Shown here in pieces: positions 1-64,000 of a DNA stretch of 64,000 nucleotides. Position 1 is the stretch's first letter. The number at the start of each line of letters is the position of its first letter. Source of the stretch: Ornithinibacillus bavariensis (GTDB lineage: Bacteria > Bacillota > Bacilli > Bacillales > Amphibacillaceae); contig NZ_BORP01000002.1 in assembly GCF_018333235.1 (NCBI RefSeq), forward strand, positions 310,001 to 374,000, in the 5' to 3' direction. Under the pieces are notes generated by a model. The model worked only from the letters and a program-made list of their open reading frames with translations, made no database searches and was not told where the DNA came from. Position numbers and translations under genes: made by a program.

Positions 1-248
1 CTGATACGGTTGTAAATCATGATCCAGAATTAGCATTGTTTGCAGCGGAAAATGGACTGGCAGCCTATCAGAAAATCTGCAGCCAGCTCCCACAAGTGAT
101 ACTACCGAATGGTAGTGTAGCCTTTGAAATTGGCTATTTACAAGGTGAAGCAGTTCAAGCACTTATTAAGGAAAAGTTTCCTAAAAGCACGACAAATATA
201 ATCAAGGATATCAATGGAAAAGATAGAATCGTTTTTGCTCAACTTTAA
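1..248 (+). CDS. prmC: PrmC (HemK) C-terminal end, partial
   Basis: This is the 3' end of a gene that starts before the window; the frame is open from base 3 and stops with TAA at 246-248. PrmC methylates the glutamine of the GGQ motif in release factors, using S-adenosylmethionine. The visible part matches the end of the family: a HDPELALF-type segment, then an NGLAAYQKI helix, then GSVAFEIGYLQGEAV and a closing strand (GKDRIVFAQL). The N-terminal part with the NPPY catalytic motif lies outside. In bacilli prmC normally precedes spoIIR, as it does here. The identification rests on this short tail plus synteny. Confidence 0.85.
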   Translation, partial: DTVVNHDPELALFAAENGLAAYQKICSQLPQVILPNGSVAFEIGYLQGEAVQALIKEKFPKSTTNIIKDINGKDRIVFAQL

Positions 249-589
249 ACAGCTATACTTACTGAAAAAACATGAAACTGCCCGGATATGGAACGAAAAG
301 AAATCGCCATGGAAGGTGTAGTTTTATTTTTTGTAAATAAAGCTATAGTAGTCATTCATATTATTTCTCGATGGTTATTATCGAATATATTGGCCAGAAG
401 ATGCTGCTTCATTTCTCTTTCCTCTCTTAGATAATAAATAAAGTCTATGATTGTCTTATTATTCTCATAAAACTTTAAAAATTACTAGATTAGTAGTTTA
501 AAAACTCTTCTCTAAGACCATACTGTGACTACATGGAAATATTAGGACAGGGGGAACTATTCTCATGTTCTGTTATGGGGGAAGAGGAA
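249..589. other. Intergenic gap prmC-spoIIR
   Basis: About 340 AT-rich bases without a supported gene. A 41-codon hydrophobic open frame from about 310 has no ribosome binding site and no recognisable family. spoIIR is a forespore sigma-F gene in B. subtilis. A sequence fitting the sigma-F -10 consensus (GGAAATATTA, 535-544) is present, but no convincing GYATA -35 lies at the right distance, so I do not call a promoter. Confidence 0.4.
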
Positions 590-1189
590 ATGAAAAAACT
601 AACGATTATCCTAATTATTCTCATTATCATTGCAGTCTCATTACCTGTAAAGGGTAAAGGGCAAGAAAATTATTCGGATTATCAGGTTATTCCTGATGAT
701 GCAATTCGTTTACGGATTCTAGCAAATAGTGATAACGAAGCAGACCAACAAATTAAGCGCATAGTTAGAGATCAGGTAAATGCTGCTATTACCGATTGGG
801 TAGCCGATATTTCAGATATTGAAGAAGCTCGAGCCTTATTAGAAAATAGGATTCCTGAAATTAAAGATATTGTAAAGAGAACGTTAGAAGAAGAAGGGGA
901 AAATAGGAGCTTTGATGTAGAATATAATGATAGTGTAAGCTTTCCTACAAAAATTTATGGATCCTACCTATATCCTGCAGGTGAATACGAAGCTATATTA
1001 ATTACGATTGGTGAGGGAGAAGGCTCTAATTGGTGGTGTGTTTTATTTCCGCCTCTTTGTTTCTTAGATTTTTCTAATGGTATTAGTGTGGCAGAAGCAA
1101 TTCCTGGTGGATTAGAAGAGGAACAGGTAGATGAAGAAAAAGGATTAAAAATTAAATTTTTCCTATTAGAATGGCTAGGATGGTCATAG
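590..1189 (+). CDS. spoIIR: SpoIIR, stage II sporulation signalling protein
   Basis: SpoIIR is made in the forespore, crosses to the intermembrane space and triggers SpoIIGA to process pro-sigma-E in the mother cell. The 199-residue product starts with a signal peptide (MKKLTIILIILIIIAVSLP). It continues with the family's conserved VIPDDAIRLRILANSDNEADQ region near residues 30-50 and a C-terminal WWCVLFPPLCFLDF segment. I chose ATG 590 because GGGGGAAGAGG lies just upstream; an upstream ATG at 533 would add 19 residues ahead of the signal peptide and lacks such a site. It sits between prmC and ywlC as in B. subtilis. Confidence 0.93.
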   Translation: MKKLTIILIILIIIAVSLPVKGKGQENYSDYQVIPDDAIRLRILANSDNEADQQIKRIVRDQVNAAITDWVADISDIEEARALLENRIPEIKDIVKRTLEEEGENRSFDVEYNDSVSFPTKIYGSYLYPAGEYEAILITIGEGEGSNWWCVLFPPLCFLDFSNGISVAEAIPGGLEEEQVDEEKGLKIKFFLLEWLGWS

Positions 1190-1291
1190 AATAATAAGTC
1201 TCTGCATAAAATGATAGAGAAGCAAGACTCTGATAAAGATTGATAGAGCTTGTTTTCTATAAAAATTCTTTCGCAGATAGAGGTGGGAAAA

Positions 1292-1693
1292 ATGAAAGTA
1301 TTAATCGCAAGTGAGGTACCGATAGAAAAGGTCGAAGCATTTATTAACACCACAGATCAAGTGGATAAGGAAAGCTTAATTCAGGATGGTTATCTGGTCG
1401 AAATAAATGGTGAAATCAAGGCTTGCTTTGTGCTCTCTTCTGTAAAAGGTGGAGTTTACTGGCTAAAACAGCTCTACATTGCTAAAGAAGCAGCTATGAA
1501 TCTACCTATACTATTTGAAACAATTATTGTATTAGTAAAAGAAAAACGAGCAAAAAAACTTTATGTACATAGTCACCAACCAATTGTGGATATCTTATTA
1601 GATGCACTACAATTCCATCCACAAAATGAAGCAATAGATATTCAGAGCTACCAGCAGAATGAGGGGAATTGGTGGGCATATGAAGTTTCCTAA
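1292..1693 (+). CDS. GNAT-fold protein in the ywlB position
   Basis: The product is 133 residues. The predicted order fits an acetyltransferase fold: a strand pair (GYLVEI, IKACFVLSS), a strand LKQLYI, then a long helix (ILFETIIVLVKEKRAKK) and strand LYVHSHQ. The usual acetyl-CoA loop (R/Q-x-x-G-x-G/A) is not visible between LKQLYI and the helix, where AKEAAMN stands instead. It may therefore be a divergent or inactive member. Start ATG 1292 is preceded by GAGGTGGGAAAA; an earlier in-frame ATG at 1250 has no such site. B. subtilis ywlB, annotated as an acetyltransferase, lies at the same place. The function here is inferred from fold pattern and position only. Confidence 0.6.
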   Translation: MKVLIASEVPIEKVEAFINTTDQVDKESLIQDGYLVEINGEIKACFVLSSVKGGVYWLKQLYIAKEAAMNLPILFETIIVLVKEKRAKKLYVHSHQPIVDILLDALQFHPQNEAIDIQSYQQNEGNWWAYEVS

Positions 1694-1704
1694 TCGTTAT
1701 GGGA

Positions 1705-1851
1705 TTATACACAAATAAATGTGCACAACCTGTGGAGAACCCTGTTAATAAAGATAAATTTTGTGGATAATGGGTTAATATGTGGATATTAATGACGTAT
1801 GTTTCAAAAAATCTGTGGATAAACTGCAGATTATTTCTTTTTTGTGGATAA
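1705..1851. promoter_or_regulatory. DnaA-box cluster upstream of ywlC
   Basis: The gap between 1694 and 1914 contains three exact copies of the DnaA box TTATCCACA on the minus strand, read as TGTGGATAA at 1762-1770, 1814-1822 and 1843-1851. It also has one-mismatch boxes at 1705-1713 (TTATACACA, plus strand), 1731-1739 and 1781-1789 (minus). B. subtilis has a known DnaA-box cluster next to ywlC that affects replication initiation, so position and content agree. Whether DnaA binds here is inference. Confidence 0.85.
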
Positions 1852-1914
1852 ACTTCTCTCTTTGCGAAACAGTTTTTAATCCGCTAAAATAAGGAAAGAA
1901 GAGAGGTAGTATTT

Positions 1915-2958
1915 ATGATTGATACGAGACGATGGAACATAGTCAAAAATATAAATAAAAGTAATGAAATGATCCAAGAGGCAGCAAACTATCTAATAAT
2001 TGGTGACACAGTAGCATTTCCTACAGAGACTGTATATGGATTAGGTGCAGATGCAACCAATAAGAATGCTGTCGCAAAAATTTTTCAAGCAAAAGGTCGT
2101 CCACAGGACAATCCACTAATTGCACATGTTGCAACAAAAGAACAGCTACTAAATCTCGTGACAAACGTCCCTGACTATGTGGATAGACTCATTGAAACAT
2201 TTTCACCTGGGCCAATAACCTATGTACTTCCAAGTAATGGAGTATGTGCGGAAAACGTAACCGCGGGCTTGTCAACAATAGGGGTACGTATCCCAAGTCA
2301 TCCAGTCGCACTTGCTTTAATAAAGGCGTGTGGGTTGCCTATTGCAGCACCAAGTGCAAATATATCTGGTAAGCCTAGTCCAACGACAGCAGATCATGTA
2401 TGGGAGGATCTCTCTGGAAGAATTGCTGGAGTTGTGGATGGTGGGCCAACTGGTGTAGGGGTAGAATCAACTGTGATTGATTGTACACAGGATATTCCAG
2501 TAATCCTAAGACCAGGTGGTATTACTTTGGAAGAGTTGGAAGTGGTTGTTGGCAAGGTTCTGATTGATCCGGCTTTTGAAAAAGGGGAAACAAAAGAAAA
2601 GCCGAAAGCCCCTGGAATGAAGTATAAGCATTACGCACCAGAGGTTCCAATGTGGCTTATCGATGGGGACTTCAAGCATATGCAACAAGTAATAAACAAT
2701 TTAATTGCAGATGGAAAAAGTGTTGGCGTGTTAGCGAATCGGAATACCTTAGAAAGATTGTCATCAGAGGAAAAAGTATATGCCCATTCGCTAGGTGAAT
2801 CATTAGAGGATGTAGCTGCCAATTTATATGATGGTTTACGTAGCTTCAAATATGGAGAAGTAGATATCATATTATGTGAAACCTACCAAGAAATTGGGAT
2901 CGGACAAGCTATCATGAATCGCCTGAAAAAGGCAGCTAGCAAACTAATACATGAATAA
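1915..2958 (+). CDS. ywlC: Threonylcarbamoyl-AMP synthase (Sua5/YwlC type)
   Basis: The enzyme makes threonylcarbamoyl-AMP from threonine, bicarbonate and ATP for the t6A modification of ANN-decoding tRNAs. At 347 residues it is the long Sua5 form. The N-terminal YrdC domain (about 15-215) shows VAFPTETVYGLGADAT, KGRPQDNPL and the AAPSANISGKPSPT segment. The C-terminal Sua5 domain (about 225-345) begins after the KAPGMKYKHYAPEVP linker. GAAGAGAGG precedes ATG 1915. The DnaA-box cluster immediately upstream may link its expression to replication, but that is inference. Confidence 0.95.
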   Translation: MIDTRRWNIVKNINKSNEMIQEAANYLIIGDTVAFPTETVYGLGADATNKNAVAKIFQAKGRPQDNPLIAHVATKEQLLNLVTNVPDYVDRLIETFSPGPITYVLPSNGVCAENVTAGLSTIGVRIPSHPVALALIKACGLPIAAPSANISGKPSPTTADHVWEDLSGRIAGVVDGGPTGVGVESTVIDCTQDIPVILRPGGITLEELEVVVGKVLIDPAFEKGETKEKPKAPGMKYKHYAPEVPMWLIDGDFKHMQQVINNLIADGKSVGVLANRNTLERLSSEEKVYAHSLGESLEDVAANLYDGLRSFKYGEVDIILCETYQEIGIGQAIMNRLKKAASKLIHE

Positions 2959-3018
2959 CTATCATATTTCCCCTCTGGACATCATATAGTTTAAAAGCAT
3001 GTCCAAGGGGGACGAATA

Positions 3019-3567
3019 ATGGAAAAGGCTTTAGGTGAATTTTTATCTCTTTTCTTCATGGCAATAGCTGTCGGAATGGATGCATTTTCGGTGAGCCTAG
3101 GGCTTGGGATGCAAATGATTCGGTTAAAACGCATCGCAATTATTGGCATAGTAATTGGGATGTTCCATTTCCTTTTGCCTTTTTTAGGAATTGTTCTAGG
3201 AACATTAATTTCAGCGCGAATTGGTGAATGGACAATGTTAACAGGAGGATTAATACTGTTTGGGATAGGTGCTCATATGGTATTTTCTGCTTTTAATCAC
3301 AAGGCTGTTAAAGTCATCCAAACGACAGGATTCGGTCTAATCCTATTTGCTTTAAGTGTAAGCATCGATAGCTTTTCTGTTGGCCTGAGCTTAGGACTTT
3401 CCAACGTTAAAACGGTCTTAACCCTAATATTATTTGGAGCAACTAGCATGATGTTAACATGGGCAGGAATGATTATAGGAAGAAAAGTACATGGATTTTT
3501 AGGTGCATATAGTGAGATACTTGGCGGAAGTATTCTATGTGGCCTAGGACTTTATATCATTTTTTAG
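3019..3567 (+). CDS. mntP: Manganese efflux pump MntP
   Basis: MntP exports Mn(II) across the cytoplasmic membrane. The 182-residue protein has about six membrane segments arranged as an internal repeat. Each half carries the family signature with an acidic residue: GMDAFSVSLGLG near residue 20 and SIDSFSVGLSLG near residue 116. AAGGGGGA precedes the ATG. It follows ywlC by 60 bases and ends in its own terminator, so the two may be co-transcribed. No yybP-ykoY manganese riboswitch is recognisable in the short upstream gap. Confidence 0.92.
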   Translation: MEKALGEFLSLFFMAIAVGMDAFSVSLGLGMQMIRLKRIAIIGIVIGMFHFLLPFLGIVLGTLISARIGEWTMLTGGLILFGIGAHMVFSAFNHKAVKVIQTTGFGLILFALSVSIDSFSVGLSLGLSNVKTVLTLILFGATSMMLTWAGMIIGRKVHGFLGAYSEILGGSILCGLGLYIIF

Positions 3568-3576
3568 ATTTCATAT

Positions 3577-3620
3577 AAGAAGTCTGACTCAAATAATAAC
3601 TGGAGTCCAGACTTCTTTTT
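3577..3620 (+). terminator. Terminator after mntP
   Basis: AAGAAGTCTGACTC pairs with GAGTCCAGACTTCTT across a 12-base loop, with one bulged base, and a T run follows. Confidence 0.75.
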
Positions 3621-3709
3621 AGATTATAGATAAGGGAATTCTATTTATGTGCATAATTGGGCCGTCTGAATTTAGTTGACTGCCAATGGTTAAATGAACG
3701 AATCTGTAA

Positions 3710-3907
3710 TTAAGAAATAATACTATACTTACCGTGGCGAACGACTGTATTAGGCATCTCATAGCCTAATGTTTTTGCAGCATCCTTTGTTAGCTCCACT
3801 AATACGCTATTTTCTCTTACTTGAAAAACTTTTCCTTGGTGTTGTTGATTCCTTCTGTCAAAAAGTACAATATCTCCTATACTTGCTGTTTGCATAGAAT
3901 TTGCCAT
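3710..3907 (-). CDS. DUF2187 (YkvS-like) small protein
   Basis: A 65-residue protein on the opposite strand to its neighbours. The pattern TASIGDIVLFDRRNQQ, then VFQVRENSVLVEL and a closing NTVVRHGKYSII, resembles the small beta-barrel DUF2187/YkvS family found in bacilli, whose role is unknown. ATG 3907 is preceded on its strand by TTTGGGAGGGAAAA. A TTG 18 bases upstream lies inside that ribosome site and is unlikely to be used. It is a single-gene unit convergent with mntP. Confidence 0.65.
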   Translation of the reverse strand: MANSMQTASIGDIVLFDRRNQQHQGKVFQVRENSVLVELTKDAAKTLGYEMPNTVVRHGKYSIIS

Positions 3908-4266
3908 GTAACTTTTCCCTCCCAAAGGTTCGTACTTAAAGAGTACTTTGTATAGTTTATAAGAAATGTAACGCTATTATGTAAACAAAAATTATGCAAC
4001 AAATTTACATATTAGTAATATAGTAACCTGTGATATTGAAGAATATAAGTTAATAGTAATACTTATTCCTCAAAATTTCTACAACCTTTCACATATTTAG
4101 ACAATTTGTGAATTAATAACTGGGTATATAGTACTAGTAATTTTTAGGGTTCTATAACTTTGGATTCATTTCCCCTTTTGCTATCAACTGATTTTATTCT
4201 ATGTTATATTTTAGTTAGAGATATCCGTTTGTTGTAATACCAACCGATTATATTGGGGGTACTTTC
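3908..4266. other. Divergent gap between DUF2187 gene and ywlE
   Basis: About 360 very AT-rich bases between two divergent genes. It must hold both promoters, but no -35/-10 pair is good enough to call. A short inverted repeat (GTACT-N5-AGTAC) lies near 3931-3945 next to the DUF2187 start. No other structure was recognised. Confidence 0.4.
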
Positions 4267-4878
4267 ATGAGGATTTTATTTGTTTGTACGGGAAATACGT
4301 GCCGGAGTCCTATGGCTGAAGCTTTATTGAAAAACAAAATGCCAACAGCAGAAGTGAAGTCGGCAGGTATTTTTGCTGCGAAAAACCAACGCGCTTCTAA
4401 GCATGCAGTCGATGTGCTGGAGAAAAAGGGGATTCGATTAGATCACCTTTCGAAACCTGTTGATGAAAAGCTATTAAATTGGGCTGATGTCGTTTTGACA
4501 ATGACAACGCAGCATAAGCAATCTCTAATCATGGAGTTTCCAATTTTTCAGGAAAAATATTATACATTAAAAGAATTTGTTTCCGATTCCGATAAAAAGA
4601 TATGGGAAGAATTAAAAGTGCTTTATGCAGAATATGAATTGAAACGTTCTCAATTTTTACACGAACACGGAAATAAGCTTGATTATAAGGCACTTGAGCA
4701 ACAATTAAGAGAGTATTTACAGGCTGACTTGGACAAGATTAATCAGCTTGAAAGCAGTCTTATAAATTATGATATTTCCGATCCATTTGGTGGCAATCTT
4801 ACAATTTATCAAAAGACATTGGAAGAATTAGATAACTATATCACATTATTAATTAAAAAATTACAAATAAAAGGCTAG
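4267..4878 (+). CDS. ywlE: Protein arginine phosphatase YwlE with internal insertion
   Basis: YwlE removes phosphate from arginine residues marked by McsB, opposing McsB in ClpCP targeting and stress control. The catalytic loop is [10 protein letters not shown] with C7 and R13. Residue 11 is Thr, which in B. subtilis YwlE sets arginine-phosphate specificity. The general acid is D172 in DPFGG. The protein has 203 residues against about 150 in B. subtilis. The extra length is a charged helical segment between LKEFVS (about 106) and the DPFGG loop (about 172). It is followed at 11 bases by the chemoreceptor gene. Confidence 0.92.
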
Positions 4879-4889
4879 GGGAGAACAAA

Positions 4890-6182
4890 ATGAGGCAGAA
4901 ATATCGTTCAGGTCTAAGATTAAAGCTTGTACTCTTTACAACAATTTTAGCCATTATTACGTATTCGACAAGTGCTTTTTTTCTTTATTTTTTGTATGAC
5001 TTTGTTGTCGAATTTTGGCAGATATCCATGGAAGCATATACGATTATTACACTATCCTTAGGAATTATCTGGTCTGGAATATTAGCGTTTTTTGCGGCAA
5101 GTTTCATTACCAAGTCTTTAAATAGACTTGCCCATGTAGCATCTGAGGTTGCTAATGGGAACTTAAATCAGGAAGTTATTATTCCGAATTCTGATGATGA
5201 AATTCGTGCACTTAGTGTGTCATTTGATACGATGCTAAGCAATTTAAAGGAAATGGTACATAATATTGATGTACACTTTAATAGTACAAATCAGTCTGTT
5301 TTGGAATTAAAGGGAGCAGCTGATCAGGTTTCGAAGCACTCTAATCAAATTAGTGCAGCAGTAGACGAGATTTCAAAGGGTGCGGAAAGTTCATCAGAGG
5401 CAATACAGATTACTGTGGAAGCTGTTGAAGAAGCTACTTCTCTTGCAGAAAAGGTTCAGGAAAAAGCAGGTCAATCAAAAGAAAAGTCAACTGTTATGCT
5501 GGAGACGCTTGATAAAAGTAAGCAGGTAGTTGGACAGTTGATTAATGGTATTAAGAACCTAGCACAAGAGCAAGCGACCTCATTGAAAGATGTTGATCAT
5601 TTAAAGGAGAATGCCCTACAGGTAGAATCGATCATTTCAATGGTTGGTGAAATCGCTGAACAGACTAATTTGCTAGCATTAAATGCCTCGATTGAAGCAG
5701 CTCGAGCAGGGGAACATGGAAAAGGCTTTGCTGTTGTTGCAGAGGAAATTCGCAAGCTAGCTGACCAAAGTGCACAAGCGGTACAACGAATCTCGAGTTT
5801 AATTACTGCTATTCAAGAGGATGTCAATCAGGTTGTGAAAAAAATCAATGAGAATGTCCAATATACAGTCAAGGAGGCAAATAATGGTGTTGAAACCAAT
5901 ACCGCCTTTGAACAAATGTCTCAATCTGTTGAAGAAGTCGCAACCGAAATTGATGTAATATTATCCCTTGTGAATCAACAGTTAGCATCCATACAAGCAA
6001 CAGCATCACAATCACAGGAAGTTGCAGCAATTGCCGAAGAAACCTCTGCTGGTGCGGAGGAGGTCAATGCATCTATTCAAGAACAAGCTGCAACAATTGG
6101 GAAGGTTGACCAGCTGGTTCTTGAATTAGAAACACAGGCAAGCGGCCTTAACAAGCAAATCCAAAAGTTTAACGTAAAATAA
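4890..6182 (+). CDS. Methyl-accepting chemotaxis protein
   Basis: A 430-residue chemoreceptor that would signal to CheA/CheW at the membrane. Two hydrophobic segments (about 10-36 and 46-70) are separated by only a few residues, so there is almost no extracellular sensing domain. A HAMP domain (about 70-125) and a long coiled-coil signalling domain follow. The hairpin tip is present ([20 protein letters not shown] and [15 protein letters not shown]). The short outer loop suggests it senses a membrane or cytoplasmic cue. It sits between ywlE and rpiB, where B. subtilis has no receptor gene; GGGGAG precedes the ATG. Confidence 0.9.
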
Positions 6183-6207
6183 TACAACATGAATGGAGTG
6201 ATAAACG

Positions 6208-6654
6208 ATGAAGGTAATTATCTCTGGGGATCATGCAGGTATGACGATACGTAATGAGGTAAAAAGTTTATTAGATGAGAAGGGTATTGAATATGAGGAC
6301 ACAGGCTGTAGCTGTGAGACATCCGTTGATTATCCAGATTACGCACTACCCGCTGCAGAACGTGTAGCGAAGGGTGAATTTGATCGTGGGATTCTAATCT
6401 GTGGAACAGGAATAGGAATGTCCATCGCTGCAAACAAGGTGAAAGGGATTCGTTGTGCTTTATTACATGATGTTTATAGTGCCAAACTTACTCGACAGCA
6501 CAATGATACGAACATGATCGCTCTAGGTGAGCGTGTTCTTGGTCCTGGCTTAGCAAGGGAAATTGTCCAAGCTTGGCTGGAAACAGAATACGAAGGCGGT
6601 CGCCATGAAAGAAGACTGGAAAAGATAAAAGCTTACGAAGATAAAAATCTTTAA
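6208..6654 (+). CDS. rpiB: Ribose-5-phosphate isomerase B
   Basis: It interconverts ribose 5-phosphate and ribulose 5-phosphate in the pentose phosphate pathway. The 148-residue protein shows the RpiB/LacAB signature: GDHAG at 8-12, the catalytic cysteine C65 in ILICGTGIGMS, and the anion-binding RQHNDTNM segment near 98-105. The start is preceded by GGAGTGAT. It is followed by ywlG and glyA as in B. subtilis (ywlF-ywlG-glyA). Confidence 0.95.
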   Translation: MKVIISGDHAGMTIRNEVKSLLDEKGIEYEDTGCSCETSVDYPDYALPAAERVAKGEFDRGILICGTGIGMSIAANKVKGIRCALLHDVYSAKLTRQHNDTNMIALGERVLGPGLAREIVQAWLETEYEGGRHERRLEKIKAYEDKNL

Positions 6655-6660
6655 GATGTT

Positions 6661-6683
6661 AGACGAAGGGACTCCCTTCGTCT
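6661..6683 (+). terminator. Hairpin between rpiB and ywlG
   Basis: AGACGAAGGGA and TCCCTTCGTCT are perfect inverted repeats around a single central base. The following sequence (TCCTATC) is only weakly T-rich, so it may be an attenuating or mRNA-end hairpin rather than a full terminator. Confidence 0.4.
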
Positions 6684-6710
6684 TCCTATCTGCATGGAAT
6701 AGGTGATACG

Positions 6711-7259
6711 ATGGAATTAAGTATTGAAAAAATTCGTGCCGATATTGAGTCCCTCATGACTGAAATCCTGGAGGCCAATTTTTTACAAAAGGATTCTATT
6801 TTTATCATTGGCTGCTCCACAAGTGAAGTAGCAGGAGAACGAATAGGTACATCTGGAAGTGAGGAAATAGCTTCCCAAATTTTTGCTGGTTTGAAAGAAC
6901 TACAAAAAAAGAAGGACATTTATTTAGCTTTTCAGTGCTGTGAACATCTGAATCGGTCTCTAGTAGTTGAACAAGAACTTGCTGAGAAGTTGGAATTGGA
7001 AGCGGTTTCCGTTATTCCAGTTCCTAAAGCGGGGGGGTCCATGGCTGCTTATGCATATAGGAATTTTAATAAACCTGTTGTAGTTGAACATATAAAGGCA
7101 CATGCAGGAATAGATATTGGGGAAACCCTTATCGGAATGCACCTCAAACATGTGGCAGTACCTTTACGTTTCAATCAACAATACATAGGAAAGGCACGAG
7201 TGAATGCAGCCTTTACACGCCCCAAACTAATTGGTGGAAGCCGTGCTGTTTATCAATAA
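6711..7259 (+). CDS. ywlG: YwlG, UPF0340 family protein
   Basis: A 182-residue member of the conserved UPF0340/YwlG family, of unknown biochemical function. Typical features are an N-terminal helix (IRADIESLMTEI), the IIGCSTSEVAGERIG motif near residues 33-47, the FQCCEHLNRSLVVE segment near 80, and the IDIGETLIGMHLKHVAVP region near 140. It lies between rpiB and glyA, an association kept across bacilli. AGGTGATACG precedes the ATG. Confidence 0.9.
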   Translation: MELSIEKIRADIESLMTEILEANFLQKDSIFIIGCSTSEVAGERIGTSGSEEIASQIFAGLKELQKKKDIYLAFQCCEHLNRSLVVEQELAEKLELEAVSVIPVPKAGGSMAAYAYRNFNKPVVVEHIKAHAGIDIGETLIGMHLKHVAVPLRFNQQYIGKARVNAAFTRPKLIGGSRAVYQ

Positions 7260-7316
7260 AGGATATCAATCATTAGAAAAATAGTACCTATTTTTAGGAC
7301 AGGGAGGACACAACGA

Positions 7317-8552
7317 ATGGAACATTTAAAACAAACAGATAATGAATTATTAGAAGCAATCCTAGCGGAAAAGAAACGCCAACAAACTAAAATCGAACTA
7401 ATTGCATCTGAAAACTTCGTGTCAGAATCGGTAATGGAGGCAATGGGATCTGTTTTAACTAATAAGTATGCAGAAGGATACCCTGGAAAGCGTTACTATG
7501 GAGGCTGTGAATTTGTAGATGTTGTTGAAAATCTTGCTCGTGATCGTGCAAAAGAATTATTTGGTGCGGAGCATGCTAATGTTCAACCACATTCTGGTGC
7601 ACAGGCTAATATGGCAGTCTATTTTTCTATAGTAAAGCCAGGTGATACAATTCTTGGAATGAATCTAAGTCATGGCGGTCACCTAACCCATGGAAGCCCT
7701 GTGAACTTTAGTGGCTCCCTATATAATTTCGTTGATTACGGTGTTGAAAAGGAAACAGAACAGTTAAACTATGATGTTGTTTTAGAAAAAGCAAAAGAAG
7801 TGAAGCCTAAATTAATTGTAGCTGGTGCTAGTGCCTATTCTAGAACCCTTGACTTTGCTAAATTCCGAGAAATTGCTGATGCGGTTGGAGCATACCTAAT
7901 GGTAGATATGGCTCATATTGCTGGTCTTGTTGCAGCTGGTCTACATCCAAATCCAGTGCCTTATGCTGATTTTGTTACAACAACTACTCATAAAACATTA
8001 AGAGGACCTCGTGGTGGAATGATTTTATGTAAGGAAGAACATGCGAAGAAAATTGATAAGGCAGTATTCCCTGGCATGCAAGGTGGTCCACTAATGCATG
8101 TAATCGCCGCAAAAGCAACTGCATTTAAAGAAGCTTTATCCGATGAATTTAAAGAATACTGTAAACAAATTATCCGAAATGCAAAAGTTCTTGGAGAAGC
8201 TTTAGTTGCAGAAGGCATCCGAGTAGTATCTGGTGGTACTGATAACCATTTATTATTATTAGATGTTACACCACTAGGCATTACCGGAAAGGTTGCTGAG
8301 CATGTATTGGACGAAATCGGAATTACAGTAAATAAAAACACCATTCCATTTGACACCGAGAGCCCATTTGTAACTAGCGGAATCCGTATTGGAACACCTG
8401 CTGTCACAACTCGTGGCTTTAAAGAAGAAGAGATGCGTGAAATTGCAAGCATCATTTCCATGACATTAAAAAACCATGAAAACGAAGAAATTCTTAACGA
8501 GGCTGCTAACCGCGTACTAGCCTTAACAGAAAAATCACCTTTGTATGTATAA
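7317..8552 (+). CDS. glyA: Serine hydroxymethyltransferase
   Basis: It converts serine and tetrahydrofolate to glycine and 5,10-methylene-tetrahydrofolate, the main entry of one-carbon units. The 411-residue protein is full length. It has the IASENFVS N-terminal motif, the substrate loop [13 protein letters not shown] (about 51-63), and the PLP lysine K226 in [28 protein letters not shown] lies before the ATG. Its own terminator follows. No PurR box was recognised in the short upstream gap. Confidence 0.97.
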
Positions 8553-8562
8553 AATGATAGAG

Positions 8563-8590
8563 AGGGCACCTGTTATGGTGTCCTTTATTT
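8563..8590 (+). terminator. Terminator after glyA
   Basis: AGGGCACC and GGTGTCCT pair around TGTTAT with one G-U wobble, followed by TTTATTTG. Confidence 0.65.
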
Positions 8591-8646
8591 GTTTATAAGA
8601 CGGTAAATAAGTATAAATTAGTCTATTGCTTACACGGTATATGGAA

Positions 8647-8726
8647 GTGGTCACATTGTTATGAAATTCGGAGATAGTATCAAAGTGTGGTCATATCGTT
8701 ATGAATTTCGACAAAATAGTTTCAAA
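8647..8726 (+). repeat. Two tandem 40-base imperfect repeats in the glyA-upp gap
   Basis: The 385-base gap between glyA and upp contains a direct repeat with a 40-base period. Unit 1 (8647-8684) and unit 2 (8687-8726) both begin GTGGTCA, share GTTATGAA and TTCG, and end in TCAAA. A frame reading through the repeats has no ribosome site, so I do not call it a gene. The role is unknown; a tandem protein-binding site is one possibility. Confidence 0.6.
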
Positions 8727-8871
8727 GCTCAGAGCTCACTTATACAGATTGGGAACATACTTCTGAAACGTATTCACAAATCCTCCATAACATCTCCTAA
8801 CCAAAAAAATCTTTTAAATAGCGTGATCCTGAAAATAAACTTCTGTCTACTTTATATTCCAGACCTTAGCC

Positions 8872-8900
8872 TTGAATAAGTCTTATTTTTTCTGTACAAT
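8872..8900 (+). promoter_or_regulatory. Sigma-A promoter for upp
   Basis: TTGAAT (8872-8877) and TACAAT (8895-8900) are separated by exactly 17 bases, and upp starts 37 bases downstream. No PyrR-type leader or terminator is visible in the short leader. Confidence 0.75.
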
Positions 8901-8937
8901 TTTAAAGATGTAAATAAAAAGAAGGAGTGACCGCTAA

Positions 8938-9567
8938 ATGGGAAATGTACATGTTCTAGATCATCCGTTAATCCAACATAAATTGTCTTATATTCGAGAT
9001 AAGAATACAGGAACGAAGGAGTTCCGGGAATTAGTGGATGAGGTAGCAATGCTTATGGCATTTGAAATTACGCGTGATTTGCCACTTGAGGAAACAACGA
9101 TAGAAACACCTGTTACAACAATGAAGACCAAAGTGCTTGCTGGTAAAAAAATTGGTTTAATACCAATTTTGCGTGCGGGGCTTGGTATGACAGATGGAAT
9201 GGTGAAATTAATTCCTGCTGCAAAGGTAGGACATGTCGGTTTATATCGTGATCCAGAAACACTGAAGCCAGTAGAATATTACATAAAATTGCCTTCTGAT
9301 ATTCATGAGCGTGAGCTAATCGTGATTGATCCAATGCTTGCAACTGGAGGATCTGCTAGTGATGCAATCGAATCATTGAAAAAGCGAGGAGCTAAAAATA
9401 TTCGTCTAATGTGTTTAATCGGAGCTCCAGAAGGTGTAGAAAAGATAAAAAATGAACATCCTGATGTGGATATTTATTTAGCGGCACTTGATGAAAAATT
9501 AGATGAACATGCGTATATTGTACCAGGACTAGGAGACGCTGGTGATCGCTTGTTTGGTACAAAATAA
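8938..9567 (+). CDS. upp: Uracil phosphoribosyltransferase
   Basis: It salvages uracil with PRPP to make UMP. The 209-residue protein has the PRPP-binding loop [12 protein letters not shown] near residues 128-139. The uracil-binding C-terminus [17 protein letters not shown], typical of the family, is also present. GAAGGAGTG lies nine bases before the ATG. It follows glyA and precedes mnaA as in many bacilli, driven by the promoter at 8872. Confidence 0.97.
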
Positions 9568-9590
9568 TTAGCTTATCGGAGAGGAAAAGG

Positions 9591-10709
9591 ATGCCAAAAC
9601 GCATTAAGGTTATGACTATTTTTGGGACAAGGCCAGAAGCAATTAAGATGGCTCCACTTGTTCTTGAACTTAAAAATCGACCAGAAGAGTTTGAAACCAT
9701 TGTGACAGTAACAGCTCAGCATCGGGAAATGCTAGATCAGGTTTTAGAAATTTTTAACATTACGCCTGATTTTGATTTGAATATCATGAAACCAAATCAA
9801 TCTCTTGCACAAATTACAACTCGTGCACTGGAAGGCTTGGACGAAGTGATGAAAGAAACAAAACCAGACATAGTCCTAGTACATGGGGATACAAGTACAA
9901 CTTTTGCCGGATCACTTGCTGCTTATTACAATCAAATTGCCGTCGGACACGTGGAAGCTGGTTTAAGGACATGGAATAAATATTCTCCATATCCTGAAGA
10001 AATGAATCGTCAGTTAACAGGTATTTTAACAGATTTACATTTTGCTCCTACTGAAAAATCCAAGAATAATTTATTGGAAGAAAATAAGTCTGAAGCACAC
10101 ATCTATGTAACTGGTAATACGGCAATTGATGCATTAAAAACTACTGTAAATGCATCTTATTCCCATCCGATATTAGAGGCACTTGGCGAAAAACGTCTCG
10201 TCCTTTTAACAGCACATCGTAGAGAAAATCAGGGAAGTAATATGCAACAAATGTTTCGTGCGATTAAACGGTTAGTGGAAAAACATGAAGATATCCAAGT
10301 GGTGTATCCTGTTCATTTAAATCCAGTTGTACAAGAAACTGCGAATGAAATACTCGGGAATAATAAGCAAATACAGCTAATTGAACCACTTGATGTCGTT
10401 GACTTCCATAATTTTGCAGCACATTCCTACTTGATTTTAACTGATTCGGGTGGTGTTCAGGAAGAAGCGCCTTCACTTGGTGTACCTGTTCTTGTGCTTC
10501 GAGATACAACAGAGCGTCCAGAGGGAATTGAAGCAGGTACCCTAAAGCTAGCAGGAACCGATGAAGATACTATATTTAAATTGGCTGATGAATTATTAAT
10601 GAATCAAGCTTTACACGATCAAATGGCTAAAGCAACCAATCCTTATGGAGATGGAAAAGCAACTCGACGTATTGCCGATGCGATTTTGAATTATTTCCAT
10701 ACACTCTAA
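9591..10709 (+). CDS. mnaA: UDP-N-acetylglucosamine 2-epimerase (non-hydrolysing)
   Basis: It converts UDP-GlcNAc to UDP-ManNAc for teichoic acid linkage units, so it works upstream of the TagO pathway found later in this window. The 372-residue protein shows the GTRPEAIKMAPL N-terminus. It also has the HGDTSTTFAGSLAAYY motif near 100, the HVEAGLRTWNKYSPYPEEMNR segment and the C-terminal LTDSGGVQEEAPSLGVPVL nucleotide site. It begins 23 bases after upp and ends in a strong terminator. Confidence 0.95.
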   Translation: MPKRIKVMTIFGTRPEAIKMAPLVLELKNRPEEFETIVTVTAQHREMLDQVLEIFNITPDFDLNIMKPNQSLAQITTRALEGLDEVMKETKPDIVLVHGDTSTTFAGSLAAYYNQIAVGHVEAGLRTWNKYSPYPEEMNRQLTGILTDLHFAPTEKSKNNLLEENKSEAHIYVTGNTAIDALKTTVNASYSHPILEALGEKRLVLLTAHRRENQGSNMQQMFRAIKRLVEKHEDIQVVYPVHLNPVVQETANEILGNNKQIQLIEPLDVVDFHNFAAHSYLILTDSGGVQEEAPSLGVPVLVLRDTTERPEGIEAGTLKLAGTDEDTIFKLADELLMNQALHDQMAKATNPYGDGKATRRIADAILNYFHTL

Positions 10710-10715
10710 GATATA

Positions 10716-10757
10716 AAGGCTGATTTCCAGAAAAGTGTTCTGGAAATCAGCCTTTTC
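10716..10757 (+). terminator. Terminator after mnaA
   Basis: AAAGGCTGATTTCCAGAA and TTCTGGAAATCAGCCTTTT form a long perfect stem ending in a T tract. Confidence 0.85.
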
Positions 10758-10832
10758 ATATAAGGGAGTTAAGCAACGTTATGTATGTTTCCCGTCTATA
10801 CAACAAATACTAGGAGGATAGGAGGGGAAAAT

Positions 10833-13070
10833 ATGCGTATTATGCGAAGTGTGTTGTTAATAATGTTGTACATAGCAGTTATGGGGATTAACCCAACGAG
10901 CGCAAATCCAGATGAAAAACAACAATCCATCATTATTGAAGTAGAAGGAAATCCGATGGAGCATAAGAAATACCTAGAAAAATATTATCCTTTTATCAAT
11001 GTAGTTGCCACCTATACAAAATTATTCAAAGGTATAGCCTTACAAGGTTCACCTAAGGATTTAGAAAAAATGGGAACCCTAAGCTTTGTGAAGGCTATCC
11101 ATTCCGTACAAACATATAATACGCAACAATGGTTTCAACATGAACAAGATGGAGTAAACCCTGAACCTGTAAATTCTATTGATGAACTGTTAAAGGATAA
11201 TCCAGATATTGTAATACCAGAAGCACTTAATAATACTGAATATACGGGAAAAGGTGTTGTTGTTGGTGTAGTTGATACCGGGGTGGACTATAACCACCAA
11301 GACTTAAAGCTGAACTATACAGGTGGTTATGATTTAGTAGATTTAGATGATGATCCAATGGAAACACTTGAGGCAGAAGGCATGCCAACACAGCATGGAA
11401 GTCATGTAGCGGGAATTATCGCGGCAAATGGAGCAATGAAGGGAGTTGCACCGAATGCGGAAATTCGTGCTTATCGCGCACTTGGCCCTGGTGGAAGCGG
11501 AACCTCCGTTCAGGTTATCGCTGCTATGGAGCAGGCAGTAAAGGATGGGGTAGATGTTATTAATCTTTCCCTTGGTAATTCCGTTAATGGACCTGATTAT
11601 CCAACTAGTGTAGCAGTGAATCGTGCAAGCGAGCTTGGTGTAGCTGTTGTGATTGCAAATGGAAATAGTGGTCCAGATAATTGGACGGTAGGTGCCCCAG
11701 CAACTGCATCAAAAGCCCTTGCTGTAGGAGCTTTTGCTAACGCGCAAACCATCCCAATACTATCTCCTGCCTTTGAGGATAAAAAAATACCGATTAATCC
11801 AATGGTGGGATCCGTTCCTTGGAGACTTTCAAAGGATTATGAAATAGCTCTTGGAAATGCAGCAGATTTAGATAGAAAAATAGCTCTCATTCAACGTGGA
11901 AAAATTCCCTTCTATGATTTAGCCAAACAAGCAGAAGAAAAAGGCGCGATTGCCGCGATTATATATAACAATGAGGACGACCCATTTCAAGGTGCAATTA
12001 CGAATGATGAACAACCAGTTAAGATTCCAGTTATCTCACTATCTAAAAAAGATGGTGAATGGCTGAAAAAGTACATGGAGGAAAACAAACATCCATACAT
12101 TGAAACAATCTATGAAAAAACAGAAGACGGTATTGCAGCCTTTAGCTCCAGAGGACCAGTTACCATTAACTGGGAAATAAAACCGGATATACTCGCACCT
12201 GGAACAAATATATTAAGCACTGTCCCAGGAGGTTATTTACCATTACAGGGTACAAGTATGGCAGCACCACATGTATCAGGAGTTATCGCACTGATGAAGG
12301 AAGCACATCCTAGCTGGAGCAATCAAAAAATCTTTGGTGCGATTAAAACAACTGCTATTAGGGTAAATGACAGTAAAGGAACCCCATTAGAGCCAATTGT
12401 TCAAGGGATGGGAAAAATTAATCCAAAAGACGCGATAAATGCACCGGTCATTATATATAATCCATCAATTGCATTTGGGAAAATTAACGATTACCGAGAA
12501 GAACAAACCGTAATGCTCACAATTGAAAACACTTCCAATAAAACAAGAAGTTTTTCCTTTCATGTTCCTAAAAAGGAAAAAGGTCTCCACTGGAATTTAC
12601 CTCTTTCTTTTACAGTGAAAGCAGGTGAGAAAAGAGACATTCCTGTTAAGCTTGGAATAACCTCTCCACTTCTGGACAAAGGGATACATCAAGGGTGGCT
12701 AGAGTTGCAATCAGAAAAGAATTCCTACCACCTTCCTTATTTATTTATAAATGAAACAGCTGATTATCCGAAGGCAGTAGGATTCGAATTTACACTTAAA
12801 CCTTTTTCAGAGGAAGAATTTATCTACAGACTATATCTTACAGAAGAGACTCAGAATGTAGATGTGGAGCTATATGATCCACAGACCTTAATTTTCGATA
12901 GAACCTTATTCCACCTGGAGGATACCAAGATAGGGTTGAATGAAGGGTATGTAGAAAAAAGGAAGCTCGGAAAACCTGGTAATTATTTAGCCGTGATTAC
13001 TGTTCAATTGGAAGATGGAACGTATGAAAGCTATGAAACAGAATTGGTGATTGAACCTGGTAGTAATTGA
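10833..13070 (+). CDS. Secreted subtilisin-family (S8) serine protease
   Basis: A 745-residue Vpr-like subtilase, exported by a signal peptide that ends near PTSA (residue 24). An I9-type propeptide follows (about 32-95). The catalytic triad is D148 (VVDTGVD), H188 (QHGSHVAG) and S475 (GTSMAAPH), with oxyanion N277. A PA-type insert lies between the His and Ser blocks (about 325-430). A C-terminal beta domain fills about 540-745. ATG 10833 is chosen for its GGAGGGGAAAAT site; a frame-extending ATG at 10785 has none. It stands alone between mnaA and the atp operon. Its substrates are unknown; peptide supply to the dpp system is an inference. Confidence 0.9.
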   Translation: MRIMRSVLLIMLYIAVMGINPTSANPDEKQQSIIIEVEGNPMEHKKYLEKYYPFINVVATYTKLFKGIALQGSPKDLEKMGTLSFVKAIHSVQTYNTQQWFQHEQDGVNPEPVNSIDELLKDNPDIVIPEALNNTEYTGKGVVVGVVDTGVDYNHQDLKLNYTGGYDLVDLDDDPMETLEAEGMPTQHGSHVAGIIAANGAMKGVAPNAEIRAYRALGPGGSGTSVQVIAAMEQAVKDGVDVINLSLGNSVNGPDYPTSVAVNRASELGVAVVIANGNSGPDNWTVGAPATASKALAVGAFANAQTIPILSPAFEDKKIPINPMVGSVPWRLSKDYEIALGNAADLDRKIALIQRGKIPFYDLAKQAEEKGAIAAIIYNNEDDPFQGAITNDEQPVKIPVISLSKKDGEWLKKYMEENKHPYIETIYEKTEDGIAAFSSRGPVTINWEIKPDILAPGTNILSTVPGGYLPLQGTSMAAPHVSGVIALMKEAHPSWSNQKIFGAIKTTAIRVNDSKGTPLEPIVQGMGKINPKDAINAPVIIYNPSIAFGKINDYREEQTVMLTIENTSNKTRSFSFHVPKKEKGLHWNLPLSFTVKAGEKRDIPVKLGITSPLLDKGIHQGWLELQSEKNSYHLPYLFINETADYPKAVGFEFTLKPFSEEEFIYRLYLTEETQNVDVELYDPQTLIFDRTLFHLEDTKIGLNEGYVEKRKLGKPGNYLAVITVQLEDGTYESYETELVIEPGSN

Positions 13071-13656
13071 TAAAATAAGTAGTTAAGGCGTTTTAAATAA
13101 CCTTTTGGAAACAAACAGAGTACGGAGTATATCCAAGAAAATTCGGCCGAACTTCGCTGGATCACAGCGGAGTCGCCGAACTCATGATGAAAATAGCTGG
13201 CCTCTCCTTACATGTGCTTAGCAGTATAATTGCCCCATGCCTCAACATGACTACCCGAATGGCACTGCAAACATAATAGGAGAATCATAATCTAAACAAA
13301 AATTAAATATTTCTCCATTCCTAGATTGAATGCTTAACTGAGACACTTTCGTTCACAAAACTGTCACTAACTGGAACTCGTTATTCCTATATAATAAATG
13401 TAAGTAATATTCATCACAGGCAATCCTATTTGAAGGTTAATTGACTGGACAAAAATTGGTAGGCGTGAAATATGTCAAAATTCCTTGGATATCAATTGAC
13501 AAGTTAACGCTTGCTAGGGTAAACTGACTTAGTGTGGAATGATAGGGTTTTCAAGTATAATTTGGTAGTTCTGTCTTGATTTTTTACATACCTTCACATA
13601 CTTGAAAATTTATTGAAATGTAACCCCAGTAATCTCTTACTAGAGGAGGTTTTCGT
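13071..13656. other. Long intergenic region before the atp operon, with a GC-rich hairpin
   Basis: A gap of 586 bases without a supported gene. At 13142-13180 a locally GC-rich hairpin forms from TTCGGC/GCCGAA, ACT/AGT and CGCTG/CAGCG around a GATCA loop. It has no T tract and is not a terminator. TTGACA at 13496-13501 and TAAACT at 13520-13525 (18-base spacing) form one candidate sigma-A promoter for the atp operon, and a TATAAT at 13556-13561 lacks a good -35. I cannot tell which is used. Confidence 0.45.
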
Positions 13657-13872
13657 ATGGGGATTAAACCACAAAAAGCAATTGTGTTAGCAAGTGCGGT
13701 TTCTGCTAATTTAGCAGGTGGAACGATTCTAGGAATATTTTCTGGTATCTATCTCGATAAACTAGTTTCCTCAAAACCAATTTTCACAATAATTGGTTTA
13801 TTACTAGGGCTAGCAGCCGGAATCTATGGAATGGTTGCAACTGTTAAGAAATTTACGGAAGCGGGAGAGTAA
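13657..13872 (+). CDS. AtpZ/AtpI-family small membrane protein
   Basis: A 71-residue protein with two membrane helices (about 9-30 and 41-62) separated by a short loop with a conserved YLDK. This is the AtpZ (AtpQ) type found ahead of ATP synthase operons in bacilli, where it has been linked to Mg uptake or to c-ring assembly with AtpI. AGAGGAGG precedes the ATG. It is three bases upstream of atpI and clearly the first gene of the operon. Confidence 0.8.
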   Translation: MGIKPQKAIVLASAVSANLAGGTILGIFSGIYLDKLVSSKPIFTIIGLLLGLAAGIYGMVATVKKFTEAGE

Positions 13873-13875
13873 CAA

Positions 13876-14250
13876 ATGACAACCAATGAAATGATGATGA
13901 CCCGTCAGCGTAAATGGATGCTCTATCTACTAGCGATATTCGTGCTTGGTGCAGGCTTTACTCCTTATATGCGTATTTTCCTCGGGCTTCTCTTGGGAAG
14001 CACCATTAGCTTCTACAATCTATATCTATTACAAAAGAAAACAATTGAATTTACAGAAGCAGTAGCAAAGAAAGAAAAGGCACGAGGAATAGGTACCATT
14101 TCAAGATTAGCAGCAGTTGCTTTAGCAGTCATTATTGCCCTTCGTTATGAAGAGTATTTTCAAATGATTGCAGTGATAATTGGATTAATGACTTCTTATA
14201 TAGTCATTATGATAGACTTTATTCTTTTTAAAAATAAGGATAGTGCTTGA
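13876..14250 (+). CDS. atpI: ATP synthase subunit I
   Basis: AtpI helps assemble the c-ring of the Fo sector. The 124-residue protein has four predicted membrane segments (about 15-31, 33-52, 72-89, 94-117). The typical GLLLGSTISFYNLYLL segment of the family lies near residues 36-51. The start lies three bases after the preceding gene's stop, with GGGAGAG as ribosome site. Confidence 0.85.
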   Translation: MTTNEMMMTRQRKWMLYLLAIFVLGAGFTPYMRIFLGLLLGSTISFYNLYLLQKKTIEFTEAVAKKEKARGIGTISRLAAVALAVIIALRYEEYFQMIAVIIGLMTSYIVIMIDFILFKNKDSA

Positions 14251-14261
14251 AAGAGGGGTGA

Positions 14262-14990
<729 letters not shown>

Positions 14991-15026
14991 TTCATTAATT
15001 AACCAGTTTTAATAGTATTCTGTTAA

Positions 15027-15287
<261 letters not shown>

Positions 15288-15412
15288 TAATTTGATAATT
15301 AAACTTGATAATGGCGAAGACTTTCCCATGAAACTTCGCCGTTGTTTTTACTAGAATGATTACGTGAACACTTTTGTTGATTGTTTGAATCAGGTTGAAA
15401 GGAGTGAATTCA

Positions 15413-15934
15413 GTGCAGGCATTCACTATATACTCGTCAGTAGTAATCTGGGGATTCCATGTTGGTGACATGCTCGTTCAGCTATTTTTCTTCGCACTAT
15501 TACTATTCCTAGTGAAAAAGTTCGCTTGGGGACCAGTAATGAACATGATGAAAAAACGTGAAGAATATGTAGCGAATGAAATTGAAGCTGCAGAAAAGAG
15601 CCGTAAAGATGCTGAAAAGGCAGCAAAAGAAGCGGCAGATCAGTTAAAACAAACGAAATTAGAAGCACAAAAAATTATAGAAGATGCTAAAACTGCTGGT
15701 GTGAAGCAAGAGCAAGATATTATCGAATCAGCTCGCCAGGAAGCAGATCGTATCAAAAAAGCAGCACAAGAAGAAATTCAAAACGAAAAAGAAAAAGCAC
15801 TTCAAGCACTTCAAGATCAAGTTGCGTCCTTATCTGTTCTAATTGCAAGTAAGGTAATTGAAAAAGAACTAAGTGCACAAGATCAAGAAAAGTTAATCAA
15901 TGACTATATTAAAGAGGTAGGAGAAGAGCGATGA
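15413..15934 (+). CDS. atpF: ATP synthase Fo subunit b
   Basis: Subunit b is the peripheral stalk linking Fo to F1. The 173-residue protein has one N-terminal membrane helix (about 18-36) and then a long charged coiled coil (about 40-160) rich in Ala, Lys, Glu and Gln. I chose GTG 15413 because AAAGGAGTG lies just upstream; a TTG at 15395 precedes that site and is less likely. Its end overlaps atpH by four bases (ATGA), indicating translational coupling. Confidence 0.93.
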   Translation: MQAFTIYSSVVIWGFHVGDMLVQLFFFALLLFLVKKFAWGPVMNMMKKREEYVANEIEAAEKSRKDAEKAAKEAADQLKQTKLEAQKIIEDAKTAGVKQEQDIIESARQEADRIKKAAQEEIQNEKEKALQALQDQVASLSVLIASKVIEKELSAQDQEKLINDYIKEVGEER

Positions 15935-16473
15935 GTGAAGCAGTAGTTGCCAAACGTTATGCAGATGCTCTTTTTCAACTCGGTAGTGGAAAAGCAACAC
16001 TTAGTGAAATTACAGAAGAATTACGTGTTGTGAATCAGGTTTTTCATGAGAATAGGGAGTTAAATGCATTCCTAATCCATCCACGTGTTACAAACGAAAA
16101 GAAGAGGTTATTCCTTGATGAAGTATTCAAAGGAGTTTCAGTCGACGTCTTAAACACATTAAAACTTCTAGTTGAACGTCATCGTATAGGAATTGTTTCT
16201 CAGATTGTTGATGCTTTTGTAGCACTTGTCAATGATGCTTCAGGAATTGCACAAGGTAAAGTATATTCCGTTCGTAAGTTATCAGATGCAGAAAAAGCAG
16301 AGTTGGAAACCTCATTTGCAAAACGTCTTAATAAATCGGTGGTCAAGCTAGAAAATATTGTTGACCCATCCATTGTCGGTGGTATGAAGATCCGAATGGG
16401 AAACACCATTTACGATGGAACGATAAGTGGAAAATTACGACGCATTGAGCAAAATATGAAACTTGGCAGTTAG
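15931..16473 (+). CDS. atpH: ATP synthase F1 subunit delta
   Basis: Subunit delta (OSCP type) attaches the peripheral stalk to the F1 head. The 180-residue protein starts with AKRYADALFQLG and ends with the conserved VDPSIVGGMKIRMGNTIYDGTISGKL region, both standard for the family. It overlaps atpF by four bases. A pair of hairpins separates it from atpA. Confidence 0.95.
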   Translation: MSEAVVAKRYADALFQLGSGKATLSEITEELRVVNQVFHENRELNAFLIHPRVTNEKKRLFLDEVFKGVSVDVLNTLKLLVERHRIGIVSQIVDAFVALVNDASGIAQGKVYSVRKLSDAEKAELETSFAKRLNKSVVKLENIVDPSIVGGMKIRMGNTIYDGTISGKLRRIEQNMKLGS

Positions 16474-16549
16474 GAAAGTATATAAACTTTCCTTCTGCAT
16501 AAGAAAAACTACCACATTCGCCAAAAAGCGAGCGAATGTGAGTTTTTCT
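16473..16549 (+). other. Two stem-loops between atpH and atpA
   Basis: GGAAAGT/ACTTTCC (16473-16492) forms a small hairpin at the atpH stop. A much longer hairpin follows at 16502-16549: AGAAAAACT pairs with AGTTTTTCT outside, and ACATTCGC with GCGAATGT inside. No long T run follows, so read-through to atpA is expected. Such a structure may stabilise or process the mRNA and help set subunit ratios, which is inference. Confidence 0.7.
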
Positions 16550-16574
16550 AACGAACATTTGATGATAGGGGTGA

Positions 16575-18095
<1,521 letters not shown>

Positions 18096-18114
18096 TTACC
18101 TTTATAGATTGATT

Positions 18115-18153
18115 GGGTAAAGAGCAGAGATGATGATCTCTAGCTTTTTGCCC
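18115..18153 (+). other. Stem-loop between atpA and atpG
   Basis: The arm 18115-18131 (starting GGGTAAAGAGC) pairs with 18136-18153 (ending GCTTTTTGCCC) over about 17 bp with two wobble pairs and one bulge. It lies 34 bases before the atpG start. It has no following T tract. An mRNA stability or processing role is inferred. Confidence 0.6.
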
Positions 18154-18180
18154 CCGTACTTTGCTACGAAAGGGTGGTGA

Positions 18181-20464
<2,284 letters not shown>

Positions 20465-20494
20465 TAAGTAGACATATTAGGGAATTCCCTATAG

Positions 20495-20914
<420 letters not shown>

Positions 20915-20919
20915 TAATG

Positions 20920-20956
20920 AAGACTCCCGCTACCTGTTTGGTTGTGGGAGTCTTTG
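20920..20956 (+). terminator. Terminator of the atp operon
   Basis: AAGACTCCC pairs with GGGAGTCTT around a loop of about 17 bases, followed by TGCTGTTTT. The T tract is modest. Confidence 0.7.
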
Positions 20957-21347
20957 CTGTTTTAAATACCCTCTGAATTCAGAATATTAACTCGCAAAAA
21001 GACCTCTCAACTATAAATTAATCTCTTCCCACGCAATATAAATTTTAAAACGAATACGAATTTCTACAAACATCAACATGTAATTAATAAATTCAATCCA
21101 AATTACTCTATAAATGCAATTAATACAATAAGGATTGTCAAAATGTGAACCAATTACTTTATAAAATAAATTTATCAAAATGGATATAACAAAGTTCCCT
21201 AAGGTTGTCGATATTTCCCGGGAAATGTGAATAATATCTGGAATTTTTCTCTCAACTTGTCGAAGGAATAGTCTCTTCTTTAATTGACTTTTCTTGTCGT
21301 GCATGGCACAGTACTATATAGAATGTTATTCATATAGGGTGGTTTTG
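20957..21347. other. AT-rich gap between atpC and ywzB
   Basis: About 390 bases with no supported gene. A 97-codon frame on the minus strand (21011-21304) has no ribosome site and a low-complexity composition, so I do not accept it. The ywzB promoter must lie here, but no clear -35/-10 pair was found. Confidence 0.4.
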
Positions 21348-21578
21348 ATGTTGTCAATTGGCCAAATTGCAGTAATGAGCATAATATCGCATGTAGTATT
21401 TATTTATATTACCTGGCGATTAATGCAAACGATTAATTTTGAACCATTAATTCGCAAAGGTAGAGGGAGAGAAGCACAAATCCTAATCCTATTTTTAACT
21501 ATAGTGATTGGCAGTGGGGTAAGTCGTTTTTTTCTTGAATTCCTACAATGGTCTCAAGATCTGCTCTTTCTACTCTAA
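21348..21578 (+). CDS. ywzB: YwzB, DUF1146 membrane protein
   Basis: A 76-residue protein of the DUF1146 family, function unknown. Two membrane segments (about 4-24 and 43-63) flank a basic loop with the conserved FEPLIRKGR sequence. ATG 21348 follows ATAGGGTGG. The gene sits between atpC and ywmB-murAA, the same place as in B. subtilis, which supports the symbol. Confidence 0.82.
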   Translation: MLSIGQIAVMSIISHVVFIYITWRLMQTINFEPLIRKGRGREAQILILFLTIVIGSGVSRFFLEFLQWSQDLLFLL

Positions 21579-21675
21579 TCAATTCAATTCTTTCTAGTAA
21601 TCTATTAATATAGGTATGTTTTGAATCTCTCTTGTTCATACTAATGTATAAGTTGAGCGAGGGGGATTTACTAGT

Positions 21676-22389
21676 ATGAGAAGGGTATATTTAGCCTGTC
21701 TATTAATTTTAATTATCGCTAACAATGTTATGGCAATGGAGACGGAGTCAATTGAATTACCACTTTTAGCAGATATAATGATAGATAGCAAATTGGAAAT
21801 AGATAGCTGGGAAGTAATAATTAAGGAACATCAGGGGCATAAACAGTTGAAGAAACTAATTGAGGAATTAAGTATTAGTCATACTGTCGTGAAAAAAGAA
21901 AATGAAAACAGTATTATTTATTCAGTTAAGGACACTCATAAAAAGAGTAATCTTATCGTAAGCTATAATGCTGTGATTCCTAAAGATAGGCAGTACAAAC
22001 CTGAATTAGTTGTTACCATAAAGGGTGACTCATGGGAGGGAGATATCCAATCTTCTTTTCTAAATATCTACTTTGATGTAAGAAGCGAATATTTTACTAA
22101 AGAGGCAAAAATATTCTCTTGTATGTCATCTAGACCTAGTGCTATAATTAATGATGATTATATAGTAGAAAGTTTTACTGAAAAACTAAAAATTAGATAT
22201 TTAACTACAGAAAAAGACAATCTAAAATCGACAAGAAATATAGAAAATACATATGGTTATACTGCGTTATGGAGCAGGAATATTACCATTCAGGATAAGC
22301 CAGTGAATGTTCAGATAGTAATGAAAGACATTGGCAATGGTGATGTCCAATATATGATTGGAACACCTATCCTAATAAATGAATATTAA
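21676..22389 (+). CDS. ywmB: YwmB family secreted protein
   Basis: A 237-residue protein with an N-terminal signal peptide (to about residue 20), of the YwmB family of unknown function. YwmB has a TATA-box-binding-protein-like fold in its structure entry. It lies directly before murAA as in B. subtilis. The sequence is divergent, so position contributes much of the identification. GCGAGGGGGATTTACTAGT precedes the ATG. Confidence 0.75.
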   Translation: MRRVYLACLLILIIANNVMAMETESIELPLLADIMIDSKLEIDSWEVIIKEHQGHKQLKKLIEELSISHTVVKKENENSIIYSVKDTHKKSNLIVSYNAVIPKDRQYKPELVVTIKGDSWEGDIQSSFLNIYFDVRSEYFTKEAKIFSCMSSRPSAIINDDYIVESFTEKLKIRYLTTEKDNLKSTRNIENTYGYTALWSRNITIQDKPVNVQIVMKDIGNGDVQYMIGTPILINEY

Positions 22390-22423
22390 TATAGGGAAAT
22401 TGGATCTGAAGGAGATTTGAAAT

Positions 22424-23734
22424 ATGGAAAAAATCATCGTAAGAGGCGGACAGCAATTGAATGGTAATGTTTATGTTGAGGGTGCAAAGAACGCTGTTTT
22501 ACCAGTAATTGCTGCGAGTATTCTTGCTAGTGAGGGAAAAAGTGTCATTCATGAAGTCCCAGTTCTAGCTGATGTTTATACTATTAATGAAGTGTTACGA
22601 AATATGAATGCTGATGTTGACTTTAAAGATAATACAGTTGTTATTGATGCTTCAAATGAGTTAAAGACGGAAGCGCCATTTGAGTATGTTCGAAAAATGC
22701 GTGCCTCCGTTCTTGTTTTGGGTCCTTTACTTGCTCGTTATGGCCATGCAAATGTGGCAATGCCAGGTGGGTGTGCGATTGGTTCGCGACCGATTGACCT
22801 GCATTTAAAAGGCTTCGAGGCGATGGGTGCTAGTGTCCATGTAGGAAATGGGTTTGTCGAAGCACATGTCGAAGGTAGACTTAAGGGTGCGAAAATTTAT
22901 CTAGATGTACCAAGTGTAGGTGCGACAGAAAATATTATGATGGCTGCTGCCTTAGCTGAAGGAAGAACAGTTATTGAGAATGCTGCAAAAGAGCCTGAGA
23001 TTGTAGACCTAGCCAACTTCTTGAATAAGATGGGTGGAAAGGTGATTGGTGCAGGTACGGAAACCATTCGAATTGACGGTGTGGAAGTATTGCATGGTAC
23101 CGAGCATTCCATTATTCCTGACCGAATTGAAGCAGGAACATTCATGGTTGCAGCAGCAATTACCGGTGGTAATATTTTAATAGAGAATGCTGTTAGTGAA
23201 CATCTAAGACCGATTATTTCTAAATTAGAAGAAATGGGTGTAACGATTCTTGAAGAGGGCAGTGGCTTACGAGTAATTGGGCCAGATGCTTTAAAAGCAA
23301 CCGATATTAAAACACTACCACATCCAGGATTTCCAACAGATATGCAATCACAGATGATGGCATTAATGTTATGTGCCCATGGCACAAGTGTTATTACTGA
23401 AACTGTTTTTGAAAATCGATTTATGCATGTAGAAGAATTCCGTCGCATGAATGCAAAAATGAAGATTGAAGGTCGCAGTGTTATTATTGAAGGACCTTCA
23501 GAACTTCAAGGTGCAGAGGTTGCCGCAACAGACCTACGTGCAGCAGCTGCGCTAATTCTTGCTGGGCTTCGTGCAGAAGGAATGACACGAGTTACGGAAC
23601 TAAAACACTTAGACCGTGGCTATGTGAACTTGGCTGGAAAACTAGCAAGCCTAGGAGCGGACATCGAACGTGTAGACGAAAATGGTGATGTTGTTAACCC
23701 ATATAAAGTAGGTATTGTCGCAGAATTGTCTTAA
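22424..23734 (+). CDS. murAA: UDP-N-acetylglucosamine 1-carboxyvinyltransferase MurAA
   Basis: It transfers enolpyruvate from PEP to UDP-GlcNAc, the first committed step of peptidoglycan synthesis, and is the fosfomycin target. The 436-residue protein has [20 protein letters not shown] at the N-terminus and the catalytic C117 in [11 protein letters not shown]. The Cys at 117 predicts fosfomycin sensitivity of this copy. The paralogue murAB is not in the window. AAGGAGATTTGAAAT precedes the ATG. It is followed by a perfect terminator. Confidence 0.97.
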
Positions 23735-23762
23735 TTAATAGGATAACTAGAATAGTAGATAC

Positions 23763-23792
23763 GAAGTACTCTCTGAGTACTTCTTTTTTTTT
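23763..23792 (+). terminator. Terminator after murAA
   Basis: A perfect 9-bp stem GAAGTACTC/GAGTACTTC with a three-base loop is followed by nine T. Confidence 0.93.
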
Positions 23793-24021
23793 GACAATAA
23801 TAAGGAATTTGAGTGCATATTTCCACTTATTTACCACTAAAAGCAGCAGAACCTTCACAATATACCATTTAATGTAAAAATTAATAATAATCTTGCAATT
23901 TATTGAAACAATATGTACAATATAGTCAACAAAAAAGAACATACAACTACTTTGAAAATGGGAATCGTCGAGACAACATCTATACAAAATCTCTCCTAAA
24001 GCTCGATTTATAGCCCATTTT

Positions 24022-24083
24022 TTATTTCCGAAAATAACAGCGCGAAATAACCACTCATTTCTAAAAAAATCCTATCATATAAT
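24022..24083 (+). promoter_or_regulatory. Candidate dpp promoter with weak CodY-like site
   Basis: The 320-base gap before dppA holds a TATAAT at 24078-24083 without a good -35. About 42 bases upstream, at 24022-24036, lies TTATTTCCGAAAATA, which keeps the TTTC-N-GAAA core of the CodY box but matches only about 10 of 15 positions. B. subtilis dpp is a classical CodY target, so the site is plausible but weak. Nothing else was recognised in the gap. Confidence 0.35.
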
Positions 24084-24112
24084 TTAATATAACGAATTAA
24101 AGGGGACATGTT

Positions 24113-24937
24113 ATGAAACTATACCTATCAGTTGATATGGAAGGAATAACCGGCTTACCTGATTACACTTATGTTAGCGCTTCCATGCATAATTATGAGC
24201 GTGCCCGTAAAATAATGACTGACGAGACGAATTATGTCATTGGTGCCGCATTTAAGAACGGCTGTAGTGAAGTGTTAGTAAATGATAGTCACATGAAAAT
24301 GAATAATATACTGATTGATCAATTACATCCAGATGCACAACTAATTACAGGAGACGTGAAAACGTATTCCATGGTTCATGGTCTGGATGATAGTTTTTCT
24401 GGCGCAATGTTCATAGGTTATCATTCACGTGCTGGTATGCCGGGAGTTATGTCACACTCGATGATCCATATGGTCCGAAATTTTTATGTTAATGACCTAC
24501 AGGTTGGAGAGCTTGGTATGAATGCATTTGTTGCAGGTCATTATGGTGTTCCAATTTTGCTTGTTTCTGGAGATGACCAAACGGCAATAGAAGCTGAGGA
24601 GCTTATTCCTAATGTTACTACTGCTATTGTCAAACAAGCTATATCACGCTCTGCAACAAAGAGTTTAACCCCTAAAAAAGCAGGGGAACTTTTACAAGAA
24701 AAGGTCAAGCAAGCAATAACATACCGTGATCAAGTCGAGCCTCTTATTCCACCAACAAACCCAACCATTCGTGTGGAATTTGTTAATTATGGTGCAGCGG
24801 AGTGGGCAAGCATGATGCCTGGAACGGAAATTATTCCGGGTACAACAATGGTTCAATATCAGGCCAAGGACATGCTTGAAGCATATCGAGCGACACTTGT
24901 CATGATTGAATTAGCCTATAACACTAAATATGCATAA
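24113..24937 (+). CDS. dppA: D-aminopeptidase DppA (M55)
   Basis: A zinc D-aminopeptidase that releases D-amino acids such as D-Ala from peptides. The 274-residue protein keeps all family metal ligands and active residues at the B. subtilis positions: D8 and E10 (SVDMEG), H60 (NDSH), H104 (GYH) and E133 (VGELGM). There is no signal peptide, so it acts in the cytoplasm on imported wall peptides. It is the first gene of a dpp-ykf cluster inserted between murAA and spoIID; AAGGGGACATGTT precedes the ATG. Confidence 0.93.
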   Translation: MKLYLSVDMEGITGLPDYTYVSASMHNYERARKIMTDETNYVIGAAFKNGCSEVLVNDSHMKMNNILIDQLHPDAQLITGDVKTYSMVHGLDDSFSGAMFIGYHSRAGMPGVMSHSMIHMVRNFYVNDLQVGELGMNAFVAGHYGVPILLVSGDDQTAIEAEELIPNVTTAIVKQAISRSATKSLTPKKAGELLQEKVKQAITYRDQVEPLIPPTNPTIRVEFVNYGAAEWASMMPGTEIIPGTTMVQYQAKDMLEAYRATLVMIELAYNTKYA

Positions 24938-24995
24938 ACTTCCAGAGCTACTTACTTCGTAAAAGATTAATATGTCAAAACTGGGGAGAACGAAT

Positions 24996-25799
24996 TTGAA
25001 ATCATTAACAGAAACAATACAAAAAGTAGTCGATGATGCTGGAGGTTTATGGGGAATTTCCTTACTAGACTTAGATACCAATGATAGCTGGGAGCTTAAT
25101 GAGCACGAGCTTTTTTATGCAGCAAGTGTGATAAAGGTTCCGATAATGATAGCGGCTTTTGCTGCTAGCCATAATGGGGAAATGGAGCTTAGCAAAAAAG
25201 TAGTTTTAAAGCGAGAGGATATCGTTGGCGGGTCCGGGGTTTTACAGTATATGACCCCGGGTACAAGTGTTGCGATATATGATCTCATCACATTGATGAT
25301 TATTCAAAGTGATAACACAGCTACCAACTTATTAGTCGATTTAATTGGAACAGAAAAAATTCAACAAGAGATGGAGAATATTGGGTTGGAGAAGAGCTGT
25401 TATTATCACAAAATGATGATTGGTTCAGTTGATCGAAAGGAATTCAATCAAATTACTGCTGCAGAGATGACAATGATGTTAAAGAAACTTGTGACGGGTA
25501 AAATAGTCTCTATTCATGCCTGTGAACAGATGATAGATATCATGAAAAAACAGCAAATCCGTCATACCCTACCGAGTAAAATAGAATTAATTGATGGACC
25601 AATTATTGGTACTTTAAAGGAATTTGAAATAGCTCACAAGACTGGAAATGTTTTAGGTATTCGCCATGATATTGGCATTTTCTACGTTGGGCAAAGAAAA
25701 ATGATAGCTTCTATTCTTTCAAAGGGTGTAGGGGAAATTGATTCATTAGAGGCGTTTGGACATATTGGATTAGAAATATATCGCTTTCTTAAGCAATAA
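24996..25799 (+). CDS. Leaderless SxxK serine hydrolase, class A beta-lactamase fold
   Basis: The 267-residue protein has the three motifs of the penicillin-recognising fold: S44-x-x-K47 (AASVIKVP), S105-D106-N107 and K215-T216-G217. The class A deacylating motif ExxLN (Glu166) is missing from the expected omega-loop, where GSVDRKEFNQIT stands. No signal peptide is present. It is therefore more likely a cytoplasmic D,D- or L,D-peptide hydrolase or amidase than a resistance enzyme. The start is probably TTG 24996, supported by TGGGGAG; an ATG at 24972 lacks a site. It lies between dppA and dppB, a position empty in B. subtilis. Confidence 0.8.
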   Translation: MKSLTETIQKVVDDAGGLWGISLLDLDTNDSWELNEHELFYAASVIKVPIMIAAFAASHNGEMELSKKVVLKREDIVGGSGVLQYMTPGTSVAIYDLITLMIIQSDNTATNLLVDLIGTEKIQQEMENIGLEKSCYYHKMMIGSVDRKEFNQITAAEMTMMLKKLVTGKIVSIHACEQMIDIMKKQQIRHTLPSKIELIDGPIIGTLKEFEIAHKTGNVLGIRHDIGIFYVGQRKMIASILSKGVGEIDSLEAFGHIGLEIYRFLKQ

Positions 25800-25915
25800 A
25801 CATAAATCCATAAGCGCTGTTATTGAATAAATAATTAAGAAGAATCATAGCTTATCTTTAGAGAATTCTACATTATTTGCGCTAGCCAAGCGTAAGAATA
25901 CAGGAGTTGGGGGCA

Positions 25916-26848
25916 ATGCTTCGCTACATATTAAAACGATTATTAATCATGATCCTTACGTTATGGATTATTATTACGCTGACATTTGTACTAATGACAT
26001 CCATCCCTGGGTCACCATTTACTAGTGATCAGACGTCCAATGAAACGGTTCAACAAAATCTTGAAAAGCACTACAATCTAGATAAACCAAAGTATATGCA
26101 ATACCTACTTTATTTAAAGTCAATCGTAACATTAGATTTTGGACCATCTATTAAACAACCAAACCAGACGGTGAATGACTTACTTGGAAGAGGGTTCCCA
26201 ATATCCTTTGAGCTTGGAATTGTTACAGTTATTGTTGCAGTAATATCTGGGATCACGTTAGGGGTATTAGCTGCACTACGGCATAACGGGATTATTGATT
26301 ATTTAGCGATGGGTATTGCAGTTCTTGGTATTTCTATCCCAAACTTCATACTGGCAACATTGCTTATCCAAAAGCTGGCGGTAGACTGGGAAATATTCCC
26401 TGTTGCAACCTGGGCGAGTCCAATGCATATGGTTCTTCCCGTTCTAGCACTGGCGACGGGACCAATGGCTATTATAGCAAGGTTAACTAGATCAACCATG
26501 CTAGAGGTGTTAACACAGGACTATATAAAAATGGCACGCGCCAAAGGCTTAGCACCCTGGAAAATTATCATAAAACATGCACTTCGAAATGCCTTAATGC
26601 CTGTAATCACAATTATGGGAACCCTACTTGCAGGTATATTGACGGGAACGTTTGTTATTGAACAAATATTTGCCATACCGGGAATGGGTAAGTATTTTGT
26701 GGAGAGCATTAATCACCGTGATTATCCCGTCATTATGGGAACTACTGTATTTTATAGTGCGTTTTTGATTATCATGCTTTTTCTCGTGGATATTGCCTAT
26801 GGATTCGTTGACCCAAGAATTAAAGTAACCAAGAAGGAAGGGGAATAG
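25916..26848 (+). CDS. dppB: Dipeptide/murein-peptide ABC permease DppB
   Basis: One of two membrane subunits of a peptide importer. The 310-residue protein has an N-terminal helix, an external loop with SIKQPNQTV, and five further helices. The EAA-type loop that contacts the ATPase (TRSTMLEVLTQDYIKMARAKG) follows residue 190. ATG 25916 follows CAGGAGTTGGGGGC. It heads the transporter genes dppBCD, which are nearly contiguous. Confidence 0.9.
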   Translation: MLRYILKRLLIMILTLWIIITLTFVLMTSIPGSPFTSDQTSNETVQQNLEKHYNLDKPKYMQYLLYLKSIVTLDFGPSIKQPNQTVNDLLGRGFPISFELGIVTVIVAVISGITLGVLAALRHNGIIDYLAMGIAVLGISIPNFILATLLIQKLAVDWEIFPVATWASPMHMVLPVLALATGPMAIIARLTRSTMLEVLTQDYIKMARAKGLAPWKIIIKHALRNALMPVITIMGTLLAGILTGTFVIEQIFAIPGMGKYFVESINHRDYPVIMGTTVFYSAFLIIMLFLVDIAYGFVDPRIKVTKKEGE

Positions 26849-26851
26849 GCC

Positions 26852-27808
26852 ATGAAAAGTAATCAACATCCCCATCACATAGCAGCAAAGGAGCAGATAC
26901 ATGATGATTGGTTTAGATGGCGAGAAAAGGACAAATCAGAGCAGGAGCAAGTATCAAGGCCATCTCTATCCTATTGGAAGGATGCTTGGCGGAGGCTTCG
27001 TAAAAATAAATTAGCTATGCTGGGACTAGTTTTCCTAATAGTACTCATTATCATGGCAATATTCGGGCCAATCCTATCTCCATATGAAGTCAATAAAGGG
27101 GTACTATCCGACCAGTACCAAGCCCCATCTAGTGAACACTGGTTTGGAACAGACTCACATGGCCGGGACGTATTTACACGTACATGGTATGGAGCAAGAA
27201 TCTCTTTATTTGTTGGATTTATGGCTGCGCTAATCGATGTAACGATTGGAATCGTATGGGGAGGTATCTCGGGCTATAAAGGCGGACGCACGGATAACAT
27301 CATGATGCGAATAATTGAAATCCTATATGGCTTACCTTACCTTCTAGTCGTAATTTTGTTACTAGTAGTTCTTGGTCCCAGCCTTTCTACTATTATTGTT
27401 GCTTTGACGGTAACAGGCTGGGTAGGAATGGCCAGGATTGTACGAGGGCAGGTCATGCAAATTAAAAATTACGAGTATGTTCTCGCATCGAAATCATTTG
27501 GAACAAAAACATCACGCATTATCCGGCGAAATTTATTGCCAAACACGATGGGGCCTATTATTGTACAAATGACTTTAACCGTACCTTCTGCAATTTTTGC
27601 AGAAGCCTTCCTAAGCTTTATTGGTCTTGGAATTCAGGCTCCGTATGCAAGCTGGGGTGTCATGGCTAATGATTCACTTGGAGCGATATTATCAGGGAAC
27701 TGGTGGACATTATTCTTCCCTGCATTTTTCATCTCGTTTACTATGTTTGCATTTAACGTACTAGGAGACGGATTACAGGATGCACTTGATCCGAAACTAA
27801 GGAAGTAG
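26852..27808 (+). CDS. dppC: Dipeptide/murein-peptide ABC permease DppC
   Basis: The second membrane subunit of the importer. The 318-residue protein carries the OppC-type N-terminal extension (about 1-50), a first helix (NKLAMLGLVFLIVLIIMAIF), the HWFGTDSHGRDVFTR motif near 95 and the EAA loop near 200-220. It starts three bases after dppB stops, with GGAAGGGGAATAGGCC as ribosome site. Confidence 0.92.
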   Translation: MKSNQHPHHIAAKEQIHDDWFRWREKDKSEQEQVSRPSLSYWKDAWRRLRKNKLAMLGLVFLIVLIIMAIFGPILSPYEVNKGVLSDQYQAPSSEHWFGTDSHGRDVFTRTWYGARISLFVGFMAALIDVTIGIVWGGISGYKGGRTDNIMMRIIEILYGLPYLLVVILLLVVLGPSLSTIIVALTVTGWVGMARIVRGQVMQIKNYEYVLASKSFGTKTSRIIRRNLLPNTMGPIIVQMTLTVPSAIFAEAFLSFIGLGIQAPYASWGVMANDSLGAILSGNWWTLFFPAFFISFTMFAFNVLGDGLQDALDPKLRK

Positions 27809-27817
27809 GTGCTAATA

Positions 27818-28825
27818 ATGGAAAAAATACTAGAGGTACAAGACCTACATGTTAGGTTCACGACCTATGGTGGGACCGTTCAGGCGGTCAGGGGCGTAGA
27901 CTTCCATATACATAAAGGAGAAACATTGGCTATTGTGGGTGAATCTGGCTGTGGAAAAAGTGTTACATCCAATGCCATTATGCGACTTATTCCAAATCCA
28001 CCTGGAAAAATAACAAAGGGGAAGGTTCTCTTTAAAGGTCAGGATTTAACAAAGTTAACGGAGAAAAAGATGCGTTCCATTCGTGGTGTCGATATCTCAA
28101 TGATATTCCAAGATCCAATGACTGCTCTGAATCCTACTTTAACGATAGGAACCCAGCTAGTTGAGGGATTGAAGCAACATCGGAAGGTCTCTGACAGCAT
28201 AGCAATGAAAAAAGCGTTGGAAATGATGCAACTCGTTGGAATTCCTAATCCTGAAGAGCGAATGAAGCAGTACCCACATCAATTTAGTGGCGGAATGCGT
28301 CAGCGAATTGTGATAGCAATCGCATTAATTTGTGAACCAGAACTACTTATAGCGGATGAACCAACAACTGCCTTAGACGTTACTATTCAGGCCCAAATTC
28401 TAGAGCTCTTTGAAAAAATCCAGGAAGTTACTGGTGTATCAATTATATTAATTACTCATGACTTGGGTGTGGTCGCAAAGATTGCTGACCGAATTGCTGT
28501 AATGTATGCAGGAAAAATCATTGAGACGGGAACAAAGCGTGAGATTTTTTATCAGCCACAGCATCCATATACACAAGGATTACTAAATTCTGTTCCCCGG
28601 TTAGATACGAAGGGAAAATTGCAACCCATTAACGGAACACCACCAGATTTATTCTCACCTCCTCTAGGATGTCCATTTACATCGAGATGCCCTTTAGCGA
28701 TGGAGGTGTGCAATAAAGTTTACCCAGACTCCACTAGGCTAAGTGATTCACATGCTGTGGATTGTTGGCTACAGGATGAGCGGGCGAAAAAACTACTGGC
28801 CACGATGGTCACAAACAAAAGGTAA
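27818..28825 (+). CDS. dppD: Peptide ABC transporter ATPase DppD
   Basis: ATP-binding subunit of the importer, 335 residues. Walker A is GESGCGKS near 40, the signature is FSGGMRQR, Walker B is LLIADEPTTALD, and the H-loop is ITHDLG. The C-terminal oligopeptide-transporter domain carries the conserved GCPFTSRCPLAMEVC cysteines. ATG 27818 is preferred; a GTG at 27809 immediately after the dppC stop is an alternative. The second ATPase of the pair is encoded at the end of the cluster. Confidence 0.92.
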   Translation: MEKILEVQDLHVRFTTYGGTVQAVRGVDFHIHKGETLAIVGESGCGKSVTSNAIMRLIPNPPGKITKGKVLFKGQDLTKLTEKKMRSIRGVDISMIFQDPMTALNPTLTIGTQLVEGLKQHRKVSDSIAMKKALEMMQLVGIPNPEERMKQYPHQFSGGMRQRIVIAIALICEPELLIADEPTTALDVTIQAQILELFEKIQEVTGVSIILITHDLGVVAKIADRIAVMYAGKIIETGTKREIFYQPQHPYTQGLLNSVPRLDTKGKLQPINGTPPDLFSPPLGCPFTSRCPLAMEVCNKVYPDSTRLSDSHAVDCWLQDERAKKLLATMVTNKR

Positions 28826-28837
28826 GGGGGATAAAGG

Positions 28838-30484
28838 ATGAAAAAGCTTCTCTTTTTACTAATGGCAGTATTTACGATATTTGTTTTAGCTGCATGTACT
28901 GCCAATGAAAATGCAGGTAAATCAGACGAGACAGAAAACAAAGGTAATGAACCAGGAGATTCAAAAGATGTGGAAAATGGAAAGGTTCTTAAATTGAATA
29001 ATGGCACAGAACCTACATCACTTGATCCATCTATTGGATTTGATGCGGTATCATGGGATCCGCTTAACAACTTAATGGAAGGACTAACCCGCCTAGATTC
29101 AGAACATAAAGCTGCTGAAGGGGTAGCGGAGAAATGGGATATATCAGAAGATGGTCTTACCTATACCTTCCAAATCCGTGAAAATGCAAAATGGTCAAAT
29201 GGTGACCCTGTCGTAGCTAAGGACTTTGAATATGCATGGAAATATATGCTTAACCCTGATACAGCATCACCAGCAGCATTCCTAGCCTATTTTATAAAAG
29301 GGGCTGAGGACTATAACAGTGGAGACGGATCAGTTGATGATGTTATGGTCACAGCAAAGGATGAGAAAACATTAGAGGTCGTGTTAGAGCAACCAACAGG
29401 ATTTTTTCTGGATGTCTTAACGAATCCTGCGTTTTTCCCAATTAATCATAAGGTTGCCGAAGAGAATCCTAATTGGCATGCTGAAGCAGATACGTTTGTT
29501 GGAAACGGTCCGTTTAAATTAGATTCATGGAAACATGATGAAGAGATGGTATTTGTGAAAAATGAACATTACTGGGATGTTGATTCTGTGAAATTAGATA
29601 AAGTCCATTTTGCTATGGTCAATGATTCAAACACACAGTATCAGATGTTCCAAAGTGGAGAGCTTGACACTGCAAGCATCCCACCAGAATTATCGGATGA
29701 ATTAATCAATGGAGATAATGTATTCATTGGTCCCTATGGAGGTCTAGAATTTTACCGTTTTAATTTAACAATGGAACCATTCCAAAATAAGAAGATTCGA
29801 CAAGCATTTTCGCTTGCGGTAAACCGTGAGGATATTGCGAAGTACGTCGTGAAAAACGGTGTAGAGCCAGCTTACGGCTTCGTCTCCCCGGGGTACACTA
29901 GTCCAACTGGTACAGATTTCCGTGAAAAAAATGGTGATCTTGTATCTTATGACCCAGAAAAGGCAAAACAATTACTGGAAGAAGGAATGAAAGAAGAAGG
30001 CTATAATGAACTACCACCAATCACGTTATCGTATAACACAAATGATACAAATAAAGCAGTTGCAGAGGCACTTCAAAACATGTTTATGGATAATTTAGGT
30101 GTTGAAGTAACACTAGAAAACCAAGAATGGAATGTATTTTCTGAAGCTCAAAAGGCATTAGAGCTTCAATTCTCTCGTAGCTCGTTTATTAATGATTATA
30201 ATGATCCAGTTAACTTCCTTGAAAGCTTTATTACAGATTCCTATATGAACCGTACTGGGTTTTCGAGTAAGGAATACGATGAGCTAATTACTAAGGGAAA
30301 AACAGAAACCAATGAGGAAAAACGTTGGGAGGCATTATACGAAGCAGAAAGAATGCTAGCTGATGAGATGATCGCGATACCAATTCGTTATTACAACACA
30401 GTAGTATTAGAGGCGGACGGTGTTGAAGGTATTTTACGTCACCCGGTAGGTTATTTTGATTTGAAATATGCAGATAAGAAGTAA
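28838..30484 (+). CDS. dppE: Peptide-binding lipoprotein DppE
   Basis: Extracellular substrate-binding protein of the importer, 548 residues, of the SBP family 5. A lipoprotein signal peptide ends at LAAC (Cys 20), followed by a flexible, acidic linker. Typical family stretches are LNNGTEPTSLDPSIG and NREDIAKYVV. AAGGGGGATAAAGG precedes the ATG. A terminator-like hairpin downstream may make the ykf genes less expressed than the transporter. Confidence 0.92.
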   Translation: MKKLLFLLMAVFTIFVLAACTANENAGKSDETENKGNEPGDSKDVENGKVLKLNNGTEPTSLDPSIGFDAVSWDPLNNLMEGLTRLDSEHKAAEGVAEKWDISEDGLTYTFQIRENAKWSNGDPVVAKDFEYAWKYMLNPDTASPAAFLAYFIKGAEDYNSGDGSVDDVMVTAKDEKTLEVVLEQPTGFFLDVLTNPAFFPINHKVAEENPNWHAEADTFVGNGPFKLDSWKHDEEMVFVKNEHYWDVDSVKLDKVHFAMVNDSNTQYQMFQSGELDTASIPPELSDELINGDNVFIGPYGGLEFYRFNLTMEPFQNKKIRQAFSLAVNREDIAKYVVKNGVEPAYGFVSPGYTSPTGTDFREKNGDLVSYDPEKAKQLLEEGMKEEGYNELPPITLSYNTNDTNKAVAEALQNMFMDNLGVEVTLENQEWNVFSEAQKALELQFSRSSFINDYNDPVNFLESFITDSYMNRTGFSSKEYDELITKGKTETNEEKRWEALYEAERMLADEMIAIPIRYYNTVVLEADGVEGILRHPVGYFDLKYADKK

Positions 30485-30710
30485 AGAGAGTAGTCGGGGC
30501 TGAGTGGCTTATGGGATTCGTGGTTTTCGAAGAGATATTATGACAAACTTCTATCCGATATCGATCTGTCGTTCAAGGATAACTAATCCAGTTGAACATT
30601 AGTAGCAGATTGAAACGATGTCATCATATGGATGTAGGGTATCAACCATTTTTGAAATCTATTTGTCCTTTAAGACTAGCAAAACTGACACACCACTACT
30701 GTATTACTAA

Positions 30711-30748
30711 GGAATGGCTCACTCATGAAAGGTGAGCCGCTCCTTTTT
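30711..30748 (+). terminator. Terminator between dppE and ykfA
   Basis: GGCTCAC and GTGAGCC, extended by GGA/TCC, form a stem around a loop of about 8 bases, followed by CTTTTTCATT. It splits the cluster into a transporter part and an enzyme part. The preceding 226 bases hold no recognisable gene. Confidence 0.7.
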
Positions 30749-30780
30749 CATTCATGAATACGAAGAAAGAGGGTCATAAA

Positions 30781-31704
30781 ATGCTTCTTCCAAAAGCCTT
30801 AAAAAAAGGTGATCTAATAGGTGTAATTGCCCCTGCAAGCCCTCCTGATATGAAACGACTTCAACAAGCTATTCCCTTTTTTAAGAGCATGGGTCTTCAT
30901 GTGAAACTGGGACAAAATATTGATAAAGTATATGGCTATTTAGCTGGCACAGATGAAGAGCGATTAGCTGATTTTCATCACATGATTGCGGATGATGATG
31001 TAAAGGCAATCATTTTCGCAAGAGGGGGCTACGGTACTAGCCGTATAGCAAATGTCATCAATTACGATTTAATCGCAAAACATCCAAAAATCATCTGGGG
31101 CTACAGTGATATTACTTATTTACATATTGCAATAAGGCAGAAAACAGAACTCGTTACCTTCCATGGGCCAATGCTAGCGTCTGATATAGCAGATCCGAAA
31201 TTCGATACATTATCTGCACAAATGTTTCAGCAATTATGGGAACCTACTGCACTACGCTATGATGAAGCATTTTCCGAACTAAATGTGCTAGTTGAAGGAA
31301 GAGGGGGAGGTCCTCTAGTTGGTGGGAATTTATCTTTAATATCGAGCACCTTAGGAACAGACTTTGAGATAGACACAAATGGGAAAATATTATTAATGGA
31401 GGATATTGGTGAGGTACCATATCAAGTGGACTCCATGCTGAATCAATTGAAGCTTGCTGGAAAGTTAGGAGAAGCGGCAGGAATAATCGTAGGTGATTTT
31501 GCTGATGCAAAACCGAAGAATAAACCCTCGCTATTATTAGACGAAGTCCTTCAGCATTATTTAGGGGATTTAGAGTGCCCCGTCATGACCGGATTTAAAA
31601 TTGGACATTGTTTTCCACATTTTGCAATCCCGCTTGGTGTGACTGCATTATTAGATACAAAAGATAAAAGTTTGTCTGTCATGCCGGGGGTGATTAGGGA
31701 ATGA
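30781..31704 (+). CDS. ykfA: LD-carboxypeptidase family protein YkfA (S66)
   Basis: A serine peptidase of the LdcA family that trims the terminal D-Ala from murein tetrapeptides. The 307-residue protein has VIAPASPP near 15-22, the nucleophile S109 in WGYSDIT, the glutamate in LLMEDIGE near 205 and a C-terminal histidine in FKIGHCFPH. No signal peptide, so it works on imported peptides. ATG 30781 follows AGAGGGTC. An ATG 27 bases upstream falls in the terminator tail. Its stop overlaps ykfB by four bases. Confidence 0.9.
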   Translation: MLLPKALKKGDLIGVIAPASPPDMKRLQQAIPFFKSMGLHVKLGQNIDKVYGYLAGTDEERLADFHHMIADDDVKAIIFARGGYGTSRIANVINYDLIAKHPKIIWGYSDITYLHIAIRQKTELVTFHGPMLASDIADPKFDTLSAQMFQQLWEPTALRYDEAFSELNVLVEGRGGGPLVGGNLSLISSTLGTDFEIDTNGKILLMEDIGEVPYQVDSMLNQLKLAGKLGEAAGIIVGDFADAKPKNKPSLLLDEVLQHYLGDLECPVMTGFKIGHCFPHFAIPLGVTALLDTKDKSLSVMPGVIRE

Positions 31705-32795
31705 AAATCCAACAAATTGAAACATATCTGGCAAAGGTTCCATTAAAAAAAGCATTTAAAACAGCCTTGCGAACAGTCACCATTGCGGAAACCATTATTG
31801 TAAAAATTACCTGTGATAACGGCAAGGTCGGCTACGGGGAGGCTCCTCCAACCCATGTAATAACAGGGGAATCAATAGCAAGTATTTCTTTTGCAATTAA
31901 TGAAGTATTAAGACCGGCTTTAATCGGAATGTCATGCCTTGACCGGGAACAATTATTTGCAAAAATTAATAGTCTATTAGTTGGTAACACCAGTGCAAAA
32001 GCTGCAGTAGATATGGCAATTTATGATTGTGTAGCACAGCAAGCGGAAATGAGCCTTAGACAATATTTAGGTGGGTACCAGTCACAAATCGAAACAGATT
32101 ATACGGTCAGTGTTAATAGTCCAGAGGAGATGGCGAGTGATGCAGAAGAGTATGTAAGAGATGGTTTTTCAATGTTGAAAATAAAAGTAGGAAAAGATGA
32201 AATTGATACGGATATACAACGGATACAAGCAATTCGAAAGCAAGTCGGATCAAATGTGAAGATTAGACTAGATGCAAATCAAGGCTGGGAACCAAAAGCA
32301 GCCGTACGTGCCATTCAAAAGATGGAAGACCTTGGCTTAAATATTGAATTCATTGAGCAACCAGTAAAGGCTCATGATATAAAAGGCTTAAAATTTGTCA
32401 CAAGTCATACATATATCCCAATAATGGCAGATGAAAGTGTCTTTTCTGCTCGTGATGCAGAAAATGTTCTCGAACAGGCTGCGGCAGATCTAATTAATAT
32501 TAAACTCATGAAGGCAGGAGGCATTCACGAGGCGTTAAAGATTGCTAATCTAGCGAATGTGTTCGGTATCTCCTGTATGGTTGGTAGTATGATCGAATCT
32601 AAAATAGGAATTACTGCTGCAGCACATTTTGCAGCAAGTCAACCAAATATCGCTTACTATGATTTCGATGCCCCACTTATGCTGTCAGGTGATTTAATTG
32701 ACGGTGGTATACAGTACAAAGGGAGTCGGATTGTCTTTGGCGATAGCTTTGGATTAGGCATTCAAGGGCTTCGTGAGGAGTATTTAGTGAAGTAA
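31701..32795 (+). CDS. ykfB: L-Ala-D/L-Glu epimerase YkfB
   Basis: An enolase-superfamily epimerase that converts L-Ala-D-Glu from murein into L-Ala-L-Glu, which ordinary peptidases can use. The 364-residue protein has the acid/base lysines K160 and K162 (LKIKVGK) and K268 (NIKLMKAGG). The magnesium ligands are D191 (LDANQGW), E219 (FIEQPV) and D244 (MADESV). These are the same numbers as in B. subtilis YkfB. Coupled to ykfA through an ATGA overlap. Confidence 0.95.
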   Translation: MKIQQIETYLAKVPLKKAFKTALRTVTIAETIIVKITCDNGKVGYGEAPPTHVITGESIASISFAINEVLRPALIGMSCLDREQLFAKINSLLVGNTSAKAAVDMAIYDCVAQQAEMSLRQYLGGYQSQIETDYTVSVNSPEEMASDAEEYVRDGFSMLKIKVGKDEIDTDIQRIQAIRKQVGSNVKIRLDANQGWEPKAAVRAIQKMEDLGLNIEFIEQPVKAHDIKGLKFVTSHTYIPIMADESVFSARDAENVLEQAAADLINIKLMKAGGIHEALKIANLANVFGISCMVGSMIESKIGITAAAHFAASQPNIAYYDFDAPLMLSGDLIDGGIQYKGSRIVFGDSFGLGIQGLREEYLVK

Positions 32796-32847
32796 TTATC
32801 CAGACATTCATATGCAAGAAATAAAACTCCTGAAAGGGGAAAAACAA

Positions 32848-33792
32848 ATGTACAATCAAACGTTCCTTCCATTCCCAGATAAATTTCATGTCGTGGCTGT
32901 CCAGGTTGCTACAGTATGGACTGCCCCAGATTCACCAAGAGAAATGGATCGACTAGCCATTACTAATCCAACAAATATAAGAGCTTGGCTTGAAAATCAA
33001 ACTTATGAAGACAAAGTGAATTTATGTGATGATAATCGCGTACAAACTCAAGCACTCTATGGTGAGGCGGTACTTATCCAGGAAGTGCGGGGAGGTTGGG
33101 CCAAGATAACAATCCCTGCTCAGGCAACTAAGAAAAATGAACAAGGCTATCCCGGTTGGATTCCTATATGCCAATTAGCCGAAGTAGAAAAGAAAAATTG
33201 GCAGAAAGAGAAGACAGCAGCTATCAGTGTGAAGCACATATGGCTTAAAAATGAACAAGGAGAAAGAGAATTGGAGCTTAGCTTTATGACCTGTCTTCCT
33301 GTTTTAAATGTGCATGCTGATAGCGTTGAAGTGGTGACCCCTAAAGGAGTGGGATATCTGCCAAAAGAAGCTGTAAAGATATTCCCAACAGAAATTGGTG
33401 GGGAAAAAGGTGGGGGAGAAGCCATTATCAGAGCTGGCGAGAACTTTATCGGATTGGATTATCTATGGGGTGGGATGAGTTCCTTTGGTTTTGACTGTTC
33501 GGGATTCGCTTATACAATGCATAAAGCGAATGGCTATGAGATTAGTAGAGATGCTTCCGATCAGTCTGAACATGGTCAGGAAATTCCTTTTGATAAGGTA
33601 ATGCCAGGGGACTTACTCTTCTTTGCCTATCAGGAAGGGGACAGGAAAGGATATGTCCACCATGTGGGGTTTTACTACGGTGACGGAAGGATGCTTCATT
33701 CCCCTCATACAGGAAAAGGAATAGAAATTACTAATTTGAAAGATACAAAATACGAGAAAGAGCTTTGTATTGCAAGGCGGTACTGGTTCTAG
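32848..33792 (+). CDS. ykfC: Gamma-D-glutamyl-diamino acid endopeptidase YkfC (NlpC/P60)
   Basis: It cuts between gamma-D-Glu and the diamino acid of murein peptides that have a free N-terminal L-Ala. The 314-residue protein has two SH3-like regions (about 15-110 and 120-180) and a C-terminal NlpC/P60 domain. That domain carries C217 (FDCSGF), H272 (HHVGFY) and H287 (HSPHTG). No export signal is visible after the start. ATG 32848 follows AAAGGGGAAAAAC; an upstream in-frame ATG at 32812 lacks a site. Confidence 0.92.
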
Positions 33793-33806
33793 GAGGTGCA
33801 AGGAAC

Positions 33807-34817
33807 ATGGGAGCAGAAAAAATATTAGAGGTAAAAAATTTAAAGAAGCATTTTAATCTTGGAAAAAACCGAGTATTAAAGGCAGTGAACGATGTAACCT
33901 TCCATGTGAATAAAGGTGAGACCTTTGGACTGGTGGGGGAGTCTGGCTGTGGAAAATCAACAATCGGTAGAACAATACTCGGACTATATAACAAGACAGC
34001 TGGTGATGTGTTTTTTGACGGGAAATCCGTTCATACCTTACCAGAAAAGGAGCTCTTTAAGCTTCGGCAGCGCATGCAGATGATTTTTCAGGACCCCTAT
34101 GCATCATTAAATCCAAGATCAACAGTACGTGAGGTAATTTCAGAACCAATGGAGGTTCATAAGCTCTTTCGAACCAAAAAAGAACAAAATGACCGGGTTT
34201 ACCAATTACTTGAGGAGGTTGGCTTAAACCGTGATCATGCAAATCGCTATCCCCATGAGTTTAGTGGAGGACAGCGTCAACGCATTGGTATTGCAAGGGC
34301 CTTAGCACTTAATCCAGATTTTATTATTGCTGATGAACCTATATCCGCGCTTGATGTTTCCGTTCAAGCACAGGTAGTTAATCTCTTAAAACAGCTTCAA
34401 GAAGAAAAAGGATTAACCTTCCTATTTATCGCCCATGACCTTTCTATGGTCAAACAAATTTCAGACCGTATAGGTGTTATGTATTTAGGAAACATGGTGG
34501 AGCTAACGGAAAGTGAAAGTCTTTATGAAAATCCATTGCATCCTTATACGCAAGCACTTCTCTCTGCAATCCCGATTCCAGACCCTGATATTGAGGAAGC
34601 AAGGGAGCGGATCATTTTACAGGGAGAACTACCCAGTCCAATTAACCCGCCAAGTGGATGTGTCTTCCGAACACGGTGCCCTTTCGCAATGGAAATATGT
34701 ACTAGAGAAAAATCTCAATGGCAGGAGGTAGAGAACAATCACTATGTTGCATGTCATTTATATAATGAAAAAGTAAATAAGCAGAAGGACTCAGATTTAG
34801 TCGTGAATATACGGTAG
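33807..34817 (+). CDS. ykfD: Peptide ABC transporter ATPase (YkfD/DppF type)
   Basis: Second ATPase of the importer, 336 residues. Walker A GESGCGKS near 46, signature FSGGQRQR, Walker [14 protein letters not shown]-loop IAHDLS, and the C-terminal oligopeptide domain with [18 protein letters not shown] 33807 follows AGGAGGTGCAAGGA. The position after ykfC matches B. subtilis ykfD. With DppD it would complete a functional DppBCD-F/E importer. The cluster ends here with a terminator. Confidence 0.92.
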
Positions 34818-34846
34818 CCATGAATGAACGTAATGCTTTTAATAAA

Positions 34847-34887
34847 AAATAAGGTTGTCTTTTTTTTAAAGGCAGCCTTATTTTTTA
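34847..34887 (+). terminator. Terminator of the dpp-ykf cluster
   Basis: AAATAAGGTTGTC pairs with GGCAGCCTTATTT (wobble pairs included), followed by a T run. Confidence 0.8.
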
Positions 34888-35125
34888 TGTAACCCTCGCT
34901 ATAAACCCCTAAGATACTCATTTTCCAAAACCTGTCCTATTAAAAAACATTCACTAGATTTTTTAATTTTAAGTTCTATTATTTTAACCTACTGTATAAG
35001 TTTAATAGTAGGAATGCTAGAAAAGAAAAAATAAAGAATAATGAGTTACAAAAGGAGGGTGCCTTCTGAGAAACTATAATTTATCAAGTAAAAAAATTCA
35101 AAAGCTAAGAAAGAAAAAGAGTGCC

Positions 35126-36223
35126 ATGAAACTCCGAACATTGAAGAAGTCTAGCACCTTTGTTCCTTCGCAAAAGCATCATATGGGTATTAACTTAGAG
35201 AAAGGGCGGCTAAAATGGTCTGTTCCAACTATATTTATTCTCGGACTTGTAGCCATGATCCTAGTGATTCCAACTATGATAGTTGTTCCCTTCATTTCAA
35301 AAGGCGAGGTATTGTCCCAGTCTATCGATAAACAGCAGGGTGAGAAAGATGCAAAGCAATTGGTTGAGGATGACTCTGCAGTTGAAGTGTCGGTCATGCG
35401 AACACAAACATCCCAAGTAGAAGATGTTCCACTAGAAACCTATGTTACTCGAGTGGTTGCAGGGGAGATGCCAGTAGAATTTGAAACGGAAGCGCTGAAA
35501 GCACAGGCCCTTGCCGCTAGAACCTATATCGTGAACCAAATGCTATATCAAAAAGAAGAAGAAGTATCCAATGTAACGGATACCATTCAGGATCAAGTTT
35601 ATAAAGATGATATGGAGTTAAGACAAAAGTGGGGAAAAAATTATCAAAAGAATATGGATAAAATATCTGCAGCGGTACTTGCAACGAAGGGGCAAATCAT
35701 CACATACAATAACAAGCCAATTACCCCACAATTTTTTTCAACTAGTAATGGATTTACTGAAAATTCGGAGGACTATTGGACAAATGAAATCCCATATTTG
35801 CGGAGTGTCCCAAGTCCTTGGGATGAAGTGTCACCGTATTACCTTGACCAAGAAACCTTCACCATTGAAGAAGTAGAAAAAGCGCTCGGAACGAATCTGC
35901 CAAATAACCAAAAACTTTCCATTGAAGCAACCAGAACAAAGAGTAAGCGGGTGGAGCAAATAAATATTGCCGGAGCTAAATTTTCTGGGCGAGAAATTCG
36001 AGAAAAGTTAAAACTACGTTCCAACGATTTCACCATCGAACAAAAAAACAATTACCTAATATTTACCACGAAAGGAAACGGGCACGGCGTTGGCATGAGC
36101 CAATACGGTGCCAATGGTATGGCCCAAGAAGGAAAGACATACGAAGAAATTATCAAGTACTACTATAAAGATGTTGAAATTAACAATATGGACGAAGCGG
36201 TACCAGCACTGGTGATGAAATAA
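35126..36223 (+). CDS. spoIID: SpoIID, stage II sporulation peptidoglycan hydrolase
   Basis: SpoIID is a membrane-anchored lytic transglycosylase that, with SpoIIM and SpoIIP, degrades peptidoglycan during engulfment. The 365-residue protein has one membrane helix (about 32-56). The SpoIID domain follows, with VPLETYVTRVVAGEMP near 100, EALKAQALAARTY and the C-terminal GNGHGVGMSQYGANGMA motif. The ATG at 35126 has only a weak site. An excellent AAAGGAGGG stands eight bases before an in-frame CTG at 35066, so the true start may be CTG, adding 20 mostly basic residues. sigma-E control is expected from the family. Confidence 0.93.
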   Translation: MKLRTLKKSSTFVPSQKHHMGINLEKGRLKWSVPTIFILGLVAMILVIPTMIVVPFISKGEVLSQSIDKQQGEKDAKQLVEDDSAVEVSVMRTQTSQVEDVPLETYVTRVVAGEMPVEFETEALKAQALAARTYIVNQMLYQKEEEVSNVTDTIQDQVYKDDMELRQKWGKNYQKNMDKISAAVLATKGQIITYNNKPITPQFFSTSNGFTENSEDYWTNEIPYLRSVPSPWDEVSPYYLDQETFTIEEVEKALGTNLPNNQKLSIEATRTKSKRVEQINIAGAKFSGREIREKLKLRSNDFTIEQKNNYLIFTTKGNGHGVGMSQYGANGMAQEGKTYEEIIKYYYKDVEINNMDEAVPALVMK

Positions 36224-36241
36224 ATAGTAATTATGATAGAT

Positions 36242-36274
36242 AACCCCCCCTAAGCTCAAAGCTTAGGGGGGTTT
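36242..36274 (+). terminator. Terminator after spoIID
   Basis: CCCCCCTAAGC and GCTTAGGGGGG form an 11-bp perfect stem with a TCAAA loop, flanked by AA and TTT. The remaining sequence up to 36525 (about 250 bases) holds no recognisable gene. Confidence 0.8.
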
Positions 36275-36525
36275 CCGTACGTGGAAGGGGTTATAATCTG
36301 GCATATAATTGATTGGATTTGGTAAAAAGATACGCACTCCAGGTCACCAAACTCAAATTTAAAAAGTTCCCCCTAGGAATCAATTCATATCAGCTTAAAC
36401 TCTACCAAACTTTCTACAATCCATAATCATTCAATGCTAATCTGCATTACTCCATACCCGAAATCCTTAATATCCCCAAATAAACATTTAAAATGCATAA
36501 AAAAACAAAAAAAGTTATCAAAAAT

Positions 36526-36555
36526 GTATAGTTTTTTCAAATTCTGTTCAGAATG
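36526..36555 (+). promoter_or_regulatory. Candidate sigma-F promoter for spoIIQ
   Basis: GTATA (36526-36530), a 15-base spacer and GTTCAGAATG (36546-36555) match the sigma-F consensus GYATA/GGNNANAHTR with one mismatch. spoIIQ is sigma-F dependent in B. subtilis. The implied start point leaves a short leader that still includes the GAGGTGAT ribosome site. Confidence 0.55.
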
Positions 36556-36575
36556 GTTGGTGAGGTGATGAATAA

Positions 36576-37493
36576 ATGAAAGAGGAAAACAAAGCGCCAA
36601 AAAAAGGTTGGCAAGGGATTTTCCGTAAGAAATGGTTTTTCCCAGCTGTTTACTTAACAATTGCTGCTGTTCTATTAGGAGTTGTTGTTTGGTATCAGAA
36701 TTTGGATAATCAATTATCTAAAGTTGGGGATGACCAAAATTTAAGTGACAATTATACACCAAATCCACATGATCCAGACTCAGAGGCTGTAATGGGATCG
36801 CAGGAAGTAATTAAGTTTCCGGTAGCGGACCCAGAGCAAGCAGAAATCGTAACGAAATTCTTTGATTACGACGCATCTGAGGAAGATCGTGAAAGCGCAC
36901 TGATCCTTCATAACAACCGCTATTATCAAAGCACAGGGGTAGATATCGTTTATCCAAGTGGAGAGTCCTTTGATGTAGTAGCAGCTTTAAGCGGACAAGT
37001 TATGGAAGTAAAAGAGGATCCGTTACTAGGTAATGTTGTTATTCTATCACATGAAAATGGGGTAGCAACCTATTATGCTAGTCTTGGAGAGGTCGGAGTA
37101 AAGCAAGGTGACGAAGTAAAGCAAGGAGACGTTATTGGTAAAGCTGGAGATAATAAGTTTGGGCAAAATATCGGAACACATTTACATTTTGAAATCAGAA
37201 AAGATGAACAGGTGTTTAACCCAGAGGAATATTTCAACCAGCCAGTAACAAAGCTTGATTCGGAGTCTGAGGATGTTTCAGAGGAGCAGGATACATCAAG
37301 TGTAAACTCAGAGGACGAAGATTCAAAGAACAAGTCTAGTGATGTGGATAAGGAAGAGGCAACGGAATCAGAATCAGATACGGAAAAGTCTAAAGAAGAA
37401 TCTAATAATAAGGATAATTCAAAGGATGACTCTAAAAAGGAATCGAAAGAAGATTCGGTAGAGGATACTGATTCAACTGACTCAGACGCTTAA
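36576..37493 (+). CDS. spoIIQ: SpoIIQ, forespore LytM-domain channel protein
   Basis: SpoIIQ sits in the forespore membrane and binds SpoIIIAH from the mother cell to form the intercellular channel. The 305-residue protein has one membrane helix (about 20-41) and a LytM/M23 domain (about 105-220). The first zinc ligand of active M23 enzymes is replaced (STGVD instead of HxGxD) while HLHFEI is kept. It is therefore probably not a peptidase, as in B. subtilis. The last 75 residues are an extremely acidic, Ser/Lys/Glu/Asp-rich tail, slightly longer than in B. subtilis. GAGGTGATGAATAA precedes the ATG. Confidence 0.93.
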   Translation: MKEENKAPKKGWQGIFRKKWFFPAVYLTIAAVLLGVVVWYQNLDNQLSKVGDDQNLSDNYTPNPHDPDSEAVMGSQEVIKFPVADPEQAEIVTKFFDYDASEEDRESALILHNNRYYQSTGVDIVYPSGESFDVVAALSGQVMEVKEDPLLGNVVILSHENGVATYYASLGEVGVKQGDEVKQGDVIGKAGDNKFGQNIGTHLHFEIRKDEQVFNPEEYFNQPVTKLDSESEDVSEEQDTSSVNSEDEDSKNKSSDVDKEEATESESDTEKSKEESNNKDNSKDDSKKESKEDSVEDTDSTDSDA

Positions 37494-37502
37494 AAACAGA
37501 CT

Positions 37503-37548
37503 AGAGGTCCTAGTAAGTTTTAAAACTACTACTAGGGCTTCTTTTTTT
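37503..37548 (+). terminator. Terminator after spoIIQ
   Basis: AGGTCCTAGTA and TACTAGGGCTT can pair (a wobble and one mismatch), followed by CTTTTTTT. Confidence 0.7.
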
Positions 37549-37566
37549 ATTTACTAGGTTCTTAGG

Positions 37567-37641
37567 CATTCAACATATTTTTAGTACATGATTCGTCAAA
37601 TATCCCATCAATTCACGGGTTAATAAAAAATATGTCGAACG
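37567..37641. repeat. Widely spaced inverted repeat upstream of the aimR-like gene
   Basis: CATTCAACATATTTTT (37567-37582) and the reverse complement of 37626-37641 (CGTTCGACATATTTTT) agree at 14 of 16 positions, with 43 bases between the arms. It lies about 180 bases before the aimR-like start. AimR proteins of phages bind inverted repeats with a long spacer, so this is a candidate operator. That link is inference. The rest of the gap (37549-37817) has no clear -35/-10 pair. Confidence 0.55.
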
Positions 37642-37817
37642 AATAGGCATTGTTAACTAGGAATTATATGTTACTATTAAATTGAAAAAATTACTAGAGT
37701 AGAAACTAGTTCTATGAATCGAGATGATTTTTCCCACATCGACTGAATAAAACTTCTATATTTTTATAATGTGATTTATAACAATCCTATTCACTATTAA
37801 AATAGAGGCTTGAAAGG

Positions 37818-38867
37818 ATGGAACCCTCAAAGATGAATTACGGAAACCCTAGTCTACTTCCAGAGTTGATGACAACCATCTCAGATAGTACCGAACTAAC
37901 TATTGGACAAATTATTGTAATGCTATCACAGGAGCATACAGAGCAAGAAGTGTTAGAGCTTACCCGCAAGTATTGCTTACAGTCTACCTCAACTGAAATA
38001 CAGAAAAAAGGGATGGAATTCTTATACATAAATGGATTCTATGAAGACCTTAAACTTCTGATTATTAAAAATCTACAATCACCAAATGATTCGAATCGAA
38101 AATGGGCAGAGGTTTATCAAATCGTGATGGACCGTCGTGCAAGAAGATACTCCGCAGGCCAAATGCGCACCCATCTAATTGAAATGAGAACATCAGACCC
38201 CGAGCTAAGATGCCTAATTGAACTACTAATTGTGGACACCTATTTTAACCAACTAGATTTCGGAAAAATTGCTAACTTATTAGATAAGCAGCATGAGTTA
38301 TTTGATTCAATTCAGGACAACTTTATGCTTTCATCCTTTAATCTTCGGCTTTATCAGAAATTATTCATCTATTATTGGAAACGAAATGAACTAATCATGG
38401 CAAGAAAATACGCTTTTCGCGCATTAAATCAAACGAATAGTCCCGAGACAAAAGTAAATCTGCATGTCAACCTAGGACTTAGTTATACCTTTGATACGTA
38501 CTATCAAGGTATGTATCACTTAAAAGAAGCACTAAAGATTGCAAAACAATACAATTTCAATAAAAGAATATACTCCATTGAAAATAACAATATTGCATTT
38601 TTATCGGCACATTTCAAACGACCAGCCAATATCGTGACAGATGATGTTAGTGAACAAGCCCATTTAGAAATCGCCAAAGGAAATAATGAAAAAGCAATTG
38701 AACTACTCGAACAAGTTGATTTATCGAGTCCATTTAAGATGTATTATATGGGCTTAGCAAAGCAGGATAAGAATTTATTATCCACGTCATGTAAGATGTT
38801 TGTTGAAAGAAGTGATTACTTCTTTAGTAGACTTCCAATGAATGCGATAAAAAACCTCAATCGTTAG
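37818..38867 (+). CDS. AimR-family peptide-sensing regulator (arbitrium receptor type)
   Basis: A 349-residue all-helical repeat protein of the AimR family, the receptors that bind AimP peptides and control lysis-lysogeny in Bacillus phages. Family-like stretches include the ELTRKYCLQS region near 49-58, EVYQIVMDRRARRYSAGQ near 98, and a C-terminal block with AHLEIAKGNNEKAIELLEQV and FKMYYMGLAKQDK. The N-terminus is shorter than in phage AimR (about 380-390 residues) by about 25-30 residues, so part of the usual helix-turn-helix domain is missing. An in-frame stop at 37803 excludes an upstream start. AGAGG lies nine bases before ATG 37818. No phage genes surround it. A secreted-peptide gene follows at 76 bases. 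Confidence 0.82.
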   Translation: MEPSKMNYGNPSLLPELMTTISDSTELTIGQIIVMLSQEHTEQEVLELTRKYCLQSTSTEIQKKGMEFLYINGFYEDLKLLIIKNLQSPNDSNRKWAEVYQIVMDRRARRYSAGQMRTHLIEMRTSDPELRCLIELLIVDTYFNQLDFGKIANLLDKQHELFDSIQDNFMLSSFNLRLYQKLFIYYWKRNELIMARKYAFRALNQTNSPETKVNLHVNLGLSYTFDTYYQGMYHLKEALKIAKQYNFNKRIYSIENNNIAFLSAHFKRPANIVTDDVSEQAHLEIAKGNNEKAIELLEQVDLSSPFKMYYMGLAKQDKNLLSTSCKMFVERSDYFFSRLPMNAIKNLNR

Positions 38868-38894
38868 TACGGAGATTCATTTTGCAATTTCGGT

Positions 38895-39105
38895 ATGATG
38901 GGATTCAACTTTGAAATTATACTAAGAAGAAAGGAGGAATAATATGAAGAGTCTTAAGCCTTTCCTAACTTCTGTATGCTTAACTACGATAATTCTTTTT
39001 TCATTCACTCCAGTTGGTATGATGGTGCATAGGGACCCAGAATATGGGGACATCGATTAATAAATATTATGTAAAATTTACGCATAAAAAGTTGAATCCA
39101 TTCAT
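38895..39105. repeat. Inverted repeat flanking the aimP-like gene
   Basis: ATGATGGGATTCAACTTT (38895-38912) lies just before the ribosome site of the small peptide gene. The reverse complement of 39088-39105 (ATGAATGGATTCAACTTT) lies just after it. They match at 16 of 18 positions, including 12 in a row (GGATTCAACTTT). The arms could pair in the mRNA or bind a dimeric regulator in DNA. Both possibilities are inference. Confidence 0.6.
38944..39060 (+). CDS. AimP-like secreted signalling peptide precursor
   Basis: A 38-codon gene beginning MKSLKPFLTSVCLTTIILFS and ending VHRDPEYGDID. It has a basic start, a hydrophobic core of about 15 residues and a short polar tail, the layout of Phr, NprX and AimP pro-peptides exported by Sec and trimmed to a C-terminal signal peptide. 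AAAGGAGGA seven bases before the ATG is a near-perfect ribosome site. It follows the AimR-family gene directly and is closed by a strong terminator, as aimP follows aimR in phages. The mature peptide cannot be assigned from sequence alone. Confidence 0.72.
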   Translation: MKSLKPFLTSVCLTTIILFSFTPVGMMVHRDPEYGDID

Positions 39106-39109
39106 ATAT

Positions 39110-39152
39110 AACCAAAAATTCTATGTTTTGTAGGATTTTTGGTTTTTTTTTT
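39110..39152 (+). terminator. Terminator after the aimP-like gene
   Basis: AACCAAAAATTCTA pairs with TAGGATTTTTGGTT (one G-U pair) around TGTTTTG and is followed by a run of T. Confidence 0.88.
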
Positions 39153-39575
39153 GAGGAGTTACGATCACACGTAGAAATAAGAAATTAGACCACTAAGTAT
39201 TTTTTCGAATGAACGGCATCATGTAAAAAACGAATAAAAGTTACACTAAAATAAAAAACTTCTTGTCCCATATGGGATTCAATGTTTTTTATTCATATTC
39301 CTGGCTAGTAAATAATAAAATGTTACAAACCAAGCATTCAGTTAGTCTGAGGTGAGAGCTTCCGTGGCTCTTCTTTGCTGCATCATATTTGCTTGATTAC
39401 ATATTGAATCGTTATCACAAACAGGATTAATCTTTTTATACATTCTCGCCTATTTTTCATATTGTTCGACATTGAATTATTGCAACAGTTACCGAATATG
39501 TAACAAAATCGAATAAACATAAATCTAATAAGCCACTGATTAACCATCTTTAATCGAAAGGATGGAAACTCGAAA
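39153..39575. other. Intergenic region upstream of spoIIID with RTTCRACWTW motifs
   Basis: About 420 AT-rich bases without a supported long gene. GTTCGACATT occurs at 39464-39473. ATTCAACATA at 39631-39640, just past this stretch, touches the spoIIID ribosome site; it is identical to the left arm of the repeat before the aimR-like gene. A sigma-E promoter for spoIIID is expected here but I cannot place it. Confidence 0.4.
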
Positions 39576-39614
39576 ATGGAATTTCGTCATTTTTCGAATC
39601 ACCTAGTCTCATGA
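39576..39614 (+). CDS. Possible short upstream ORF before spoIIID (usd-like)
   Basis: A 12-codon frame, MEFRHFSNHLVS, with AAAGGATGG (39557-39565) about ten bases before its ATG. In B. subtilis a small translated frame called usd precedes spoIIID and its translation is needed for spoIIID expression. This frame is in the corresponding place but is very short and shows no sequence match I can claim. It overlaps an inverted repeat (CGAAAATG...CATTTTTCG). Confidence 0.3.
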   Translation: MEFRHFSNHLVS

Positions 39615-39654
39615 ATAACACCTCAGAAATATTCAACATAGGGAGGCGAAAGGT

Positions 39655-39936
39655 GTGCACGATTACATCAAAGAAAGAACTATCAGGATAGGTGAACATG
39701 TTGTCGAAACGAGAAAAACTGTCCGTGTGATAGCAAAGGAATTTGGTGTTTCTAAAAGCACAGTCCATAAAGATTTAACCGAACGATTACCGGAAATAAA
39801 CCCAGAGTTAGCACAAAAGGTAAAGGAAATTCTAGAATACCACAAATCCATCCGACACTTACGTGGAGGAGAAGCAACACGCAAAAAATATAAAAGCCCC
39901 GAGCAAACAACAGAAGATACAGCAATCCTAAAGTAA
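39655..39936 (+). CDS. spoIIID: SpoIIID, mother-cell transcription regulator
   Basis: SpoIIID activates and represses sigma-E genes and prepares the switch to sigma-K. The 93-residue protein has a helix-turn-helix (about 24-45, TVRVIAKEFGVSKSTVHKDL) and a basic C-terminal helix (HLRGGEATRKKYK), both typical. The start is GTG 39655, eight bases after GGGAGG. The B. subtilis protein has a very similar length. A terminator follows at 40052. Confidence 0.96.
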   Translation: MHDYIKERTIRIGEHVVETRKTVRVIAKEFGVSKSTVHKDLTERLPEINPELAQKVKEILEYHKSIRHLRGGEATRKKYKSPEQTTEDTAILK

Positions 39937-40051
39937 GTAACCCAATATCATCATCCCCTAACTTAAAGGAGGTGAATGGTAAGCGAGTACTTAATGAATG
40001 GACGTCAGAAGAAGAGAGGCTGAGAGAAAACAAAAAAATTACATTGAGCCG

Positions 40052-40081
40052 AAAAATGCACCCAAGAGAGGTGCATTTTTC
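40052..40081 (+). terminator. Terminator after spoIIID, and gap before mbl
   Basis: AAAAATGCACC and GGTGCATTTTT form a perfect stem around CAAGAGA ending in T. Of the 484 bases between spoIIID and mbl, the first part (39961-39975) contains an isolated AAAGGAGGTG ribosome-like site with only trivial frames after it. The part after the terminator has a loose CCCCC...GGGGG inverted pair and no gene. Confidence 0.8.
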
Positions 40082-40420
40082 GTTTTATGAGCTTTTTAGG
40101 TTAGACCGTTCACGGTAATTACAATTCCACCAATGAACCAAAGGCCCCCAATATCTTGGAATACCCTGAACCACGTACTCAAATTAAAACAACATGAGTT
40201 AGGAGATGGGGGCTATAATCGACATTAAAAAAATGATTAAACATAGACTTACACATTACACTAAGCTCGAACCATTTACCCTCACAATAACATGAAACAA
40301 AAATATCGTACTTTTTCCCCATAAATGAAGTTTTATGTAGAAAATTGTGGTATTATATTGTATAACTAGCATTGTGTTCTCGGACAGGTGCGGAAGAGTT
40401 GAAATGTGAGGAGGATGTTA

Positions 40421-41422
40421 ATGTTTTCTAGGGATATTGGGATTGACCTTGGCACGGCTAATGTGTTGATTCACGTAAAGGGGAAAGGAATAGTATTAGA
40501 TGAGCCATCTGTGGTAGCGATGGATCGTAATACAGGTCGCGTGCTTGAGGTTGGAGAAGCTGCACGACGTATGGTTGGTCGTACACCTGGAAATATTGAG
40601 GCAATTCGCCCGTTAAAAGATGGTGTTATTGCAGACTTCGATGTGACAGAAGCTATGTTGAAATATTTTATTAATAAAATAAATGTAAAGGGTTTTTTAT
40701 CGAAGCCTAGAATGTTAATTTGTTGCCCAACCAATATTACAAAGGTAGAGCAAAAAGCTATAAAAGAAGCTGCAGAGAAATCAGGCGGAAAGAAAGTTTA
40801 CTTAGAAGAAGAGCCAAAGGTTGCAGCAATTGGTGCAGGAATGGAGATTTATCAGCCAAGTGGTAACATGGTTGTGGACATTGGCGGAGGGACAACAGAT
40901 GTTGCGGTTCTTTCCATGGGTGATATTGTTACCTCTGAATCAATAAAGATGGCTGGGGATAAATTTGATGTAGAGATTCTTCAATATATAAAGCGTAAAT
41001 ACAAGCTTCTTATTGGAGAGCGTACTGCTGAGGATATTAAAATTAATGTTGCGACTGTTTTTAAAAATGGTCGTAAGGAGGAAATGGATATTCGCGGTCG
41101 TGATATGGTGACAGGCTTACCACGTACAATTACAGTCAATTCAGATGAGATTGAAGAAGCGCTTCGCGAGCCTGTTTATATGATAGTTCAGGGTGCAAAA
41201 TCAGTGCTTGAGCGTACACCACCTGAATTATCCGCTGATATAATTGATCGTGGCGTCATATTAACTGGTGGAGGTGCGTTAGTTCACGGTATTGACCAGT
41301 TATTGGCAGAGGAATTAAAGGTACCTGTATTCTTAGCTGAAGAGCCAATGCATTGTGTTGCAAAAGGTACTGGAATTATGTTGGAAAATATTGATAAAGT
41401 AGAGCGCAGAAGTATTGTATAA
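40421..41422 (+). CDS. mbl: Mbl, MreB-like cell shape protein
   Basis: A bacterial actin that guides lateral wall synthesis. The 333-residue protein starts FSRDIGIDLGTANVLIHVKG (phosphate-1 motif). It also has MVVDIGGGTTDVAVLS (phosphate-2) near 155 and the adenosine motif GVILTGGGALVHGID near 280. Its place after spoIIID identifies it as mbl rather than mreB. ATG 40421 follows GAGGAGGATGTTA; an ATG 15 bases earlier overlaps this site. Confidence 0.96.
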   Translation: MFSRDIGIDLGTANVLIHVKGKGIVLDEPSVVAMDRNTGRVLEVGEAARRMVGRTPGNIEAIRPLKDGVIADFDVTEAMLKYFINKINVKGFLSKPRMLICCPTNITKVEQKAIKEAAEKSGGKKVYLEEEPKVAAIGAGMEIYQPSGNMVVDIGGGTTDVAVLSMGDIVTSESIKMAGDKFDVEILQYIKRKYKLLIGERTAEDIKINVATVFKNGRKEEMDIRGRDMVTGLPRTITVNSDEIEEALREPVYMIVQGAKSVLERTPPELSADIIDRGVILTGGGALVHGIDQLLAEELKVPVFLAEEPMHCVAKGTGIMLENIDKVERRSIV

Positions 41423-41525
41423 CATGCTTTTGAAAACATTCTGTTGGCTTAGCTCGTTTCATCAGAAGAAGATTTAATTTCAGAAGATTAAAATCGAACT
41501 ACAATAAAAAAGGAAGTGTGTTGTA

Positions 41526-42329
41526 ATGCTACGTGGTTTTTATACTGCTGCAAGTGGAATGCTTACCATGCAAAGAAGACAGGAATCACTTGCTAATAAC
41601 ATTGCCAATGCCAACACACCTGGCTATAAAGCCGACCAGGCAACAGTACGTGCGTTTCCTGAGATGCTTTTATATCAAATGGGTTCTAAGACGGTGCCAA
41701 CGAAGCAACCGAAAAACTTACCTATTCAAAATCCAATTGGTTCCATAAATACAGGTGTTTATGTTCAGGAATATGTCCCAAATTATGGACAAGGTGCTTT
41801 ACGTGAAACAGATGTATCGACAGACTTGGCACTTATAGATGGCGTATTTCCAGATGAAACAGGTAGTATCTTTTTTACAGTCCAAAATGAAAATGGTGAG
41901 CCACGCTACACGAGAAATGGTAATTTTACCGTTGATGGACAAGGATACTTAGTAACAACACAAGGTTATTATGTTTTAGATCAGGCTGGAAATCCAATTC
42001 AGACAAACGGAATGGAATTTACGGTAACACCTGAGGGAATCGTTCAGGTTGACGGACAGAATATTCCACTGGGTATTGCTTATTCTGCGAATGCAAATCA
42101 GCTAGAGAAGGAAGGAAACGGACTTTTTAACGGTGATGCTGAACCCGTTCCTGGTGGGGTTACATATACAGTACAGCAAGGCTTTTTAGAGCAATCGAAT
42201 GTAGATACTGTACAAACTATGACGCAAATGATGGAAGCATATCGTTCATTTGAAATGAACCAAAGAGTGCTAAAAGCATATGATGAAAGCTTAGGAAAAG
42301 CAGTAAATGAAATCGGTCGAATAGTGTGA
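41526..42329 (+). CDS. flhO: Flagellar hook-basal body rod protein FlhO
   Basis: A rod/hook family protein (FlgF/FlgG type), 267 residues. The N-terminal motif is MLRGFYTAASGMLTMQRRQE followed by LANNIANANTPGYKAD. The C-terminal helix has MTQMMEAYRSFEMNQRVLKAYDESLG. Both ends would form the coiled coils that pack in the rod. It is paired with flhP 25 bases downstream, the usual arrangement after mbl. AAAGGAAGTGTGTTGTA precedes the ATG. Confidence 0.93.
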   Translation: MLRGFYTAASGMLTMQRRQESLANNIANANTPGYKADQATVRAFPEMLLYQMGSKTVPTKQPKNLPIQNPIGSINTGVYVQEYVPNYGQGALRETDVSTDLALIDGVFPDETGSIFFTVQNENGEPRYTRNGNFTVDGQGYLVTTQGYYVLDQAGNPIQTNGMEFTVTPEGIVQVDGQNIPLGIAYSANANQLEKEGNGLFNGDAEPVPGGVTYTVQQGFLEQSNVDTVQTMTQMMEAYRSFEMNQRVLKAYDESLGKAVNEIGRIV

Positions 42330-42354
42330 TGACCATATTCAAGGAGGTGGAGTC

Positions 42355-43179
42355 ATGTCTAGAACGATGATTCAAGCAGCGGTTACGATGAATCAGCTAC
42401 AACAAAAGCTCGATTTAATTGGAAATAACTTAGCAAATAGTCAAACAACTGGTTATAAAGCAAGACAAGCAGATTTTTCATCCTTATTATTTCAACAAAT
42501 CAATAACATGACAGACCCAAGAAACGCGGAAGGCAGACTCACTCCGGACGGGATTCGTGTTGGTTCAGGTGCAAGGCTTGGTGCAATCAATCTTGATTTG
42601 TCACTTGGAACTTTAAAAGAAACAGGCAGAGACTTAGATGTTGCGCTTCTTGAGCAAAATTATTTATTCAAGATACGTGTAACAGAAAATAATGTGGAAG
42701 AAATACGTTATACAAGAGATGGGGCTTTTTATCTAAGCCCCCTTGAAAATAACCAAGTTATGCTGACTACTAAAGACGGAGATCCCGTGTTAGGGGTCGG
42801 GGACCAACCAATTATTTTTAATGATGGTTTTGATGGAATTACTATTAGTGATAATGGTCAAATCATGGTTAATCGTGGAAATTATAGTGAATATGTTGGT
42901 CAGCTTGCTGTTGTTGAGGCGGTTCGACCACGGTTATTAGAAGCAACAGGAAACAATAACTTCCGTTTACCAGATTTGAATGCACTTAATTATAACGAAG
43001 CGGACATTATTCAGGATGTACAAGCAAACGTAAAAAGTGGAACATTAGAAACCTCTAACGTAAATATGGCGAAGGAGTTAACAGATTTAATTACAACACA
43101 ACGTTCCTATCAATTTAATGCTCGTACCATTTCTATGGGTGACCAAATGATGGGCTTAATCAATCAATTACGTTCATAG
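42355..43179 (+). CDS. flhP: Flagellar hook-basal body protein FlhP
   Basis: Second distal-rod type protein, 274 residues. N-terminal segment RTMIQAAVTMNQLQQKLD, then IGNNLANSQTTGYKARQADF. The C-terminal segment is VNMAKELTDLITTQRSYQFN, then ARTISMGDQMMGLINQL. AAGGAGGTGGAGTC precedes the ATG. With FlhO it would complete the rod that carries the hook. No other flagellar genes are in the window. Confidence 0.93.
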   Translation: MSRTMIQAAVTMNQLQQKLDLIGNNLANSQTTGYKARQADFSSLLFQQINNMTDPRNAEGRLTPDGIRVGSGARLGAINLDLSLGTLKETGRDLDVALLEQNYLFKIRVTENNVEEIRYTRDGAFYLSPLENNQVMLTTKDGDPVLGVGDQPIIFNDGFDGITISDNGQIMVNRGNYSEYVGQLAVVEAVRPRLLEATGNNNFRLPDLNALNYNEADIIQDVQANVKSGTLETSNVNMAKELTDLITTQRSYQFNARTISMGDQMMGLINQLRS

Positions 43180-43273
43180 TACAGACAGAATATCAAAGAT
43201 TGATTGACGAGAATGGACGCTTACCTTTATAGTAATAGAGAAATGAACGTAAGGAAATTAGGTGAACCAAATC

Positions 43274-43762
43274 ATGTCCACAACAAATCAATATGAAAAA
43301 ACGAAGGAAGATAATGCAACAAGAAGAAAGCGAATTAAGTTGGAATCTGAACCTAAAAGAGTTCCAGTAATACGAGAAAGTGAAAACACGGATAGTGGAA
43401 GCAAAGAACCAGCTATCCCAAAGGCTGCAAGTAGAAAAGATTCCAAAACAGAAGTATCAGATGCTAAGGAACGAAGAAGACAGAAGTCTTTAAGTGCCGA
43501 AGAAGAAATGACAGATTCACTCAAACAAGAGAGAAGACAACAGAGGAAGCAGCAGAAGGAAGAAAAACGTAAAAACAAGAAACCACGATTACGTATTATT
43601 CCTATTTGGCTACGTATTGTTTTGATTGCAGGTCTTTCCTTTATAGCGCTTTGTGTAGGACTAATGATTGGTTATGGCGGACTAGGTGATGGGGATCCAA
43701 CAGATGCTTTAAAATGGGAAACCTGGCAGCATATTGTTGACTTAATATATAAAGAAAAATAA
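43274..43762 (+). CDS. EpuA-like membrane protein (DUF annotated as RNA polymerase beta-like)
   Basis: A 162-residue protein with about 100 charged, disordered N-terminal residues, one membrane helix (IPIWLRIVLIAGLSFIALCV) and a short conserved tail (IGYGGLGDGDPTDAL, then WQHIVDLI). This tail is the signature of the EpuA family (PF11772), misleadingly labelled DNA-directed RNA polymerase subunit beta in databases. Its role is unknown. ATG 43274 follows AGGTGA; a GTG at 43262 is possible. It ends in a terminator, so flhO-flhP-this gene may be one unit. Confidence 0.78.
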   Translation: MSTTNQYEKTKEDNATRRKRIKLESEPKRVPVIRESENTDSGSKEPAIPKAASRKDSKTEVSDAKERRRQKSLSAEEEMTDSLKQERRQQRKQQKEEKRKNKKPRLRIIPIWLRIVLIAGLSFIALCVGLMIGYGGLGDGDPTDALKWETWQHIVDLIYKEK

Positions 43763-43764
43763 TT

Positions 43765-43797
43765 AGAACCTGTTCCTTCGTGAGCAGGTTCTTTGTT
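43765..43797 (+). terminator. Terminator after the EpuA-like gene
   Basis: AGAACCTG and CAGGTTCT form an 8-bp perfect stem around TTCCTTCGTGAG, followed by TTGTTT. Confidence 0.75.
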
Positions 43798-43855
43798 TAA
43801 AACAAGGAATTTTACTAATTACAATTATTAGGAAAGAGAATTGGGGGTATTCAGG

Positions 43856-44380
43856 ATGTTTTTTCTCCAAATGTCAGGCTTTCCTGGTTCTGGAAAATCA
43901 ACATTAGCCAGAAAAATAGCACTGCAAACGGGAGCAGTTGTCATTGATCACGACGTTATTAAATCAGCATTATTAGAGGGGATTGCAAATAATGAATTGG
44001 ATTTAAATCTTGCTGGAAAAATATCCTACCAAATCGATTGGGCATTAGTCGAATCTAACCTCGCTCATGGTAAAAGTGTCATATTAGATAGTCCGTGCCT
44101 TTATGAAATCATGATTGAAAAAGGTACGCAACTAGCAGAAAAGTATGGTGCAATGTACAAATATGTAGAGTGTTTTCTCGATGACTTTCATGAAATCAAT
44201 CACCGATTAAAATCAAGGAAAAAAATGATTAGCCAGATTAGTGAAGTAAATTCCGAGGATACCTTTCAACAGGTATTATCAAGTAGTAAAAAACCAGAAA
44301 ATCTCCCAGTCTACCGTGTAAAAACAAACGTTCCGCTTGAGTCATATTTACAAGGAGTCTTGAACTATATAGCAGAATAA
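43856..44380 (+). CDS. Small P-loop kinase-like AAA protein
   Basis: A 174-residue nucleotide kinase of the zeta-toxin/predicted kinase type. The Walker A motif is GFPGSGKST at residues 8-16. VVIDHDVIKSALLEG follows near 28-42 and VILDSPCLYE near 76 would be the Walker B region. A basic lid segment (HRLKSRKK) lies near 118. The substrate is unknown. ATG 43856 follows TTGGGGG at eight bases. It has no visible antitoxin partner, so I do not call it a toxin. Confidence 0.7.
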   Translation: MFFLQMSGFPGSGKSTLARKIALQTGAVVIDHDVIKSALLEGIANNELDLNLAGKISYQIDWALVESNLAHGKSVILDSPCLYEIMIEKGTQLAEKYGAMYKYVECFLDDFHEINHRLKSRKKMISQISEVNSEDTFQQVLSSSKKPENLPVYRVKTNVPLESYLQGVLNYIAE

Positions 44381-44401
44381 AGTCTGCAAATTCCAATTCT
44401 C

Positions 44402-44410
44402 TGTTATAAT
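44402..44410 (+). promoter_or_regulatory. Extended -10 promoter for fabZ
   Basis: TGTTATAAT is a perfect extended -10 element (TGnTATAAT), 33 bases before the fabZ start. The -35 is poor. No FapR operator (TTAGTACCTANNTACTAA type) was recognised. Confidence 0.6.
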
Positions 44411-44442
44411 GATAAAAACAATACATAAAGGGGTTTATAAAA

Positions 44443-44862
44443 TTGGATATAAACGAAATCAAAAATATTATTCCACATCGCTACCCATTTCTATTAGTGG
44501 ACAAGGTTCTCGAAATGGAGGAGGGACGACGGGTTGTTGGACTTAAAAACGTGACAATGAACGAGCCATTCTTTCAGGGGCACTTTCCTGATTACCCTGT
44601 CATGCCTGGAGTTTTAATCATCGAAGCATTAGCACAAGTAGGTGCAATAGCTGTTTTAGGTAAAGAAGAAAATCGTGGCAAAATAGGATTTTTAGCTGGA
44701 GTGGATAAATGTCGCTTCAAGCGCCAGGTGAAACCGGGTGACCAGCTTAAATTGGAAGTTGAAATCATTCGTGTCAAAGGTCCAATCGGAAAAGGAAAAG
44801 GAATTGCAACCGTTGATGGCGAATTAGCGTGTGAAGCTGAAATAACATTTGCAATTAAATAA
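44443..44862 (+). CDS. fabZ: 3-hydroxyacyl-ACP dehydratase FabZ
   Basis: It removes water from 3-hydroxyacyl-ACP in fatty acid elongation. The 139-residue hotdog-fold protein has [12 protein letters not shown] at 11-22, the catalytic histidine in [15 protein letters not shown] near 48-62, and the glutamate two turns later ([10 protein letters not shown]). The start is TTG 44443, preceded by AAAGGGG. It follows mbl-flhO-flhP at some distance as in B. subtilis (ywpB). A terminator follows. Confidence 0.95.
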
Positions 44863-44870
44863 TAAAAAAG

Positions 44871-44905
44871 GGAATGCTACTAAGAGATTAGTGGCATTTT
44901 TTGTT
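44871..44905 (+). terminator. Terminator after fabZ
   Basis: AATGCTACTAA pairs with TTAGTGGCATT around GAGA, with one wobble pair, followed by TTTTTG. Confidence 0.82.
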
Positions 44906-45226
44906 GTGGGAAGGGTTAGAGAATAGGCTCGATTAATTCTTGGGTGCATTGAATGAATCAAATTGGAAGATACAATTAGCTATGGTCCATGATTTGAACA
45001 ATCATCCAGATAATTTAAGATTACGGTCTACACGATGTCAAAAAGCTGGTTGAAAGGTTTAGAACGCAGTATACTAACCACGAAAAATTTCAAATTATTC
45101 CTCAAAAAATCCATGACTACAACCAAAAAACGCCAATCCAACTAATTTTTTGCAAAAAAGCTGTATCAGTTTTGTGAAAAAGGGAAAACTATTTGCGAAA
45201 ACTAATTACTACAAGGAGGAAATCTC
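44906..45226. other. Gap between fabZ and the Asn/Asp-rich lipoprotein
   Basis: About 320 bases. A 36-codon frame without a standard start (about 44939-45050) does not resemble a family I know. No promoter was clear. The ribosome site AAGGAGGAAA of the next gene marks its end. Confidence 0.35.
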
Positions 45227-45550
45227 ATGAAAAAGGAATTACTAATTAAATTAGGTGCCCCTATTTTGGCCTTATCGTTGGTGGCAGCTTGTGGGAATAA
45301 TGATGATAATGACCCAATTGATAACGATGAGGCACCTTTAAATCAAGACAATAATGATAACAATGATCTTGATAATGATGACAATAATTTAGATGATGAT
45401 CTAAATGGTAACGACAACAATAACGGTATGGACAACGGTACAGATAACGGTCTAAATAATAATGATAATAATGATTTAGACAACAATCTAAATGACAATA
45501 ATAACGATAATTTAAATGACAATAATAACAACAACGATAACAATCGCTAA
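45227..45550 (+). CDS. Asn/Asp-rich low-complexity lipoprotein
   Basis: A 107-residue protein. A lipoprotein signal peptide ends at LVAAC (Cys 22) and would anchor it to the outer face of the membrane. Nearly everything after GNNDDND is built of Asn and Asp with a few Leu and Gly, in loose NDNNDLDN-like repeats. No domain is recognisable. The acidic tail may bind cations or act as a spacer in the wall, which is a guess. AAGGAGGAAATCTC precedes the ATG and a terminator follows. Confidence 0.75.
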   Translation: MKKELLIKLGAPILALSLVAACGNNDDNDPIDNDEAPLNQDNNDNNDLDNDDNNLDDDLNGNDNNNGMDNGTDNGLNNNDNNDLDNNLNDNNNDNLNDNNNNNDNNR

Positions 45551-45557
45551 GAACTAG

Positions 45558-45596
45558 AAATACCCCTTTTCGTTAGAGAAAAGGGGTATTTCTTTT
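45558..45596 (+). terminator. Terminator between the lipoprotein and the yjfB-like gene
   Basis: AAATACCCCTTTT and AAAAGGGGTATTT form a perfect long stem followed by CTTTT. It can serve both convergent genes. Confidence 0.85.
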
Positions 45597-45602
45597 CACC
45601 AA

Positions 45603-45791
45603 TTAAACTTGAATATCAATACTCTTTCCTAAAGAAGGGTGGGGTGCTTCACCGACGGATTTCTGAAGCATCTCTGTTAATTGAATTCCTTGCTGTTGCA
45701 TGAGATTCTTCACATTTACCATAACGGCTAAACTTGCTTGCGAACGAACCTGGCTATTTGCCATTACGACTGACATTGCTGCAATGTCCAT
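45603..45791 (-). CDS. YjfB-like putative motility protein
   Basis: A 62-residue protein starting MDIAAMSVVMANSQVRSQAS and continuing LAVMVNVKNLMQQQGIQLTEML. This matches the small YjfB family (PF14070), annotated as putative motility protein and sigma-D related in B. subtilis. GGAGGTATTTC precedes its ATG on the minus strand. The function is unproven. Confidence 0.78.
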   Translation of the reverse strand: MDIAAMSVVMANSQVRSQASLAVMVNVKNLMQQQGIQLTEMLQKSVGEAPHPSLGKSIDIQV

Positions 45792-46013
45792 GAAATACCT
45801 CCTCTATATGTATACAATTATATTATCATACATAGCGTCAAGAAAGCAGAATAATTTTCATACCTTATCAGCCATCTATTTTTCAGTATAATAAAAGCAT
45901 AAGAAGCTAAAATTAGACTGAATGACCTATTTTGTGATTTAATTTTATTGTACTATTACTAGCAAATTTTGCTAACAATAGATTCAAATGATAAAGGTAT
46001 GGTGAATTGAATT

Positions 46014-47330
46014 TTGGACATTCCACTGATATCCATAGGAATTGTACTCATTTTGATTATTGCAAATGGTATTTTTGCCATGACAGAAATTGCAATTGTT
46101 ACATCAAGAAAAGCAAGACTGCAAAGAATGGAAGAAGATGGCGATAAACGAGCAACTTTTGCATTAAAGCTTGCGGAAGAGCCAAACCAATTACTTTCTA
46201 CTATTCAAATTGGGATTACATTAATTGGGGTAGTAACTGGAGCGTTTGGTGGTGCAGCTATTGCAAGTAAGTTAGCCCCACTAATAGAAAAAATCGATAT
46301 ACTTGCTCGATTTAGCTCACAGATTAGTATGTTTATCGTGATTGCAATAACCACGTATCTTTCTTTAATCATAGGGGAGCTCGTACCGAAACGGATTGGT
46401 ATGAATAATCCAGAAAAAGTAGCACTTACCGTTGCCAAACCGATGTATTTCTTTTCGAAGATTGGTAAGCCACTTATTTGGATTTTAAGTAAATCCACTG
46501 AGCTCGTATTGAAAATTTTCGGTATAAAGCAGAGCAATGAACCCGATGTAACAGAAGAAGAAATTACCCAACTAATTGAACAAGGCGTTTTTAGTGGTGT
46601 TGTTGATAAGATTGAGCATGAAATGGTGGAGCAAATCTTCTACATGGGAGATCAGCGTCTAGGTGATATACTCACTCCTAGAACATATTTAGAGTGGATT
46701 GACCTTGAGGATCCACTTGAGGAAAATTTGGAGATTATGAGCTCAAGTAGCCACGAATCTTTCCCAGTTGGGGCGGGAAGCCTTGACAAATTCCGTGGTG
46801 TCCTGCACACAAAAGACGTTTTTAAACTTTTAATAAATAAAGAACCCATTCATTTAGAAGAATGTGTCGAGGAAGCACTGGTGTTACCTGAGGCGATGAT
46901 GGCATTTCAAGCTTTAGAGAAAATTAAAGACAGTGGTAAACATCAAGCTGTTGTGATTGATGAATATGGTGGTATAGAAGGATTTGTAACACTCCATGAC
47001 TTTATTGAAAACATTGTTGGTGACATGCCAGATCTTGAGGATGACCCGAAGATCATTCAGCGAGATGAGAACTCATGGCTTGCAGATGGCCTAATTTCAT
47101 TGGAAACATTCAGACGTTACTTCGATATTGATGAACTAGAAGAATTAAGAAGTGAGGCCCACACCCTTGGTGGATATATCACTACCTATTTGGGTGACAT
47201 TCCAAAGGCGGGCGACTTCATTGAAATAGAGAACCTAAAGCTAGAGGTAGTCGACATGGACCATGTACGGGTAGACAAAGTTATGATTACTCAAATGGAA
47301 GTGGAAAATGCCGAAGAAGATGATGAATAA
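46014..47330 (+). CDS. CNNM/CBS/CorC-domain transporter (hemolysin family)
   Basis: A 438-residue membrane protein of the UPF0053 family, linked to Mg/Co efflux or resistance. About four membrane segments occupy the DUF21 domain (1-195). Two CBS domains (about 215-335) contain LGDILTPRTYLEWIDL and AVVIDEYGGIEGFVTLHDFIE. A CorC_HlyC domain (about 350-430) ends it. The start is probably TTG 46014, with GGTG nine bases upstream. Close paralogues in B. subtilis are yhdP, yhdT, yrkA and yqhB; which one this matches cannot be told. Confidence 0.9.
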   Translation: MDIPLISIGIVLILIIANGIFAMTEIAIVTSRKARLQRMEEDGDKRATFALKLAEEPNQLLSTIQIGITLIGVVTGAFGGAAIASKLAPLIEKIDILARFSSQISMFIVIAITTYLSLIIGELVPKRIGMNNPEKVALTVAKPMYFFSKIGKPLIWILSKSTELVLKIFGIKQSNEPDVTEEEITQLIEQGVFSGVVDKIEHEMVEQIFYMGDQRLGDILTPRTYLEWIDLEDPLEENLEIMSSSSHESFPVGAGSLDKFRGVLHTKDVFKLLINKEPIHLEECVEEALVLPEAMMAFQALEKIKDSGKHQAVVIDEYGGIEGFVTLHDFIENIVGDMPDLEDDPKIIQRDENSWLADGLISLETFRRYFDIDELEELRSEAHTLGGYITTYLGDIPKAGDFIEIENLKLEVVDMDHVRVDKVMITQMEVENAEEDDE

Positions 47331-47344
47331 CTGAAAAACCTTCT

Positions 47345-47371
47345 GACTCTCCAATTATGGAGAGTTTTTTA
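47345..47371 (+). terminator. Terminator after the CBS transporter
   Basis: ACTCTCCA and TGGAGAGT pair around a short loop, followed by TTTTT. Confidence 0.82.
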
Positions 47372-47694
47372 TTTGCTTCTACAGAGCTCAATAAAATGCA
47401 ACTAAAAAACTGAATTTGAAAGTGAGGAGAAGACAGTAGCAATACAAATGCCAGGATTTCTATCCGAAGACGTTACGAAATAGTACTATTCATCCTTACT
47501 AGAGTTCACTGTTCACATATCCTATATGCTCCTTTGTAGCTTTATCTAGTTGCTTTTGGTTAATGCCTTATTATAGTGAGGAGGCATCATCGTGGAGATT
47601 CATGAAAAGGAATTATTGAAAATTAAATCACTGTAGGCAGTCTATACTTCTATAAAAAGGGTAATTATTAGAAGTACAAAGGAGGACTTGTTCA
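47372..47694. other. Gap with gene-start remnants before the tlpA-like pseudogene
   Basis: About 320 bases. Two places look like gene starts without genes. GAGGAGG (47578-47584) precedes a GTG at 47592 and a 14-codon frame (MEIHEKELLKIKSL) ending at 47636. Earlier, a ribosome-like site near 47423 precedes a short frame ending at about 47482. They may be relics, in keeping with the pseudogene that follows. Confidence 0.35.
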
Positions 47695-48269
47695 ATGAAA
47701 AAGTGACTATTTCTTATTGTAATCATTGGTATGCTAGGGTGGTCCATTTTTGATTTTAACCATTCTAAAAGACATTCGACACAACCATTTGAAAAGGTAA
47801 ATGAAGTGAACGTAGATAAATCTGTTCAAGAAACGAAAGCGCCAATAATTGGGCTAGATGTCGGAAACAAGGCACCTGAATTTGAGCTAAAAACCTTAAC
47901 AGGAGATCATATTAATTTATCAGATTTTCGTGGGCATCGTGTCATGCTTAATTTTTGGGCAACATGATGTCCCCTTGTCGAGCTGAGATGCCAGAGATGG
48001 AAAAACTCCATCAAGAAAAGGATATTGTCATTTTAGCAATTAACTTAACTGATACAGAGATTAATATAGGTGATGTAGAAGATTTTACTCATGAATACAA
48101 TTTAACTTTTCCTATCCTATTGGATCAGAACATAGATGTAGCTACTCTATATGCGATACAACCAATTCCTACCACCTATTTGATTGATTCTGCTGGTATA
48201 ATCCAATATAAAGCATTTGGTGCAATGAATTATGACAAAATGGTACAGGAATACGAGGAAATGGAATAA
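47695..48269 (+). pseudogene. TlpA/ResA-like thiol-disulfide oxidoreductase, disrupted
   Basis: The conceptual product is a membrane-anchored thioredoxin-fold protein: N-terminal helix, linker, then VGNKAPEFELKTLTGDHINL, a CxxC region and a cis-proline (QPIPTTYLID). It is broken three ways. TGA replaces a sense codon at codon 4 (47704-47706). TGA replaces the Trp of the WCPPC motif (47965-47967). One C is missing from the CCC-CCT of that motif, shifting the frame into CRAEMPEMEKL. AAAGGAGG precedes the original ATG 47695, so the 5' end is intact. Either a real pseudogene or, less likely, sequencing errors. Confidence 0.88.
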
Positions 48270-48290
48270 TTTTATGTGAAATCTGTGCGG

Positions 48291-48317
48291 TTGACATTTT
48301 ACCCGTGGGGGTATAAT
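48291..48317 (+). promoter_or_regulatory. Promoter and CstR-type operator 1
   Basis: TTGACA (48291-48296) and TATAAT (48312-48317) with a 15-base spacer. The palindrome TACCC-N4-GGGTA (48300-48313) fills the spacer and runs into the -10. Repressor binding would block polymerase directly. Confidence 0.75.
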
Positions 48318-48406
48318 ATAAAACATGGGTTTGAATTTCTCAAGAGGAATTGATGGTAGCTTCCTGAGCACATTGTTATAGGCTCGATTTTTTTTACGCA
48401 TTAAAT

Positions 48407-48422
48407 ATACCCGTATGGGTAT
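48407..48422. promoter_or_regulatory. CstR-type operator 2
   Basis: ATACCCGTATGGGTAT, a palindrome of ATACCC-N4-GGGTAT, 28 bases before the reductase start codon. It lies in the leader downstream of operator 1. Confidence 0.75.
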
Positions 48423-48449
48423 TGAATTAAAGTAAAGGAGTGGTACATC

Positions 48450-50147
48450 GTGGGAAAGCGAATTTTAGTAGTTGGTGGGGTAGCAGGTGGAGCATCTGCT
48501 GCTGCTAGAGTGAGAAGAATCGATGAATATGCAGAGATAATCATGTTCGAAAAGGGACCACAGGTTTCAATTTCTAATTGTTCTTTACCTTATCATTTAA
48601 GTGGAATTGTAGAAAATAGTAAATCCTTGGTATTAATGAATCCAGATTCGTTTAAGAAGCGTTATAATATTGATGCAAGAGTTAATACCGAAGTAATAAA
48701 AATTAATCGAAAGAATAAGACGATTACAGTTAAGGATTTGGTAGCTAATAGTATCTACGAAGAGGCGTATGATAAGCTGATTCTTTCCCCTGGAGCTTCA
48801 CCTATTCTTCCGAATAAGGTTGAAGGTATAAATAAACCTAACGTATTCACCGTTCGAAATGTAGAAGATATTGAACAAATAAATAATTATTTGAAAGAAA
48901 ACAGCGTTGAGAATGTTGCAGTAATTGGTGGGGGATTTATAGGTATTGAAGTAGCTGAAAACCTACGCTTAGCTAAATACAATGTATCTGTTGTGGAATT
49001 TGCTAATCAGATTATGACACCATTTGACTATGATATGGTACAAATTCTTCATAAGGAATTGGTGGACCATGGTGTGAACCTAGTCGTTAATGATGGATTA
49101 GCTAAAATTGGGGACGGTTTTATTGAAACGATGTCCGGTGAAAAAATAGCTGCAAATGCAGTTGTCTTAGCAATTGGTGTTAAACCAGAAACAAGGCTAG
49201 CAGAAGAGGCTAAACTTGAAATTGGTGAAACAGGTGCGATAAAGGTGGACAGCAATTATTTAACAAGTGATCGAGACATTTATGCAATTGGCGATGCCAT
49301 TGAGGTGTATCATCGTTTATTGCATAAACCAACACGTCTAGCATTAGCCGGGCCAGCTCAAAAACAAGCAAGGACTGTAGCCGATCATATATATGGCAAA
49401 ACTAACAGAAATCTAGGTGTAATCGGATCATCCTCTATTCACTTATTTAATCTAAATGCGGCATCAACAGGATTAAATACAAGAACAGCTGAAGTGGCAG
49501 GATTTACCTATGATTCTATCTATATTATGCCTACAGATAAAGTGGGACTTATGCCTAATAGTAATGTCATGCATTTTAAATTAGTTTACGAAAAACCGAC
49601 CGGTAAAATCCTCGGGGCACAAGCGATTGGAAAAGGCAATGTTGATAAGCGTATTGATGTTATTGCCACCATAATCATGTTGAATGGAACCTTAGAAGAT
49701 CTGAAAGACTTAGAATTAACGTATTCGCCTATGCTCGGAACTGCAAAGGATGTTGTGAACCATGCAGCACTTGTTGCATTAAATCAATTACACGGACAAT
49801 ACAGAGAAGTAAAAGTCTCTCAAGTTCGCGAACTAGTCGAAAATGATGCTTGTATCATCGATGCCCGTGAAAAGAAGGAGTATGAAGCAGGACATTTAAA
49901 GAATGCGATTAATATCCCGTTAAGTGAATTTAGAAATAGACTGGCTGAAATTCCAACAGATAAACCAGTATATATTCACTGTCGCTCAGGACAACGAAGC
50001 TATAACATGGTAATGGCTCTTGAAAATTTAGGATATACGAATGTCTATAATATCTCTGGCTCTTATTTAGGTATTAATTTGTACGAATACTTTAATGATT
50101 TAGTGACAGGAAGAGAAAAAATTGTAACAGCTTATAACTTTAACTAA
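48450..50147 (+). CDS. CoA-disulfide/persulfide reductase fused to rhodanese
   Basis: A 565-residue flavoprotein of the CoADR-RHD type, which reduces CoA persulfides or polysulfides with NAD(P)H. Domains: FAD/NAD binding (1-320) with VVGGVAGGASAAARVRR and the redox cysteine C44 in SNCSLPYHLSG; a dimerisation domain (about 335-445); and a C-terminal rhodanese (about 455-550) with C511 in HCRSGQRS. The start is GTG 48450 after AAAGGAGTGG. It is the first gene of a persulfide regulon and has CstR-type operators on both sides. S. aureus cdr lacks the rhodanese part. Confidence 0.92.
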   Translation: MGKRILVVGGVAGGASAAARVRRIDEYAEIIMFEKGPQVSISNCSLPYHLSGIVENSKSLVLMNPDSFKKRYNIDARVNTEVIKINRKNKTITVKDLVANSIYEEAYDKLILSPGASPILPNKVEGINKPNVFTVRNVEDIEQINNYLKENSVENVAVIGGGFIGIEVAENLRLAKYNVSVVEFANQIMTPFDYDMVQILHKELVDHGVNLVVNDGLAKIGDGFIETMSGEKIAANAVVLAIGVKPETRLAEEAKLEIGETGAIKVDSNYLTSDRDIYAIGDAIEVYHRLLHKPTRLALAGPAQKQARTVADHIYGKTNRNLGVIGSSSIHLFNLNAASTGLNTRTAEVAGFTYDSIYIMPTDKVGLMPNSNVMHFKLVYEKPTGKILGAQAIGKGNVDKRIDVIATIIMLNGTLEDLKDLELTYSPMLGTAKDVVNHAALVALNQLHGQYREVKVSQVRELVENDACIIDAREKKEYEAGHLKNAINIPLSEFRNRLAEIPTDKPVYIHCRSGQRSYNMVMALENLGYTNVYNISGSYLGINLYEYFNDLVTGREKIVTAYNFN

Positions 50148-50148
50148 T

Positions 50149-50164
50149 ATACCCTGTTGGGTAA
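50149..50164. promoter_or_regulatory. CstR-type operator 3
   Basis: ATACCCTGTTGGGTAA starts two bases after the stop codon of the reductase gene and precedes the membrane rhodanese-like gene. No clear -35 accompanies it. Confidence 0.65.
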
Positions 50165-50189
50165 ATGCTTTTAATTACAGGTGATGTAC

Positions 50190-50540
50190 TTGAGTACTTA
50201 TTATATAATGATTGTTGTCGGCATACTAATAAGCATTATGTTTTACAGAAGATATATTCCTGTGCTGGGTATTCCTTGTAAAAAAACTGGTCATGATAAG
50301 ACAAGCACTGTAGTATTAGACATTAGGGACTATACTATTGATGACAATCAAAATCTAAGTGATATGCGAATACCATACGCCTATTTGAGACGATTTATTC
50401 AAGAAGTCCCAAATAAAAAAATACATGTGATTGCTAATGATCGTCTTGAATTAAATTTAGGAGTAAGATATTTATTAAAAAAGGGATACCACGTTGCCAG
50501 TTATCAACTAAATGACTGTCCGTGCACAGATAAGGAGTGA
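50190..50540 (+). CDS. Membrane-anchored rhodanese-like protein without active cysteine
   Basis: A 116-residue protein with one N-terminal membrane helix (about 4-20) and a rhodanese-like domain (VVLDIRDYT ... IHVIANDRLELNLGVRYLLKKGY). The catalytic loop that should read CxxGxRS is VIANDRLEL, so the active cysteine is missing. Two cysteines remain in a CPC motif at the C-terminus. It may be a scaffold or use those cysteines instead. The start is uncertain: TTG 50190 best fits the AGGTGAT site, with ATG 50184 and GTG 50181 as alternatives. It overlaps the cstR ribosome site. Confidence 0.7.
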   Translation: MSTYYIMIVVGILISIMFYRRYIPVLGIPCKKTGHDKTSTVVLDIRDYTIDDNQNLSDMRIPYAYLRRFIQEVPNKKIHVIANDRLELNLGVRYLLKKGYHVASYQLNDCPCTDKE

Positions 50541-50545
50541 TTAGA

Positions 50546-50806
50546 ATGGAATATGATAAAGCGGTAATCAATCGACTTAAACGAATAGAAGGACAAATTA
50601 AAGGCGTGTTAAGTATGATCGAGAAAAACCAAGATTGTAAAGATGTGATTACTCAATTATCTGCTTCACGTAGTGCAATAGACCGTACCATTGGTTTGAT
50701 AGTTAGTATGAATTTAGAGCAATGTGTTCGGGAAAACATCGAAAAGGGTGTAAACACAAAACAAGTGGTTAAAGAAGCAGTAGATTTATTAGTTAAGAGT
50801 AGATAA
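50546..50806 (+). CDS. cstR: CstR, persulfide-sensing repressor (CsoR family)
   Basis: An 86-residue all-helical DUF156/CsoR protein that represses sulfur-detoxification genes until hydrogen sulfide or persulfides crosslink its cysteines. C31 (NQDCKD) and C60 (LEQCVREN) are at the positions of the CstR cysteines in S. aureus. The histidine and second cysteine that copper-binding CsoR needs are absent. RLKRIEGQIKGVLSMIE is the family N-terminal helix. ATG 50546 follows AAGGAG. Five matching operators lie within 4 kb. B. subtilis yrkD is the likely counterpart. Confidence 0.9.
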   Translation: MEYDKAVINRLKRIEGQIKGVLSMIEKNQDCKDVITQLSASRSAIDRTIGLIVSMNLEQCVRENIEKGVNTKQVVKEAVDLLVKSR

Positions 50807-50862
50807 GTTCAGCAATTCATAAAAAAGGAAGAGTTGATGAGCTTTTCTTTTTCTACAAAATC

Positions 50863-50881
50863 ATACCCCTGTGGGTATAAG
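50863..50881. promoter_or_regulatory. CstR-type operator 4 with overlapping -10
   Basis: ATACCCCTGTGGGTAT (50863-50878) merges into TATAAG (50876-50881), the same operator/-10 overlap as at operator 1. The rhodanese gene starts 25 bases later. Confidence 0.75.
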
Positions 50882-50905
50882 ATAAACTATTTGGAGGTAT
50901 TTAAC

Positions 50906-51202
50906 ATGAAAGAAATTACAGCAAAGGAACTAGAACAAAAATTAACTGCTGGGGAAAAGCTAACAATTATTGATGTAAGAGAAGATGATGAGGTAGCAAC
51001 TGGTAAAATACCTGGAGCAAAGCATATTCCCCTAGGTCAGATTCCAGAACGATTAGGAGAATTAGATAAGAATGAGCATTACTACATGGTATGTCGTTCT
51101 GGTGGTAGAAGTAGTAATGCATGTGAATTCTTAATCCAATATGGATACAATGTAACAAATATGGTAGGAGGAATGCTTGCCTGGGAAGGAGAAATGGAGT
51201 AA
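50906..51202 (+). CDS. Single-domain rhodanese sulfurtransferase
   Basis: A 98-residue cytoplasmic rhodanese that would carry sulfane sulfur as a cysteine persulfide. The active loop is MVCRSGGRSS with C63. TIIDVREDDEVATGKIPGAK and the MVGGMLAWEGE end are typical. ATG 50906 follows TTGGAGGTATTTAAC; a frame extension to 50834 runs back through operator 4 and is rejected. It starts a unit driven from operator 4. Confidence 0.92.
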   Translation: MKEITAKELEQKLTAGEKLTIIDVREDDEVATGKIPGAKHIPLGQIPERLGELDKNEHYYMVCRSGGRSSNACEFLIQYGYNVTNMVGGMLAWEGEME

Positions 51203-51242
51203 TTACTTCTTTTCTCTAAAATCATTATAGAGGAGTTATAAC

Positions 51243-51597
51243 ATGGGTATTATCAAGTGGATTACTATTTATCATTGCATTTTTCATTAGTCGCATTATG
51301 CCAGTAAAAGGGATCACGAATATTAGTGTTCAAGAAGCAAAGGATAAATTTAAAGATAACAATGTTCAATTCATAGATGTCCGTACACCTAGTGAATATA
51401 AAGCAGATCATCGTAAACCGTTTAAAAATATCCCTCTAGCAAATCTACTGAGTAAAATAGATACACTAAATAAGGAAAAAGAAGTAGTTGTCATATGCCA
51501 AAGTGGAATAAGAAGTGCAAAAGCTGCCAAAGTCCTTAAAAAGCAAGGCTTTCAAAAGGTTTACAATGTTCGGGGTGGAATGAGTGCATGGGTATAA
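51243..51597 (+). pseudogene. Membrane-anchored rhodanese with frameshift at codon 2
   Basis: GAGGAG lies seven bases before ATG 51243, but the following GGG puts the frame out of step and it ends at a TAG 15 codons later. Removing one G restores MVLSSGLLFIIAFFISRI, a membrane helix, joined to an intact rhodanese domain with ICQSGIRSAKAAK. The intact part alone is open from ATG 51298, which has no ribosome site. The gene is therefore either inactive, translated poorly without its anchor, or phase-variable at the G run; a sequencing error is also possible. Confidence 0.75.
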
Positions 51598-51612
51598 GAA
51601 AGGAAAACGATA

Positions 51613-51912
51613 ATGGCAAAACAAGTAACACAAGAAGAAGTAGTCGAACGTCTTACGAATGGTGAAGAGGTAAACGTAATTGATATTCGTGAAAGCAGTG
51701 AAGTAGCATCTGGCAAAATTCCTGGTGCAAAGCATATTCCTCTTGGACAGCTCGTATTACGTCAGGATGAACTAGAGAAGGAAAAAAGGTATATAATTAC
51801 TTGCCAGACCGGCAATCGCAGTAAAGCAGCTTCTGGAATTTTGGAGGCATTAGGCTATAAGGTTGAGGACATGATTGGCGGGATGAATAACTGGCAGGGT
51901 GAAACGGAATAA
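51613..51912 (+). CDS. Single-domain rhodanese sulfurtransferase, second copy
   Basis: A 99-residue rhodanese, paralogous to the one at 50906 (shared SGKIPGAKHIPLGQ-type segment). The active loop is ITCQTGNRSKAAS with C64. Typical ending MIGGMNNWQGETE. AAAGGAAAA precedes the ATG 15 bases after the frameshifted membrane rhodanese. It probably acts in persulfide transfer with the reductase upstream. Confidence 0.92.
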   Translation: MAKQVTQEEVVERLTNGEEVNVIDIRESSEVASGKIPGAKHIPLGQLVLRQDELEKEKRYIITCQTGNRSKAASGILEALGYKVEDMIGGMNNWQGETE

Positions 51913-51937
51913 ATAGACTTCTTAAGGGAGAGTAAGC

Positions 51938-52025
51938 TTGTTTCTATACAATTACAATACAGGAAGCTATACAATCACTTGAGGAAAGCATCATGGGTCT
52001 GCATAATGTGAGGAATAGGAGATAA
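51938..52025 (+). pseudogene. Possible remnant of a DUF302-type gene
   Basis: AAGGGAGAG precedes a TTG at 51938. If one T of the following TTT is skipped, the frame reads MFYTITIQEAIQSLEES before degenerating and stopping at 52025. This resembles the first strand and helix of DUF302 proteins, small proteins often found with sulfur genes. The evidence is a short similarity from memory plus a hypothetical frameshift. Confidence 0.3.
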
Positions 52026-52030
52026 TCAGG

Positions 52031-52273
52031 ATGAATCAAAATATAACACTCTACACAACTACGATGTGCCCAGTATGTGGCATAGTAAGAGATTTTTTAA
52101 TCATTATGAACCTCACATATAAAGAAGTGAACATAGATATAAATCCAATAGCAATGATTAAATTAATTGGTATTACGAGAAAGTTATCCGTTCCCCAAAC
52201 GAATATAAATGGTGAATGGGTCTTCGGCTTTGATCCAGTCTGCATGTTAGAGTTGCTGAATGGAGAAGGCTAA
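52031..52273 (+). CDS. Glutaredoxin-family protein (CPVC)
   Basis: An 80-residue thioredoxin-fold protein starting NITLYTTTMCPVCGIVRDF, with the CPVC redox motif near 13-16 and the cis-proline in SVPQTNINGEWVFGFDP. It is typical of small bacterial glutaredoxins used with bacillithiol or as thiol reductants. A possible partner for reducing rhodanese persulfides. AGGAGATAATCAGG precedes the ATG. Confidence 0.85.
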   Translation: MNQNITLYTTTMCPVCGIVRDFLIIMNLTYKEVNIDINPIAMIKLIGITRKLSVPQTNINGEWVFGFDPVCMLELLNGEG

Positions 52274-52310
52274 TGAGCTACCGGTTCAGACTTTATTTTT
52301 GGCTTAAAAT

Positions 52311-52326
52311 ATACCCATAATGGTAT
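52311..52326. promoter_or_regulatory. CstR-type operator 5
   Basis: ATACCCATAATGGTAT, a slightly weaker palindrome than the others, 36 bases before the second glutaredoxin start. TTGGCT (52299-52304) and GTATAT (52323-52328) could be the promoter, with 18-base spacing. Confidence 0.6.
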
Positions 52327-52361
52327 ATGGATTCATATTTTACTAATTTTGGAGGTTTACT

Positions 52362-52592
52362 ATGGAGAAGAATATTACTGTTTACACAACAACACATTGT
52401 CCCTACTGTACCATGCTTAAAGGGTTCTTATCACAAAAAAATATTCCATTTAAAGAAGTGAATGTGGAAGAGAATCCAGAAATGATGTACAAGATTGTAA
52501 AGCAAACAGGACAAATGGGTGTTCACCAAACAGAAATTAATGATAAATGGGTTATCGGTTTTGACCCAGAGAGCATCATTGCAGCACTATAG
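52362..52592 (+). CDS. Glutaredoxin-family protein (CPYC)
   Basis: A 76-residue protein, NITVYTTTHCPYCTMLKGFL with the classical CPYC motif. It is a paralogue of the gene at 52031 (shared KEVNV/KEVNI and GFDP segments). The cis-proline position reads MGVHQTEIN, with His instead of Pro, which is unusual for a thioredoxin fold. Its own operator suggests independent induction by persulfide stress. TTGGAGGTTTACT precedes the ATG. Confidence 0.88.
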   Translation: MEKNITVYTTTHCPYCTMLKGFLSQKNIPFKEVNVEENPEMMYKIVKQTGQMGVHQTEINDKWVIGFDPESIIAAL

Positions 52593-52602
52593 TAATTTAT
52601 GT

Positions 52603-52636
52603 AAAGGAAGGACGAGTATAAATCGCCCTTCCTTTT
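52603..52636 (+). terminator. Terminator of the persulfide regulon
   Basis: AAAGGAAGG and CCTTCCTTT form a 9-bp stem with a loop of about 16 bases and a short T run. Confidence 0.7.
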
Positions 52637-52763
52637 GTATGCTTAGGATTTTTTACGTAATAATTGGCTAAATTCCTGAACGTCAATGGAATATCGATTA
52701 GTATCAACCGAAGTTGGTAAAAACTCAGCTAAAATCTAGAAACCAAATTCCAACAAACGTCCC

Positions 52764-53216
52764 CTACAATTGTCCTCTCTGTTTCACTCCGGCACTTTTC
52801 TTAATAACTTGGTTCAGTACCTCAGAGAACATTAATCCAATAGCAATTCCACCAGCGAGAAGCATTACTTTTGCAGAGTATTGCACTGCATTGTAGTAGT
52901 CATTTTGTACAAAGCTACGCATCGCTTGGTAGGCCATTCCTCCAGGGACGAGGGGGATGATACCAGAAACGTTAAAAATGATGATGGGTGTTCTATATAT
53001 TTTTGAAAAAATACGACTAAGGACGGCAACGAGCATAGCCCCGATGATGGTTGCAGGTACAGCATCCATTCCATATAGTACGAATAAATAATAGACCATC
53101 CAGCCCAATGTGCCGACAATACCACATTGAATGAGTACTCTTTTCGGTGCATTAAATAAGATGCCGAAGCCGCTTGATGCAATAAAGCTAGTGATAATTT
53201 GAGCCAAAATAGCCAT
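52764..53216 (-). CDS. ThrE_2-type threonine/serine exporter subunit
   Basis: A 150-residue protein with four or five membrane helices and the GIIPLVPGGMAYQAM motif of the ThrE_2 family (PF12821). It is the smaller half of a two-gene threonine/serine exporter. The larger half, which it normally adjoins, is 3.9 kb away at 57116-57859 on the same strand. The gene ends at 52764 without a strong terminator. Confidence 0.85.
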   Translation of the reverse strand: MAILAQIITSFIASSGFGILFNAPKRVLIQCGIVGTLGWMVYYLFVLYGMDAVPATIIGAMLVAVLSRIFSKIYRTPIIIFNVSGIIPLVPGGMAYQAMRSFVQNDYYNAVQYSAKVMLLAGGIAIGLMFSEVLNQVIKKSAGVKQRGQL

Positions 53217-53560
53217 GGTTACCAGTTCCCCAATCTGTTCCGTTCATCGTTTGCAATTCTTATTTTAATCAAATTACCATGGATTCGCAAATATACGTAA
53301 TGTATACATCCATTTTCAAATTTTAACACTCTTTGTCTGTAGGTATAATGTTTTGATTTTGCCTCAAGATCATATTATTTTTACCGCCTATTCTCTCTAC
53401 ATTTTTTTACAAAACGTGGCATTATGTTATTGAATATGACACTTTGTTAAACACTATACATCGTGATTTGACAGAAAACTATTTAAAATAAGGGACCTTT
53501 ATACTATAATTTTAACTAAGTAGTATCGAATTTTTTAAATATTATAAAAGGGGAGCTATC
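53217..53560. other. Divergent gap before the GGDEF-EAL gene
   Basis: About 340 AT-rich bases. TTGACA (53468) and TATAAT (53505-53510) are present but 31 bases apart, so they are not a matched pair. No other structure was recognised. Confidence 0.35.
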
Positions 53561-56394
<2,834 letters not shown>

Positions 56395-56419
56395 AAAACG
56401 CGAAGGATGGGGGAGAGGA

Positions 56420-57049
56420 ATGTATATTCCAAGTTACTTTAAGGTCAAACAGGTTGATGAAGTTTGGGATTTTATTGAAAATAACTCATTTGGTACCGTT
56501 GTCACGACTGAAAAAGGAAAACCAATTGCCACCCATATACCGTTACAGCTGATGAATGAAGGGGATAGTTACTATATAACGGGGCATATAGCTTATGCAA
56601 ATCCACAATGGAGAACAATTGAAACGGTGGAGGATGTATTGGTTATTTTCCAAGGACCACATGCTTATATATCGTCCTCCTGGTATGCAGAAGAAAATGT
56701 GCCAACATGGAATTATCAAGCTGTGCATATTTATGGCAAAGCTAGTATTTTAAAAGACGAGGAGTTAAAGCAGGACCTTACAAAGCTACTTCAAAAGTAT
56801 GAAGAGCATCGCGATAACCCAGTTTTATGGGAGAATCTCTCTTCTGAGGTCTTAAGACAAACAAAGGGAGTCGTAGGGTTTAAGATTAGGATTCGAGAAA
56901 TTCAAGCGGCTGATAAACTAAGTCAAAATCGTAATGAAAAGGACTATCGTAATATCGTAAATAAGCTTTATGAAGAAAATGATGTCAATTCTGTACAGAT
57001 GGCGAAGCTAATGGAAAGAAAATTAAAAAATAAGCATGGTTCTAATTAA
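56420..57049 (+). CDS. paiB: PaiB, FMN-binding-type transcriptional regulator
   Basis: A 209-residue member of the PaiB family (split-barrel flavin-binding fold), reported in B. subtilis to repress protease and sporulation genes. It begins MYIPSYFKVKQVDEVWDFI and has SSSWYAEENVPTWNYQAVH near 90-108, the hallmark of the family. GGGGGAGAGGA precedes the ATG. The operon ends in a terminator that overlaps its last codons. Confidence 0.94.
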   Translation: MYIPSYFKVKQVDEVWDFIENNSFGTVVTTEKGKPIATHIPLQLMNEGDSYYITGHIAYANPQWRTIETVEDVLVIFQGPHAYISSSWYAEENVPTWNYQAVHIYGKASILKDEELKQDLTKLLQKYEEHRDNPVLWENLSSEVLRQTKGVVGFKIRIREIQAADKLSQNRNEKDYRNIVNKLYEENDVNSVQMAKLMERKLKNKHGSN

Positions 57050-57066
57050 AGGAACCATGCTTATTT
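57028..57066. terminator. Bidirectional terminator of paiAB and the ThrE gene
   Basis: AAATAAGCATGGTTC and GAACCATGCTTATTT form a perfect 15-bp stem. On the plus strand T-rich sequence follows; on the minus strand an A-run becomes the T tract. The left arm lies inside the paiB coding end. Confidence 0.88.
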
Positions 57067-57115
57067 ATTTTAATATAAAGGACTTAAAGTCTCTCCATGT
57101 GTAAAACGTATCTTA

Positions 57116-57859
57116 TTAGGTAAAAGCCAATACAACTGCAATACCAGCTCCTATAGCAAAGGCAGTTAACAATGCTTCCACACCCTTGGATAGACCAGCT
57201 ACTAAATGTCCAGCGAGCAAATCTCGAACAGCATTGGTAATATGTAATCCAGGGACCAGTGGCATAACAGCACCAATAATAATTTTATCAAGCTCATTTC
57301 CAAAGCCAATTACTACAAAAAGAACCGCCAAAATACCGATGATAAATGCGGCAACAAATTCAGAGATAAAACGAATCTCCACTAGCTTATCGAATAGGAT
57401 AAAGCCCAAGAAACCAATACCACCAGCTAATAGCGCTGGGAGAAAATCAATCCAAGGACCACCAAACATAATGGTGAAACAGCCACTAGAAATCGCAGCT
57501 ACCAAAACTAGCATTGTACTCGAATAAAGAATTTTTTCTCTATCAAGCTTTTTTAGTATTGTTAAAGCATCTTCAATTGCAATTTCCCCGGCAGCTATTC
57601 GCCGTGAGAGAGCGTTAACTTCTGCTATTTTATTCAAGTCAGTTGTACGTTTTTCTATCCGCATCATATTGGATGCCTCAGCTATATCAACGGAAAAATT
57701 AATCGCCGTTGGTGTTGCATAGCTCTGCGGGTTATTGACACCATATGCACGTGCTATCCGATTCATCGTGTCCTCTACACGATAAGTCTCTGCACTAGAC
57801 TCAAGCATAATCTTACCTGCCTGCATACAAACCTTTGTAACTAAATTATGATTCTCCAA
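57116..57859 (-). CDS. ThrE-type threonine/serine exporter, larger subunit
   Basis: A 247-residue protein of the ThrE family (PF06738). A soluble N-terminal part (about 1-110) shows the conserved MLESSAETYRVEDTMNRI and YATPTAINFS motifs. Five membrane helices follow, with AVMPLVPGLHITNAVRDL near 198-215. It would pair with the ThrE_2 subunit at 52764-53216. Separation of the two halves by three genes on the other strand is unusual. Confidence 0.9.
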   Translation of the reverse strand: MENHNLVTKVCMQAGKIMLESSAETYRVEDTMNRIARAYGVNNPQSYATPTAINFSVDIAEASNMMRIEKRTTDLNKIAEVNALSRRIAAGEIAIEDALTILKKLDREKILYSSTMLVLVAAISSGCFTIMFGGPWIDFLPALLAGGIGFLGFILFDKLVEIRFISEFVAAFIIGILAVLFVVIGFGNELDKIIIGAVMPLVPGLHITNAVRDLLAGHLVAGLSKGVEALLTAFAIGAGIAVVLAFT

Positions 57860-58298
57860 TTGTATCCAACCTTCCGAACAAAGACATCATTCATTATTAT
57901 AATAGGCTTTGGATATAGATGAAAGGAAAAATGGTTAACATTATCTTGGAGACCTATTACTCCTAAACAATACGATTGTACTAGAAATCAAAAGTGGATA
58001 AGATTTAGGAAAATACTTGTACATTTCTAATGCGAAATTTTCGATAAAATTTGCTACAGAAAATAGACTATCTATAGAAAAATCGACAAATAAACAAAAA
58101 CATAAGGATAACAATGGATAAATAAGTAGGGAAAATGTCGTATTCTCATGGATAAAAGGGGATTGACATTACACATGGCAAGGTTTACACTACTTGGACT
58201 AGGTGATATAAAGAACAATAAAAGGTGCAAAGTACCACCTCTTTCCTGAAAAGAATAGATACTTAGCACCATGGATGACTAGGCTAGTAGATTGTTCA
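57860..58298. other. Gap between thrE-type gene and the c-like gene
   Basis: About 440 AT-rich bases between two genes on the minus strand. A 66-codon minus-strand frame (58072-58272) has no convincing ribosome site and no family match. A GGTGC...GCACC pair near 58224-58270 could form a loose end hairpin for the downstream minus-strand gene. Confidence 0.35.
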
Positions 58299-58706
58299 TC
58301 AGGGCATTAACATAATAAGAGAAATAAATGATATCAGTGGAATCGCATTTGCTAGTGCCAAACCTATCATAGAAAATGTTGTAATAGCTTGCTTGGATTC
58401 TTCTGGAGCGCCAACGAACCGCTGCAAGAAAATGAAGAATGGTGCAAATATCAATGCAAAAATGACGATTATCCCAGGAACTAACAACTCATTCAATGAT
58501 TCAACTGGTGTAAGATTCATCATGCCGAAGACAATTAGTATGATAGGAATCACTTCTGAGATAGCAACGCCGATAAAAAATTTCGTTTGAATAGAACCGA
58601 TTTCACTTGGATTTTCTTTGATTTTTTCCATGTTTAGCTTAAATAAAAAAAGAATTGGAAGTACTGCCAAAATAGCAGCAGCTGCAAATAGAAATGCGGT
58701 GTTCAT
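58299..58706 (-). CDS. Membrane protein resembling a duplicated ATP synthase c subunit
   Basis: A 135-residue protein with four membrane helices arranged as two hairpins. The first hairpin ends IQTKFFIGVAISEVIPIILI. The corresponding stretch of AtpE in this window is [20 protein letters not shown], so E51 aligns with the ion-binding glutamate. The second hairpin has ALANAIPLISF with N120 in that place. This suggests a c-subunit-derived protein outside the atp operon. Its role is unknown. GGGGGAGATACG lies before the ATG on its strand. Confidence 0.75.
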   Translation of the reverse strand: MNTAFLFAAAAILAVLPILFLFKLNMEKIKENPSEIGSIQTKFFIGVAISEVIPIILIVFGMMNLTPVESLNELLVPGIIVIFALIFAPFFIFLQRFVGAPEESKQAITTFSMIGLALANAIPLISFISLIMLMP

Positions 58707-58857
58707 CGTATCTCCCCCTAGTTTCAGAAAATTTTAAATCAAACCAAGAGTATCATAGCATATATTATTAAAGTAGCTCAACTGCAAAAAGATATTTGCC
58801 AGACATTCTATACTTCGATATAATTCAAATGATGGAAATTTTATAAGGAGAAATGCT

Positions 58858-59943
58858 ATGCTTAATTTTTTAGACTTAGGAATTGCATTTACCATAGCTT
58901 TACTTTCTTCTTTGGTGTTAACGTACCCAATAAAAAAATTAGCGAATATGATTGGAGCTGTAGACTTTCCGAATGGCCGTAAATTACATAAAAAAGTTAC
59001 ACCAAGATTAGGTGGACTGGCTATTTTCTTAGGTGCCTTGCTTGGTATATTGTATCTACAGCCACATGATGAACATTTACTAGAGATTATTTGTGGGGCA
59101 ATCGTAATCGTTATTACTGGTGCTTTGGACGACCGTTTTACACTTCGTCCAATTCCAAAATTGACAGGTCAATTAATTGCAACGTCATTTTTAATATCTG
59201 GTGGATTAATCATTGAAAGAGTCACTTTACCATTTATTGGTCAAGTTGAATTAGGATTTTTTAGTGTTTTAGTTACTGTGCTTTGGGTGGTTGGAATTAC
59301 CAATGCAATTAATTTAATTGATGGTTTGGATGGACTAGCGACAGGAGTTTCTACTATCGCATTGATTAGTCTGTTTATTATGGCAATCATCGACACTCGA
59401 ATACTAGCTGCATATTTATGTATTGTCCTAATCGGTGCAAATTTAGGATTCTTATATCACAACTTTTATCCTGCTAAGATTTATATGGGAGATACTGGTT
59501 CTAACTTTCTAGGCTATATGATTGCAGTTATATCCATACTCGGTTTATTTAAAAATATCGCCTTGTTTAGCTTCATCATTCCCATAATTGTTCTAGCAGT
59601 TCCTATATTTGATACCCTATTTGCGATATTAAGACGATCGATTAATAAACAAAATATTATGGCTGCAGATAATAAGCATATCCATTATCAGCTTTTATCA
59701 GCTGGTTACAGTCATCGAAAGTCTGTTCTAATTTTATATTGTATTAGTGCTATTTTTGGAGCGCTTGCGATTATATTTTCAGAAGCATCGATTACAGCTA
59801 ATTTATTTGTCATCTTTGTTTTACTCATTCTACTGCATATCCTAGCAGAAATTGCTGGACTTGTATTAGGTGGAAAACGCCCAGTAATGGACTTTTTCAA
59901 AAAGTTATTTAAGCGAAGCGGGCAAAAACAGGAGCAGCATTAA
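58858..59943 (+). CDS. tagO: UDP-GlcNAc:undecaprenyl-phosphate GlcNAc-1-phosphate transferase TagO
   Basis: It starts the linkage unit of wall teichoic acids on the lipid carrier. The 361-residue membrane protein has about ten helices. Its cytoplasmic catalytic motifs are HKKVTPRLGG near 45, the magnesium-binding DD in GALDDRFTL, NLIDGLDGLATG, MGDTGSNFLGY and a basic NKHIHYQLL loop. Its product meets the UDP-ManNAc made by MnaA, encoded earlier. TAAGGAGAAATGCT precedes the ATG. Confidence 0.94.
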   Translation: MLNFLDLGIAFTIALLSSLVLTYPIKKLANMIGAVDFPNGRKLHKKVTPRLGGLAIFLGALLGILYLQPHDEHLLEIICGAIVIVITGALDDRFTLRPIPKLTGQLIATSFLISGGLIIERVTLPFIGQVELGFFSVLVTVLWVVGITNAINLIDGLDGLATGVSTIALISLFIMAIIDTRILAAYLCIVLIGANLGFLYHNFYPAKIYMGDTGSNFLGYMIAVISILGLFKNIALFSFIIPIIVLAVPIFDTLFAILRRSINKQNIMAADNKHIHYQLLSAGYSHRKSVLILYCISAIFGALAIIFSEASITANLFVIFVLLILLHILAEIAGLVLGGKRPVMDFFKKLFKRSGQKQEQH

Positions 59944-59960
59944 AGAAGTATATGAAAATA

Positions 59961-59998
59961 AAAATGGGGCTGACATAAAATATCAGCCCCGCTTTTTA
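59961..59998. terminator. Bidirectional terminator between tagO and the tasA-like gene
   Basis: GGGGCTGA and TCAGCCCC form a perfect stem, with A-rich sequence before and T-rich sequence after, so it works for both convergent genes. Confidence 0.85.
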
Positions 59999-59999
59999 A

Positions 60000-60917
60000 T
60001 TAATTTGAGTTAAACCAATTATATAGTTGCTTGGACTCTATTGATAAAAATGGACCAAGAGTTTTGTTAAACTTGAGTACTCCATCGACCGAAGTATCAA
60101 CCGTGCTGGATCTCCACAGCTGACTATCACTTGCATAATATTCGTTATCAGAGTAAACACGGTACCAATGTACGTTGCCTTCCACAGATTCTACAATCCG
60201 AAGATTTCCAACCTTATCTTCAAATTCGCCTTTGCCATCTCCCATGTTGATTTCAATTATCTTATTCCCATTTTTATCTAAATAAAAATTAACTTCTTTA
60301 TTGGAGGTAGTTCTTGTTGATCCGTTCGGTGTTGCCTTAAATTTGACCTCACCAGTAAAATATGGAGGTCCTTCTGGATCAGGATTCTCCCCAGCATCTT
60401 CATCATCTACCTGCGTTGCATTAACCACTAATTTGATATTTCCTAGTAAAGATTGAAAATCAATATCGTTGTCGCTATGCGGCCAGTCTACTAAAATGCG
60501 AAACTTTTCTATATTTTTTTTAGGCTTAAATTCGGTATGTAATCCAACACTCTCCCATTTGCCATTAACTTCTTGCTGCAATGTTATCACAACAGGAGAA
60601 CTATTATCTGCAGGAAAGAGTTCCCCACTAGGAGTAACCTTCACAGAATATTTAACTGGAACCTCCGTGTTGTTTTTATTAATACGGAAATTGTACAGCT
60701 CAATTGTCTCCATCCCTGGGAAAAGCTTCTGATTAAGTGATATCTCCTCGTCGCCAATTGTAGTACCATTCGAATTTACCACATCGACATCAAAGGTTGC
60801 GGCAGTAATTTTATTGTTGTCACTAGAAAACTCCTTTGAAAAGTAGGCAATCGTTCCTCCAGTTGCTAAAACGATTAAAATAGTCACAAATGTAATTAAC
60901 AGAACTTTCTTTTTCAA
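60000..60917 (-). CDS. TasA/CalY-family secreted protein (biofilm fibre type)
   Basis: A 305-residue protein with a SipW-type signal region: a hydrophobic helix, then GGTIAYFSKEFSSDNNKITA and TFDVDV. Peptidase_M73/camelysin/TasA proteins share this pattern. The TasA-like domain (about 40-190) is followed by a Gly/Pro/Asp/Glu linker and an extra C-terminal beta-rich domain (about 190-300) absent from B. subtilis TasA. The start is TTG 60917 behind GGAGGGG. No sipW or tapA adjoins it. SinR-like operators in its promoter support a biofilm role. Confidence 0.8.
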   Translation of the reverse strand: MKKKVLLITFVTILIVLATGGTIAYFSKEFSSDNNKITAATFDVDVVNSNGTTIGDEEISLNQKLFPGMETIELYNFRINKNNTEVPVKYSVKVTPSGELFPADNSSPVVITLQQEVNGKWESVGLHTEFKPKKNIEKFRILVDWPHSDNDIDFQSLLGNIKLVVNATQVDDEDAGENPDPEGPPYFTGEVKFKATPNGSTRTTSNKEVNFYLDKNGNKIIEINMGDGKGEFEDKVGNLRIVESVEGNVHWYRVYSDNEYYASDSQLWRSSTVDTSVDGVLKFNKTLGPFLSIESKQLYNWFNSN

Positions 60918-60937
60918 GTAAACCCCTCCTTATTTTT

Positions 60938-61007
60938 GTTCTTTTTAAAGAACGTTCAACTTATTATAGAACTATATCAAGAACGAGTCAACACTATTTT
61001 GTTCTTT
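60938..61007 (-). promoter_or_regulatory. tasA-like promoter with SinR-type operators
   Basis: On the minus strand TTGACT (plus 60986-60991) and TATAAT (plus 60963-60968) are exactly 17 bases apart. The SinR consensus GTTCTYT occurs as an inverted pair GTTCTTT-TT-AAAGAAC (60938-60953) just downstream of the start point. A further exact copy lies upstream (61001-61007), and a GTTCTTG variant lies inside the spacer (60978-60984). B. subtilis SinR represses tapA-sipW-tasA through such sites. Confidence 0.75.
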
Positions 61008-61109
61008 ATGGTGAACTGAACATTCGGATTCTACTTCTCTTTACCTAATTAATCTCTTGTTATAGAGATAAAAGTAGGGCAAATTCCATTTAACCAGGAC
61101 TTTTGAACC

Positions 61110-61138
61110 TTGTTCGTTTTCGGAAAATTATCTATTAT
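61110..61138 (+). promoter_or_regulatory. Promoter with CodY-like box before the cell-envelope protease
   Basis: TTGTTC (61110-61115) and TATTAT (61133-61138) are 17 bases apart. Between them CGTTTTCGGAAAATT (61115-61129) matches the CodY consensus AATTTTCWGAAAATT at 12 of 15 positions. B. subtilis vpr is known to be CodY-controlled. Confidence 0.6.
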
Positions 61139-61222
61139 ATAAATACTAGGTTTTTAGATTGATAGATTAGTAGGGCTAGAAACTTAAGAGGGAAAGTCAA
61201 ACTTAATTAGAGGAGGAAAGAG

Positions 61223-64000
61223 ATGTTAAAAAGAATATCGATATTATCTATCATCTTTCTATTAGCATTTAGTACTGTATCCCATGCAATGACAGGAGAC
61301 ATCGCTGTTAATAGAGATCTTCAGAAAGGTAATCTTTCAAAAGATATTGGCGAAAAAGTCGATGCAAACGAAGTAGTGCGTGTAACGGTTGAGATGGAAG
61401 GAGACGCACCGATAGCGATTGCTACAAAGAAAAACGTTAAGTTTGGCGATTTAAGTGTGGCTGAAAAGAAAGAGCTGATAAAAGAAGCCAAGGAAAAGAA
61501 AAAGAAAGCAAAGACAGCGATGAAGGACAAGAAGATAAATGCAAAGTATCTTCATGAGTTTGATATTGTTGTAAACGGCTTTAGTGCAGAAGTGAAATAC
61601 GGAGACATTGAGGAAATTAAAAAACTCCCTAATGTTAAAAAAGTAATGATCTCCAATCAATATGAAAGACCTATAGATCAACCAGACATGGTATACAGTA
61701 AGGAATTAGTTGAAGCACAGCAGGCATGGAATGATTATGGATACAAGGGCGAAGGAATGGTGATAGGAGTTATCGATTCTGGAGTTGACCATACTCATCA
61801 AGACATGGTGCTTACTGATGATACTGAAGTAGCCCTTACTGTGGATAAAGTAAATCAACTTATCACGGATGGAGGATTACCAGGGCTATACTATACAGAA
61901 AAGGTTCCTTATGGCTACAACTATATGGATAAAAACCATGAGTACACAGACAATTACCCAGGTGCAAGCTCACATGGTATGCACGTAGCAGGAACAGTAG
62001 GTGCAAATGGTGATGAAGCAAATGGAGGGATTGTTGGTATCGCTCCAGAAGCACAAATCTTAAACTTAAAAGTATTTGGTAATGATCCAGAAATGCAATA
62101 TACGTATGGTGATATTTATATTGCTGCAATTGATGATGCGGTGAAGCTAGGTGCTGACGTATTAAATATGAGTCTTGGTGCATCAGCTGGATTCGTATCA
62201 CAGGATGATCCAGAACAACAAGCAGTTACTCGTGCAGTTGAGAATGGTATTATGATGTCTATTTCTTCCGGTAACGCTAATATGTTCGGGGATGGATTCT
62301 TCTATCCATATGCATCGAACCCTGACTATGGTGTAAATGGTTCACCGGGAGTTGCATACGATTCCCTTCAAGTAGCATCCTTTGAGAATACATTTATGTC
62401 CATTGATAAACTTGAGTATTCAATTAATGGTGGCGAGAATGTTGCAGCCGGCTATATGTCAGCAGGCAGTGTTGCGCCAACAGTAGGGGCAACTGTTGAA
62501 TTAGTAGATGCTGGCCTTGGTAAACCAGAAGATTTTGAAGGAAAAGATGTAGAAGGAAAGTTCGCGTTAATCCAGCGTGGAGAGATAGACTTCGTAACGA
62601 AAGCACTAAACGCACAAAGCGCTGGTGCAGCAGGTGCAATTGTTTATAACAATACAGATGGTATGGTAAACATGGCATCAGATCCTGCAATTGTAATCCC
62701 GCAGCTATTTTTAGCAAAAGCGGATGGAGATGCTTTAGTGGCTGCATTACGTAATAGTCAAACAGCTACCATCACATTCTCTGGCGATAAAACAGCAGTT
62801 CCAAACGCAGAGGCTGGAAAAATGAGTTCCTTCTCATCATGGGGATTAACACCGAATCTTGATTTCAAACCAGAAATTACAGCTCCTGGTGGACAAATTT
62901 ATTCGACCTTAAATAATGGTGAATATGGTGTGAAAAGCGGTACATCTATGGCAGCACCACATGTATCTGGTGGTAGTGCACTAATCCTACAGCGTGTGGA
63001 TGAGGCATTTAATCTAGTTGGACGTGACCGTATCGCATTAGCTAAAAAACTATTAATGAATACATCAGTTCCAGTTGAGCTTGAGGGAGTGCCTGTGTCA
63101 CCACGTCGTCAAGGTGCAGGCTTAATGCAGCTTCATGCCGCATTATCTACTCCTGTTATCGTGACGGAATCAACTACAAATGAACCAAAGGTTGCCTTAA
63201 AAGAGGTTTCTGAAAATGTTGTTACCTTTACATTAACAGCGACAAACCTATCTGATGAGGCAGTGGCATATGAAGTAAGTGCAAATGCAATGTCCGATAT
63301 CCCAGTAAATGCTGGTGGTTTTTATGTAAATCTACCAAATGATTATGGTTCCCTAGATCTTGAGGGGGTTGCTACGGTTAATGGTGAAGCTGTTAGCATG
63401 ATCAACGTTCCAGCAAATGGCACTGTATCATTTAATGTTACCTTAGATGTAAGCGGATGGGATTCAGCCTTAAAGAATTATTATGAAAATGGCTATTGGT
63501 TAGATGGATTCGTAACACTAAAAGATCCAACAGACAATCACCCAACCTTAACCGTTCCGTATGCAGGCTTTAAGGGAGAATGGGATGCTGCACCAATCTT
63601 TGACTTACCAATGTGGGACGCGATGTCTTACTATGGTATGACTGGTGTTGTCACGTCACTAGGTGATGGAGATTATGGTTTTATTGGAGAAAATCCTTCT
63701 GAACTTGTATTCTCGCCAAATGGTGATGGAGTCCTTGATGACGCGGGGCTTATCCTATCCTTCATGAGGAATGCAAAGGAAGTATCATTTAATGTGTTAG
63801 ATGCACATGGTAGACTAGTAGATACTATTTATATAGAATCCTATATTCGGAAAGATTATTATGATGGCGGTAATGGTAGCTACTATAAGCTTTCCTCTGA
63901 CTGGATGTGGGATGGAAAGATTAATGGTAAGAAGGCAGCAGATGGCCAATATTACTTACAAGCTGTTGGTATAATTGACTATGAAGGTGCCGAAGCACAG
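61223..64000 (+). CDS. Large cell-envelope subtilase (Vpr/lactocepin type), 3' end outside window
   Basis: A secreted S8 protease of at least 926 residues. Signal peptide to about residue 22, an I9-type propeptide (about 50-150), and catalytic D185 (VIDSGVD), H251 (SSHGMHVAG) and S575 (GTSMAAPH), with oxyanion N351. A PA domain lies between the His and Ser blocks (about 410-525). An Fn3-like domain follows (about 635-770). A FlgD-Ig-like region starts NGDGVLDDAGL near 834. Such C-terminal modules are typical of lactocepin and Vpr. AGAGGAGGAAAGAG precedes ATG 61223. It runs off the window end. Confidence 0.92.
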   Translation, partial: MLKRISILSIIFLLAFSTVSHAMTGDIAVNRDLQKGNLSKDIGEKVDANEVVRVTVEMEGDAPIAIATKKNVKFGDLSVAEKKELIKEAKEKKKKAKTAMKDKKINAKYLHEFDIVVNGFSAEVKYGDIEEIKKLPNVKKVMISNQYERPIDQPDMVYSKELVEAQQAWNDYGYKGEGMVIGVIDSGVDHTHQDMVLTDDTEVALTVDKVNQLITDGGLPGLYYTEKVPYGYNYMDKNHEYTDNYPGASSHGMHVAGTVGANGDEANGGIVGIAPEAQILNLKVFGNDPEMQYTYGDIYIAAIDDAVKLGADVLNMSLGASAGFVSQDDPEQQAVTRAVENGIMMSISSGNANMFGDGFFYPYASNPDYGVNGSPGVAYDSLQVASFENTFMSIDKLEYSINGGENVAAGYMSAGSVAPTVGATVELVDAGLGKPEDFEGKDVEGKFALIQRGEIDFVTKALNAQSAGAAGAIVYNNTDGMVNMASDPAIVIPQLFLAKADGDALVAALRNSQTATITFSGDKTAVPNAEAGKMSSFSSWGLTPNLDFKPEITAPGGQIYSTLNNGEYGVKSGTSMAAPHVSGGSALILQRVDEAFNLVGRDRIALAKKLLMNTSVPVELEGVPVSPRRQGAGLMQLHAALSTPVIVTESTTNEPKVALKEVSENVVTFTLTATNLSDEAVAYEVSANAMSDIPVNAGGFYVNLPNDYGSLDLEGVATVNGEAVSMINVPANGTVSFNVTLDVSGWDSALKNYYENGYWLDGFVTLKDPTDNHPTLTVPYAGFKGEWDAAPIFDLPMWDAMSYYGMTGVVTSLGDGDYGFIGENPSELVFSPNGDGVLDDAGLILSFMRNAKEVSFNVLDAHGRLVDTIYIESYIRKDYYDGGNGSYYKLSSDWMWDGKINGKKAADGQYYLQAVGIIDYEGAEAQ

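Follow-up and report, generated by a model that had tools for sequence, protein, structure and literature searches.

We find that an AimR-family receptor gene and a small peptide gene lie together between spoIIQ and spoIIID in the window (the 64,000-nucleotide stretch of Ornithinibacillus bavariensis DNA analyzed here), and that they probably constitute a host-owned, Spo0A-controlled, Rap-like pheromone switch that acts on a protein partner and thereby tunes sporulation; we infer that there is such a partner, as well as the sign and the response to the peptide. The gene pair, the loss of the DNA-binding domain from the receptor, the conserved octapeptide, vertical inheritance and the conserved Spo0A-box core are directly supported.

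Layout of the locus

The upstream flank, which we take to be spoIIQ from knowledge of the family rather than from a library match, and the downstream flank, spoIIID, enclose the features collected in Table 1. An earlier note on this DNA, made from the letters alone, had described a 349-codon frame, a 76-base gap and a 38-codon frame behind the ribosome site AAAGGAGG, all of which the sequence and the ORF listing reproduce. The receptor frame stands, but its start probably does not: GAAAGG directly abuts ATG 37818, and for most aligned relatives of the genus the corresponding downstream ATG has an AAAGG-type site ~10 bases before it. Because this spacing is found in most of the closest relatives, ATG 37833 is the likely start, giving a protein of 344 residues. 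The terminator, which had been called strong, retains its 16-pair stem and T tail, but just three of the pairs are G-C. The sole Rfam match at the locus was L20_leader, subthreshold and on the opposite strand.

Table 1. Features of the receptor-peptide locus and its flanks, with positions in the window
Feature	Position	Strand	Size, basis or remark
spoIIQ, upstream flank	36576..37493	+	Syntenic in relatives
Spo0A-box core TGTCGAA (37633-37639) with conserved extension CGAAT	37633..37644	+	Core in 62/66 spoIIQ-locus receptors
Extended -10-like TGtTACTAT, 32 bases 3' of the box	37669..37677	+	Genus alignment; putative promoter
Receptor ribosome site GAAAGGATGG	37812..37821	+	Sequence and genus alignment
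Receptor ORF as first read	37818-38867	+	349 codons; ORF listing
aimR-like receptor, likely start	37833..38867	+	344 aa; TPR domain only, without DNA-binding domain
Peptide-gene ribosome site AAAGGAGG	38930..38937	+	Sequence and genus alignment
aimP-like propeptide gene	38944..39060	+	38 codons; hydrophobic N-terminal segment
Codons of the predicted pheromone DPEYGDID	39034..39057	+	pN/pS 0.15; motif in relatives, tandem copies
Intrinsic terminator-like hairpin, then T run	39110..39144	+	16 pairs, only 3 of them G-C
spoIIID, downstream flank	39655..39936	+	PF12116 match at this place; syntenic in relatives

Two features of the surroundings may be recorded here. In the ~400 bases upstream of spoIIID (39240-39655), several blocks are near-identical in 11 aligned rows (the window and 10 relatives); they include the surroundings of the ribosome site and look like a long regulatory leader of spoIIID. 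Directly upstream of spoIID, at 24113-34814, lies what appears by eye to be a dpp/ykf-like operon, with a peptidase, parts of a peptide permease, an epimerase-like protein and NlpC/P60 proteins.

The receptor is an AimR relative

By its sequence and predicted fold, the receptor is AimR. In the HMM search that the earlier note had proposed, it matched PF22871 (AimR) with an E value of 3.1e-82 (276.6 bits; cut-off, 26.7) and NF038310 with an E value of 1.7e-59 (201.7 bits; cut-off, 70), which upholds the family assignment, and the predicted structure adopts the AimR TPR fold. The locus has the arrangement of the RRNPPA superfamily, in which a TPR receptor is accompanied by a small propeptide gene, and the pair is real. 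At E values up to 1, no Pfam model besides AimR matched the receptor, and the RapH_N three-helix bundle was accordingly not recognized in it; PF18801 was not found in the Ornithinibacillus genome of the window (assembly 96.7% complete).

According to PMC9232636, the AimR residues that hold the peptide include E300, D360, R228 and N206. In our alignment, counted by hand, E300 corresponds to E274, kept in 29/29 rows, and D360 to D328, kept in 90% or more; the anchors R228 and N206 are not kept in the window receptor alignment.

The DNA-binding domain has been lost

Arbitrium AimR starts with a three-helix HTH DNA-binding domain, residues 1 to 49 (PMC9232636). This domain is absent from the window receptor, in which only ~20 residues precede the first repeat helix, with pLDDT below 50 through residue 19, and in whose frame a stop lies 4 codons upstream of position 37818, which limits it to 353 codons in all. 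In the untrimmed model, some AimR chains (6s7i_B and 6hp3_A) align from residue 1, via the low-confidence first residues. A separate upstream ORF supplying the missing domain was considered and rejected, as the ORF listing holds no plus-strand ORF of at least 30 aa between spoIIQ and aimR.

In alignment A1, the rows other than the phage-type receptor L002 resemble the window receptor and appear to lack the domain. The A1 starts were picked by a script as those nearest to 344 aa, so this alignment alone cannot prove that the domain is missing; L027, absent from A1, is included in the later counts. We therefore turn to a measure independent of start choice, the number of residues for which the frame has room from the upstream stop to the first repeat, with 44 as the threshold. 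There was room for fewer than 44 residues in 70 of 80 spoIIQ-locus rows (the other 10 frames having room for 44 or more), in 20/23 speB-locus rows and in 25/25 other domain-free rows, compared with only 1 of the 22 rows labeled phage-type.

In a careful tree of 53 receptors, the 36 chromosomal domain-free receptors make up one side of a branch (support, 100/99), with the 17 others on the opposite side, and a quick tree of 153 rows gave the same split with a support of 99. The "HTH" and "noH" labels in the trees and in the box counts below were assigned by length; L179_2354 is labeled HTH owing to its start, yet it falls within the domain-free clade. Three receptors that also lack the domain, L128, L138 and L143, are found among the 17 others, inside the phage-type branch, and were deliberately left out of the one-clade check; their position suggests that the domain was probably lost at least twice. 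With L139 and L140, they make a domain-free AimR set within the phage-type branch, probably an independent loss, and four of these five receptors have a candidate peptide gene.

Classical arbitrium, in which AimR attaches to DNA close to aimP to switch a target resembling aimX, could be expected from the aimR-aimP order and the family HMM matches, which are as in phage phi3T, and the earlier note had likened the pair to it. This mechanism was not borne out, because the DNA-binding domain is absent; moreover, no convincing aimX-like ORF was seen among the ORFs before spoIIID, and none of the window ORFs of at least 100 aa was judged by eye to be a phage gene. We reject a DNA-binding arbitrium on domain content and regard it as very improbable.

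The receptor is a host gene

We compared named loci from relatives, taking the best 80 of 137, the nearest of which belong to Ornithinibacillus and Paucisalibacillus. Among these best 80, spoIIQ lies upstream and spoIIID downstream of the receptor in 61, one of the two genes is present in the sequence examined in 3, and neither is present in 16. The apparent spoIIQ context of three further loci, L182 to L184, proved false by eye, since the neighboring gene, which adjoins an ftsX-like gene, encodes a different M23-type protein, and these loci (tagged SPO_MID) were not counted as syntenic.

An AimR match was detected in 127 of the 159 genomes of the GTDB family (125 over the cut-off), including all 11 genomes of the genus, and a SpoIIID match was detected in 152 (151 over the cut-off). 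None of the seven SpoIIID-negative genomes, which represent just three genera, has AimR. AimR is also missing from 25 of the 152 SpoIIID-positive genomes, so that the receptor is dispensable for sporulation. Among 397 genomes sampled more widely from the order, 86 had an AimR match of any type. Where the receptor is lacking and both flanks are present, nothing AimR-like was found between spoIIQ and spoIIID in 16/16 loci; the 20 stretches behind this count also comprised one AimR control, one stretch cut by a contig end and two without a spoIIQ match.

Across 58 of the 61 syntenic loci, receptor distances correlated with those of SpoIIQ (r = 0.79) and SpoIID (r = 0.61); for comparison, the correlation between SpoIIQ and SpoIID distances was 0.69. 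Phage records gave eight matches, all of the phi3T type and ~24% identical to the receptor, and plasmid records gave three distant matches. The shared place, the tracking distances and the remoteness of the phage and plasmid matches fit vertical inheritance of a host gene. AimR is a family best known from phages, which could mean that the locus is what a prophage recently left among sporulation genes, or mobile cargo inserted there; such an origin, however, is at odds with the same position across many genera, with distances that track SpoIIQ and SpoIID, with the low identity of the phage matches and with the clean empty sites. We reject it and give it next to no credence: the receptor gene belongs to the host rather than being left over from a prophage, and the earlier placement of the pair on the chromosome, outside any phage, holds.

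A conserved octapeptide in the downstream gene

The gene directly downstream of the receptor encodes a putative propeptide with an export-type N-terminus, export being predicted from sequence, and a candidate pheromone at its C-terminus. This reading, already proposed for the window, gains from the recurrence of a DPxxG frame in relatives. A strict scan for small ORFs that have a ribosome site, start with a hydrophobic segment and end in a DPxxG-type motif was positive in 42 of the 61 syntenic loci, and a relaxed scan added DPxxG-type frames in four more, two of which (L067 and L104) are long repeat propeptides with a hydrophobic N-terminus and two of which (L111 and L122) lack a signal sequence. 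The earlier note had named loss of the small frame from relatives that keep the receptor as a refutation; a frame was present in 46/61 syntenic loci, and neither scan found one in 15/61. At loci with neither flanking gene, the strict scan found 0/16.

In some relatives the pheromone is present in tandem, from 2 to 9 copies: two in L063, L074 and L086, five in L059 and L060, and nine each in L067 and L104, where the L104 copies come in two variants. Among 11 genus-level sequences, pN/pS was 0.15 for the octapeptide versus 0.64 for the signal part. In the 43 octapeptides taken from all loci with a strict match, position 4 is Y or L in 35, position 6 is D or E in 32, and position 8 is D or G in 36, while D, P and, mostly, G were imposed by the DP..G-type search pattern. 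The peptide gene is under selection, and the codon-constraint pattern together with the repeats appears to be the mark of a translated, processed pheromone. Several pheromones per propeptide are known for Rap (PMC11343458), and several pheromone copies per propeptide are known for the AimR subfamily (PMC9765709). The residue before DP is R in the window versus A in many relatives, which makes the processing site uncertain.

A Spo0A-box core upstream of aimR

The genus alignment upstream of aimR contains a single conserved block, TGTCGAACGAtT, and TGTCGAA is the core of the Spo0A box (PMC3485338). In the 450 bases preceding aimR, this core was present on the coding strand for 62 of 66 spoIIQ-locus receptors (L091, with two receptor copies, is counted twice), compared with 3.5 in shuffles; it is missing in L102, L103, L111 and L122. 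In control upstream regions, it occurred in 1/61 for spoIIID, 2/59 for mbl and 13/60 for spoIIQ. A second count, on other loci of which many are from the same genomes, found the core in 44/52 spoIIQ-locus rows, in 4/23 other domain-free rows and in 0/22 receptors labeled phage-type by length. The eight spoIIQ-locus rows without it were L015, L027, L030, L045, L195, L147, L150 and L190, the last three being all three rows of another family. Upstream of speB-locus receptors, the core was found in 4/16 in the first count and 0/12 in the second. The core upstream of the gene is the sequence mark of the Spo0A regulon, to which aimR would then belong.

The 12-base block TGTCGAACGAWT, at 37633-37644 in the window, has two copies in the 3.47-Mb genome. 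The other copy (G000:C4:120655-120666; L214) lies, as judged by eye, between a YqeG-like phosphatase gene and a membrane transporter or NADH-dehydrogenase-like gene. Genus members have the extended -10-like element ~32 bases past the box, and many of the 62 loci show one at comparable spacing, with a weak consensus; a sigma-70 scan returned 11 promoter-like sites versus 11.1 in shuffles, and the extended -10 was not among them. In the window genome, spoIIAA has a perfect 0A core ~120 bases upstream, and none was found upstream of spoIIGA. Within the aimR-aimP gap, GGATTCAA was suggested as an operator by the genus alignment, but it was discarded, being present in only 5/61 loci.

The conserved core and the place between spoIIQ and spoIIID bear out the link to sporulation that the earlier note had drawn; its suggestion of engulfment-stage or mother-cell timing is replaced, on the strength of the core upstream of aimR, by a signal at the stage of initiation. 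A receptor consisting of TPRs only requires a partner, and with spoIIID syntenic in 61 of the best 80 loci, that partner could be a separate DNA-binding protein such as the adjacent SpoIIID, the receptor controlling transcription through it and the pair tuning late expression. We consider this quite unlikely, given that 25/152 SpoIIID-positive genomes have no aimR, that other members of the domain-free clade lie at speB-ywiB or elsewhere, away from spoIIID, and that the Spo0A box indicates an earlier stage.

Other AimR-like receptors

A second conserved, domain-free chromosomal receptor lies between speB and ywiB in the order speE-speB-aimR-ywiB-argS (L109, L110, L118, L123, L125 and others), in Gracilibacillus, Pontibacillus, Sediminibacillus, Aquibacillus and others. 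The peptide scan found no motif peptide beside it, so this receptor may read the pheromone of the spoIIQ locus. Two or three AimR genes stand in a row at the speB locus in Pontibacillus and relatives (L124, L129 and L131), and L188, in genome G041, has seven AimR matches within 9 kb. In L182 to L184, from another family, an AimR-like receptor and a peptide gene lie by the ftsX-like and M23-type genes (by eye), with a 0A-box core ~103 bases upstream in 2/3. A genome of the same genus (G002) carries a second AimR, L197, of phage-like length (374 aa) and with its own propeptide, so both AimR types can coexist in one cell.

Proposed mechanism

We propose that Spo0A~P acts at the conserved 0A box and would drive, presumably as an activator, both aimR and the 38-codon propeptide gene. 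The propeptide would be exported by Sec and trimmed to approximately DPEYGDID, and the peptide would be reimported by an oligopeptide permease to bind in the TPR groove of the cytoplasmic receptor. With no DNA-binding domain to act through, the receptor would have to work, like Rap, on a partner protein. The likeliest target is a member of the Spo0F/Spo0B/Spo0A relay or some other regulator of early sporulation, which the receptor would hold in check until the peptide, i.e., cell number, relieves the restraint. A Rap N-domain was found in only 13 of the 159 family genomes; with the 0A core and the place among sporulation genes, this scarcity points, as the simplest model, to a brake or feedback that is controlled by cell density and acts on the sporulation relay. 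Since the receptor has no recognized Rap three-helix bundle, the Rap mechanism is not simply transferable.

The peptide might instead be sensed for another purpose at the onset of stationary phase, such as competence, biofilm formation, or polyamine or murein-peptide metabolism, rather than for sporulation itself. A Spo0A box suits stationary-phase genes equally well, a second domain-free receptor lies between speB and ywiB, and some spore formers lack the receptor; however, its conserved place is within a sporulation gene cluster, and it is absent from the seven genomes without a SpoIIID match. We judge this alternative unlikely and favor the sporulation switch, which would amount to a probable quorum checkpoint in a large group of spore formers in which the Rap N-domain was mostly not found. 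A likely pheromone can now be named for many species, so its synthesis and testing are possible.

Comparison with known systems

Chromosomal AimR-like systems are already known, and the receptors of the published surveys (PMC9765709; PMC12700828) share with ours that they are AimR relatives outside prophages. In the available text of these surveys, almost 90% of non-prophage AimR proteins are described as lacking a propeptide, and Rap is described as the sole RRNPPA member without an HTH; HTH loss is described for Rap and subfamily 17 in PMC12700828, where an Extended Data legend places the "Alkalihalobacilli" chromosomal systems, as subfamily 21, in the AimR clade of the sequence tree. Loss of the AimR DNA-binding domain, the spoIIQ-spoIIID locus and the Spo0A link were not found in that survey text, and the locus is not mentioned in the available part of PMC10075063. 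In the literature examined on AimR, Rap, Spo0A and spoIIID, we found no description of a sporulation-locus AimR pair or of its lost domain, Spo0A box and core-gene status. The pairs described here qualify the published view that chromosomal AimR genes are mostly peptide-less and eavesdrop on phages.

AloR-AloP of Paenibacillus (PMC7425212) likewise comprises chromosomal receptor-peptide pairs, and a DPG motif is reported for the peptides of subfamily 08, which is related to AloR, as well as for those of AimR (PMC12700828). AloR and subfamily 08, however, have an HTH-9TPR architecture (PMC12700828), whereas the receptor here has no HTH. With Rap-Phr, the locus shares a receptor without HTH, an adjoining pheromone gene, a likely protein target and a link to sporulation; unlike Rap, the receptor has no RapH_N three-helix bundle match, and its TPR sequence is of the AimR type. 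With AimR-AimP of SPbeta-type phages, it shares the nine-TPR fold, the order of receptor and then propeptide gene, the export-type N-terminus, a short C-terminal pheromone and two peptide-anchor residues. It differs from that system in lacking the DNA-binding domain, in being a chromosomal core gene with a Spo0A-box core, and in its predicted pheromone, a DPxxGxxx octapeptide, in contrast to the arbitrium peptide, which ends in RGA (PMC9232636).

By these comparisons, AimR seems to be more than a transcription factor of phages, and a chromosomal branch becomes available for asking about the origin of arbitrium. The chances seem to us evenly balanced that the locus represents a third RRNPPA architecture, in which relatives of AimR shed the DNA-binding domain, joined the core genes of halophilic Bacillaceae, were placed under the control of Spo0A and assumed the role of Bacillus Rap-Phr, as a checkpoint that ties sporulation to cell density via a protein target. 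If so, the family would have two sister branches, one a phage-type receptor for communication and the other a pheromone system that cells use in sporulation.
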